IMG/VR virus record: IMGVR_UViG_3300032238_001356
Coordinates: 1 to 43,447 of that record
Source: a virus
Length of the DNA stretch: 43,447 nucleotides
Strand: one strand, 5' to 3'
Part shown: positions 1 to 43,447 of the stretch, piece after piece
Numbering within the stretch: position 1 is the stretch's first letter
Layout: each line of letters starts with the position of its first letter
Translations under genes and position numbers: made by a program
The notes under the pieces: generated by a model
Databases searched by the model: none
Seen by the model: the letters and a program-made list of their open reading frames with translations, nothing else
What the model was told of the DNA's origin: nothing

Positions 1-128
1 AAATTGACTTCCTGTTACAAATTGTGCGTGACAATGCACAATACGAAGAGGACGAAGATCGTGAATGGATGAATGAACTTGCGAATCAAATTGAAGACCA
101 AATTGTAAATCACCCCACCAACGTGTGA
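1..128 (+). CDS. Hypothetical acidic protein, 3' end only
   Basis: An open frame enters from the left edge (codons in phase with position 3) and stops with TGA at 126-128. The visible 41 residues are strongly acidic (a run EEDEDRE) and helical-looking, ending in NHPTNV. The gene start lies outside the window, so length and function cannot be judged. Its stop is directly followed by a repeat and promoter region serving the next gene. I do not recognise the family. Coding status rests on the open frame, the clean stop and the tight packing with the next promoter. Confidence 0.55.
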   Translation, partial: IDFLLQIVRDNAQYEEDEDREWMNELANQIEDQIVNHPTNV

Positions 129-131
129 CGA

Positions 132-147
132 TCTGAGAACTGGCACA
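132..147 (+). repeat. Upstream promoter repeat, copy 1
   Basis: The 16-mer TCTGAGAACTGGCACA is repeated exactly at 854-869, and the four bases before each copy are also similar. Each copy lies just upstream of a sigma70-like promoter (155-183 and 877-905). A partial inverted copy, TGTGCCAGTT, is at 1797-1806. It could be an activator or repressor site, or simply duplicated promoter DNA. Confidence 0.6.
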
Positions 148-154
148 AGGGGGG

Positions 155-183
155 TTGCGATGCCCCCCGATTCCTGATACATT
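155..183 (+). promoter_or_regulatory. Sigma70-type promoter for the gene at 207
   Basis: The -35 box TTGCGA (155-160) and -10 box TACATT (178-183) are separated by exactly 17 bases. The start codon at 207 is 23 bases past the -10. The -35 box lies in the loop of a G6/C6 inverted repeat (149-154 with 163-168), which may end the upstream transcript. Unlike the late promoters further right, this is the type read by unmodified host RNA polymerase. Confidence 0.6.
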
Positions 184-206
184 ACATTTGTTCCTGAGAG
201 ATTCAC

Positions 207-404
207 ATGACTTTCGTTGAAGGATTGGTTGCATCGGGTTATGTTCTAGATGAACAGACTTATGATGAAGGTTGTTATGTGAAGACTGATTCTGAAGGTT
301 TCATTCACATCTACCAAATTGGTGAAGATGAGGGTGAATGGAATTATGTGAAAATGACTGAGGATTATGATGTCCTCACTGAGAAAACTTTCACTCTTAA
401 TTGA
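207..404 (+). CDS. Small acidic hypothetical protein (65 aa)
   Basis: This 65-residue protein starts MTFVEGLVASGYVLDE and is rich in Asp, Glu and Tyr. It has no signal peptide, membrane segment or recognisable motif. The ATG at 207 lies 23 bases after a good -10 element (178-183), which supports this start; no strong Shine-Dalgarno is present. The stop at 402-404 is followed by 25 bases and then the next gene. Tiny acidic proteins of this kind are typical of phage early regions. I do not recognise the family, and no function is proposed. Confidence 0.7.
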   Translation: MTFVEGLVASGYVLDEQTYDEGCYVKTDSEGFIHIYQIGEDEGEWNYVKMTEDYDVLTEKTFTLN

Positions 405-429
405 TTCAATTCGTTTTTAGGAGAATCTA

Positions 430-564
430 ATGTTTGATGAACTTTGGTCTGAGATTCAAGATGCTCCTGGTGAGATCTTCGATCTTCCCGAGATGCGTGA
501 GTTTGATGAACAGTTTGATGACATGAGTTTGACCGATTGCCTGAACTCTAACAATGACTTCTGA
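430..564 (+). CDS. Tiny acidic hypothetical protein (44 aa)
   Basis: This frame encodes 44 residues starting MFDELWSEIQDAPGEIFD and ending NSNNDF. It has about a dozen Asp/Glu residues and no membrane segment. The start is supported by a clear Shine-Dalgarno sequence, AGGAG, at about 419-423, seven bases before ATG. The last 11 bases overlap the next gene, so the two are probably translationally coupled. Function is unknown, and the family is not recognised. Confidence 0.6.
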   Translation: MFDELWSEIQDAPGEIFDLPEMREFDEQFDDMSLTDCLNSNNDF

Positions 565-715
565 AATGATTAAAGAGTTCTTTACAGATTCCGAGTGGGA
601 TCTAATCTATCAACTTCTGGATACAAATCGCCAGTATGATGATGCTGAAGAGTACGCCGAAGATTACTACACTGCGCTGAGTAAGATTCGTTCACTTTTT
701 GAGGAAACCAAATGA
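554..715 (+). CDS. Small acidic hypothetical protein (53 aa)
   Basis: This 53-residue protein (MTSEMIKEFFTDSEWDLIYQ...) is predicted helical and acidic in the middle (DDAEEYAEDYY). It begins inside the 3' end of the preceding gene (11-base overlap) and its stop overlaps the next start as ATGA (712-715). The 430-840 stretch therefore looks like a translationally coupled three-gene unit. No family is recognised. Overlap phasing on both sides is the main support for coding. Confidence 0.6.
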   Translation: MTSEMIKEFFTDSEWDLIYQLLDTNRQYDDAEEYAEDYYTALSKIRSLFEETK

Positions 716-840
716 CACCTTCCGCTCTCAACTTTACTGGTGACGCTGTAACCTATCTGGGTTTCGTAGGTGTCATCTCCACTCTCATTATCGTGGTGAG
801 CGTGTTTCGTTCCTACTCTAAATCTCCCCTGAGAAAATGA
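712..840 (+). CDS. Small single-pass membrane protein (42 aa)
   Basis: The ATG overlaps the upstream stop (ATGA). The 42-residue product has one hydrophobic segment at about residues 13-31 (YLGFVGVISTLIIVVSVF). A basic C-terminal tail (RSYSKSPLRK) follows, predicting a single membrane span with the tail on the cytoplasmic side. This is the size class of phage inner-membrane peptides, but no family or role is assigned. An opposite-strand frame across this region is treated as a shadow. Confidence 0.6.
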   Translation: MTPSALNFTGDAVTYLGFVGVISTLIIVVSVFRSYSKSPLRK

Positions 841-853
841 CGATGAGTGACAG

Positions 854-869
854 TCTGAGAACTGGCACA
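854..869 (+). repeat. Upstream promoter repeat, copy 2
   Basis: Exact second copy of the 16-mer TCTGAGAACTGGCACA found at 132-147. It lies 7 bases before the -35 box of the promoter at 877-905, the same distance as copy 1 has to its promoter. The matched spacing suggests a shared control element. Confidence 0.6.
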
Positions 870-876
870 CACCCCC

Positions 877-905
877 TTGCAGACCCCCCGATTCCGTGCC
901 ATACT
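877..905 (+). promoter_or_regulatory. Sigma70-type promoter, possibly leaderless, for the gene at 912
   Basis: TTGCAG (877-882), a 17-base spacer and CATACT (900-905) form a good sigma70-type promoter. The ATG at 912 is only 6 bases after the -10 box, where transcription would be expected to begin. The mRNA may therefore have little or no 5' leader. Confidence 0.6.
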
Positions 906-911
906 AACAGT

Positions 912-1808
912 ATGAAAAACACCCACCTGGAACACCCCGAAGATACCATCCTGAACGGCGACCTGTCCGTGCTGGATTGGTTCGTGACTGCTGGATCTAT
1001 GTCCGTCAAGATCGACGGCGCTCCTGCTATTGTGTGGGGCATCGATCCTGCCTGCGATAAGTTCTTCGTGGGCACCAAATCTGTCTTCAACAAAGTTAAA
1101 CTCAAGATCGCTCATTCTCATGAGGAAATTGACTCGCTCTATGAAGGCAATGTTGCAACTATTCTGCACGCTTGTTTTGATTACCTTCCTCGCATCGATG
1201 GGATTATTCAAGGTGATTTTATTGGGTTTGGTGGTGATAATGAGTATGCGCCGAATTCGATCACTTACCAGTTTCCGGAGGTAGTTGATCAGGAGATCAT
1301 TGTTGCTCCTCACACTTACTACATTGCAGAAAATGATCTGCGTGATGCTGTAGCTTATCCGATGAACTTTATCATCACGGATACTCCCTACTGCAAAATT
1401 GTGAAACCGAATGCATACATTCTCTACAATCAGGAATCGTTCGCTGATGTGAAAGAGGTTGTAGATTTTGCCCGTCAAATGTCCACTACTGCGACCTTTG
1501 TGACTGATAAAGAAGCGGCAAAGATCAAACAGAAAATCAACGCTTGCATTCGTGCTGGTGATAACATCGCTGCTGAGGATTTCGATTGTGATCCTAATCT
1601 GATTCGTTTGTGGGCATTGGTGAAATCTATCAAAGATGATTGTTTGTTCCTCTGCCGCAATGATGGTCCTGCCGCTTATATCAACGGCAATCGAATCGAT
1701 GCCGAAGGTTATGTGATGACCAATGAGTTCGGTATGTTCAAACTGGTGAATCGTGAAGTCTTTTCCTATCACAATTTCAACGCTGGGCGCTTTCAGTGTG
1801 CCAGTTGA
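912..1808 (+). CDS. DUF6267-like protein with KxDG nucleotidyltransferase-like motif
   Basis: This 298-residue protein begins MKNTHLEHPEDTILNGDLSV. It contains KIDGAPA (Lys33-Ala39), then WGIDP and FFVGTKSVFNK, then IIQGDFIGFG near residue 101. This pattern (EHPED near the start, K-x-DGAPA, FV.TKS.FNK, QGD) matches a family common in T4-like phages, recalled as DUF6267. K-x-D-G is the nucleotide-accepting motif I of ATP-dependent ligases and capping enzymes, and QGDFI could be the motif III strand. A ligase-type role is an inference; family membership is firmer. An ATG at 837 in the same frame would add 25 residues but lies upstream of the promoter and within the previous gene, so 912 is preferred. 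Confidence 0.75.
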   Translation: MKNTHLEHPEDTILNGDLSVLDWFVTAGSMSVKIDGAPAIVWGIDPACDKFFVGTKSVFNKVKLKIAHSHEEIDSLYEGNVATILHACFDYLPRIDGIIQGDFIGFGGDNEYAPNSITYQFPEVVDQEIIVAPHTYYIAENDLRDAVAYPMNFIITDTPYCKIVKPNAYILYNQESFADVKEVVDFARQMSTTATFVTDKEAAKIKQKINACIRAGDNIAAEDFDCDPNLIRLWALVKSIKDDCLFLCRNDGPAAYINGNRIDAEGYVMTNEFGMFKLVNREVFSYHNFNAGRFQCAS

Positions 1809-1843
1809 GAGAGTGTCCACTTAACCTCCACAAGGGCGCTCCG

Positions 1844-2209
1844 ATGCGCCATAATGACTTCAGTTCAAACGACCTCCTGATCATGCGTAAGATCGAACGC
1901 CAGATGAACCAAGCGATCATCGACAAAGTTAACTGGAAGTGTGCAAACACTGAAGTTGAGTTTATTGATGGCGTGAGTTTTGTATTCCTTCACGGGAATA
2001 AGATTGCTGAGGTTGGTGAATGTTTCGTCCGCCTGTTTGATGGCGGTTGGCAGTCTAACACCACCAAATCGCGTCTGAATGCTATTCTTAAAGAGCACGG
2101 CATTCCTGGTGAAAGTGTATTTCAAAAGCAGTTCAATTGGTTCCTTCGTTCTAAGTGGGGCAATGACTTTTCGGTGATTCCTTTCTTCTCTGGAATGCGC
2201 CTTGCCTAA
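1844..2209 (+). CDS. Conserved small phage protein (121 aa), function unknown
   Basis: The core runs LLIMRKIERQMNQAIIDK, then FLHGNKIAEV, LFDGGWQSNTTKSRLNAIL and a Trp/Phe-rich tail. The combination LHGNKIA plus DGGWQS.TTKSRLNA is recalled from cyanophage hypothetical proteins. It is a soluble protein with no membrane segment. The start is ambiguous. ATG 1844 keeps NDLLI, which looks like part of the family. A CATAAT box at 1850-1855, preceded by a GGCGC/GCGCC hairpin, would instead favour ATG 1883 (108 aa), 27 bases downstream. The gene ends just before a strong terminator. No biochemical role is known to me. Confidence 0.75.
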   Translation: MRHNDFSSNDLLIMRKIERQMNQAIIDKVNWKCANTEVEFIDGVSFVFLHGNKIAEVGECFVRLFDGGWQSNTTKSRLNAILKEHGIPGESVFQKQFNWFLRSKWGNDFSVIPFFSGMRLA

Positions 2210-2215
2210 TCATCA

Positions 2216-2242
2216 GGGGAGCAAAGTTGCTCCCCTTTTTTT
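2216..2242 (+). terminator. Rho-independent terminator
   Basis: A 9-bp perfect stem (GGGGAGCAA with TTGCTCCCC, 2216-2235, 2-base loop as read) is followed by seven Ts (2236-2242). It sits 7 bases after the stop at 2209 and closes the first transcription region. It is one of the two clearest intrinsic terminators in the window. Confidence 0.85.
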
Positions 2243-2397
2243 ATACTTTTCTTTTTATTATTTCAAGGCAGGAGGAGTGGCGACCGTTTGCATCATCAGG
2301 GCGACCCTGCCCCTCCTTCGCTTGTGACCTTATCATAAGCCACCAGCAGCGCCGCAGCGACCAATCCTGTGCCACCTTGCAGACTGTCCACAATCGG

Positions 2398-2426
2398 TTG
2401 ATCTGCCCCTTGGTTCAGGGTATTCT
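2398..2426 (+). promoter_or_regulatory. Sigma70-type promoter for the gene at 2490
   Basis: TTGATC (2398-2403), a 17-base spacer and TATTCT (2421-2426) fit a sigma70-type promoter. The transcript would begin near 2433 and carry a leader of about 57 bases containing the hairpin at 2467-2481. This argues against ATG 2427 as the start of the next gene. The 155 bases between the terminator (2242) and this promoter contain no ORF I can support, only C+G-rich sequence with three GCGACC copies. Confidence 0.55.
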
Positions 2427-2466
2427 ATGTTCATCAGGGGGGACGACCTCCTGAACAACATTTCGC

Positions 2467-2481
2467 CCGTGTCGAGCACGG
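2467..2481 (+). promoter_or_regulatory. Start-codon-proximal RNA hairpin, copy 1
   Basis: CCGTG-TCGAG-CACGG forms a perfect 5-bp stem with a 5-base loop, ending 8 bases before ATG 2490. A near-identical element (stem CCCGTG/CACGGG, loop TCGAT) ends 7 bases before ATG 4729. Neither gene has a Shine-Dalgarno sequence. The conserved stem, loop and distance suggest a translational control or binding site. Confidence 0.55.
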
Positions 2482-2489
2482 TATTTAAA

Positions 2490-3242
2490 ATGGGTTTCAA
2501 AACTGACGGTTCTGTTCATCACGGCGGCGTGAAGAATGAGGATCAAACGATTCAAATTCTGAATGAAATGAAAGTCTACGCTCACACTGTAGAAAAGCGT
2601 GGCGGTACAACTCAAAAGGCAGATGCTGCTGCTGGTGATAAACTGATCAGCATCAAACGCAAGGAAGGTATCAAGAATGGTTCCTTCGATTGGTTTAATA
2701 CCAGTTCCTACAATGATGTGCTGAGTGATACTTTCACTCACTTTCTTTCCAACATGAAGGAGTTGCGGAACCTGCCTCAATCGCTGCGCTCCGATGAAGA
2801 GTTTGTTCTGAAAATCCGCGACAATTTCAATCAACTTTGTGAGTTGGCGTTGGATAGTCTCACCTCTGCACAGGTTGTTGAGATTCTGCAACGCGGTTTG
2901 ATTGATGCTAACCGTGGTTACGATGTGGTGATCAACGACACCAAAACTTCGGAACTGTATGTATTCGGCGCTGAGCAACATCCTGCTCAGGATTACATCT
3001 CCAAAGGTTACAGTATTGTTCTCAAAGGCAACGGCAAATCTTCCCGCTCTGTTTACTTTGTAGATGCTGCTGGGAATGTGTATGATTGCGGTCTGCGTTT
3101 GCGGGTGACCAGTAACAACGGGATTAACGCTTTTCTGGGCAATAGTAAGGCAAACCGTAACAGTCAAGTTGTTATGAAGTTGCAGCAGGATAAGGTGAAG
3201 CAACTTCTGCAGTCCGTCAAGGCAGAGCGTACCAGTTACTGA
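2490..3242 (+). CDS. Possible PD-(D/E)xK-like nuclease-fold protein (250 aa)
   Basis: The protein starts MGFKTDGSVHHGGVKNEDQT and continues KRGGTTQKADAAAGDKLISI, KRKEG and GSFDWFN. The pattern GGT..KADA...ISIKRK followed by GSFDW.NTS resembles a viral family in which a D...xIK core suggests the PD-(D/E)xK nuclease fold; here the usual E/Q before x-K is Ser. The middle is helical and the C-terminal 80 residues are mixed alpha/beta. ATG 2490 is chosen over 2427 because it follows the promoter and the hairpin, and because MGFKTDGS..H looks like a natural N-terminus. Nuclease activity is an inference of low to moderate strength; that this is a real gene is near certain. Confidence 0.6.
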   Translation: MGFKTDGSVHHGGVKNEDQTIQILNEMKVYAHTVEKRGGTTQKADAAAGDKLISIKRKEGIKNGSFDWFNTSSYNDVLSDTFTHFLSNMKELRNLPQSLRSDEEFVLKIRDNFNQLCELALDSLTSAQVVEILQRGLIDANRGYDVVINDTKTSELYVFGAEQHPAQDYISKGYSIVLKGNGKSSRSVYFVDAAGNVYDCGLRLRVTSNNGINAFLGNSKANRNSQVVMKLQQDKVKQLLQSVKAERTSY

Positions 3243-3252
3243 ACCGACCACT

Positions 3253-3271
3253 GGGGGGCGCGGCGCCCCCC
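3253..3271 (+). terminator. GC-rich hairpin after the 250-aa gene
   Basis: G6-C-G-C followed by G-C-G-C6 makes a near-perfect inverted repeat (realistic stem 7 bp, loop 5) starting 11 bases after the stop at 3242. No U-tract follows, so it is a weak or RNA-stabilising terminator rather than a canonical one. It sits directly ahead of the next promoter. Confidence 0.45.
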
Positions 3272-3279
3272 TGACCCTC

Positions 3280-3285
3280 TACAAT
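3280..3285 (+). promoter_or_regulatory. TACAAT -10 element for the gene at 3309
   Basis: TACAAT preceded by CTGACCCTC, 23 bases before ATG 3309. The same block (C/T)GACC-N2-3-TACAAT recurs before the genes at 3555, 3762 and 4482. No -35 match is seen at 17 bases. Confidence 0.5.
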
Positions 3286-3308
3286 TAACTCAGTTCAAAG
3301 GAACCCCG

Positions 3309-3518
3309 ATGTCCCGCATCAAAACCGACGACCTGACCCTGCCCCAACTGGGCATCCTGGTGGCACTGGTGATCCTGATCGCTGGTGGGTTCGTCGCTCT
3401 CAAAGCGTGGTTGCTGGTGCTGGTGCTGGGATGGTTTGGAATCACCGCTCTGGGGTTCTGGAAAGGGGTTGTGGCAGTTGCCCTACTGGACCTGCTGCTC
3501 GCTGCTGCCCGCCGCTGA
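3309..3518 (+). CDS. Small two-span membrane protein (69 aa)
   Basis: The 69-residue product has a short polar N-terminus (MSRIKTDDLTLPQ). Two or three hydrophobic stretches follow at about residues 13-31 and 34-66 (GILVALVILIAGGFVALKAW, then LLVLVLGWFGI and VVAVALLDLLLA), ending in RR. This predicts a small hairpin-like inner-membrane protein. The start is supported by the TACAAT box 23 bases upstream and by AAAGGAACCCCG, a weak Shine-Dalgarno. The gene is the first of seven tiny genes with their own promoters. G+C is 60% in the line 3361-3420 (36 of 60 bases counted). No family is recognised. Confidence 0.65.
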   Translation: MSRIKTDDLTLPQLGILVALVILIAGGFVALKAWLLVLVLGWFGITALGFWKGVVAVALLDLLLAAARR

Positions 3519-3520
3519 CC

Positions 3521-3529
3521 TGCTACAAT
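3521..3529 (+). promoter_or_regulatory. Extended -10 promoter (TGCTACAAT) for the gene at 3555
   Basis: TGC-TACAAT is an extended -10 element that begins 2 bases after the stop of the preceding gene and lies 25 bases before ATG 3555. An extended -10 can work without a good -35, which fits the lack of one here. Confidence 0.55.
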
Positions 3530-3554
3530 TCACAAGCAACCAAGCAACCCGACC

Positions 3555-3698
3555 ATGTCCCTGACCCGCTATCAAGTCCGCTACCAGCGCCCCTACAGCA
3601 ACGCCTGGTATTCTCAGTGGTTCCCCACCCTGCAGGAGGCAGAGCGGATGGTTGCCTTCTACATCTCCTGCGGCGCCCCTGCTCACTTGGCGCCCTGA
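3555..3698 (+). CDS. Tiny hypothetical protein (47 aa)
   Basis: The 47-residue product is MSLTRYQVRYQRPYSNAWYS, then QWFPTLQEAERMVAFYISCG and APAHLAP. It is aromatic-rich (Tyr, Trp, Phe), with two short beta-like segments and one helix, as in small single-domain proteins of the form Y.V.Y......W...F.T..EA..F. No Shine-Dalgarno is visible. The start is supported by the extended -10 25 bases upstream. The stop is followed after 2 bases by the promoter of the next gene. Function is unknown. Confidence 0.6.
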   Translation: MSLTRYQVRYQRPYSNAWYSQWFPTLQEAERMVAFYISCGAPAHLAP

Positions 3699-3700
3699 CC

Positions 3701-3709
3701 TGATACAAT
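3701..3709 (+). promoter_or_regulatory. Extended -10 promoter (TGATACAAT) for the gene at 3762
   Basis: TGA-TACAAT, preceded by CTGACC, starts 3 bases past the upstream stop. ATG 3762 is 52 bases downstream, so this transcript has a longer C-rich leader than its neighbours. Confidence 0.5.
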
Positions 3710-3761
3710 GGGAACGGCAGCGCCCCAAAGACTCCGCCCCAAACCCTAACCCCTTTTTATC

Positions 3762-3905
3762 ATGACCCGCGACCTCGCCCTGTCCCTGCTCGCTCAAGGC
3801 ACCAACGGCGCCAGCATCCTGCAGATCCTGGAGACCATCACTGAAGACGTGACCCAGGCGAACATTGAAGACGCCGCCTCCCACTTCGAATCGATCCAAT
3901 TCTGA
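3762..3905 (+). CDS. Tiny hypothetical protein (47 aa), phage family of unknown function
   Basis: The product is MTRDLALSLLAQGTNGASIL, then QILETITEDVTQANIEDAAS and HFESIQF. It is all-helical and acidic. The pattern LL..G.NG..IL.ILE.I.ED recalls a family of about 50 residues scattered through cyanophages and other T4-like phages; no role is known to me. An opposite-strand frame covers it but shows no family features. The stop is followed by a UUCG-loop hairpin. Confidence 0.65.
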   Translation: MTRDLALSLLAQGTNGASILQILETITEDVTQANIEDAASHFESIQF

Positions 3906-3918
3906 AACCGTCCACCTG

Positions 3919-3934
3919 ACCCCCTTCGGGGGGT
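3919..3934 (+). terminator. UUCG-tetraloop hairpin
   Basis: ACCCCC-TTCG-GGGGGT is a perfect 6-bp stem closed by C(UUCG)G, an especially stable tetraloop. It lies 13 bases after the stop at 3905. Only a mixed G/T stretch follows (TGGGTT), so it may act more as a 3'-end stabiliser than as a strong terminator. Confidence 0.5.
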
Positions 3935-3945
3935 TGGGTTGCCTG

Positions 3946-3951
3946 TAGGAT
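3946..3951 (+). promoter_or_regulatory. TAGGAT -10 element for the gene at 3980
   Basis: CCTGTAGGATAAG recurs as CCTGTAGGATTGA before the gene at 4275 (TAGGAT at 4248-4253). In both places it follows a C/G-rich hairpin and precedes the ATG by 20-30 bases, so it is read as a -10 variant. Confidence 0.45.
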
Positions 3952-3979
3952 AAGCAAGAACCAAACGACCCCCGACCTC

Positions 3980-4207
3980 ATGACGACCGCGACCTTTAAC
4001 GGCTGGGCAAACTGGGAGACCTGGAACGTCGCCCTCTGGATTCAGAATGACGAGTCCCTCTATGATGCCGCCAAGGGCTGCCGCACCTATCAGGATCTGG
4101 TTGCCCTGCTCTGGGAGTGTGGATCGAAGGAGACCCCCGACGGCTGCCGCTGGGATGACCCTAAGATCGACGGCCTGGAGATCTGTGAGATGATGTCCGA
4201 TCTCTGA
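3980..4207 (+). CDS. DUF7249-like small protein (75 aa)
   Basis: The product begins MTTATFNGWANWETWNVALW, then IQNDESLYDAAKGC. The hallmark NGW.N.ETWNVALWI.ND..LY is shared with a widespread phage and bacterial family, recalled as DUF7249, of about 70-100 residues and unknown function. The C-terminal half carries ETPDG..WDDPKID and an acidic helix, also typical. It is a soluble protein with four Trp before residue 26. The gene has its own -10 element and ends at a long hairpin. The family call is good, though the domain number is from memory. Confidence 0.75.
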   Translation: MTTATFNGWANWETWNVALWIQNDESLYDAAKGCRTYQDLVALLWECGSKETPDGCRWDDPKIDGLEICEMMSDL

Positions 4208-4215
4208 ACCGTCAC

Positions 4216-4243
4216 AACCCCCTGCCGATTCGGTGGGGGGTTT
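4216..4243 (+). terminator. Intrinsic terminator-like hairpin
   Basis: AACCCCC (4216-4222) pairs with GGGGGTT, with an inner CCG-ATT-CGG hairpin, and TTT follows at 4241-4243. It lies 9 bases after the stop at 4207 and just ahead of the next -10 element. The U-tract is short. Confidence 0.6.
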
Positions 4244-4247
4244 CCTG

Positions 4248-4253
4248 TAGGAT
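4248..4253 (+). promoter_or_regulatory. TAGGAT -10 element for the gene at 4275
   Basis: This is the second CCTGTAGGAT copy, 21 bases before ATG 4275. Its position after a hairpin and before a tiny gene mirrors the copy at 3946-3951. Confidence 0.45.
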
Positions 4254-4274
4254 TGACCCATACGAACCGAACCG

Positions 4275-4436
4275 ATGACCCGCTACGACGTGATCTGCCC
4301 CTCCGCTCCCTGGGAGAACACCACCACCGATGAGGACCGCGCCTGGGATCTGTGCTTGTCGCTCTCTGAGGAGTTTGGTTATGCCCAGGTCCGCTGCAAT
4401 GGGGTCATCATCGGAGACTACACCGAGGGGCGCTGA
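4275..4436 (+). CDS. Tiny hypothetical protein (53 aa)
   Basis: The product is MTRYDVICPSAPWENTTTDE, then DRAWDLCLSLSEEFGYAQVR and CNGVIIGDYTEGR. It looks like a compact beta-alpha-beta fold: a first strand (YDVIC), a helix (DRAWDLCLSLSEEFG) and a C-terminal strand pair (YAQVRCNGVIIGDY). It has three Cys but no CxxC metal motif. The start is supported by the -10 element 21 bases upstream. The TGA stop is followed 10 bases later by the next extended -10. The family is not recognised. Confidence 0.6.
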   Translation: MTRYDVICPSAPWENTTTDEDRAWDLCLSLSEEFGYAQVRCNGVIIGDYTEGR

Positions 4437-4446
4437 CCCCCCGACC

Positions 4447-4455
4447 TGCTACAAT
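4447..4455 (+). promoter_or_regulatory. Extended -10 promoter (TGCTACAAT) for the gene at 4482
   Basis: CCGACC-TGCTACAAT matches the promoter at 3521-3529 over its core. It lies 26 bases before ATG 4482 and 10 bases after the preceding stop. Confidence 0.55.
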
Positions 4456-4481
4456 AGTCTCATACCAAACGGACCCGAACG

Positions 4482-4658
4482 ATGCGCCTTTCCCCAGCCA
4501 CCCGCCTTGACGACCGCCAGACCATCTGGGTTGCCTACCGCAACGACGGCACCAGTTTCAACCGCCTGACCCCGCCGTCGGGAACCACCGCCGCCGTATG
4601 GTCTGCCCAGTTCGCTGAGGTCCACGCCGACGACGTGAAACCCGTTACCTTCGGGTGA
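4482..4658 (+). CDS. Tiny hypothetical protein (58 aa)
   Basis: The product is MRLSPATRLDDRQTIWVAYR, then NDGTSFNRLTPPSGTTAAVW and SAQFAEVHADDVKPVTFG. It is small and mixed, probably beta-rich, with no membrane segment. Its stop lies inside a hairpin (GGGTGA/TCACCC, 4653-4668), so the terminator-like structure overlaps the coding end. A different frame across this region gives a Pro/Arg/Ser-rich low-complexity product and is treated as a shadow. Function is unknown. Confidence 0.55.
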   Translation: MRLSPATRLDDRQTIWVAYRNDGTSFNRLTPPSGTTAAVWSAQFAEVHADDVKPVTFG

Positions 4659-4668
4659 GGGGTCACCC
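4653..4668 (+). terminator. Hairpin overlapping the stop codon
   Basis: GGGTGA-GGGG-TCACCC forms a 6-bp stem with a 4-base loop, and the TGA stop (4656-4658) is in its 5' arm. No U-tract follows. It probably marks the 3' end of the 4482 transcript. Confidence 0.45.
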
Positions 4669-4681
4669 CCCCTCCCCGCGC

Positions 4682-4687
4682 TACAAT
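4682..4687 (+). promoter_or_regulatory. TACAAT -10 element for the gene at 4729
   Basis: CGCTACAAT lies 41 bases before ATG 4729. The longer leader contains the hairpin at 4705-4721. Confidence 0.5.
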
Positions 4688-4704
4688 CGATTCATCCCAT
4701 CCGC

Positions 4705-4721
4705 CCCGTGTCGATCACGGG
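4705..4721 (+). promoter_or_regulatory. Start-codon-proximal RNA hairpin, copy 2
   Basis: CCCGTG-TCGAT-CACGGG is a 6-bp stem with a 5-base loop ending 7 bases before ATG 4729. It differs from the copy at 2467-2481 in a single loop base plus one extra base pair. See the related finding. Confidence 0.55.
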
Positions 4722-4728
4722 TCACCCC

Positions 4729-4938
4729 ATGTCCCCCATCCTCATCAAAGACGCCCGCCGTCAGCTTGACCGCCTGGATCTGATCTGCCGTGAAGGCGGG
4801 AAGCATCGGATCTACACCTGCCCCCGTCGCCCTGAGTTGCGCCTGACCCTGCCCCATCGCGGTTCGGGTTCGCGTCCTACCCTGTCCCCTGGGTTGACTC
4901 ATGCCTTCCATAAGTTTGTGGGGGCAGTCGCTGCCTAA
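4729..4938 (+). CDS. Small basic hypothetical protein (69 aa)
   Basis: The product starts MSPILIKDARRQLDRLDLIC and continues REGGKHRIYTCPRRPELRLT, then a Ser/Pro/Gly/Arg-rich tail. The excess of Arg and Lys suggests nucleic-acid binding, but that is only a guess. A GTG at 4708 is in frame and would add seven residues; ATG 4729 is preferred because 4708 lies inside the conserved leader hairpin. This is the last of the G+C-rich tiny genes. The 252 bases that follow (4939-5190) are non-coding and rich in palindromes. Confidence 0.6.
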   Translation: MSPILIKDARRQLDRLDLICREGGKHRIYTCPRRPELRLTLPHRGSGSRPTLSPGLTHAFHKFVGAVAA

Positions 4939-4973
4939 TTCGTTCGTGGGCAGTTCGTGGATGGGCAGTGTAT

Positions 4974-4995
4974 GGTATAACGTTAACGTTATGCC
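4974..4995. promoter_or_regulatory. 22-nt near-perfect palindrome at the composition junction
   Basis: The core ATAACGTTAACGTTAT (16 nt, perfect) is extended by GG.../...CC with one mismatch per arm. A DNA dyad this long, in a gap between an early-type gene array and the A+T-rich region, is a natural dimeric-repressor operator or replication-protein site. Other short dyads follow at 5019-5028 (AGTTTAAACT), 5091-5104 and 5147-5163. Confidence 0.5.
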
Positions 4996-5079
4996 CGCCC
5001 GCCGTGCCCCGTATAAAAAGTTTAAACTACCCTAACCTACAACGAACCAAAAAGGCGATCGAAATATCACATCAAATAA

Positions 5080-5093
5080 AAAAATTTTTGGGT
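5080..5093 (+). repeat. 14-nt direct repeat, copy 1
   Basis: AAAAATTTTTGGGT occurs here and again at 5175-5188, 95 bases apart. The second copy ends 2 bases before ATG 5191, so it may take part in expression of that gene. Confidence 0.5.
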
Positions 5094-5130
5094 GGATATC
5101 CGCCGTATACCCTTCTCGAAAAGTCTTATA

Positions 5131-5136
5131 TATAAT
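5131..5136 (+). promoter_or_regulatory. TATAAT -10 element for the gene at 5191
   Basis: A perfect TATAAT within TCTTATATATAATGG, with no good -35 at 16-18 bases. Transcription would run through a 7-bp hairpin (TTTGAGG-CTG-CCTCAAA, 5147-5163) before ATG 5191. Confidence 0.4.
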
Positions 5137-5174
5137 GGGAAAAATATTTGAGGCTGCCTCAAAAAAATCGCGGC

Positions 5175-5188
5175 AAAAATTTTTGGGT
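5175..5188 (+). repeat. 14-nt direct repeat, copy 2
   Basis: Exact second copy of AAAAATTTTTGGGT (first at 5080-5093), placed immediately upstream of ATG 5191, where a ribosome-binding site would be expected. Confidence 0.5.
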
Positions 5189-5190
5189 AT

Positions 5191-5358
5191 ATGGATTTCA
5201 TGCAGAGCACGTATAATATTTCCGCAAAGGGAAAGATTATTTTTAAGGATCTAAATGAAGAAGAATTCCAGAAAACCTGGAAGGAGCTCAATAATTTGGT
5301 TTCGATATATACGGATATTGATCGAGAGGACCTCACATATAAAATCGAAGTCTCTTGA
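5191..5358 (+). CDS. Small conserved cyanophage-type hypothetical protein (55 aa)
   Basis: The product is MDFMQSTYNISAKGKIIFKD, then LNEEEFQKTWKELNNLVSIY and TDIDREDLTYKIEVS. It has a beta strand (ISAKGKIIFKDL), an acidic helix and a last strand, as in a small family of the form Y.I..KG..IFK.L.E.EF...W..L recalled from T4-like cyanophages. ATG 5200 (Met4) is an alternative start. The stop TGA is embedded in the -35 box TTGACG of the next promoter. Function is unknown. Confidence 0.65.
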   Translation: MDFMQSTYNISAKGKIIFKDLNEEEFQKTWKELNNLVSIYTDIDREDLTYKIEVS

Positions 5359-5383
5359 CGAATTCTACAAAAAACTGTAAAAT
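5355..5383 (+). promoter_or_regulatory. Sigma70-type promoter for the glycosyltransferase-like gene
   Basis: TTGACG (5355-5360), a 17-base spacer and TAAAAT (5378-5383) with TG just upstream make this the best -35/-10 pair in the window. ATG 5407 is 23 bases past the -10. The leader ends AGTAAAACTC, which is repeated before ATG 6648. Confidence 0.65.
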
Positions 5384-5406
5384 TGATCTGAAAGTTAGTA
5401 AAACTC

Positions 5407-6180
5407 ATGGCAAAAGGATTCACTGTTAAGACTGTTGCACCGAAGGCACAAACCCCAGAAAAAGAGTGGGACTACGATGCAATTAAAGCAAGAATGCGTG
5501 GTAAAGGAATTGTATTCTGTTTACCTGGGCGAGGTTGCTCATTTCTCTTCCTGAAAAATTTCGTGCAACTTTGTTTTGATCTCGTCCAGAACGGGATGAG
5601 CATTCAAATTTCTCAAGACTATTCGTCGATGGTTAACTTTGCTCGATGCAAATGCTTAGGAGCAAATGTTCTCCGTGGACCAAAGCAAGTACCCTGGGAC
5701 GGCAAACTTCCCTACGATTATCAACTGTGGATTGATAGTGATATCGTATTCAATACAGAAATGTTCTGGCAACTCTGTGATATGTCTCTGCCTGCAGAAG
5801 GTGAGGAGCGTCCTATCTCTGCTGGATGGTATTGTACAGAGGATGGGCACACGACCTCAGTGGCTCACTGGTTAGAAGAAGATGATTTCCGTTCGAACGG
5901 TGGCGTTATGAATCACGAAACTCTTGAGACAATGAGCAAGCGCCGCAAGCCTTTCACTGTCGATTACACTGGTTTCGGTTGGGTACTGATTAAGAAGGGT
6001 GTTTTTGAAAATCTCGAATACCCCTGGTTTGCACCTAAGATGCAAGTCTTCGAGTCCGGCAATGTACAAGACATGTGTGGCGAGGATGTCTCATTCTGTC
6101 TAGATGCGAAGGACGCTGGCTTTGAAATCTGGTGTGATCCTCGTATTCGTGTTGGTCACGAAAAGACTAGAATCATCTGA
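5407..6180 (+). CDS. Glycosyltransferase-like protein (GT-A fold, 257 aa)
   Basis: After a polar N-terminus the protein has a strand KGIVFCLPGRGC, a helix FLFLKNFVQLCFDLVQNG, and then the D-x-D-type strand YDYQLWIDSDIVF (Asp-Ser-Asp, about residues 110-116). Later come PISAGWYC, TGFGWVLIKKGVFENL and the acidic site CGEDVSFCLDAKDAGFEIWC, followed by DPRIRVGHEK. DxD plus GEDV.FC..A...GF.IW.DP...VGH is the signature layout of GT-A-fold family-2-like transferases seen in cyanophages. Substrate and acceptor are unknown; modification of a phage or host surface glycan is only a possibility. The next gene starts at its stop (TGATG overlap). The start is supported by the promoter 23 bases upstream. 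Confidence 0.75.
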   Translation: MAKGFTVKTVAPKAQTPEKEWDYDAIKARMRGKGIVFCLPGRGCSFLFLKNFVQLCFDLVQNGMSIQISQDYSSMVNFARCKCLGANVLRGPKQVPWDGKLPYDYQLWIDSDIVFNTEMFWQLCDMSLPAEGEERPISAGWYCTEDGHTTSVAHWLEEDDFRSNGGVMNHETLETMSKRRKPFTVDYTGFGWVLIKKGVFENLEYPWFAPKMQVFESGNVQDMCGEDVSFCLDAKDAGFEIWCDPRIRVGHEKTRII

Positions 6181-6323
6181 TGTTTAATATTCTCTACGAT
6201 GGGCGCAAAATATATCAGAACCTCTCTTATGAAGAGTGTTCTGATATACTGCAAGAATTAGCAGAGAAATATTATGAAGACGATACTTACAATCCTGAAC
6301 TTATTGAACTGGAGGCATTATAA
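6180..6323 (+). CDS. Small conserved cyanophage protein (47 aa)
   Basis: The product is MFNILYDGRKIYQNLSYEEC, then SDILQELAEKYYEDDTYNPE and LIELEAL. The pattern F.ILYDGR.IY..LS.EEC..IL.ELA.KYY...Y.P.LIELE is recalled from cyanophage genomes as a short conserved hypothetical. The ATG overlaps the upstream stop by one base and the TAA overlaps the next ATG, indicating translational coupling in the order glycosyltransferase, this gene, then the basic protein at 6323. Role unknown. Confidence 0.7.
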   Translation: MFNILYDGRKIYQNLSYEECSDILQELAEKYYEDDTYNPELIELEAL

Positions 6324-6466
6324 TGGCTAAAAGGCCCTCTCTTACGAACAAAATCGTTATTGAATCAAAACCGAAGAAAAGCCGGCAGGGAGCTGGTAAA
6401 CATACTAAATATTCAGCAAGCAGCCGTAATGGCGCCGGTAAACGTTACAGAGGTCAAGGAAAATGA
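6323..6466 (+). CDS. Small basic conserved protein (47 aa)
   Basis: The product is MAKRPSLTNKIVIESKPKKS, then RQGAGKHTKYSASSRNGAGK and RYRGQGK. It is Lys/Arg/Ser/Gly-rich, unstructured-looking and highly basic, in the manner of ribosomal or nucleoid-type small proteins. The core KPKKSRQG.G..TKY.ASSRN...KRYRGQG is a conserved cyanophage motif from memory. Nucleic-acid binding is plausible but unproven. It starts on the previous stop and its own stop overlaps the next ATG (ATGA). Confidence 0.7.
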   Translation: MAKRPSLTNKIVIESKPKKSRQGAGKHTKYSASSRNGAGKRYRGQGK

Positions 6467-6582
6467 CTAGTTTCAAATGGGAAGCTGGATTCGGAGGAAC
6501 AATTGAAGAAGAAACTTCTTCAGAAACTCCTGCGGAAGAAACTCCTCCTACTGAAGAAGTACCACCTTCAGAACCTGCATAA
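6463..6582 (+). CDS. Tiny acidic Pro/Glu-rich protein (39 aa)
   Basis: The product is MTSFKWEAGFGGTIEEETSS, then ETPAEETPPTEEVPPSEPA. After a short aromatic/Gly head the remainder is a repetitive acidic E/T/P tail, expected to be disordered. It overlaps the preceding gene by four bases and is followed 10 bases later by a clear terminator, closing the 5407-6582 operon. The pairing of a very basic and a very acidic small protein is notable. No function is assigned. Confidence 0.55.
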   Translation: MTSFKWEAGFGGTIEEETSSETPAEETPPTEEVPPSEPA

Positions 6583-6592
6583 TGATTTTTTG

Positions 6593-6621
6593 AGCGTTTG
6601 GTATACCCGAACGCTTTTTTT
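6593..6621 (+). terminator. Rho-independent terminator closing the 5407-6582 operon
   Basis: AGCGTTTGG and CCCGAACGCT form a 9-10 bp stem (one G-T pair) around a short TATA-type loop. The Ts run on from the last stem base to 6621. It lies 10 bases after the stop at 6582. Confidence 0.85.
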
Positions 6622-6647
6622 GTATCAAAGTAATTTAAGTAAAACTC

Positions 6648-6848
6648 ATGTCTTATAGAGATTATCAGCAAAGCGGACATTATGTTGCACAGCACTTAGA
6701 ATCTGCCGGAATTTCTCAATTATATCAAAACGTTATGATTGGAGATATTCCTCTTCCTGCAGAATTTAATTCAGAGCAACCACCTGAGATTGTTACCGAA
6801 GCTCCTAAAAAGACAACTCGTAAGAGAACAACAAACCCCAAAGCATAA
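6648..6848 (+). CDS. Hypothetical protein (66 aa) with basic tail
   Basis: The product begins MSYRDYQQSGHYVAQHLESA, followed by GISQLYQNVMIGDIPLPAEF, a Glu/Pro linker and a basic C-terminus (KKTTRKRTTNPKA). The leader AGTAAAACTC just before ATG is identical to that of the glycosyltransferase gene, which supports this start. The Lys/Arg/Thr tail resembles a nucleic-acid-binding or disordered extension. It lies between a terminator (6621) and the late module. The family is not identified with confidence, though similar short proteins occur in cyanophages. Confidence 0.6.
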   Translation: MSYRDYQQSGHYVAQHLESAGISQLYQNVMIGDIPLPAEFNSEQPPEIVTEAPKKTTRKRTTNPKA

Positions 6849-6854
6849 AACGCT

Positions 6855-7454
6855 ATGGATTCCGATCTAGAATGGAATTCTATACATTCAGAAGACCTTT
6901 GGATATACAATAAGTTATATCTAAGTTTGAGATTGGGATATCATTGTGGTCCTGTTGGAGTATCTGTAAAAAAACCTGGACATTATATTGTAAGACCTTC
7001 GTTTAATTTGCTTGGAATGGGTCGCCATGCACGTATTGAATGGATAGAAAACTCTACTGATCATTTCCATCCATCAGAATTTTGGTGTGAGATCTTTGAA
7101 GGAGATCATATTAGTGTTGATTATCATTATCAACAACAAGAATTAACAGTATTAGGTGAAAGACATACAGAAAATCCACTGTATAAGTGGAAAAAATGGT
7201 CAAGGATCGATAAAAAAATAAAATTTCCTTCAATTCTATCTGCATTGAAGGGGGATTATGAATGGATTAATTGTGAATTCATTGGTAATCAACTCATTGA
7301 AGTTCATTTTAGGCAAAATCCAGACTTTAGATATGGAAATTCAGTCGCAATTCCAGTTTGGAATGATGAAGTTGTTAAAGATAATTCAAATTTACTATTT
7401 GTGGAAGATAGTGATTACCTAAGAAAAGGATTTTTGATTGATATCACGGGATAG
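6855..7454 (+). CDS. Conserved hypothetical protein (199 aa)
   Basis: The protein starts MDSDLEWNSIHSEDLWIYNK. It contains LRLGYHCGPVGVSVKKPGHY and IVRPSFNLLGMGRHARIEWI, then HFHPSEFWCEIFEGDHISVD. The central VRP..N..GMG segment loosely recalls nucleotide-grasping folds, but no complete ATP-grasp motif is visible, so that reading is not adopted. The protein is soluble, aromatic- and His-rich, and mostly beta. It starts 6 bases after the previous stop. A/T-rich codon use matches the late region rather than the G+C-rich tiny genes. Confidence 0.65.
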   Translation: MDSDLEWNSIHSEDLWIYNKLYLSLRLGYHCGPVGVSVKKPGHYIVRPSFNLLGMGRHARIEWIENSTDHFHPSEFWCEIFEGDHISVDYHYQQQELTVLGERHTENPLYKWKKWSRIDKKIKFPSILSALKGDYEWINCEFIGNQLIEVHFRQNPDFRYGNSVAIPVWNDEVVKDNSNLLFVEDSDYLRKGFLIDITG

Positions 7455-7471
7455 GAACCCCGTAAAAAGTT

Positions 7472-7488
7472 CTGATTTACCAAATCAG
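7472..7488 (+). promoter_or_regulatory. Hairpin touching the Shine-Dalgarno of the gene at 7498
   Basis: CTGATTT-ACC-AAATCAG is a perfect 7-bp stem with a 3-base loop. The 3' arm ends in CAG, which is also the start of CAGGAG, the Shine-Dalgarno sequence for ATG 7498. Folding could limit ribosome access. Confidence 0.4.
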
Positions 7489-7497
7489 GAGAACAAC

Positions 7498-7668
7498 ATG
7501 GAAAAAACTGGATTACTCAGAGAAATTTCTGAGGACGATATGACTCCCAAAAAGCATAACTTCGAAGTTCAAAATGAAATTCATGAAAGAATTAGAAATG
7601 ATGAAGATTATGACGATTGGGAATATGGAACTGAACCAATTTATCAGAAAAAAATCCTAAAAGAATAG
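7498..7668 (+). CDS. Small acidic hypothetical protein (56 aa)
   Basis: The product begins MEKTGLLREISEDDMTPKKH and continues through an acidic helix to DDWEYGTEPIYQKKILKE. An in-frame ATG at 7438 would add 20 residues but overlaps the preceding gene. ATG 7498 is chosen because AGGAG lies 6 bases upstream. The stop is followed immediately by the late promoter core at 7669-7677. No family is recognised. Confidence 0.55.
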   Translation: MEKTGLLREISEDDMTPKKHNFEVQNEIHERIRNDEDYDDWEYGTEPIYQKKILKE

Positions 7669-7677
7669 TAATAAATA
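7669..7677 (+). promoter_or_regulatory. T4-type late promoter core before gp25
   Basis: TAATAAATA, close to the T4 late consensus TATAAATA, 31 bases before ATG 7709. The same nonamer occurs before gp18 (40117-40125) and gp20 (43076-43084). Late promoters of this type need the phage sigma factor gp55 and the sliding clamp (known for T4). Confidence 0.65.
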
Positions 7678-7708
7678 AGTTAGAATTATAATAAAAACTT
7701 CATAGTAA

Positions 7709-8110
7709 ATGCCTCTAGAGAGAATTAGTCAATCTTTTAAAGATACAAGTTTATCATTTCAGTCTAATCCACTGAGTAGAGATCTTGTAGCTTTAAAAAA
7801 TGAAAATGCAATTTCTAGAGCATTGAGAAATTTGGTCTTTACTCAACGTGGAGAAAGATTTTTTGATCCCTTTTACGGAACAAACGTACAAAAACTACTC
7901 TTTGATAATTTAGACTACATTACTGCTTCATCAATCAAAGATGAAATCACTCAGGCAATTAATAATTATGAACCAAGAGTAGTTTTAAATTCGGTAGAGG
8001 TGAATCCAAATTATGATCAAAATCAATTTGACATTATTGTAAGTTATAGAATTGTTGGAATTGATGTACCTGCTCAGCAATTATCATTCGCATTACTACC
8101 CACCAGATAA
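7709..8110 (+). CDS. gp25: Baseplate wedge subunit gp25 (lysozyme-like)
   Basis: This 133-residue protein has the length of T4 gp25 (132). Its typical core includes NENAISRALRNLVFTQRGER and FFDPFYGTNVQKLLFDN, followed by a strand pair ending LSFALLPT. The gp25 family is conserved in contractile systems (also as a type VI secretion baseplate protein), where it joins gp6 and gp53 in the wedge core near the tube. The gene is the first of the late module, 31 bases after a TAATAAATA promoter, and abuts gp6 with no gap. The assignment is confident from sequence pattern and position. Confidence 0.93.
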   Translation: MPLERISQSFKDTSLSFQSNPLSRDLVALKNENAISRALRNLVFTQRGERFFDPFYGTNVQKLLFDNLDYITASSIKDEITQAINNYEPRVVLNSVEVNPNYDQNQFDIIVSYRIVGIDVPAQQLSFALLPTR

Positions 8111-10036
8111 ATGCCTCTAGTAAATTTTACAAATCTAGATTTTGATCAGATCAAAGTCAGTCTTAGGGATTACCTAAAAGCTAACTCTAATTTTACTGAC
8201 TATGATTTTGATGGATCTAATTTGTCGGCAATTTTAGAACTATTAGCATATAACACATATATTAATTCTTATAATGCAAACATGCTCAGTAATGAGGTGT
8301 TTATTGATAGTGCGACTCTAAGAGAAAATATTGTAGCACTTGCTAGAAATATTGGATATATTCCAAGATCAGCTAAATCATCAAAAGCAACAGTAAGTTT
8401 TTTTATTGATACTACAGATATCAATTTGGGTTTAAAACCCCTTACAATGACTTTAAAAAAAGGTCTTGCATTTACTTCGGATAATTTTTTTGGTGATAAT
8501 TATGCATTTTCAATTCCACATGATATCACAGTACCTGTAATCAATAATACTGCAAGTTTTGATGAGATTGATATCTATGAGGGATCTTATTTAACTTCAA
8601 CTTTTACTTATGATATCAATAATGATAATCAAAGATTTATTCTTGATAATGCAAATATTGATATTAACTTAATAAATGTTTTGGTAAGAGATACTAAAGA
8701 TAGTTCTGTTACTAGAAAGTTTAAGGTAGTAGACAATCTTTTTGGTGTTACTGGCGAATCTAGAGTTTGTTTTATTCAAGAGATTGAAGATCAAAGATAT
8801 GAGTTGATCTTTGGAGATGGAATATTTGGAAAAAAATTAGAAAAAGGAAATTATATTGAAGTATCATACAATGTAACTAATGGGGAACGTGGTAATGGGA
8901 TTTCAAATTTCAACTATAATGGAAGAATAGTTGATAATAACGGAAATATTATCACAAGCGGATTTTCAATTATTCAAACACTTTCTCCAACTCAAGGAGG
9001 ATCTGAAATTGAATCTGTAGCATCTATTAGAAAATATGCTCCCAGAATATATTCTGCACAAAATAGAGCAGTAACTGCTGCTGATTATGAAGCAATTATT
9101 CCAAAAATTTATAAAGATACTGAATCGGTTTCAACTTTTGGTGGAGAAGATTTAAATCCTCCACAGTACGGTAAAGTTTTTATTGTAATCAAACCAAAAT
9201 CTGGTAATTATCTAGCAAATAGTATTAAAGAAAATATCAAGAATCAACTTAAAAAATACAATGTCGCTGGAATTGTAACTGAAATTATAGATTTAAAATA
9301 CATCTATGTTGAAGTATATTCAACTGTTAATTATAACTCAAATTTTGCTCAGAGTTCTGAATATGTTTCATCTCTTGTTCATGAGAACGTAACAAAATAT
9401 GCAAAATCATCTGAATTAAATAAGTATGGCGCTAAGTTTAAATACAGTAAGTTCTTAAAAATTATTGATGAAAGTCATGAATCAATTACATCCAATATTA
9501 CCAAAGTTGAGATGAGAAGAGATCTTAGAGCTGCTATTGATAAATTTGCCGAATATGAAATTTGTTACGGAAATCAAATTCACATTAAAGATTGTGATGG
9601 ATTCAATATTAGATCTTCTGGATTTAAAGTATCTGGAATCGTTGATACAGTTTACCTTGCAGATCTTCCAAACGCTAATAAAAAGAAAGGAACAATTTTC
9701 TTATTTAAAATAAACTCTTCAAAGGGTTATTCAATTGTAAGAAAATCAGTTGGAAGTATTGATTATATAAAGGGAGAAATTAAAATTAAACCGATTAAGA
9801 TTACGTCAACTAGTAAATTTAAAGGAGACAACGTTATAGAAATATCTACTATTCCTGAATCTGATGATGTAATTGGAAAACAGGATCTTTATCTTCAACT
9901 AGATATTAATAACAGTATATTTACTGTTATTCCTGATGATATTTCTTCTGGTTTAGATCCCGCTGGATCTAATTATTATAATAAAAATTCTAATTTACTT
10001 TCCAGTTACATCAACGTAGGACTAATAAGAGCGTAA
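8111..10036 (+). CDS. gp6: Baseplate wedge subunit gp6
   Basis: The 641-residue product is close to T4 gp6 (660). Conserved N-terminal features are visible: FTNLDFDQIKVSLRDYLKAN, then FDGSNLSAILELLAYNTYIN and MLSNEVFIDSATLRENIV. A long J-like beta-rich middle follows, with YELIFGDGIFGKKL and the segment YAPRIYSAQNRAVTAADYEA. Gp6 forms the inner ring of the baseplate, linking wedges through dimers (known for T4), and is related to gpJ-type proteins. It begins at the base after the gp25 stop and is followed 4 bases later by the giant gp7-like gene. Start and family are well supported. Confidence 0.93.
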   Translation: MPLVNFTNLDFDQIKVSLRDYLKANSNFTDYDFDGSNLSAILELLAYNTYINSYNANMLSNEVFIDSATLRENIVALARNIGYIPRSAKSSKATVSFFIDTTDINLGLKPLTMTLKKGLAFTSDNFFGDNYAFSIPHDITVPVINNTASFDEIDIYEGSYLTSTFTYDINNDNQRFILDNANIDINLINVLVRDTKDSSVTRKFKVVDNLFGVTGESRVCFIQEIEDQRYELIFGDGIFGKKLEKGNYIEVSYNVTNGERGNGISNFNYNGRIVDNNGNIITSGFSIIQTLSPTQGGSEIESVASIRKYAPRIYSAQNRAVTAADYEAIIPKIYKDTESVSTFGGEDLNPPQYGKVFIVIKPKSGNYLANSIKENIKNQLKKYNVAGIVTEIIDLKYIYVEVYSTVNYNSNFAQSSEYVSSLVHENVTKYAKSSELNKYGAKFKYSKFLKIIDESHESITSNITKVEMRRDLRAAIDKFAEYEICYGNQIHIKDCDGFNIRSSGFKVSGIVDTVYLADLPNANKKKGTIFLFKINSSKGYSIVRKSVGSIDYIKGEIKIKPIKITSTSKFKGDNVIEISTIPESDDVIGKQDLYLQLDINNSIFTVIPDDISSGLDPAGSNYYNKNSNLLSSYINVGLIRA

Positions 10037-10040
10037 TAAT

Positions 10041-13000
10041 ATGATCAATTCAAAAGTTAAAGTTAGCACTATTTTAGAATCTCAACTTCCTTTATTTGTA
10101 AGAGAAGAATTTCCTCTTGCAACAGAATTTTTATCACAGTATTATGATTCTATAGAATTTCAAGGGGCTGCTTCTGACTTATTGAACAACATTGATCAAT
10201 ACGTTAAAGTTAATAATTTAACATCGTTAGTTAAAAAAACAACAACTTCTGAAGATATTGAGTCATATTCAACAACAATCTTAGTAGATTCTACAAAAGG
10301 ATTTACTGAAGATTATGGATTATTAAAAATTGATGATGAATTAATCACTTATACTGGAATTACTACAAATTCTTTTACTGGATGTATTCGAGGATTTAGT
10401 GGAATTACCTCATATAGAAGTCCTAATGATCCAGAAAATTTAGTTTTCAAAGAATCAATTTCAACATCTCACCAAAAAGGGTCTACGGTTAACAACCTCA
10501 GTATTTTATTTTTAGAAGAATTTTTAACAAAAGTAAAAAAACAATTTACTCCAGGATTTGATGGTAGGCAACTTGATGAAGATTTGAACCAAAATGTTTT
10601 TATCAAACATGCTAGAGATTTTTATTCAGCAAAAGGCACTGACGAATCGTTCAAAATTTTATTTAAAGCTTTATATGGTGAAAATGTTAACATTATAAAG
10701 CCAAGAGATTATGTATTTCAAACATCAGATGCTCGTTATATTGTAACAAAAGACCTTGTAGTTGAAGCAATATTGGGGGATCCTTTAAAATTAGTCAATA
10801 AAACTTTAAATCAAGATAAAACAGATTACTCTCCTTTTGGATACGGATCAATTTCCGCAGTTGAACAAATTACAAGGGATAATAGAGATTATTATATTGT
10901 TAAACTTGATTATGAAAACGATAAGGATATCACTCTAAAAGGGTCTATATACGGCGAATTTTCAATTCACCCCAAGACATTCGTTATCAATACGGAAGAC
11001 CTTGCAGAGGGTTCTACGGTCCTCTCTGTGGATTCTACAGTAGGGTTTCCAAACTCAGGAACAATCATTTTAAAAACATATTATTATACAAATAATGAAG
11101 TTAGTGCTATTGAAGAAATTCCTATTTCTTATGGAAGAAAAACAATTAATGAATTTTTGGATTGCTCAGGAATTCCACAAATTTTAAAAACAAATGTATA
11201 TGAAGTTAGAATTGATGATTATGCATATGGTTACGACGATGATGGAAATATAATCAAAGTCAGAGTTTCTGGAGTTATTTCTGATTTAGATATTCCATCA
11301 AAACTATCATCATGTTTTAAAGGAGATAATATTAATGTTATTACTTTAGGAAAAAAAGGAACTACCACTAAGGAAAATGATTGGGTATATAATATTACAA
11401 ACACATATAATGTAAAATCAATATCTTTGAATAGTTCTGATGGAATTTCAAATCAGTCATATTTGATTACAACTTATGATAGCCATATTATTACTAGATT
11501 TGACTCTATTATTTTAGAATCTCAAAATGGAAAAATAATCACAGGAAAAGTAACTAAAGTTCCCAAAGATAATCAACTGATTGTTTCCAATACGGGATCT
11601 ATTGATACTACATTATCATACACTATTACTAAGCAGTTATCTAGACCTAGAGTTGCAAATTATCCCGAAGCAAATTCATATAACGCAAATATTCAAAATG
11701 TTTATTTTGATTTAGACAACAAGGATTCTCTTTATGTGGCTGCAGGTTCACTTCCAAATTATGAAGAAACTTTAGACTTAAGAGATTTTTCAAAGACATT
11801 TAATGCGAATTTAAATGAAAGTGAGGAGATTGTTTTTGAGTCTAAGCATTCATTTTATACTGGTGATGGTGTAGTTTATATTCCAGGATCTGAAGATAAT
11901 AAATTGAATATATCCGAAGGAGTTTATTTTGTAAAGAAAATAAATGATTATACAATTAAACTTGCTAGAAGTAGATCAAATATTAATACTGAAGAATTTT
12001 TAAGTATCACAGGCATTACTACAGGAAACGTAAATAAATTTGAATACTTTGATTTTGCGTATCAAAAATTAGATCCACAAAATTTAATTAGAAAAATATC
12101 AAAACCAAATGACGATTCTGGAACTTATCCAACTCCTTCAGGATTTGTCGGCATTCTTAAGAATGGCGTTGAAATTTTAAACTATAAATCTAAAGATTTC
12201 ATTTATTACGGATCAATTGATTCAGTATCAGTTTTATCTCCAGGAAGTGGATATGATATTATAAATCCACCAGTTTTGTCTATATCTGATGAAGTTGGTG
12301 CCGGATGTACGGGATTTTGTGCTGTAACAGGAAATCTTTCTAGAATTGAAATTGTTGATGGTGGATTTGATTATCTAGAAAATCCAACTATCAAAATTAG
12401 TGGAGGAAATGGAAGAGGAGCAAGAGTAGAACCTCATTTAGTATCAGTTGATCATGTGGTTGAATTTAATTCAACAAAAGTTGGTGGAGCAGTTGATACT
12501 GCGAATAGTATTATTGGATTTTCATCTGCTCACAGATTTAGAGATGGTGAAAAGATTTTCTATAAGACATATGGACAACAAGGTCTTGTTGGATTATCTA
12601 CAGATTCTGGATATTATGTTTCTGTTTTATCTCCAACTCAAATAAAACTTTATGAAACAAGAAATGATGCTTTACTGAAATCTGATAATTGGATAGGAAT
12701 TGGAACAACTGGATATGGTGTTGGAAAACATGCATTTAAAGCTCAAGTTAAGAAAAAAATTCTTGGGTCTGTAAGAGTAATAAGTCCAGGAATAAATTAC
12801 CAAAATAGGCAGACAGCAGTTAATTTAGATGATACTAGAGGATTGAATTCAATTGATCTAGCAACATCTTCCATTAAAATTCTAAATCATGGATATTCCA
12901 CTGGAGAAAAAATTATATATTCTTCAACAGGATCATTTATTGGAGGATTATCTAATGAAATTTATTACGTAACAAAAATTGATAGGGATAGATTTAAATT

Positions 13001-16000
13001 ATCTTCAGTTGGTATTGGTAGTATAACGGATGATTATTACTTTAAATCAAAAAAATATATTGAATTTTATTCTGAAGGTTCTGGAACTCATTTGTTCAAT
13101 TATCCACCAATTTCAGTTTCGATTTATGGTAGATTGGGAATTGGAACTACATCGGACAATTCATACCAAGCAACTCTTCAATCAATTTTTAGAGGATCAA
13201 TTTCTGCTATAAATTTAGCAAATTCGGGAAGTTCTTATGGATCTCCAGAAATTATTAATTTTAGTAGACAACCATCATTTAAATTGTTAAATGGAAATGG
13301 AGCTTCTTTAATTCCTATTGTAGTTGATGGAAGAATAAAAGAAGTTCTTATAAACTATTCTGGAATTAATTACAATAGTCCTCCAAATTTAGTTGTAGAA
13401 GGATCTGGATCTGGTGCAATATTAGTTCCAATTGTTGAGAATGGATCTTTAGTTGATGTTAAAGTTGTTAATGGTGGATATGGATATGAATCTTCAAATA
13501 CAAAAATTTTAGTATTTTCTCCAGGAGAAGGTGCAGAATTTTCTGCAAAAATCAAACCATGGAACATTAATATTTTTGAAAGATTGAATGATTCCAAACA
13601 ATTAGTTGCCGATGATGGAGTTATTGCTAGTGGAATAAATCCATCATATGGATTAGAATATTCTCATGTTTATGCTCCACGTTCACTAAGAAAAATCCTT
13701 AATGCTGTTACTATTAGTGAACAAGGTTCAAACAGTTATAGACCAGATATTGAATCGGATAGTGATGTTGTATTAAAATACCATTCTCCAATTATTGGAT
13801 GGGCTTACGATGGAAATCCAATATATGGTCCATATGGATTTGCTGCATCTAATAGTGGAACAGTTATAAGAATGAAATCTGGGTATATTTTAAATTTAAA
13901 TCCAGATAGACCATCAGGATTTAGACCTGGATTTTTTGTTGAAGATTATGTTTATAATGCAACTTCTGGATATGATGATCAATATCTAGATGAATATAAT
14001 GGTAGATATTGTGCAACTCCAGAATATCCAAATGGCGTATATGCATATTTTGCAACAATTTTTGATGAAAATTTGGATACTGATGGACCATTCAAAAATC
14101 AAAGAAAGCCAATATTCCCATACTTGATTGGAAATTATTTCAAATCAAAACCAAATGATTTTAACTTTAAAACAAGTTCTAATCAAAATGATATTGACCT
14201 GAATCAAAAAAATTGGGTTCGCAATACATTCTCTTATAACTTCGAATCTCCTGATACAAATTATAAGTTTTTAATTAATCCTACAAAATTTTCTTCAAGG
14301 CAAAATTCTATTGTAAAGAGTACGTCTCAAGGAAAAGTTACTGAGATAGAAATTATTAGTGGTGGAGATAAGTATCAATCTCAAGATCAAATCATTTTTA
14401 ATAATGAAAATACTGGAGGAACGAATGCCTTTGCTAGAGTTTCCTTAATTGATGGAGTAGGAATTTCTAGTGTTAGTGTAGCATCGAGTACCATTTCATA
14501 TGCACAATTTATCCAATATGGAAAGAAAGGTCAGTTTGTTGCAATATCTACAAATCAGAATAACTATTCCCTAGGAGAATCTTTTGTTATTTCTGGATTG
14601 AGCACTGATGAAACTCACTTAAGAGGATCATTTAAATCAATTATTAAAGAAAATTCATTATCATTAAAAATTGGTATTGGAAGTATAGGAGTTACTGGTA
14701 TAGTTACCAGTTTAACTGTTGGTGGGTCATTGTCTTTCCCATCATTGATGGAAAATGATGTTCTTCAAATAGAAGATGAACTAGTAAAAGTTTTAAATAT
14801 TGATGAATTAAATTCAACAATTAGAGTTTTAAGAGGATATAAAAATACAGTTTCTGTAGCACATAGTTCTTTAACCACTCTTACAGAAAAACCAAGAAAA
14901 TTATACTTTGATGCTGGATTTACAACTTCATTCGAATATCAAATAGATAGAGAATATTATTTTAATCCTATTGAATCTGTTGGATTAGGAACTACAGCAG
15001 GAGTTGGTATATCATCAGCATTGGTAGTAGGAATTCAAAATTTAAATTCTGAAGTGGGAATTGCTACTAGCAGTAAAACCCAATTATACTTTAAAAATAG
15101 TGAAGAAGTATCAAGATATTTTACTGGTGGATATATTGGTATTGTTAGTACTACTACTTCCACAGGAGTTTCTTCTACAGGATTCCATAAATCTCATGTA
15201 GAAGTTTTATCTGTTGGAAGCACTTCAATAACGATTAATTTCAATACAACTTCTCTTCAAGGAATTGGAGTTACTGCATATATTTCTAAAGAAAAGATTG
15301 TTAAAATTCCAACCAAAACAATTTATTTACCAAATCATGGACTGAAGACTGGAACAAAATTAATTTACAATTCTAATGGGGGTACAGGATTATTCGTTTC
15401 TACTGACGGTAAAAATAATTTTGTTTCTCTAGGTTCATTTGATAATTTGTATGCAATTTCAATCAATAATGATATTATTGGAATTTCTACGAGAGTAGTT
15501 GGATATGGATCTACCGGAGTTATTGCTGGATTAGGATCCACTGCAATAACAAATACCTTATATTTTACGGGTATTGGAACTGGATCTTATCATAGTTTTA
15601 AAACAAAGTATGAAAATGTTGTTACGGGAGATCTAAACACAAACAGAGTTACTGTTTCAGCAGCTCAGACTCATGGATTACAGGTAGGAGATTCCGTAGT
15701 TGCAAATATTATTCCTTCAGATATAAAAACAATATCAGTTTCTTACAATCCAATAAAAAGAAGGTTAGTTGTAGATCCAAAAACATTCACGGAATCAAAT
15801 GTTGATTTAGTAAACAATACTATAACTATCAATAATCATGGATATTTTACTGGACAGAAAGTAATATATGTTTCAGCATCTGGATCAATATCGGGATTAA
15901 CAAATAATCAATATTATTATGTCGTAGTATTTGATTCAAATAAATTTAAATTATCTGAAAGTTTATATGATTCAACTCAAAAAATTCCTACTGTTGTTGA

Positions 16001-19000
16001 TTTAACGTCAGCTTCTATTGGTTCTGTTGGGATAATTTATCAAGTTAATCCCCCAATTATTGCATATGGTAATCAAACACTAGTATTTGATTTATCTGAT
16101 GGTTCTCTAGCAAGTAATTTTAAACCATCATTTACTTTTGAATTTTATAAAGATAAAAACTTTAAGCATGTTTTTAGATCTGATGAACTAGATACTTTCT
16201 TTGAGGTTAAAAAATCTGGTCTGATAGGAGTTACACCAACAGCTAACGTATCTATAACTCTAAATTCAAGTTTATCTAAAAAGATTTTTTATAATTTAAA
16301 GCCCGTTAATTTATTAACAACTCCAAAAATTCAAAGAGAAATTGCCTCTGATAATGAAGTTTTTAACAAAAATTCTGTAGAAATTGTTGAAAGTCTTTAT
16401 AATGGAAAGAAAACTATTATTGGTATAACTACAAATACATTCCAATATTCATTACCAAGTAGACCAGAAAAAACATATTATCAAAATAATATAGATTCTA
16501 TATGCAAATATCAAACAAATTCTCCTCATGCATATGGACCAATAAGTTCTATAGATTTGAAGAGTGGTGGAAACAACTATAAAGTCATTCCTGGTATTTC
16601 TACAGTTATTTCGGATTATGGTTCAGGTGCTATATTGCATGTAAATAGCACTGAAATTGGTAAAATTAAAAAAATTGAACTTAAAAATATTGGATTTGAT
16701 TATCCATCAGATAAAACTTTAAGTCCTAGTGTAAAATTACCTCAAATTTTAAAGGTTAGCACATTATCAATAATTGATAAAATTACAGTATCTTATGTTG
16801 GAAAATATTATCTAACTAGTCCAAAATTAATTGCGCTTGATGGCATAACAAGAGAAAAAATTAATGATTTGGAAATTGATTATAAAATTGGTGAACCAGA
16901 AGCTTATGTAGTTAAAAATACTGAGGGAATTAATGATGTAGTTCCAATTATTATACCAACAAATAATTCTAATGGAATTAGAATTAACAATATCAGTTTT
17001 GATATTGTTAGTGGAGTTGCAACTGCAGGATTAGCAGTAAGTTATAGTAATCCTGAAGATTTCCCATTTAGTGTAGGTGATAGAATTTTTGTTGAGCATA
17101 CTAATATTAATTCAACTTATGGTGGATTGGGATATAATTCAAAAGACTATGGATATAAATTGTTTACAATTGTATCAACTGATCCAAATATTGGAGGAGA
17201 AAATGGTTCTGTAACATATGATATGAGTGAATATATTGGCGAAAGTTATCCTGGAGTATATGATAAAATTAATTCTGTAGGTACTATAGTTCCAGAATCA
17301 TATTTCCCATCTTTCAATGTTACTTTGAAGCAAAGATCTTTTATTGAAGGAGAAAATATTGTATATGGTGATAACGAAGCACTTGTTGAAAAATGGTATG
17401 AATTAAACAGATATCTTAAAGTTTCTACTGATCAATCTGTTGCTGTAGGAGATTTAATAGTAGGAAAATCTTCAAAAACAAAAGCTAAAGTTTTAAACGT
17501 AGAAACTTCCGATTCTCAATACAATATTTCTTCTAACAGTGTAGTATATTCTGGATTTGATAGAAAAACTGGATTCCTAAATGAAAATTCTCAAAGAATT
17601 CATGATAATGATTACTATCAATATTTCTCATATTCAATTAATTCCAAAGTTCCTTTAAATGTTTGGGAAGAACCAGTAACATCATTAAATCATATTTCTG
17701 GATTTAAAAAATTCAGTGATTTAACACTGGAATCTATTCCCTCAGGAAAAGATAATCATGCCGATGATGATACTTTTGTTGGAATTAAAACTGATCAAGA
17801 TCAAGGGTCTTTTTATGGAATTAATGATATTACTAGATTTGTAGATTTAAATTGTGTAACTGACTTTGATTTGGTAACAGAAACATCTGTAGAAGTTGAT
17901 GGAGACTTGGTATCGGAAAAAGTTATTTTTGATAGCAGAGTTCTCCAAGATTATTCAGAATCGATTTCTAACAGAGTTTTAGAAATAGATGATATAAGTG
18001 ATCAATTTATAAATCATTTACCAAGAACTTATGTTGAGGTTGATGAATTTATTCTTAGCGAAATTCCTTCTAAAAAATATTTTGCATTTATAAAAGATAC
18101 TAGATTTAAAGAAATTAGACAAGTGGTTAATATTTCTTTACTTCAAGATCAATATAAATCATATTTAAATGAATATGGAAAACTTTATACAGTAGATGAT
18201 CTTGGATCATTTGATTTTAATTATTCGGATGTGCATCCAGAACAAGGAATCTTAAGTTTTTATCCCACTCATACTAATTTAAATTCATACACAATAGATC
18301 TGATATCATACAATCCAGGATATCATAATCCATTATTGGATAAATCTCCACTTTCAATTGGAGATCTTGTTAACATTAATTCTGGAGTAACTACTTATAT
18401 TGAAGGTAATCCCATAACAATTGCAGAAATTCCCATTAATTATAATTCGTCAAAACTTTTAGTTCAAATAAAAGACGAAAATAATAAGGTTGAGTTGAAT
18501 GAATTATCAGTTCTTCATGATGATTCTGATGTTTATATTTCAGAATATGGAAGATTATCTAATAATAATTCTCAAGTCGGACTTGGGCAGTATAATGCGG
18601 AGATTTTGGATTCAAATGTAATTATTACATTTACTCCATATTTCCAAAATACTGGAACAATTAATACTGTTAATATATCGATTGCAAATACTTCAGCATC
18701 AGGAATTGCTACTTATAAATTCGATAACTCTATCTTTAATTCATATTCAGTTGGACTTGCCGCTACTGGAGTTTCTGTTGCAAGCACGGTTGCAAAATAT
18801 GATCATTTAAATGTTGGAGAAAATTATGGTGGATCTTATTGTATAGTTTCAGTAGCAGATACTACTGGTAGACATCAATTATCAGAAATTGTTATAATAG
18901 ATGATGAAGATAAATCATATTCAATAGAATATGGAAGTGTGAATAATGTTAATAATAACATCGGTTTGGGAACATTTGGAGTAGCAATAATTGATTCACA

Positions 19001-22000
19001 AACACATTTACATTTTACTCCATTTGATTTAAACGTTGATACTCAAGTATCAGTGTTCCAACAATCAATTGGATCAAAAAATGGTATCAATACAATCTCG
19101 GAAATAAACATTACTGAAGGTTCTATATTAACAAAATCATCAACATATTATGGAACAGAATATGATGGAGTAGGATTTAATCTCAATTATAAAGGATTAC
19201 CTATTTTTGAAAGAGAATTTAATCCAAGTGATCCGTCAGTACTATCGATTTCAAATGATACTTTTTACATTAGCAACCACTTCTTTACTAATGGAGAAGA
19301 AATTTCTTATAGTATCGAAGATGTTTCTGTAGAGTATCCAATTGGAATTGCAACAACAACAATATCTGGTATTGGAACTACATCAATTCTTCCATCTACA
19401 GTTTATGTTATCAAATCTGGAGAAGGATCCTTTAAACTTGCAGCAACAGCACAAAAAGCTTTAGCAGAAGTTCCACAAAATTTAAATATAACAAATTGTG
19501 GTCTTGGTAGAAGACATAAATTTACTTCAAAAGATCAAACAAGTAAAGCATTAATTGCAATTGATAATGCAATACAATCACCAATGTATGAAACTGTTAT
19601 TAAAACTTCATTAAGCACATCTATTGCTTTGAGTGGAGATGTAATACAGATTGCTGGAATTAGCAGCATTTCTTCAGGAGATTTACTCAAAATTAATAAT
19701 GAAATTGTAAAAGTTGATAGAATTGGTGCCGCAAATACGGTAACTATTTTAAGAGGTAGAATGGGGACTTCCTTGGAGGCACATTCTATTGGAAGTACAG
19801 TTACAAAAATGAACGGACAATATACAATTATCGATAATAGAATATCTTTTGTATCTGCTCCATATGGAAGTTATCCAGTAGAGACATCTAATCAGAATGA
19901 AAGAGACTATGTTGGAATTGCAACACATTCTTCTTTCTCAGGAAGAGTATTTACTAGATCCGGAGTTCCAAATTCAACATTAAAAGCATATTCCGATAAT
20001 TACATTTACGATGATATTTCACACCAATTTAATGGAATATCAACATCATTTACATTAAAGTCTAAAGGTTTAAATCCAACTGGTATTCAAACATATAGTC
20101 CGATTGTATTGGTAAGAGGAATATTTCAAAATATTCAAAGATCTGAAGGACCAGTATTTGTTGAGGGAAGTTACGATATTTCAGAAAATTCAGGAATATC
20201 TACAATTAATTTCTTAAAGTATGTTGGAATTCAAACTTCTGATGTTAACGTATCAAATATTCCCAATGGTGGAATTATAGTTTCTGTTGGATCCAGTCAG
20301 GGATTTGGATATCAACCATTAGTTTCCGCAGGAGCTACTATAACCGTTTCCGCAGCAGGAACAATAACAAATATTAGTATTGGAAATAGTGGATCTGGAT
20401 ATAGATCTGGATATCAACCAACGGTTAATGTTTTTGTTAGAAATTCTCAAAGATCAGCACAGTTGCAAACTGTTGGTTATGCCTCCATTTCAAATGGATA
20501 TATTACAAGTATTACACTATCAAATCCTGGAGTTGGTCTTACAAATTATATTAACTCAAGTCAAACTTACGTATCATTCCCAGTCGGATCGGGATCTAGC
20601 ATAATTTTTGTAAAAGATGTTACTTCAATTTCATCGGGAGATTATATTAGTGTCGGTGCTGCATTAACGAATGTTAAAATCGTTGGTGTTGGATCTACTG
20701 CTATTACAATTGGTACTGCAAATACTATTTCATCTTCAATTTCAATTGGATCTATAGTATCATATAAAAAATTCAGTCCACCAAAGGTTATTATTGATTC
20801 GCCATTAAATTATAATAATTTACCTTTAAAATACAGCAAATCTTCATCTGGACCAGGATTAGGAACTGGAGCTACAGTAGATATTATTGTTGGACAAGGA
20901 TCTAGTATTATTGATTTTAATATAAAAAATTATGGATTTGGATATAAAGAGGGAGAAATTTTAACTGTTGATATTGGAGGATCTGTTGGAGTTCCTACAG
21001 CAGGAATTTCCACTCAATTTAAAGAATTCCAAATCTTTGTTAATGGTACTTATAATACAGAATTTAGTGCATGGTCTGTTGGAGAATTGCAACTATTGGA
21101 CAATATTTCCAATAATTTTAATGGGCGTAGAAGAGTATTTACATTAAAACTTGAAGGAAAAACTATTTCAATTAACACTAAAAAAGGATCTAATATTGAT
21201 TTGCAGCAAGCACTTATTATTTTCATTAATGATGTTCTTCAAATACCTGGACAATCCTATACTTTTAAAGGAGGAAGTACAATCCAGTTTTTATCTCCTC
21301 CAAGAGGATCTGATGAAAATTATGGAGGTGATGTCTGTAAAATTCTATTCTATAGAGGTACTAGAGATGTTGATGTGATTGATATTGATATTTTAGAAAC
21401 AGTTAAAGCAGGAGATACCGTTGATTTGACCAGTGAGGAAATTCAATATCAAGAATTAGAAAGAGTTGCTAAAGATATTGAATCTACGGATACGGTCATA
21501 ACAAATCCATATTCTGGTATTGGAGTAGTAAATGATCCAAAATTCAAAAAATCACTAACTTGGTGTAAGCAAACAGAAGATAGAATTATAGATGGACAAC
21601 CTATTGGAAAAGATAGGATTTTATATGAACCACTAATAAATCCAATTGCATATGCAATTAGAAATATTGGAATAAATACTACTCAAATATTTGTGGATAG
21701 TATTAATCCATTTTTCAATTCCAAAAAAGAGAACATTGGAGATAAACTAGGATCACAAATTCAAATTTATAATCCAAATCTATCTTTAGTTTCTGCAGCA
21801 GCTACTGCAATTGTATCCGCCGCAGGAACTGTCCAATCAATTGCAATTAATAATGGTGGTTCTGGATATTCAAGAACTCCACTGATTACTATTTCAAACC
21901 CATATGAAACAGGATCTTCTTATGGAGCTTCAGCAACCGCATCTATAACTTCTGGAGTAGTCACTTCAATTGTGGTAAATAATCCAGGAATTGGATATAC

Positions 22001-22892
22001 TTTGGGTAGCGCCCAAAATGTAAGTATAAGTTCGACATTCTTTGGTGCAGGATTCCCATTATCTAATGGAACATTTAATAACGTTAGAGCGACTACCGAA
22101 ACTGGAGTTGGTAGAGACATAACTCTTGATTTAAAAGTTGTTAATGATAGATTAGTAGAATCTACCATAACAAATGGTGGATTTGGATACTCTCTAAATG
22201 ATAAACTAATCGTTTCTTCTATTGATTATGCTCCAAAAAATATATCAACTAAATTAAAAGAAGTCATTGAACTTACAGTAACCTCTATCACAGAACCAAA
22301 AGTTTTTATTGAACCTCCGACAACAAAAGTAATTGATAATATTAAAAATGTTACTTATGTTGGAGATAGTGGAATTATTAGTGGTATAAAAACCACTACA
22401 ATTGGAGGTAATCCTGGATTAATTTTAGATTTCCTAATCCCTAATGATTCTTGGATAAGAAATATTGGAGTTTCTGTTGGATTTGGAACTACTGGAATTA
22501 GTGGAATTCAAACTGGATATTTCTTCGTAGTGAAAAATTCTTCAGTTGGAAATGGAGTAACTTCCTATGACTTAAATGGTAATATGGTTGGTATTGGTAC
22601 TACCTGTCTGGATAACGTATATCAAGCAATTGCTGTTTCTCTGGGAAGTACAAGTGCATTAGGAATTGGAGTTACAAATTTAGCTCAAGTTACTGTAAGA
22701 ACTTCAAATAATAATATAAGTGGTTTGGGTTATAGTGGATTTTACGGCGAATTTACTTGGGGTAAAATTTCAACTCCAGGAACAAATACATTATCTTTTG
22801 ATGTTAACTTGACTAATGGAATTTCTGGATTAGCAACTGCTCCAGTTGTTAGAAGAAAATATCCCTTAAAATACGATACATACACTCTATAA
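10041..22892 (+). CDS. gp7: Giant gp7-like baseplate wedge protein with modular repeats (4283 aa)
   Basis: The gene lies between gp6 and gp8, the T4 position of gene 7, but is about four times the T4 length. The N-terminal 250 residues hold a gp7-like segment, RDFYSAKGTDESFKILFKAL (Arg192 onward), resembling DFYS.KG.E.S.KFLFK.LY of T4 gp7. The rest is a beta-rich chain of repeats: GGxGY modules (e.g. residues 735, 1145, 1435, 3450, 3935, 4040), nHg.tGekviY modules (about 595, 805, 940, 1759, 1922, 3072) and RG.yGT..H modules (Arg117, Arg1598, Arg3238). It also has a YHYH-type domain (GWAYDGNPIYGPYGF, Trp1254), a triple EYG..GLG..FTP repeat (2696-3014) and two gp10-like FNG..FtL modules (3322, 3682). 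The frame is intact throughout. Gp7 is inferred from position and the N-terminal match; the role of the repeats is unknown. Confidence 0.8.
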   Translation: MINSKVKVSTILESQLPLFVREEFPLATEFLSQYYDSIEFQGAASDLLNNIDQYVKVNNLTSLVKKTTTSEDIESYSTTILVDSTKGFTEDYGLLKIDDELITYTGITTNSFTGCIRGFSGITSYRSPNDPENLVFKESISTSHQKGSTVNNLSILFLEEFLTKVKKQFTPGFDGRQLDEDLNQNVFIKHARDFYSAKGTDESFKILFKALYGENVNIIKPRDYVFQTSDARYIVTKDLVVEAILGDPLKLVNKTLNQDKTDYSPFGYGSISAVEQITRDNRDYYIVKLDYENDKDITLKGSIYGEFSIHPKTFVINTEDLAEGSTVLSVDSTVGFPNSGTIILKTYYYTNNEVSAIEEIPISYGRKTINEFLDCSGIPQILKTNVYEVRIDDYAYGYDDDGNIIKVRVSGVISDLDIPSKLSSCFKGDNINVITLGKKGTTTKENDWVYNITNTYNVKSISLNSSDGISNQSYLITTYDSHIITRFDSIILESQNGKIITGKVTKVPKDNQLIVSNTGSIDTTLSYTITKQLSRPRVANYPEANSYNANIQNVYFDLDNKDSLYVAAGSLPNYEETLDLRDFSKTFNANLNESEEIVFESKHSFYTGDGVVYIPGSEDNKLNISEGVYFVKKINDYTIKLARSRSNINTEEFLSITGITTGNVNKFEYFDFAYQKLDPQNLIRKISKPNDDSGTYPTPSGFVGILKNGVEILNYKSKDFIYYGSIDSVSVLSPGSGYDIINPPVLSISDEVGAGCTGFCAVTGNLSRIEIVDGGFDYLENPTIKISGGNGRGARVEPHLVSVDHVVEFNSTKVGGAVDTANSIIGFSSAHRFRDGEKIFYKTYGQQGLVGLSTDSGYYVSVLSPTQIKLYETRNDALLKSDNWIGIGTTGYGVGKHAFKAQVKKKILGSVRVISPGINYQNRQTAVNLDDTRGLNSIDLATSSIKILNHGYSTGEKIIYSSTGSFIGGLSNEIYYVTKIDRDRFKLSSVGIGSITDDYYFKSKKYIEFYSEGSGTHLFNYPPISVSIYGRLGIGTTSDNSYQATLQSIFRGSISAINLANSGSSYGSPEIINFSRQPSFKLLNGNGASLIPIVVDGRIKEVLINYSGINYNSPPNLVVEGSGSGAILVPIVENGSLVDVKVVNGGYGYESSNTKILVFSPGEGAEFSAKIKPWNINIFERLNDSKQLVADDGVIASGINPSYGLEYSHVYAPRSLRKILNAVTISEQGSNSYRPDIESDSDVVLKYHSPIIGWAYDGNPIYGPYGFAASNSGTVIRMKSGYILNLNPDRPSGFRPGFFVEDYVYNATSGYDDQYLDEYNGRYCATPEYPNGVYAYFATIFDENLDTDGPFKNQRKPIFPYLIGNYFKSKPNDFNFKTSSNQNDIDLNQKNWVRNTFSYNFESPDTNYKFLINPTKFSSRQNSIVKSTSQGKVTEIEIISGGDKYQSQDQIIFNNENTGGTNAFARVSLIDGVGISSVSVASSTISYAQFIQYGKKGQFVAISTNQNNYSLGESFVISGLSTDETHLRGSFKSIIKENSLSLKIGIGSIGVTGIVTSLTVGGSLSFPSLMENDVLQIEDELVKVLNIDELNSTIRVLRGYKNTVSVAHSSLTTLTEKPRKLYFDAGFTTSFEYQIDREYYFNPIESVGLGTTAGVGISSALVVGIQNLNSEVGIATSSKTQLYFKNSEEVSRYFTGGYIGIVSTTTSTGVSSTGFHKSHVEVLSVGSTSITINFNTTSLQGIGVTAYISKEKIVKIPTKTIYLPNHGLKTGTKLIYNSNGGTGLFVSTDGKNNFVSLGSFDNLYAISINNDIIGISTRVVGYGSTGVIAGLGSTAITNTLYFTGIGTGSYHSFKTKYENVVTGDLNTNRVTVSAAQTHGLQVGDSVVANIIPSDIKTISVSYNPIKRRLVVDPKTFTESNVDLVNNTITINNHGYFTGQKVIYVSASGSISGLTNNQYYYVVVFDSNKFKLSESLYDSTQKIPTVVDLTSASIGSVGIIYQVNPPIIAYGNQTLVFDLSDGSLASNFKPSFTFEFYKDKNFKHVFRSDELDTFFEVKKSGLIGVTPTANVSITLNSSLSKKIFYNLKPVNLLTTPKIQREIASDNEVFNKNSVEIVESLYNGKKTIIGITTNTFQYSLPSRPEKTYYQNNIDSICKYQTNSPHAYGPISSIDLKSGGNNYKVIPGISTVISDYGSGAILHVNSTEIGKIKKIELKNIGFDYPSDKTLSPSVKLPQILKVSTLSIIDKITVSYVGKYYLTSPKLIALDGITREKINDLEIDYKIGEPEAYVVKNTEGINDVVPIIIPTNNSNGIRINNISFDIVSGVATAGLAVSYSNPEDFPFSVGDRIFVEHTNINSTYGGLGYNSKDYGYKLFTIVSTDPNIGGENGSVTYDMSEYIGESYPGVYDKINSVGTIVPESYFPSFNVTLKQRSFIEGENIVYGDNEALVEKWYELNRYLKVSTDQSVAVGDLIVGKSSKTKAKVLNVETSDSQYNISSNSVVYSGFDRKTGFLNENSQRIHDNDYYQYFSYSINSKVPLNVWEEPVTSLNHISGFKKFSDLTLESIPSGKDNHADDDTFVGIKTDQDQGSFYGINDITRFVDLNCVTDFDLVTETSVEVDGDLVSEKVIFDSRVLQDYSESISNRVLEIDDISDQFINHLPRTYVEVDEFILSEIPSKKYFAFIKDTRFKEIRQVVNISLLQDQYKSYLNEYGKLYTVDDLGSFDFNYSDVHPEQGILSFYPTHTNLNSYTIDLISYNPGYHNPLLDKSPLSIGDLVNINSGVTTYIEGNPITIAEIPINYNSSKLLVQIKDENNKVELNELSVLHDDSDVYISEYGRLSNNNSQVGLGQYNAEILDSNVIITFTPYFQNTGTINTVNISIANTSASGIATYKFDNSIFNSYSVGLAATGVSVASTVAKYDHLNVGENYGGSYCIVSVADTTGRHQLSEIVIIDDEDKSYSIEYGSVNNVNNNIGLGTFGVAIIDSQTHLHFTPFDLNVDTQVSVFQQSIGSKNGINTISEINITEGSILTKSSTYYGTEYDGVGFNLNYKGLPIFEREFNPSDPSVLSISNDTFYISNHFFTNGEEISYSIEDVSVEYPIGIATTTISGIGTTSILPSTVYVIKSGEGSFKLAATAQKALAEVPQNLNITNCGLGRRHKFTSKDQTSKALIAIDNAIQSPMYETVIKTSLSTSIALSGDVIQIAGISSISSGDLLKINNEIVKVDRIGAANTVTILRGRMGTSLEAHSIGSTVTKMNGQYTIIDNRISFVSAPYGSYPVETSNQNERDYVGIATHSSFSGRVFTRSGVPNSTLKAYSDNYIYDDISHQFNGISTSFTLKSKGLNPTGIQTYSPIVLVRGIFQNIQRSEGPVFVEGSYDISENSGISTINFLKYVGIQTSDVNVSNIPNGGIIVSVGSSQGFGYQPLVSAGATITVSAAGTITNISIGNSGSGYRSGYQPTVNVFVRNSQRSAQLQTVGYASISNGYITSITLSNPGVGLTNYINSSQTYVSFPVGSGSSIIFVKDVTSISSGDYISVGAALTNVKIVGVGSTAITIGTANTISSSISIGSIVSYKKFSPPKVIIDSPLNYNNLPLKYSKSSSGPGLGTGATVDIIVGQGSSIIDFNIKNYGFGYKEGEILTVDIGGSVGVPTAGISTQFKEFQIFVNGTYNTEFSAWSVGELQLLDNISNNFNGRRRVFTLKLEGKTISINTKKGSNIDLQQALIIFINDVLQIPGQSYTFKGGSTIQFLSPPRGSDENYGGDVCKILFYRGTRDVDVIDIDILETVKAGDTVDLTSEEIQYQELERVAKDIESTDTVITNPYSGIGVVNDPKFKKSLTWCKQTEDRIIDGQPIGKDRILYEPLINPIAYAIRNIGINTTQIFVDSINPFFNSKKENIGDKLGSQIQIYNPNLSLVSAAATAIVSAAGTVQSIAINNGGSGYSRTPLITISNPYETGSSYGASATASITSGVVTSIVVNNPGIGYTLGSAQNVSISSTFFGAGFPLSNGTFNNVRATTETGVGRDITLDLKVVNDRLVESTITNGGFGYSLNDKLIVSSIDYAPKNISTKLKEVIELTVTSITEPKVFIEPPTTKVIDNIKNVTYVGDSGIISGIKTTTIGGNPGLILDFLIPNDSWIRNIGVSVGFGTTGISGIQTGYFFVVKNSSVGNGVTSYDLNGNMVGIGTTCLDNVYQAIAVSLGSTSALGIGVTNLAQVTVRTSNNNISGLGYSGFYGEFTWGKISTPGTNTLSFDVNLTNGISGLATAPVVRRKYPLKYDTYTL

Positions 22893-22895
22893 ATA
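22888..22895 (+). promoter_or_regulatory. T4-type late promoter core before gp8
   Basis: TATAAATA, an exact match to the T4 late core, 17 bases before ATG 22913. It overlaps the TAA stop of the giant gene (22890-22892). Confidence 0.65.
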
Positions 22896-22912
22896 GATAA
22901 AAAAGCTAAAAA

Positions 22913-24484
22913 ATGTCTGCAATTATAACTGACCAACTTAGAATATTAAATGCAAAGAATTTTATTGCTGATATAGAATCTGCAAATAATTCTTTCTATG
23001 CATTTATTGGACTACCAAATGCAACAGAAATTTCATCTTATTGGGATATATCGCCACCTTCACCAAAAGATAATTTTGATGAAGAAAATAACTATTGGGA
23101 TACTATTATTGCATTGAAAAAAATTGTTCCCGATAACGTTAGACAAGTTATCAGAAAAATAAATTGGACTTCTGGTTCAATTTATGATATGTATAGACAT
23201 GATATAAGTAGAAATAAGTTATCAAAACCTTCTGGAGCAACTTCATTATACTCTTCAAATTTTTATGTAGTAAACAGTGATTACAGAGTTTATATTTGTC
23301 TTCATAATGGAACTGATCCAGAAAATCCTACAGGTAGACCTTCTCTTGATGAACCAACATTTACTGATTTAGAACCAAAACCAGCAGGTGCTAGTGGTGA
23401 TGGTTACATTTGGAAATATCTTTACACTATTAAACCAGGAGATTTGATTAAATTCGATTCTACGAATTTTATGCCTGTCCCTAAAAATTGGGGATCAACA
23501 ACGGAAGATTCTATTGTAAAAATTAATTCACAATCTAGTGGTCAACTGAAGATTGCAACTATTACAAATAGAGGATCCGGGGTAGGTCCAGCAAATACTG
23601 TATATACAAAAGTACCTATTAAAGGAGATGGAGTTGGAGCAGAGGCAACAATTGTAATTAATAATGACTCTAAAGTAGAATCTATTACAATTTCTAAAGG
23701 GGGTTCTGGATATACATATGGTACTGTAGACCTAAGTGCTGGTAATGTTCCTTCAGGAACTATCACACCATCTTTTAATGTTATTATTCCACCCAAAGGC
23801 GGACATGGATATGATATTTACAGAGAACTTGGAGCATATAATGTTCTAATTTATGCTAGAATAGAAAATGATAATCAAAATCCAGATTTTATTACTGGAA
23901 ATAAAATTGCTAGGGTTGGTATAGTTAAAAATCCAGAATTTTATGGTTCATCTTCAGTTTTAACTTATGATAAAGCAAGTGTTGTTGGTGCTTTAAAATT
24001 AACTGGAATTGATAATGTTAGTGATTATCAAAAAGCATCTTTTAATTATAACAGTTATGTTAAACAAACAATAGGTACGGGAACTACAGTAACTGCTAGA
24101 GTGGTTTCTTATGACCAAAATACTGGTGTTTTAAAATACTGGCAAGATAGAACTGTTGTTGGATTTAATACTGATGGATCAATTAACCCATCTCCAACTT
24201 ATGGATCCGAATTTAATTTAAATAGTTTTACAAAAAATATTAAAACTGGCGGATCTTTCCAAATTGTAGGTGAAAATTCTATTTTAGGAATAGATACTGT
24301 ATTTTCTGGTGTCTCAACGACTATAAATAATACAAAATATTATCTTGGACAAAATTTTGACTATGGAATTTCAAATCCAGAAGTCAAAAAGTATTCAGGT
24401 GACGTTGTTTATGTTGATAATAGACCATCAATTACAAGGTCATTAAATCAAAAAGAAGATATTAAAGTTATTTTGCAATTCTAA
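22913..24484 (+). CDS. gp8: Baseplate wedge subunit gp8, with inserted GGxGY module
   Basis: The 523-residue product has gp8 landmarks at both ends. GDGYIWKYLYTIKPGD matches the GDGYVWEYLFEI region of T4 gp8. The C-terminus YVDNRPSITRSLNQKEDIKV, then ILQF, matches the T4 ending ENRPPI...DQTEEINILF. T4 gp8 has 334 residues. Much of the difference is an insertion at about 205-285 carrying two GGxGY-type repeats (TNRGSGVG; KGGSGY near residue 263), plus later extra sequence. Gp8 binds gp7 and gp10 in the wedge (known for T4). The gene has a late promoter 17 bases upstream and is followed 6 bases later by the DUF4815 gene. Confidence 0.9.
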   Translation: MSAIITDQLRILNAKNFIADIESANNSFYAFIGLPNATEISSYWDISPPSPKDNFDEENNYWDTIIALKKIVPDNVRQVIRKINWTSGSIYDMYRHDISRNKLSKPSGATSLYSSNFYVVNSDYRVYICLHNGTDPENPTGRPSLDEPTFTDLEPKPAGASGDGYIWKYLYTIKPGDLIKFDSTNFMPVPKNWGSTTEDSIVKINSQSSGQLKIATITNRGSGVGPANTVYTKVPIKGDGVGAEATIVINNDSKVESITISKGGSGYTYGTVDLSAGNVPSGTITPSFNVIIPPKGGHGYDIYRELGAYNVLIYARIENDNQNPDFITGNKIARVGIVKNPEFYGSSSVLTYDKASVVGALKLTGIDNVSDYQKASFNYNSYVKQTIGTGTTVTARVVSYDQNTGVLKYWQDRTVVGFNTDGSINPSPTYGSEFNLNSFTKNIKTGGSFQIVGENSILGIDTVFSGVSTTINNTKYYLGQNFDYGISNPEVKKYSGDVVYVDNRPSITRSLNQKEDIKVILQF

Positions 24485-24490
24485 AGAATT

Positions 24491-27400
24491 ATGCCACAAG
24501 AAACTAATTTAAACGTTACTCCTTATTTTGACGACTTTTTATCTAATGGTGGCGCAAAAGATAATAACTATTATAAAGTTCTCTTTAAGCCAGGATATCC
24601 CGTTCAAGCTAGAGAGTTAACAACTTTACAGTCAATACTTCAAAATCAAATTGAGCAATTTGGAAACCACACCTTTAAAGAAGGTAGTGTTGTAATTCCA
24701 GGAAATGTTCATTATATCTCGGATTTTCCGGAGGTTGAGGTAGAATCTGAATTTTTAGGAATTCCAATTTCTTTCTATGGTGAAGAATTAATTGGAAAAA
24801 TTATTACAGGAGAAGATTCTAAAGTAAAAGCCAAAGTAGTAACTGTTAGAGATGTAAATAATTCTCCAAGAAAATATTTTACTTTATATTTACAATACAT
24901 TGATGCTGGTGCAAATAACGGCACTAAGTTTGCAAATGGTGAAAATTTACTTTTAGTGGATGGATTAGTTAAGGGATCTTTGGTCATTCAACCAAATCAA
25001 CCTTTTGCAATCACTGCATCCAAAAATGCTGCAGGAAAAGGATCTGCAGTTTCCGTTGCTGAGGGTGTGTATTATGCTAGAGGTACTTTTGTAAGTGTAG
25101 ATGAGCAGTTAATAATTCTGGAACCTTATTCAAACAAACCAAACTATAAGGTTGGATTTGATGTTATTGAAGAAATAATTACTGTTGATGAAGATTCAAA
25201 TCTTGCCGATAATGCAAAAGGATTTAACAATTATGCTGCTCCTGGAGCAGATAGATTTAAAATTTCTCTTATTCTTTCTAAAAAAAGTTTAGAAGAAGAT
25301 AAGCATGAGAATTTTATTCAGTTATTAGAAATTAGAAATGGATTAGTTTTTGGTACTCCAGCTAATTTCAATAGATCAATGTATAATATTCTAGCAGATG
25401 ATCTTGCTAGAAGAACATACGACGAATCTGGACACTATTATATAAAACCATTTGCATTAACTGTAAAAAATTCTTTAAATGACTTGAATGGAAATAATGG
25501 AATTTATAGAGAAGGAAATCTAACATCTCAAAATAATAAAGCATCTGATAATCTTGGAGTTTATCAATTATCTCCAGGTAAAGCTTATGTAAGAGGGTAT
25601 GAAGCAGAAACTATTTCAAATTCTCTTATAGATTTTAAAAAACCAAGAACTACTAAAACAATACCTAATCAAAGTATTAATTATCTTACAGGACCAACTC
25701 TTAGGGTTAATAATTCAAGTGGTGCTCCTCAAGTAGGATTAGCAACGTCTTATATTGTTTCTTTAAGAAATTCTAGAGTAAATTCCGATCCATTCTATGC
25801 TGCAGGAAAAGAAATTGGATTAGCAAGAGTTTATGATTACACATTAAAATCTGGAGGATACGATAATACATATCCAGATTCAAATCAATGGGATATCTCT
25901 CTGTACGATATTCAACCTTATACTGAACTATTTTTAAATCAAAATACTACTTTAACTGTTCCAACTCATATTAGAGGTGCTGCTAGTGGTGCTGAAGGGT
26001 TTTTAAGATTTGCAATATCAAATTCTGGTATTGTTACTGCATATTCAACGAAAGGAACTTTTATCCCTGGTGAGCAACTTTATATAAATGGTCTTGAGAC
26101 TTCTGGAATAACAACATCGGTTAACATTTATTCTTTAACTGATGTTAAATCTTTATATGGAAACTCCGGAACAGGAATTTCTTCTTATAGTGCAGATGTT
26201 GTTCAAGTTAAAAAAGTAGATTTTGGACAAGTATCAATTACTTCTTCAACAGGTTCTGGTGGAGTATGTACAGTAACTTCTGCTAGTTTCACATTCCCCA
26301 ATGTAGTTTCGGTAAATGATGTTGTTTCATTCTCCATTCCTGGGAATACTGTACCAACTTATGCTAAAGTATCTGCAGTATATAGAAACGATTTAGTTAT
26401 CACCCCAACAACTTCAGTTGCAGGAGTTTGTAATGGAAGTTTACCAACAAGTGCGGTAACTCCTTCAGATTTTGCATTAGTAACTGCAAAATTATCTGGA
26501 TCTACTGATAATACCTTATTCACACCTTTACCAAAACAATATATTTCTTCAGTTAATTTAGAAGATTCAAATCTAACTATTAGAAAACAATTTGACGTAA
26601 GTATTACTAATGGTTCTACTAATGTAATTACTGCAGGTCCAAATGAAACATTTTTATCTTTTGATCAAGAAAGATATATTCTAACAAGATCAAATGGAAC
26701 TATTGAAGCATTAAGTGATGATAGAATTGAAAATAGTGTTTTTGTAACAAGTGGAGGAAATCAATTACAGATTACTGGTTTAAGTACTACTGCTTCAGAT
26801 GCAAATGCAAAATTAATTGCAACACTTAGAAAGATTAATGTTAAGTCAAAAAATAAATTAAAAAAGAAAGTCAATTCTATTATTATAGACAAATCATCTC
26901 TTCCACATTCTGGAATAGGACAATCCACTTTAAATGATGGATTGACTTATGGAAATTATCCATATGGAACAAGAGTTCAAGATGATGAGATTTGTTTGTT
27001 ATATCCAGATGTAACTAGATTATATGGAGTATTTGAATCTAGTGCAACAGATAATCCTTCAGATTCTCCTGTTATAACAAGAATTAGACTTTCAAAATTA
27101 AATGGACCAACAAATCAAACAGGAGATTTAATTACAGGAGAAAGATTTGTCGGTAAAAAAAGTGAATGTATTGGATTAAATGTCGGAAGATATGATGATG
27201 AAAGTATAGAATATTTAAGTATTAATAAAAAATCTCCAAGCGTTGGAGAAACTGTAAAGTTTTCAGATTCGGGAATTACAGGAGTTATTGAAGAAATAAT
27301 CGTTGGAGATCCTGATATAACTTCACATTTCATCTTTGATTCCGGACAATCTGCAACAATATATGATTATGCAAAAATAAGTAGAACTTCTTCAGCATCG

Positions 27401-30400
27401 CAACCAACAAGAAAAATTAGAATAATTTTTGAAAATGCATATTATGATAGTACTGATGATGGAGATATAACTACAGTATCTTCATATCAACAATATAGTT
27501 ATCCAGAAATTCCTTTTATCAATACTAACTTAAAATCATCGGATGTTATTGATATTAGACCAAGAGTTTCTGATGCTGCAGTATCCGCAGGATCAAGATC
27601 ACCATTTGAATTTTTAGGAAGAACATTTAATTCTTCTTCAAATTCTGCAAAAAATATTCTTGCATCTAATGAATCATTTTTACTATCTTATTCAATATAT
27701 CTTGGTAGAGTAGATTCTATCTATTTTTCAAAAGAAGGTACATTTAATGTAATTCAAGGAGCACCTGCAGAAACTCCAAAACCACCAGCAGTAGTAAATG
27801 AATCATTCCAAGTTGCAACAGTAAAACTTGCTCCATATTTAATTCAACCATCAGATGCAGTAATATCTCTCATTAAGCATAAGAGATATAGAATGGAAGA
27901 TATTGCTGGATTGGAAACTAGAATTTCCAATTTAGAGTATTATACAACTCTTTCATTATTAGAAACAAAAACAGAAAATACTTTTATTCCTGATTCTAAA
28001 GGATTGAATAGATTTAAATCTGGTTTCTTTGTTGATAATTTTAGTTCCTTAAATGCTCAGGCAAGAACCAGTACTCCAAAAAATAGTATAGATTCAAAAA
28101 ATTCAGAGTTAAGACCTTCTCACTTTACAACACAAATTGATTTAATTTTAGGGTCAAAGTCAATTATTGGTATTGGTACTACAGTAGTAGCAAATGTAGA
28201 TTCTCGATATGTTGAAGATATTATTGGTACAAATATCAAAAAAACCGATAAACTTGTAACATTAGATTATAATAATGTACTTTACTTTAAACAACCATTT
28301 GCTACTAGATCTATTAATGTAACGCCATATCTAGTAACTGACTACAATGGTAGTATTGAACTTAATCCATCCTCAGACATTTGGATTGATACGACAAGAT
28401 TAGAACCACAAACAATTACAATTGATACATATACACCATTTGTTGATGAAATAAGAGCACAGGCTGGCGGATTTGATACACAAACAGGATGGGCACCAGT
28501 TCAGTGGGGATCTTGGCAAACAAATTGGCTTGGAGTTGATGTTTCTGCAGACATTAACTTATCTTCTTCATCTTCGACAAGTTGGAATGGATGGGGTTGG
28601 GGATGGCCTTGGTGGGGTTGGGGTGGAAGTACTACTACCACAACTACTACTTCAGCTTCAATATCTGTTGGTGTTGGTGTTCAAGAACAACAGAGCAGAA
28701 CAGGCACTCAGATGCAAATTCTGCCAAATACTACAACAACCTCTTTAGGTGATAGAGTTGTAGATAGTTCTGTTATCACACATTTAAGATCGAGAAACAT
28801 TGAATTCACTGCAAAAAAATTCAAACCATTTGCACAGGTTTATGCTTTCTTTGATGGTGTTGATATCAATAAATTTGTAATGCCTAAATTAGTTGAAATT
28901 AGGATGATTAGTGGTACTTTTACAGTTGGAGAAACTGTGGAAGGAATTGATCCAAGTGTTGTTGGTAATGCACAATCAGAAATTCCTGAAATTATTTTTA
29001 GAGTAGCAAAGAGCAATCACAAATATGGTCCTTATAATTCACCAACGGACATATTTGATTCAAATCCATATGATCCCCAAAATACAATTCCATCAAATTA
29101 TACTTCAACATCAACAATAATAAATGTAGATACATATCAACTTGCATCTAGTACTACTGATATTTTTGCCGGATATGTATCTACTGGAATGAGATTGAAA
29201 GGTAGAACATCAAAGGCATTAGCTGTTGTTACAAACGTCAGATTAATAACGGATGATGTTGGAACTTTAATTGGATCTTTCTATGTTCCAAACCCAAATA
29301 TTTCTACAAATCCAAGATTTTCCACTGGAAATAGAACTTTTAGATTAACAAACAGTAAAACAAATGCTACTACTGCTGGATTAGTTGAAACTAGTGGAGA
29401 AGAAACATTCTTCTCTCAAGGTACTCTCAATACTATGCAGCAGACTAATCAGTCTACAAGAAGTCCCAGATTTAATCAACAAACAACAACTCAAAATAGA
29501 GTAATTGGATCTTCTGATGTTGCTACAGATACTGCAACAACAACTACATCAGCAACAACCAGAAATGGTTGGGGTTGGGGTTGGTGGTGGGGAAGAGATC
29601 CTCTTGCACAATCTTTCTATATTGGAGAACCAACTGGAGCATTCATAACAAAAGTAGACTTATTCTTTAGAACTGTTGATCCTACAAAGAAATTACCAGT
29701 TATAGTTCAACTTCGTAGTATGGCTAATGGATATCCAACTCAAGAAGTTTATCCATTTAGTGAAGTATCAGTTGATGCAAAAAATATTAAAGTTTCTTCA
29801 GATGGTAGTGTAGCAACTACAGTTACATTCCCATCTCCAGTTTTTCTTGCTGGACAAAAAGAACATGCTCTTGTAATTCTTTCCGATTCTACAGACTATA
29901 ATGTTTGGATTTGTAGAATGGGTGAAGTTGATATTACAACAGCATCTGGACCAGAATCAAGACAAGTTGTTGTAACAAAACAACCTTCAGCAGGATCACT
30001 ATTCAAATCCCAAAATGGATCTACATGGGATGCAAGTCAATATGATGACTTAAAATATACAATGTATAGAGCTGATTTCAAATCATCTCAACCAGGAAAT
30101 GTTAATTTCTTTAATCCAAAATTAACAAAATCAAATAAACAAATTGCAAGACTTCAAAATAATCCAATAACTTTTTATTCTAAAAAAATTAGAGTATCAT
30201 TAGCATCTTCTTTAAATGATTCTGAGTTAGTACTTGGAAACACAGTTCTTCAATCTGGTTCAAATGCTACTGGAAATCTAGTAGGTTTTGCCGGATCTGC
30301 AACAGGAACCATGAGAATTACCAATCAAGGTATTGGATATTATCCAAATGATGGATCAAGTGCAACATATTCAAATGTTTCTCTTACAACTTTAAGTGGA

Positions 30401-32134
30401 TATGGATATAATGCAACTGCAAACATTACTATTGGTAGTACAACAACTGGTGACGGTACAGTTTTAAATGGAGTTGCAATCGCTGCTACCATTGTAAACG
30501 GTGGAAATGGATATAATATTGGAGATGTTTTATCCGTATCTAGTTTGGGAGGACAATCATCTGGAAGAAATCTTAGATTTACTGTTGCCGGTATTGGAGC
30601 AACGAATGTTTTAGTTCTTGATCAAGTTCAAGGTGATTTTATTACCGGAACAGGATCTACTATTCAATATACAAATTCTTCAGGAATAACTACTAATCTT
30701 AATGCATCAACTGGAATTGCAGTAACAACTACCTCAATTCGCAGTCAAAATAAATTTGAAGAAGGACTCTATATTAAAGTAAATCATAAAAACCATGGTA
30801 TGCATTCAAAAGCTAACCAAGTTCAGATTTCTGGAGTTCTTTCAAATAAAAATCCATCCAAATTAACAACAAATATTTCAGCAACAACCACTACAATTCC
30901 TCTTGATAATGCTGCAATATTTACATCTTTTGAAGGAGTAAGTGTTGGTTCTACAAACAGAGGTTATGCTCTTATCGAAAGTGAAATTATTTCTTATACT
31001 GGGGTTTCTAATAATAGTTTAACTGGTGTTACAAGATCTATCGATGGTACTGGAGCATTTGCATATGATACAAATACTTTAATTTATAAGTATGAAAATT
31101 CTGGAATTTCATTGAAGAGAATTAACAAAACTCATGTATTGGATAATGTACCAAATTGGTCATATCCAGAACCAATAGGTTTTGATCATTATTGGATTAA
31201 ACTAGATATGTCTGGACAAAATATAGGTCAGACAAATCAAATTACCGAAAGAAGTACCTCATCAAGTTTTCCAAAACTTTATATTAATGAAACAAAATCT
31301 TCTGGAGGATCTAAAGTTTATGCATCTCAAAATATCCAGTATGAAATTTTACACCCAACAATTCAAACATTAAATTTTGCTTCAACAAAAATTACTGCAA
31401 AAGCAAGAACAATTTCCGGAACAAGCGTAGATAGTTCAACAGAAATCTCTTTCTTAGATAAAGGATTTGAGAATATTACTTTAAATCAAGATAATTATCT
31501 ATCAGATCCTAGAATTATTTGCTCTGAAATTAATACAAATAAATTAGATAATGTTACGGGAAATAAATCTTTAGAGATTTCATTAGATCTTGAATCCTCA
31601 AATACTTTTGTTTCACCTGTTATTGATTTGGATAGAGTTGGTGCTGTCTTAATTTCAAATAGGATTAATAATGTGATTACTAATTGGGTTTCTGATAACA
31701 GAACTGGAAGTATTAATGGGGATCCAACGGCATTTATATATGCAACATCACCAATTGCTTTAGAACTTCCTGCAACATCATTGAAATTGCTACTAACAGC
31801 TTATGTTAACTCTGATGCTGAACTTAGAGCAATGTATGCTATAGGAAATAGTGAGGCAGAGGCTCAAATTTATAATCTTTTCCCTGGTTATGATAATTTA
31901 GATACCAACGGTACAATTATTAATAAAGGAAAATGTAGCGGACTTTCCAATAAAAAAGTTCAAAAATCAGTAGAATTTAATGCAGATAGTTCGAAACTTT
32001 CATTCAGAGAATATGAGTTTAGTATTGATAACCTTCCCGCATTTAAATACTATAGTATTAAACTTGCTGGAACTTCAACAAATCAAGCACATCCACCAAG
32101 AGTAAAAAATCTTAGAGTAATTGCTTTAGCATAA
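24491..32134 (+). CDS. Giant DUF4815-type virion structural protein (2547 aa)
   Basis: The N-terminus MPQETNLNVTPYFDDFLSNG, followed by YKVLFKPGYPVQARELTTLQ and SILQNQIEQFGNHTFKEGS, is the DUF4815 signature seen in cyanophage tail proteins. It lies where T4 has genes 9-12, so a baseplate-periphery or fibre-attachment role is likely. Notable parts are a Trp/Gly island WNGWGWGWPWWGWGG (from Trp1365) with Ser/Thr flanks and a second, NGWGWGWWWGRDPLAQSF (from Asn1693). GGxGY modules occur at about 1939-2060, with an RG-type module around Arg2182. The C-terminal third looks like a beta-rich receptor or attachment domain. The start is supported by the conserved N-terminus. Exact T4 counterpart: none recognised. 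Confidence 0.8.
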   Translation: MPQETNLNVTPYFDDFLSNGGAKDNNYYKVLFKPGYPVQARELTTLQSILQNQIEQFGNHTFKEGSVVIPGNVHYISDFPEVEVESEFLGIPISFYGEELIGKIITGEDSKVKAKVVTVRDVNNSPRKYFTLYLQYIDAGANNGTKFANGENLLLVDGLVKGSLVIQPNQPFAITASKNAAGKGSAVSVAEGVYYARGTFVSVDEQLIILEPYSNKPNYKVGFDVIEEIITVDEDSNLADNAKGFNNYAAPGADRFKISLILSKKSLEEDKHENFIQLLEIRNGLVFGTPANFNRSMYNILADDLARRTYDESGHYYIKPFALTVKNSLNDLNGNNGIYREGNLTSQNNKASDNLGVYQLSPGKAYVRGYEAETISNSLIDFKKPRTTKTIPNQSINYLTGPTLRVNNSSGAPQVGLATSYIVSLRNSRVNSDPFYAAGKEIGLARVYDYTLKSGGYDNTYPDSNQWDISLYDIQPYTELFLNQNTTLTVPTHIRGAASGAEGFLRFAISNSGIVTAYSTKGTFIPGEQLYINGLETSGITTSVNIYSLTDVKSLYGNSGTGISSYSADVVQVKKVDFGQVSITSSTGSGGVCTVTSASFTFPNVVSVNDVVSFSIPGNTVPTYAKVSAVYRNDLVITPTTSVAGVCNGSLPTSAVTPSDFALVTAKLSGSTDNTLFTPLPKQYISSVNLEDSNLTIRKQFDVSITNGSTNVITAGPNETFLSFDQERYILTRSNGTIEALSDDRIENSVFVTSGGNQLQITGLSTTASDANAKLIATLRKINVKSKNKLKKKVNSIIIDKSSLPHSGIGQSTLNDGLTYGNYPYGTRVQDDEICLLYPDVTRLYGVFESSATDNPSDSPVITRIRLSKLNGPTNQTGDLITGERFVGKKSECIGLNVGRYDDESIEYLSINKKSPSVGETVKFSDSGITGVIEEIIVGDPDITSHFIFDSGQSATIYDYAKISRTSSASQPTRKIRIIFENAYYDSTDDGDITTVSSYQQYSYPEIPFINTNLKSSDVIDIRPRVSDAAVSAGSRSPFEFLGRTFNSSSNSAKNILASNESFLLSYSIYLGRVDSIYFSKEGTFNVIQGAPAETPKPPAVVNESFQVATVKLAPYLIQPSDAVISLIKHKRYRMEDIAGLETRISNLEYYTTLSLLETKTENTFIPDSKGLNRFKSGFFVDNFSSLNAQARTSTPKNSIDSKNSELRPSHFTTQIDLILGSKSIIGIGTTVVANVDSRYVEDIIGTNIKKTDKLVTLDYNNVLYFKQPFATRSINVTPYLVTDYNGSIELNPSSDIWIDTTRLEPQTITIDTYTPFVDEIRAQAGGFDTQTGWAPVQWGSWQTNWLGVDVSADINLSSSSSTSWNGWGWGWPWWGWGGSTTTTTTTSASISVGVGVQEQQSRTGTQMQILPNTTTTSLGDRVVDSSVITHLRSRNIEFTAKKFKPFAQVYAFFDGVDINKFVMPKLVEIRMISGTFTVGETVEGIDPSVVGNAQSEIPEIIFRVAKSNHKYGPYNSPTDIFDSNPYDPQNTIPSNYTSTSTIINVDTYQLASSTTDIFAGYVSTGMRLKGRTSKALAVVTNVRLITDDVGTLIGSFYVPNPNISTNPRFSTGNRTFRLTNSKTNATTAGLVETSGEETFFSQGTLNTMQQTNQSTRSPRFNQQTTTQNRVIGSSDVATDTATTTTSATTRNGWGWGWWWGRDPLAQSFYIGEPTGAFITKVDLFFRTVDPTKKLPVIVQLRSMANGYPTQEVYPFSEVSVDAKNIKVSSDGSVATTVTFPSPVFLAGQKEHALVILSDSTDYNVWICRMGEVDITTASGPESRQVVVTKQPSAGSLFKSQNGSTWDASQYDDLKYTMYRADFKSSQPGNVNFFNPKLTKSNKQIARLQNNPITFYSKKIRVSLASSLNDSELVLGNTVLQSGSNATGNLVGFAGSATGTMRITNQGIGYYPNDGSSATYSNVSLTTLSGYGYNATANITIGSTTTGDGTVLNGVAIAATIVNGGNGYNIGDVLSVSSLGGQSSGRNLRFTVAGIGATNVLVLDQVQGDFITGTGSTIQYTNSSGITTNLNASTGIAVTTTSIRSQNKFEEGLYIKVNHKNHGMHSKANQVQISGVLSNKNPSKLTTNISATTTTIPLDNAAIFTSFEGVSVGSTNRGYALIESEIISYTGVSNNSLTGVTRSIDGTGAFAYDTNTLIYKYENSGISLKRINKTHVLDNVPNWSYPEPIGFDHYWIKLDMSGQNIGQTNQITERSTSSSFPKLYINETKSSGGSKVYASQNIQYEILHPTIQTLNFASTKITAKARTISGTSVDSSTEISFLDKGFENITLNQDNYLSDPRIICSEINTNKLDNVTGNKSLEISLDLESSNTFVSPVIDLDRVGAVLISNRINNVITNWVSDNRTGSINGDPTAFIYATSPIALELPATSLKLLLTAYVNSDAELRAMYAIGNSEAEAQIYNLFPGYDNLDTNGTIINKGKCSGLSNKKVQKSVEFNADSSKLSFREYEFSIDNLPAFKYYSIKLAGTSTNQAHPPRVKNLRVIALA

Positions 32135-32135
32135 A

Positions 32136-32354
32136 ATGAAACATTTAAGAGTAGATGGACACACCGATTTGGTAAGAGATCCTAATGTTGGAGCAATCTC
32201 CAACATTAATGAATCAGAATATCAAAAATACATTTTTATGAAAAATGCAAAAGAAAATGAGGAGAAAAAAATCCAAAATCTAGAGCATGATGTTGCAAAT
32301 ATTAAAAATGATTTGAATGAAATAAAAGATTTATTAAGGAGTTTAATCAAATGA
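32136..32354 (+). CDS. Small coiled-coil hypothetical protein (72 aa)
   Basis: The head is MKHLRVDGHTDLVRDPNVGA, then ISNINESEYQKYIFMKNAKE. The C-terminal half is a heptad-like coiled coil (EKKIQNLEHDVANIKNDLNE...LLRSLIK). The pattern DG...LVRD...GAI.N.N..EY..Y is recalled from cyanophage neck-cluster proteins of about 70 residues. It begins 2 bases after the DUF4815 gene and overlaps the next gene by ATGA, so the three are probably co-translated. A virion or assembly role is likely from position only. Confidence 0.7.
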   Translation: MKHLRVDGHTDLVRDPNVGAISNINESEYQKYIFMKNAKENEEKKIQNLEHDVANIKNDLNEIKDLLRSLIK

Positions 32355-32518
32355 ATCCTCAAAAAATTACTTTAGATAACATGAATAAAATGTTTGAATA
32401 TGAAAAAATTTCTAGAGATATAGATAGTATAGATGATATTTCTGAATTGAAAAATATTGCAAAATCTTACATTAAATTATATTTAAAACAACAAGAAGTA
32501 ATTGCTAGTTTACCATAA
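32351..32518 (+). CDS. Small helical hypothetical protein (55 aa)
   Basis: The product is MNPQKITLDNMNKMFEYEKI, then SRDIDSIDDISELKNIAKSY and IKLYLKQQEVIASLP. It is entirely helical and acidic/aliphatic. Overlaps on both sides (ATGA with the preceding gene; stop TAA sharing its last base with the gp13 ATG) make coding very likely. A similar small gene lies just before gp13 in cyanophages, as I recall. Function is unknown; an assembly co-factor is conceivable. Confidence 0.7.
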   Translation: MNPQKITLDNMNKMFEYEKISRDIDSIDDISELKNIAKSYIKLYLKQQEVIASLP

Positions 32519-33363
32519 TGGCGCAACCATCTAGTAGGCAAGAATTAGTTGATTATTGCAAAAGAAAACTGGGAGCTCCAGTTTTAGAAATCAACGTTGC
32601 CGATGAGCAGATCGATGATTTAGTAGATGATGCAATTCAATTATTTCAAGAGAGGCATTTTGATGGAGTAACTCAGGCATATTTAAAATATCAAATCACT
32701 CAAGATGATATTGATAGAGGCAGGGCTCCTAGGACTGGACATAATGTAGGGTTAACAACAACGACTACTACGGCAAATATTGCTGGATCAACAACTAGTT
32801 TTACATTTATAGAAAATAGTAACTTTTTACAAATACCACCATCAGTAATTGGTATTAATAAGGTTATGCAATTTGATGGAACAAACAGAGTTTCTTCTGG
32901 AATGTTTAGTATTAAATATCAATTATTCTTAAATGATATTTACTATTGGGGATCTACGGAAATTTTAACCTATTCAATGGTAAAAAGATATCTGGAAGAT
33001 ATTGATTGGCTTTTAACAAACCAAAAACAAATCAGATTCAATAAGAGGCAAGATAGACTATACATTGATATTGACTGGTCTGCAGTTAATGTTGGGGATT
33101 TTATGATTATTGATTGTTATAGAGTTTTGGATCCAAATGATAATACTAGAGTCTGGAATGATTCGTTTTTAAAACCATATTTAACTTCATTGATTAAACG
33201 ACAATGGGGACAAAATTTAATTAAATATCAGGGAGTTAAACTTCCCGGTGGAGTTGAACTAAATGGGAGACAATTGTATGACGATGCACAGAGAGAAATT
33301 GATACCTTTATTGAAAAAATGTCTAATACATATGAATTACCTCCATTCGATATGATAGGTTAA
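32518..33363 (+). CDS. gp13: Neck protein gp13
   Basis: The 281-residue product (T4 gp13: 309) begins MAQPSSRQELVDYCKRKLGA and continues PVLEINVADEQIDDLVDDAI, QLFQERHFDG, the standard gp13 N-terminus in cyanophages. The middle has FYYWGS-type aromatic strands and WLLTNQKQIRFNKRQDRLYI, and the end is a helix (DDAQREIDTFIEKMSNTYEL). Gp13 forms the neck ring at the portal vertex with gp14 and is needed to join head and tail (known for T4). It starts on the stop of the preceding small gene and is followed 4 bases later by gp14. Confidence 0.93.
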   Translation: MAQPSSRQELVDYCKRKLGAPVLEINVADEQIDDLVDDAIQLFQERHFDGVTQAYLKYQITQDDIDRGRAPRTGHNVGLTTTTTTANIAGSTTSFTFIENSNFLQIPPSVIGINKVMQFDGTNRVSSGMFSIKYQLFLNDIYYWGSTEILTYSMVKRYLEDIDWLLTNQKQIRFNKRQDRLYIDIDWSAVNVGDFMIIDCYRVLDPNDNTRVWNDSFLKPYLTSLIKRQWGQNLIKYQGVKLPGGVELNGRQLYDDAQREIDTFIEKMSNTYELPPFDMIG

Positions 33364-33367
33364 AATC

Positions 33368-34771
33368 ATGCTTAACCCATTTTTTCTTCAAGGTTCTAAA
33401 GGGGAACAAAATTTAATTCAAGACCTTATTAATGAGCAATTGAAGATCTATGGTGTTGAAGTTCATTATATGCCTAGAAGATTCCTTACTACAAAGACAG
33501 TAATAAGAGAAGTAATAGAATCTTCCTTTAGAGATGCATATCCAATAGAAGCTTATATTGAAAATTATAATGGATATGAAGGACCAGGAACAATACTTTC
33601 AAAATTTGGAATTCAAGATATCGATACTCTAACCTTGGTAATATCTAGGGATAGATATGAAACTTATATGGCTCCATTAATGAGATATCAGAATATTCCA
33701 AATTTGGAATTAATTGATAGACCAAAAGAAGGAGATTTAATTTATTTTCCATTAGGAGATAGATTATTTGAAATTAAATATGTTGAACATGAGCAACCAT
33801 TCTATCAATTAAATAAAAATTACGTTTACGTTCTAACTTGCGAACTCTTTAGATACTCCAATGAGGATGTGGACACTACAGTCGATTACATCGACGATAA
33901 TGTAAAAGACCAGGGTTATATCGAAACTCTACATCTAGTGGGTTCCGGGTCCACTGCCCATGCTTATACGGGGTTGGTAGATGGAGCAGTGTATAGGATT
34001 AATATTACAAATAGAGGTAGTGACTATACAGAAATTCCAAAAATTGTATTTGAAAAATCTCCTTTAGATGGAGGAACTGCTGAAGGAGAAGCAGTAATGA
34101 TTGATGGTTTGGTTTCTTGTAATGGAGTGGTTTCATTAAAAGTTCAATCAGTTGTAATCACAAATCCGGGATATGGATATACTGTTGCTCCAAAAGTAAT
34201 TTCTATTGGTGGAGGAAATGATTCCAAAGGATTTTCTGCCGAAGCTTTAATCGGAAATGGTGTGGTTGGAGTAGTTACTATATCTGATGGCGGATCAGGA
34301 TATATTAAGAATAGTCCACCTTCAGTTTCATTTACTAATGAAACTTTTGGTGATGGTGGATTAAATGCTTCTGGAATTTCTTCAGTAAGTGTTGCATCTA
34401 CAGTATATGCAATTAACATGACCAATAGAGGAAAAGAATACCTTGCACCACCAACAATTGTTATTGGAAATCCAGTTCTTGTTGGTTCAGGAAATTATGA
34501 AAATAATGAATATATTATTGGATCTACAAGTGGAGCATCTGCTAAAGTAAATAGTTGGAATAAGGTAACTAAGATTCTTACAATTACAAAACCAAATGGA
34601 GCATTTGTTCCTGGAGAAACAATTACAGGACAAAACTCTGAAGCTTCTTATAAGTTATCTTCTACAGAAGAATTTGATAAAACCGATACTTATTCTGAAA
34701 ATGAAGAAATTCAGATTGAATCAAATAAAATTATGGATTTTTCAGAAAAAAATCCATTTGGAAATCCATAA
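33368..34771 (+). CDS. gp14: Neck protein gp14 with C-terminal GGxGY repeat extension
   Basis: Residues 1-170 match T4 gp14: VEVHYMPRRFLT, YNGYEGPGTILSKFGIQD, then KEGDLIYFPLGDRLFEIKYV and PFYQL. T4 gp14 is 256 residues; this one is 467. The surplus (about 205-375) is a run of repeats: INITNRGSDYTEIPKIVF, VVITNPGYGYTVAPKVISI, ISDGGSGYIKNSPPSVSF (GGSGY at 308-312) and INMTNRGKEYLAPPTIVI. These are the same modules as in gp8 and the giant proteins. Residues after 390 have a GE-rich SGASAKV...GETITGQ motif common in phage beta domains. Gp14 is part of the head-tail connector (known for T4). Confidence 0.92.
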   Translation: MLNPFFLQGSKGEQNLIQDLINEQLKIYGVEVHYMPRRFLTTKTVIREVIESSFRDAYPIEAYIENYNGYEGPGTILSKFGIQDIDTLTLVISRDRYETYMAPLMRYQNIPNLELIDRPKEGDLIYFPLGDRLFEIKYVEHEQPFYQLNKNYVYVLTCELFRYSNEDVDTTVDYIDDNVKDQGYIETLHLVGSGSTAHAYTGLVDGAVYRINITNRGSDYTEIPKIVFEKSPLDGGTAEGEAVMIDGLVSCNGVVSLKVQSVVITNPGYGYTVAPKVISIGGGNDSKGFSAEALIGNGVVGVVTISDGGSGYIKNSPPSVSFTNETFGDGGLNASGISSVSVASTVYAINMTNRGKEYLAPPTIVIGNPVLVGSGNYENNEYIIGSTSGASAKVNSWNKVTKILTITKPNGAFVPGETITGQNSEASYKLSSTEEFDKTDTYSENEEIQIESNKIMDFSEKNPFGNP

Positions 34772-34776
34772 ACTTG

Positions 34777-34790
34777 TTAAATAGTAAATA
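34777..34790 (+). promoter_or_regulatory. Possible late promoter region before gp15
   Basis: TTAAATA and GTAAATA occur in tandem, 15 bases before ATG 34806. Both keep the TAAATA part of the late core but lack the usual first bases, so this is a weaker call than the four clear late promoters. Confidence 0.4.
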
Positions 34791-34805
34791 ACAGAATTTT
34801 AAAAA

Positions 34806-35813
34806 ATGTTTGAGTATTTTTATAACGAAATTTTTAGAAGAACCATCATTGGATTTGGTAATCTTTTCAATGGTATTGTAATTAAGAAATTTGATGATTC
34901 TGGAAATGTAGTTTCCGAATCTAAAGTACCAATTGCTTATGGTCCTATTCAGAAATTTCTTGCAAGATTGGAGCAATCTCCAGATCTTAATAAACCAATT
35001 CAAATATCTTTACCAAGAATTTCATTTGAATTTGTTGGTCTAAATTATGATGTTACAAGAAAATTAACTCAAACTCAAACATTTTTAACATCTTCATCTA
35101 CAGATAAAACTCAACCCAAAAAAGCATATCTTCCAGTTCCATATAATATGGATTTTGAATTAAATGTAATGACTGTTTATAATGATGATATGCTTCAAAT
35201 TATTGAACAAATTTTACCATACTTCCAACCAGCATACACATTAACAGTTAATTTAGTTGAACAAATTGGAGAAAAAAGAGATATTCCTATTACATTAAAC
35301 TCAATTAGTATGGAAGATACTTATGAAGGAAATTTTGATACTAGGAGGGCATTAATTTATACTTTAAGATTTACTGCTAAAACATATCTTTTTGGACCTA
35401 TTGCATCTTCTGGTGTTGCAAACGATATCATCAAAAAAGTTTCTATTGGTCTTGTCGAAGGGGGAGTTTCAACTTCACCAAAAAGAGATCTTGTTTATAC
35501 AACAGAACCAACAGCAACAAAAAATTATACTGGTACGGTTACAACTTCCATCGCAGAAAATATTGAGTTAAATACGACAAAATTTGCTGTTGCAAATGCT
35601 ACAACAATTCCTATCAAGTCATATATTACTATTGATGATGAGACTATGAGGGTTGTTTCAAAAGATGGAAATTCTATTTCAGTGGAAAGAGGTTCTTATG
35701 GAACAAAAATAACTGAACATGTTAGTGGAACAGATTTGTATAAAGTTACCGAAGAAGATAATAGTCTAATTCAATTTGGAGATGATTTTGGATTTAATGG
35801 TAGTACAGTGTAA
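34806..35813 (+). CDS. gp15: Tail terminator / sheath stabiliser gp15 with C-terminal RG module
   Basis: The N-terminus MFEYFYNEIFRRTIIGFGNL parallels T4 gp15 (MFGYFYNSSFRRY...). DDMLQIIEQILPYFQPAYTL is nearly identical to the T4 segment DDMFQIVEQILPYFQP. Gp15 caps the tail tube and sheath before head joining (known for T4, 272 aa). The 335-residue length is explained by a C-terminal addition (about 256-320) with IKSYITIDDETMRVV, then SVERGSYGTKITEHVSGTDL (Arg295). This dE..V..RG.yGT..H module is also present in the two giant proteins. gp16 follows after 5 bases. Confidence 0.92.
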   Translation: MFEYFYNEIFRRTIIGFGNLFNGIVIKKFDDSGNVVSESKVPIAYGPIQKFLARLEQSPDLNKPIQISLPRISFEFVGLNYDVTRKLTQTQTFLTSSSTDKTQPKKAYLPVPYNMDFELNVMTVYNDDMLQIIEQILPYFQPAYTLTVNLVEQIGEKRDIPITLNSISMEDTYEGNFDTRRALIYTLRFTAKTYLFGPIASSGVANDIIKKVSIGLVEGGVSTSPKRDLVYTTEPTATKNYTGTVTTSIAENIELNTTKFAVANATTIPIKSYITIDDETMRVVSKDGNSISVERGSYGTKITEHVSGTDLYKVTEEDNSLIQFGDDFGFNGSTV

Positions 35814-35818
35814 ATATT

Positions 35819-36247
35819 ATGGACAAAAACTTTAGTGAATTGAATAATGCGTTTAGCGTAGAAGCAGATATTGTTCCAATATCAAAAGATTCTGAAATTG
35901 CTAATAATAAAATTGAAGAACTAAAAAGTGCTTCAAATGAAATTAAAAAAGATTATGAATATACAAGAGGAAATTTATATTCTTTAATTGAAAAAGGTCA
36001 AGAAGCTGTAAATGGAATTTTAGAACTTGCTCAAGATGATGGACAACCAAGAGCTTATGAAGTTGCTGGTCAATTAATAAAAAATGTTGCCGATGTAACT
36101 GATAAATTGATTGATCTCCAAAAGAAATTAAAGGATATGGATGAGTCTTCATCTTTTAAAGGTCCAACTACTGTTAATAATGCATTGTTTGTGGGGTCAA
36201 CTGCAGAATTAGCAAAATTTTTAAAAAGCCAAGGAAATAAAGACTAA
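35819..36247 (+). CDS. gp16: Small terminase subunit gp16
   Basis: The 142-residue product (T4 gp16: 164) has two central helices, EIKKDYEYTRGNLYSLIEKG and QPRAYEVAGQLIKNVADVTD, then KLIDLQKKLKDM, the coiled-coil hairpin of small terminases. The C-terminus contains NNALFVGSTAELAKFLKSQ, like the T4 segment ATVFMGSPTEL. Gp16 forms a ring that recognises DNA and stimulates the gp17 motor (known for T4). Unlike T4, it is separated from gene 17 by a 2.2-kb gene. TAAATA overlaps the upstream stop, 2 bases before the ATG. Confidence 0.9.
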   Translation: MDKNFSELNNAFSVEADIVPISKDSEIANNKIEELKSASNEIKKDYEYTRGNLYSLIEKGQEAVNGILELAQDDGQPRAYEVAGQLIKNVADVTDKLIDLQKKLKDMDESSSFKGPTTVNNALFVGSTAELAKFLKSQGNKD

Positions 36248-36282
36248 TTATTCTAAATAATACAGAATAATAAAATATTTTC

Positions 36283-38442
36283 GTGCATAAGATAAAATCC
36301 CACAAATCAGTTGAACAAATTGCAAAGAAGCATCGCTTAGATGTTTCTTTCATAAAAACTCAACTTAAAATGGGAGTACCTATTGAGCATGAGCATACTG
36401 GAGATAAAGATCTTGCAACAGATATTGCTCTTCAGCATTTGGACGAAATTCCAGATTATTATACTCGTTTAAAAAAAATGGAAACATCCGCAAAAAAAGA
36501 ACATAAAAAGTTCAAGGATGTAAAAGAATATGCTGAAGCCGAAAGTAATTTGGTTGATGATATGGATTCGTCAATGATGAAACATGCTGTGCATTCTATT
36601 CATGTTGAACATGATAAAAGATATTGTCCAAAATGCAAAGAAGTTCAGTTGAGAAGTGAATGTAAATATGGTCAAAGATATTGGGATATGTTTTCTTTAC
36701 CAGGCAAATTAAAAGAAGAAACTAAATCTGGTGATGAGGGTTTACATGATTGGTTTAATAAGTCAAAATCATCTGATGGAAAAAGTGGTTGGGTTCAACT
36801 AGGCGGAAAATGGGCAGGTAAACCTTGTGCTAGGCAGCCGAACCAAACTTCCACACCAAAATGCGGAAGTTCCAAGATAGCAGCAAACCTTTCTCCAGAA
36901 GAGGAAGAAAGGGCAAGAAAAAGAAAGAATCGCTTAGATCCAAACCAAACACAAAAAACTGGTGCAGCAAAACCAACTAACGTAAGAACTGAAGAAATGG
37001 ATTTACAAGAAGTCAAAGACAATCCAAGTAAAGGAAGCGGTAAAAAAGACGCTTGTTATAATAAGGTAAAGTCAAGATATGATGTATGGCCAAGTGCATA
37101 TGCTTCTGGAGCACTGGTTAAGTGTCGCAAAGTTGGTGCTGCAAACTGGGGAACTAAATCGGAGGAAACTATGCACGAAGAAGAAAGATATTGTCCTCTT
37201 TGCGATAAAAGAGAAACTCGTTCAGAATGTTCTTATGGTGGTAAAACATGGGATAAAGTCTCAGTAAAGGATCATGAGTATTCAATGGCTCGTTCTGAAC
37301 TTGATACTTTGATAAAAGCAGCAGAAAGAATTAAATCTAAAGTTGGTAAAGGTGAAGGTAGCTTAGAAGCATGGGTTCAATCAAAAATTACTAAAGCAGC
37401 AGATTATATTGATACTGCAGCAGATTATATCAATAGTGGAGAAATGGAAGAGGCAACAAGTCCATCCCAGCAGGCAGCAATTGCAATCAATATGAAAAAA
37501 AGAGGTGTAAAACCAAAAAATGAAGAAAAACTTGTAGATAAAATTTTAGGAGAACTGCAAGAAGAAGATCCTTGCTGGAAAGGATATACCCAAGTTGGAA
37601 TGAAAAAGAAAGGTGGTAAAGAAGTTCCTAATTGCGTTTCCTCAAATGGAGCAAAAGGATATAAAAAAGAAGATGTAACAATTGAAGACGCTAACGGAAA
37701 TATATTTGCGGAAGTAGTTGATATTATCAAACCAGAACCAATTAAGGGATTTAAATCTCAAGTAGAAGAAGCAACTCGTCTTCAGGCAGAAACTGGTAAT
37801 ATTATCTCAGTTATTTTGAGTTGGAGAGGAAAAACTTATTGCGTGAAGATGTTCTTCCCTCAAGTCAATACTCCATCTAAAAAAGATGTAAGTGATGAGA
37901 TTAATAAAATTTATCCCAATGCAAGAGTTCTTCAATATGAGATCTCAAATATTTGCCCTGGACAACCATTGATTCAAGTTTTAAATAGTAGATCAAAAAA
38001 TTATCTTATTACTAATAAAACAATTGGCGAAGAAACTGCTGTTGAAGACAAACCAGTTACAAAAGAAGAAAAAAGAAAAGTTAAATTGATGCAAAAACTT
38101 GCAAGATTGAAAGCAGCGGCAAAAGCACCTGCAATAGTTTCTGATATTGCAACAAAAGAAGAAGTAGAAATTAAAGAGACTGCAGCATGGCAGAGAAAAG
38201 AGGGAAAGAATCCTGAGGGTGGACTAAACAAAAAAGGAATTGCTTCTTACCGCAGAGAACATCCTGGATCACACCTTTCACTTGCGGTTACAACAAAACC
38301 ATCAAAATTAAAACCAGGATCAAAAGCAGCAAATAGAAGAAAATCTTTCTGTGCTCGTATGGGCGGAATGCCTGGTCCAATGAAAGATGAAAAAGGTCGT
38401 CCAACAAGAAAAGCACTTTCATTGAGAAAGTGGAATTGCTAA
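36283..38442 (+). CDS. Chained small-domain protein between gp16 and gp17 (719 aa)
   Basis: Starts at GTG. The N-terminal 65 residues (KSVEQIAKKHRL; MGVPIEHEHTGDKDLATDIA; DEIPDYYTRLKKME) are DUF5661-like. Then come CPKC (Cys115/118) with Cys127, the block GLHDWFN...GWVQLGGKWAGKPC, and KKDACYNKVKSRYDVWPSAY with ASGALVKCRK. A second copy of the Cys motif follows (Cys304/307/316), then a helical HEYSMARSELDTL domain, PCWKGYTQVGMKKKGG (Cys431) and a beta domain. The last 90 residues (AAWQRKEGKNPEGG...ARMGGMPGP...GRPTRKALSLRKWNC) are DUF6321-like. These elements occur as separate short domains in other viruses, from memory. The protein is Lys-rich with many Cys, and nucleic-acid or scaffold binding is possible. 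Domain numbers are from memory. Confidence 0.75.
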   Translation: MHKIKSHKSVEQIAKKHRLDVSFIKTQLKMGVPIEHEHTGDKDLATDIALQHLDEIPDYYTRLKKMETSAKKEHKKFKDVKEYAEAESNLVDDMDSSMMKHAVHSIHVEHDKRYCPKCKEVQLRSECKYGQRYWDMFSLPGKLKEETKSGDEGLHDWFNKSKSSDGKSGWVQLGGKWAGKPCARQPNQTSTPKCGSSKIAANLSPEEEERARKRKNRLDPNQTQKTGAAKPTNVRTEEMDLQEVKDNPSKGSGKKDACYNKVKSRYDVWPSAYASGALVKCRKVGAANWGTKSEETMHEEERYCPLCDKRETRSECSYGGKTWDKVSVKDHEYSMARSELDTLIKAAERIKSKVGKGEGSLEAWVQSKITKAADYIDTAADYINSGEMEEATSPSQQAAIAINMKKRGVKPKNEEKLVDKILGELQEEDPCWKGYTQVGMKKKGGKEVPNCVSSNGAKGYKKEDVTIEDANGNIFAEVVDIIKPEPIKGFKSQVEEATRLQAETGNIISVILSWRGKTYCVKMFFPQVNTPSKKDVSDEINKIYPNARVLQYEISNICPGQPLIQVLNSRSKNYLITNKTIGEETAVEDKPVTKEEKRKVKLMQKLARLKAAAKAPAIVSDIATKEEVEIKETAAWQRKEGKNPEGGLNKKGIASYRREHPGSHLSLAVTTKPSKLKPGSKAANRRKSFCARMGGMPGPMKDEKGRPTRKALSLRKWNC

Positions 38443-38459
38443 TATAAGGAGTTATTATA

Positions 38460-40106
38460 ATGTCTGATGATGTATATCTTGGTAATCCTAATTTAAAAAA
38501 AGCTAATACTCAGATTGAATTTACTGAGGATCAAATTGTAGAATTTTTAAAGTGCAAGGATGATCCCGTTTATTTTGCAAAAAATTATATTAAAATTGTT
38601 ACTCTTGATCATGGATTACAACCTTTTAAGATGTATCCATTTCAAGAGAAATTAATTAATAATTTTCATAATAATAGATTTAATATATGCAAAATGCCTC
38701 GTCAAACAGGTAAATCTACAACTTGCATATCTTATCTTCTACATTATGCAGTTTTTAATGATAACGTAAATATTGCAGTTCTTGCAAACAAAGCATCAAC
38801 TGCTAGGGATTTACTTGGAAGATTACAACTTGCTTACGAAAACTTGCCTAAGTGGATGCAGCAAGGTATCCTATCTTGGAATAAGGGATCTTTAGAATTA
38901 GAAAATGGATCAAAAATTTCAGCGAATTCTACTTCTTCATCTGCTGTCCGTGGTGGATCCTACAATATCATCTTTCTTGACGAATTCGCTTTCATCCCAA
39001 ATCACATTGCTGATGACTTCTTTGCCTCTGTTTATCCTACTATATCGTCTGGGCAAAGCACTAAAGTAATTATTGTTTCAACTCCACATGGTATGAATCA
39101 TTTCTACCGAATGTGGCATGATGCAGAACGCGGTAAAAATGAATATGTTCCTACTGATGTTCATTGGTCTGAAGTTCCTGGAAGAGATGAAGCGTGGAAA
39201 ATACAGACAATTTCAAACACAAGTGAACAACAATTCAAAATTGAGTTTGAGTGCGAATTTCTTGGATCTGTAGATACCTTAATTGCACCTAGTAAGCTTA
39301 GATCCCTTGTATATGATCCTCCAAGAAAAACAAATGCGGGATTAGATATATTTTTAGAACCAAGGGAAGATCATGATTATATAATCACAGTTGATGTTGC
39401 GCGTGGAGTGGGGATTGACTACTCTGCATTTGTTGTGATTGATATTACTCAATTTCCCCATTTAGTGTGTGCAAAATATAGGAATAATGAAATTAAACCG
39501 ATGCTATTTCCAAGCATAATTGTTGATGTAGCAAAAAATTATAATAATGCATTTGTATTGTGTGAGGTAAATGATGTTGGAGATCAAGTAGCATCAATAA
39601 TTCATTATGATCTAGAATATAATAATCTTCTAATGTGTTCAATGAGAGGACGTGCTGGACAGATTGTCGGGCAAGGATTTTCTGGTAAAAAGACTCAATT
39701 GGGAGTAAAGATGTCCAAGACTGTAAAAAAAGTTGGATGTCTTAATTTAAAGACTATGATTGAAGAGAGTAAACTTCTTTTCAATGACTACGATATTATT
39801 AGTGAGTTAACCACCTTTATTCAAAAACACAATTCTTTTGAGGCAGAAGAGGGTTGTAATGATGATTTGGCGATGTGCTTAGTCATATATGCTTGGTTAG
39901 TAGCTCAAGAGTATTTTAAAGAACTTACGGATCAAGATGTTAGAAAAAGATTGTATGAAGAACAAAAAAATCAAATAGAACAAGATATGGCTCCTTTTGG
40001 ATTTATATCTGATGGGTTAGATTCTGAAAGTTTTGTTGATCAAGAAGGAGATAGGTGGTTTTCTGATGAATATGGTGATCGTTCTTACATGTGGGACTAT
40101 ATGTAA
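38460..40106 (+). CDS. gp17: Large terminase subunit gp17 (packaging ATPase/nuclease)
   Basis: The 548-residue product (T4: 610) has Walker A PRQTGKST (residues 80-87, Lys85), Walker B IIFLDEFAF (Asp174, Glu175), and the coupling motif VSTPHGM. The C-terminal RNase H-like nuclease has acidic residues Asp312 (ITVDVARG), Glu369 (LCEVNDVGD) and Asp468/Asp469 (CNDDLAM). All catalytic residues expected for a working headful motor are present. It packages DNA through the portal (gp20) using ATP. A good Shine-Dalgarno (AAGGAG) precedes ATG 38460, 17 bases after the stop of the 719-aa gene. Confidence 0.96.
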   Translation: MSDDVYLGNPNLKKANTQIEFTEDQIVEFLKCKDDPVYFAKNYIKIVTLDHGLQPFKMYPFQEKLINNFHNNRFNICKMPRQTGKSTTCISYLLHYAVFNDNVNIAVLANKASTARDLLGRLQLAYENLPKWMQQGILSWNKGSLELENGSKISANSTSSSAVRGGSYNIIFLDEFAFIPNHIADDFFASVYPTISSGQSTKVIIVSTPHGMNHFYRMWHDAERGKNEYVPTDVHWSEVPGRDEAWKIQTISNTSEQQFKIEFECEFLGSVDTLIAPSKLRSLVYDPPRKTNAGLDIFLEPREDHDYIITVDVARGVGIDYSAFVVIDITQFPHLVCAKYRNNEIKPMLFPSIIVDVAKNYNNAFVLCEVNDVGDQVASIIHYDLEYNNLLMCSMRGRAGQIVGQGFSGKKTQLGVKMSKTVKKVGCLNLKTMIEESKLLFNDYDIISELTTFIQKHNSFEAEEGCNDDLAMCLVIYAWLVAQEYFKELTDQDVRKRLYEEQKNQIEQDMAPFGFISDGLDSESFVDQEGDRWFSDEYGDRSYMWDYM

Positions 40107-40116
40107 ATTAAGATTT

Positions 40117-40125
40117 TAATAAATA
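40117..40125 (+). promoter_or_regulatory. T4-type late promoter core before gp18
   Basis: TAATAAATA lies 37 bases before ATG 40163, the same nonamer as upstream of gp25 and gp20. It gives the abundant tail proteins their own start, separate from gp17. Confidence 0.7.
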
Positions 40126-40162
40126 TCTTTAGAGAAACTGAGAACTTCAAGGAGAAAAAAGC

Positions 40163-42415
40163 ATGGCGACTCCTCAATTATCTCCCGGCGTACTTGTTAG
40201 GGAAGTTGACTTAACAGTAGGAAGGGCTGATAACGTATTCGCAAATACAGGTGGAATTTGTGCTCCATTTGTAAAAGGACCTGTTAATCAAGTCGTTGAT
40301 GTAACTAGCGAGCAAGATTTACTTAATGTATTTGGAAAACCAATTTCTAGCGACAGACAATATGAGTGGTGGTTGACTGCATCAGCATTCCTCTCATATG
40401 GTGGAAGACTAAAGGTCGTAAGAATTGATGGCGACTATTTAAAGAACTCAATTGTAGGAACCTACAGCACAGCAGTATCTGTTAAAATTACAAATTATGA
40501 TGAATATAATGAAAATTATCTTGCTAATGATGAGGTAGATTTTTTATATGCATCTAAGAACCCAGGAACTTGGGCAAATGGTCTTAAAATTTGCACAATT
40601 GATAACTATGCAGATCAAAAAATTGGTCTTCAAACTTCAAATCCTAACGGATCTTGGGGTTTAAGAGTTGGGGATGAGATTTTCAAAAATTTAACTAACG
40701 TCTCAATTGCTGGTGCTGGCGCAACCTCATCATTTACAGGAAAACTGAGGGGAATTGTCGTTGGTATCAACAGTGTAACAACTTCTGGTGCAAGTGGTGG
40801 ATCTGTTGATGTAAAACTTATCTCAAGAATTTCTTCAACGGGTGTTGAGACTCCAGTTGATTATATTCAATCAAGTACATATGCATCATTCTTATTGAAT
40901 GATAGTATTGGATTTGCTCATAGTACTGGAGGTGCTATTTCAGTCGGTGTTGGAACCGTTCTATCAAGTACAACAACAACACAAGAAGTATTAGATTGGT
41001 ATAATACTCAAACGTTAGACTTAACGAATGATACAATCTATTGGAAAAATATTGCACCAAAACCAAAAACAACTAGTTATTGTTTAGATAGAGGTGGTAA
41101 AAATGATGAAATTCATGTGGTAGTTGTTGATGACTTGGGAACTATTACTGGAACCAAAGGATCAATCATTGAAAAATTTGTTGGATTATCAAAAGCAACT
41201 GATGCAATTTCTCAAGTAAATTCTCCTGCTAAGAATTGGTACAAAAAATATCTTGCAAATTTCTCATCATTCATTTATGCAGGAACTCCAGATGCTTCTG
41301 GGGCTGTATCTGCTAGATTTGCTGCTGCTGCTGGAATCAGCACTAGTCAAGATTCATTAGTAAATGGTGTATGGAATTCAGAAGCTCAAGGAATTAATTT
41401 TAATGTTATTGGTAACCAATCTTATTCTGTTGGAGATGCTGCAAATCCAACTTGGTCTGGTCTTGATTATGCAGAAGCTGGAGAAATTGGTCAATTTGCT
41501 GCAAGTCTCGGTGCTCTTAACACCGGATATACATTATTTGATAATGAAGATGAGCATGTTGTAGACTATCTAATTGCAGGACCAGGACCAGCAACAGAAG
41601 AAGAATGCCAATCTCATGCAATCAATCTAATAAGTCTTGCTGGACAAAGAAAAGATTGTTTAGCATGTGTATCTCCAAATAGAGCAGTTCTTTTAGGAGA
41701 TGCTGGACCTTTAAATACATATACTCAAACAAATAATATTATCAAATATTATGGTGGAGTTGATATTTCTTCTTCTTATGGGGTGCTTGATAGTGGTTGG
41801 AAGTATACTTATGATAGATTTAATAATCAATTTGTATACATTCCTTGCAACGGAGACGTTGCTGGATTGATGGTTAGAACCAGCATTGAACAATATCCTT
41901 GGTATTCACCTGCTGGACAACAAAGAGGTGTTTTAAACAATGCTATCAAACTAGCATATAATCCATCAAAATCACAAAGAGATCAAATTTATCCTTTAAG
42001 AATTAACCCAATTATTTCTTCACCTGGAGTTGGAATTATTCTCTTTGGGGATAAGACTGCTCTTGGATATGCATCTGCTTTTGATAGAATTAATGTTAGA
42101 AGACTCTTTATTACTCTTAAGAGAGCTCTAACTAAAGCTGCCGAAGCACAACTGTTTGAATTTAACGATTCAATCACAAGAGCAAACTTTGTAAATATTG
42201 TTGAACCATATCTTCGTGATGTACAAGGTAAGAGAGGTGTCTATGATTTCCTCGTAGTTTGCGATGAAAGAAATAATACCCCAGATATCATTGATAACAA
42301 TGAACTGAGGGCTGAGATTTATCTAAAACCAACCAAGTCAATCAACTACGTAACACTTACCTTCGTAGCAACCCGTACAGGTGTTAGCTTTGAAGAAGTC
42401 GTAGGGACTGTTTAA
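40163..42415 (+). CDS. gp18: Tail sheath protein gp18
   Basis: The N-terminus MATPQLSPGVLVREVDLTVG is the sheath handshake strand region. FVKGPVNQVVDVTSEQDLLN and FGKPISSDRQYEWW follow, and the C-terminal conserved half has VYIPCNGDVAGL, YPWYSPAGQQRGVLNNAIKL, INPIISSPGVGIILFGDKTA and FDRINVRRLFITLKRAL. At 750 residues it is longer than T4 gp18 (659). The middle (about 175-290) contains extra low-complexity Ser/Gly/Thr beta sequence on the expected surface domain. The sheath contracts to drive the tube into the host envelope. It has a late promoter, a Shine-Dalgarno (AAGGAG), and a palindrome over its stop. Confidence 0.96.
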   Translation: MATPQLSPGVLVREVDLTVGRADNVFANTGGICAPFVKGPVNQVVDVTSEQDLLNVFGKPISSDRQYEWWLTASAFLSYGGRLKVVRIDGDYLKNSIVGTYSTAVSVKITNYDEYNENYLANDEVDFLYASKNPGTWANGLKICTIDNYADQKIGLQTSNPNGSWGLRVGDEIFKNLTNVSIAGAGATSSFTGKLRGIVVGINSVTTSGASGGSVDVKLISRISSTGVETPVDYIQSSTYASFLLNDSIGFAHSTGGAISVGVGTVLSSTTTTQEVLDWYNTQTLDLTNDTIYWKNIAPKPKTTSYCLDRGGKNDEIHVVVVDDLGTITGTKGSIIEKFVGLSKATDAISQVNSPAKNWYKKYLANFSSFIYAGTPDASGAVSARFAAAAGISTSQDSLVNGVWNSEAQGINFNVIGNQSYSVGDAANPTWSGLDYAEAGEIGQFAASLGALNTGYTLFDNEDEHVVDYLIAGPGPATEEECQSHAINLISLAGQRKDCLACVSPNRAVLLGDAGPLNTYTQTNNIIKYYGGVDISSSYGVLDSGWKYTYDRFNNQFVYIPCNGDVAGLMVRTSIEQYPWYSPAGQQRGVLNNAIKLAYNPSKSQRDQIYPLRINPIISSPGVGIILFGDKTALGYASAFDRINVRRLFITLKRALTKAAEAQLFEFNDSITRANFVNIVEPYLRDVQGKRGVYDFLVVCDERNNTPDIIDNNELRAEIYLKPTKSINYVTLTFVATRTGVSFEEVVGTV

Positions 42416-42427
42416 GTAATTACTTAA
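42412..42427 (+). promoter_or_regulatory. Perfect 16-nt palindrome spanning the gp18 stop codon
   Basis: TTAAGTAA-TTACTTAA is perfectly self-complementary and includes the TAA stop of gp18. No U-tract follows (AAAATTAC), so it is not a standard terminator. It could be an RNA-processing or stability site between sheath and tube genes, or a protein-binding dyad. Confidence 0.4.
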
Positions 42428-42451
42428 AAATTACAAAAGGAGGAATTTAAA

Positions 42452-43078
42452 ATGGCAACCCTTAGAACTATCACAGGATTCAAAGAAAGACTCGCTGGTG
42501 GCGGCGCTCGCCCCAATCTCTTTGAAGTAAGCATTCCCGCATTCCCACAATCATTGGGAATTAATTGGGATAATGAGTCAGTTAGAACAATGAGTTTTCT
42601 TTGTAAGGCAGCAGCATTACCAGCATCAAACCTTGCTCCAATTGAAGTTCCATTCAGAGGTCGTATTTTAAAAGTTGCTGGAGACAGAACTTTTGATACA
42701 TGGACGGTAACAGTTATTAACGATGAAGATTTCAAATTAAGAACTGCTTTTGAAAAGTGGGTAAATGGACTTAGTAAACTAGATAACAACACTGGCGCGA
42801 CCAATCCAGCATCTTATATGGTTAACGCCGAAGTCTTCCAACTTGGAAGAGGTGCATCTGGTGGTAAATTCTCAAAAAATAATGTTACTGCAAGTGATGG
42901 CGCAAGTGTTACTCCATTAAGAACTTATAAATTCTACGATATCTTCCCAACAAATGTATCTCAAATTGAACTTTCCTACGATACTTCAGATACAATTGAA
43001 GAATTCACTGTAGAATTCCAAGTTCAATACTGGACTGCTGGAGAATCTTCAGATCAAGTAGGTGGTACAATTAAGTAA
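42452..43078 (+). CDS. gp19: Tail tube protein gp19
   Basis: The 208-residue product (T4: 163) begins MATLRTITGFKERLAGGGAR, then PNLFEVSIPAFP. It has SFLCKAAALPASNLAPIEVP and FRGRILKVAGDRTFDTWTVT with VINDEDFKLRTAFEKWVNG, the hallmark tube-protein core. Gp19 polymerises into the inner tube through which DNA passes and is related to type VI Hcp-like tubes. A strong Shine-Dalgarno (AGGAGG, 10 bases upstream) suggests high translation. It is followed by a late promoter overlapping its stop. Confidence 0.96.
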   Translation: MATLRTITGFKERLAGGGARPNLFEVSIPAFPQSLGINWDNESVRTMSFLCKAAALPASNLAPIEVPFRGRILKVAGDRTFDTWTVTVINDEDFKLRTAFEKWVNGLSKLDNNTGATNPASYMVNAEVFQLGRGASGGKFSKNNVTASDGASVTPLRTYKFYDIFPTNVSQIELSYDTSDTIEEFTVEFQVQYWTAGESSDQVGGTIK

Positions 43079-43084
43079 TAAATA
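43076..43084 (+). promoter_or_regulatory. T4-type late promoter core before gp20
   Basis: TAATAAATA begins with the TAA stop of gp19 (43076-43078) and lies 31 bases before ATG 43116, the same spacing as the gp25 promoter (31 bases). Confidence 0.7.
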
Positions 43085-43115
43085 GTAGAAGTAATCAGAA
43101 GTAGTAACTTAAATT

Positions 43116-43447
43116 ATGGCAAAACTATTTGGTTTTTCTATTGAAGACGACAGTTCTAAAAAATTACCAATAACATCTTCCCCCATTCCTCAAAATAATG
43201 AGGATGGGGTTGATCACTATTTAACTAGTGGATTTTTTGGATCTTATGTAGATATTGAGGGAGTATATAAAACCGAATTCGACCTTTTAAAAAGGTATCG
43301 AGAAATGGCTTTGCATCCTGAGGTTGATGGAGCCATTGAAGATATTGTTAATGAGGCAATTGTATCTGATACAAATGATTCTCCGGTAGAAATTGAACTA
43401 TCTAATCTTAATGCAAGTGATGGTATTAAGAAAAAAATTAGAGAAGA
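43116..43447 (+). CDS. gp20: Portal protein gp20, 5' part only
   Basis: The frame opens at ATG 43116 (MAKLFGFSIEDDSSKKLPIT) and runs off the right edge after 110 full codons. The segment VDHYLTSGFFGSYVDIEGVY, then KTEFDLLKRYREMALHPEVD and GAIEDIVNEAIVSDT is the highly conserved gp20 N-terminal region. Gp20 forms the dodecameric portal ring that docks gp17 during packaging and the neck (gp13/gp14) afterwards. It directly follows gp19, as in T4. Nothing is known here of the remaining roughly three quarters of the gene. Confidence 0.95.
   Translation, partial: MAKLFGFSIEDDSSKKLPITSSPIPQNNEDGVDHYLTSGFFGSYVDIEGVYKTEFDLLKRYREMALHPEVDGAIEDIVNEAIVSDTNDSPVEIELSNLNASDGIKKKIRE

Follow-up and report, generated by a model that had tools for sequence, protein, structure and literature searches.

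A multi-module gene lying between two terminase genes and probably encoding a T4-like internal head protein of cyanophages

The window analysed here is the whole stretch of 43,447 nucleotides of the IMG/VR virus record IMGVR_UViG_3300032238_001356. A 719-aa open reading frame with a GTG start codon lies in it between the genes of the small (gp16) and large (gp17) terminase subunits, 35 nt after the former and 17 nt before the latter (Table 1). Its start lines up with MxKxKSHKTVEQIAKKH in homologues and both flanks are secured by profile matches, which bears out the preliminary description of a gene wedged between the two terminase genes; the description of its product as Lys/Cys-rich also holds (net charge +33, pI 9.3, 16 Cys). 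The further neighbours matched in the window are gp13, gp14, gp15, gp18 and gp19, and the gene sits in a gp15-gp16-x-gp17 block. Elsewhere in the window, a 4283-aa baseplate wedge protein (10041-22892) matches near its C-terminus phrog_460, the same PHROG as gp14, and the C-terminal half of the gp14 neck protein (33368-34771) has an extra repeat-like region that also matches baseplate and virion families.

The protein is a string of about nine small conserved modules. Only DUF5661 and DUF6321 have a significant Pfam model in the window, and window-built profiles found each of the blocks without such a model in 84-104 proteins of related loci. The match of DUF5872 (PF19197) to the KKDACYNKVKSRY block is below the cut-off in the window (0.014) and reaches 3.8e-12 for a stand-alone copy in another locus (L140). 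Pfam and profiles thus confirm as conserved modules all the blocks previously named from the letters (DUF5661-like, DUF6321-like, GLHDWFN/GKPC, KKDACYNKVKSRY, HEYSMA and PCW.GY..VG), and two elements that had been overlooked can be added, a Cys-rich block that occurs twice and a beta-beta-alpha-beta domain, hereafter AB. The AF2 model, based on 43 alignment rows, consists of folded beads and disordered linkers of pLDDT <50 (mean pLDDT 68, pTM 0.27). Sequence and fold searches of the PDB with the window protein gave nothing significant and its NCBIfam search gave no match; the AB-domain look-alikes that appeared in the fold search, phage phi29 p56 and p6 and YkzG, were discarded as not significant (E 0.37-0.6). 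The HEYSMA module used alone as query found only six phage records, and no literature on DUF5661 or DUF6321 was found.

Table 1 Features of the locus in window coordinates. CTS, capsid targeting sequence; a slash directly after a Glu (E) within a sequence marks a predicted cut, here and in the text
Feature	Position	Strand	Evidence
gp16, terminase small subunit (flank)	35819..36247	+	phrog_445 4e-53
Late-promoter-like CTAAATA, ends 24 nt before start codon	36253..36259	+	motif scan
Multi-module protein gene, T4-GC 119 / PHROG_727 family	36283..38442	+	ORF, phrog_727 1.9e-100, synteny
DUF5661 module, aa 11-68	36313..36486	+	Pfam PF18905 2.9e-15
Cys-rich block A, aa 112-139, YCPKC..RSEC.YG..YWD	36616..36699	+	profile
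GLHDWFN/GKPC module, aa 153-209	36739..36909	+	profile, 97 proteins
KKDACYNKVKSRY module, aa 254-292, remotely related to DUF5872	37042..37158	+	profile, 104 proteins; PF19197
Cys-rich block B, aa 302-330, repeat of block A	37186..37272	+	profile
HEYSMA two-helix module, aa 330-390	37270..37452	+	profile, AF2
PCWxGY..VG module, aa 429-470	37567..37692	+	profile, AF2
CTS-like segment KGFKSQVEE within the chain, aa 488-496, before AB	37744..37770	+	P3 Val, not T4 L/I
Beta-beta-alpha-beta domain AB, aa 495-564	37765..37974	+	profile; stand-alone CTS-tagged copies in relatives
Predicted prohead-protease site IKE632/TAAWQRK (L/I-x-E)	38170..38178	+	matches stand-alone MKSFKQFLEE/SAAWQRK
DUF6321 module, aa 641-717	38203..38433	+	Pfam PF19846 1.2e-22
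gp17, terminase large subunit (flank)	38460..40106	+	Terminase_6N 3e-20, phrog_2 7.5e-74

Sequence comparison assigns the gene to the cyanophage cluster T4-GC 119, or PHROG_727, with homology covering several modules both in the PHROG profile and in tblastn matches to the T4-GC 119 genes of S-SM2 and S-SM1. The 556 phage records matched by tblastn are nearly all cyanophages and pelagiphages; annotated relatives bear the T4-GC 119 label in S-SM2, S-SM1 and P-HM1, and the one in S-E7 is annotated 'Phage T4-like structural protein, T4 GC0119'. Synteny was surveyed in IMG/VR loci picked by gp17 only, all of them close relatives with gp17 at least 81% identical: the gene adjoins gp17 in all 38 loci that offer 2.5 kb or more of upstream DNA, usually at 6-17 nt, and lies between gp16 and gp17 in all 25 loci where gp16 is visible. 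Its near-universal presence in relatives contradicts the possibility, raised beforehand, of an isolated insertion. The exceptions come from other genomes, as the gene precedes gp16 in P-SSM2 and is separated from gp17 by kilobases of inserted DNA in S-SM1 and S-SRM01 (host-derived genes or several ORFs), inserts being present in S-SZBM1 as well. A hot-spot for insertions between gp16 and gp17 has been described in cyanophages (PMC3037559).

The family varies greatly in architecture: the 88 complete proteins display 40 module arrangements and lengths of 271-1076 aa. None of them has a module after DUF6321, DUF5661 comes first in every homologue having it except one, and the middle modules are reshuffled. 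DUF6321 also exists as stand-alone genes in the T7-like S-TIP37 and in pelagiphage records, where the neighbours are uninformative or mixed. A short ORF (..CAGRKKRAKGE..KPVE) lies within about 60 nt upstream in many relatives and seems to overlap the start of the gene in another frame; a similar stretch is fused to the N-terminus of the T4-GC 119 protein in two relatives. This ORF looks like another module caught before fusion.

The gene probably has its own promoter and is expressed late, as suggested by its late position and by the motif upstream of it. In the 200 nt that precede them, 75 of 80 distinct homologues have an [ACT]TAAATA word, in most cases between -20 and -40, compared with none of 72 gp16 genes, and NATAAATA is the published late promoter consensus of cyanophages, reported in S-PM2 (PMC2984593). 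CTAAATA occurs only twice in the 43-kb window against 13.5 expected, and late-promoter-like words seem to be avoided there outside promoters. TATAAATA likewise occurs twice in the window (1-43447), against 6.6 expected. A scan for promoters and terminators with the sigma-70 consensus remained at chance level.

Orthologues of the protein are listed in mature virions of two phages, by record label for S-SCSM1_29 and by a mass spectrometry (MS) table for S-CREM2 ORF137. The former, which is the top BFVD fold match of the window protein (E 1e-25), is labelled 'virion protein' in a GenBank record that holds 48 such labels, compared with 45 virion proteins reported by the paper, a study that describes virion MS. 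The latter was detected with four unique peptides and 4.1% coverage (PMC10665884); contamination is possible at such coverage, and an MS listing gives no location inside the head. S-CREM2 ORF160, which carries three of the window protein's modules, was also detected, with seven unique peptides (PMC10665884). The main text of PMC3037559 does not name T4-GC 119 among the detected S-SM1 proteins. The idea of an only early, non-virion product, also considered at the outset, is thus at odds both with these listings and with the late-promoter motif that usually precedes the gene.

The internal proteins of T4 enter the prohead core via a 10-residue capsid targeting sequence (CTS), in which residues 4 and 7 serve targeting and residues 8 and 10 processing, the protease gp21 cutting after L/I-X-E (PMC9026906). 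The leader of T4 ipII and ipIII reads MKTYQEFIAE/A in NC_000866. Leaders conserved at these same positions 4, 7, 8 and 10 are found at the N-terminus of the T4-GC 119 protein in eight orthologue loci (MKTFQEFILE/A, MKNFKEFIDE/T, MKSFKQFIKE/T or MKTFTQFILE/A). The window copy has no N-terminal CTS (F/Y4, F7, I/L8, E10). To be targeted, it would have to rely on the weaker internal segment at aa 488-496, whose best PSSM score of 5.6 compares with a mean of 1.8 and a maximum of 7.4 in shuffles, or on another route.

Several modules bear a CTS of their own when they stand alone, namely AB, KKDACY/DUF5872 and DUF6321, the last two being encoded side by side in L140. In about 30 loci, a stand-alone AB protein of about 105 aa (MKSFKQFISE/S) is encoded right after the T4-GC 119 gene or between gp20 and gp21. 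The latter position could recall T4 gp67/68, an identity that was rejected because the pair formed by AB and a 'MAQWNK' protein also occurs between the T4-GC 119 gene and gp17 in other clades. This two-gene cassette (CTS-tagged AB and 'MAQWNK..YLNQERSLFEV' protein; L008:13648-15291, L117:7667-9259, L036:4247-6457) is placed in either position as if it had moved as a unit. A scan near the N-terminus for the pattern M..[FYLW]..[FYW][ILVMF].E recovered 43 of 161 module-bearing ORFs versus 12 of 1690 other ORFs, these counts, like all others here, being uncorrected for phylogeny and the motif definitions having been refined on the same loci, with only the S-CREM2 and S-SCSM1 genomes independent. 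In S-CREM2, CTS-like leaders are present in five of 52 MS-detected coding sequences versus one of 167 undetected ones (p=0.003); the five are the SAM hydrolase, the kinase, the cytidylyltransferase, ORF13 and ORF136, which lies directly upstream of the T4-GC 119 gene. In S-SCSM1, the pattern marks the virion NMNAT (MKSFLQFLKE/A) and the AB protein ORF30 (S-SCSM1_30), a CTS-tagged stand-alone AB that has no virion label in the record. T4-CTS-like leaders were noted on S-CREM2 ORFs 6, 13, 14, 136 and 154 and on S-SCSM1 ORF91, and a Cas9-like ORF12 recorded with these cases has LRFASFMAE/A near its N-terminus. The presence of such leaders on virion-listed enzymes suggests that the SAM hydrolase, kinase and cytidylyltransferase/NMNAT of cyanophages are packed deliberately into the capsid and do not come from contamination. 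No earlier account of a cyanophage CTS was found in a search of mostly non-subscription literature, the one match being a T4 review in which cyanophages appear in the reference list only.

Copies of the CTS also occur within the chains. Seven family proteins of six architectures have a strict internal CTS (e.g. KTFFQFMIE/ASAAW), in every case in the 25-aa window before DUF6321 (2,028 aa scanned), against none in the other 51,264 aa of the family and four in 628,279 aa of other ORFs. By its sequence, this site looks like the fossil of a fusion of CTS-DUF6321 proteins (MKSFKQFLEE/SAAWQRK) in which the cut site was kept. The corresponding place of the window protein has VEIKE632/TAAWQRK, an L/I-x-E site, and a cut at E632 would free aa 633-719, a predicted peptide of 87 aa, 9.6 kDa, pI 11.1 and charge +17. 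Before AB, a [VILM]xE is present in 61 of 69 proteins versus 15.7 expected by shuffling, and E496 hardly varies; the P3 residue there is most often Val, outside the T4 L/I motif, and the conservation could be structural. The candidate [VILMF]xE sites of the window protein fall in segments of pLDDT <50 in nine of 12 cases, versus 23 of 53 other Glu (p=0.048, AF2 model). A general enrichment of L/I-x-E over the whole family was rejected as proof of cutting, since it is too slight (411 vs 363+-16). The earlier suggestion that the protein is possibly cut into parts is supported at the sequence level by putative CTS/cut-site motifs, which fall exactly at a module boundary in relatives.

The gp23 of S-SM2, whose maturation is deduced from homology, has MIAE/QPTN at the expected cut, and S-SM2_108, a CTS protein encoded beside the T4-GC 119 gene, has FLKE/TPTN followed by a gp23-like stretch; both sites are consistent with a T4-like specificity of the protease. 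Copies of the mature gp23 N-terminus, PTNxVGxxGYTSxGGPVAGFD, were also observed in small proteins (L001:4279-4707, L058:259, L006:3976, S-CREM2 ORF160, S-SCSM1 ORF97), often after a CTS and beside the T4-GC 119 gene, and these proteins may bind where the N-terminus of the capsid protein binds.

The gene probably encodes an internal head protein like the T4 'IP' proteins, made of several fused modules, processed by gp21 and packed with the DNA. Small modules, several of which are elsewhere separate capsid-targeted proteins, would have been fused into one late-expressed chain that would become part of the scaffolding core as the prohead is assembled. In the disordered linkers, gp21, the prohead protease, would then cleave this chain behind (hydrophobic)-x-Glu motifs, at least ahead of DUF6321 (IKE632/TAAWQRK in the window, releasing the basic 87-aa peptide) and probably also ahead of AB (VEE496/A). 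The basic, Cys-rich products would remain in the head with the DNA and would probably be ejected with it. Since it has no N-terminal CTS, the window copy is classed as IP-like and not as an IP. A more tentative extension, which we regard as possible and somewhat doubtful, is that of a capsid-targeted polyprotein, whose shuffled basic/Cys-rich effector modules would be freed in the head by the prohead protease and injected as counter-defence or takeover proteins. In that case, an arms race with cyanobacterial hosts would have left its trace in the 40 module arrangements. The blocking of a restriction enzyme by T4 IPI (PMC3012670) is precedent only for a function of T4-GC 119 after entry.

Other scenarios may explain some of these observations. 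An accessory of the packaging motor that binds gp16/gp17 or the portal and aids DNA translocation would account for the place between the terminase genes, and both the constant adjacency to gp17 in the 38 loci, usually at a few nucleotides, and the basic, Cys-rich protein are in its favor. Nevertheless, the gene order of P-SSM2, S-SM1 and S-SRM01, the general propensity of the gp16-gp17 gap for insertions, the recurrence of the modules in stand-alone CTS proteins where no terminase is visible and a variation in length and arrangement unlike that of a motor part make this unlikely. The earlier proposal of an accessory of packaging or capsid maturation therefore came near the mark in its second half, the best-supported role being that of a substrate of the maturation protease, whereas its packaging half finds no support in view of these displaced genes and modules.

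An uncleaved structural protein of the capsid or tail, such as a shell decoration or a part of the neck, would be congruent with the surrounding block of neck and tail genes, with the S-E7 annotation and with the S-SCSM1 virion label. We consider it improbable, given the CTS leaders of the eight orthologues and the internal CTS before DUF6321, the floppy bead-string of the predicted AF2 model and the lack of any sheath, fibre or baseplate relative in Pfam, PHROG and fold searches. The virion listings could also reflect contamination of the preparations by a late intracellular DNA-binding or regulatory protein, as the few peptides of S-CREM2 ORF137 may indicate and as the authors of that study suggest for their own regulatory proteins (PMC10665884). 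The late-promoter motif excludes only an early role. Yet the listing in two different phages and the link to the CTS render contamination very unlikely.

The reading as an internal head protein indicates where T4-GC 119 is likely to reside and how it is likely to be processed, with exact mature N-termini predicted. T4-like cyanophages rank with the most abundant marine viruses, yet a role is lacking for many of the proteins in their virions. A conserved T4-type CTS would provide a simple, testable rule for proteins riding inside the cyanophage head, and the SAM hydrolase, kinase and nucleotidyl-/cytidylyltransferase that earlier work reported in cyanophage virions carry it too.

One close known counterpart is T4-GC 119 / PHROG_727 of cyanophages itself, annotated as 'hypothetical' or 'structural protein', of the same family and in the same position; its function, targeting, modules and CTS are not described in the literature searched. 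The T4 core proteins gp22 and gp67 are cut into several pieces by gp21, and their fragments mostly leave the head. The multi-site cutting predicted here is similar, whereas the folded basic modules of T4-GC 119 would be expected to stay. The ejection proteins of SPN3US and phiKZ also lie inside the head and are cleaved after xxE by a homologue of gp21 (PMC5694885, PMC7411985), as predicted here. They have a long propeptide at the N-terminus and another motif (AXE in SPN3US), in place of a modular chain in which copies of the CTS lie internally. With T4 IPI, IPII and IPIII, the family shares the key CTS residues in orthologues and stand-alone modules, late expression, presence of orthologues in virions and small basic products, such as the predicted DUF6321 peptide of the window; it differs from them by the several modules joined in one chain, by the window copy without an N-terminal CTS and by the place of the gene at gp16-gp17.
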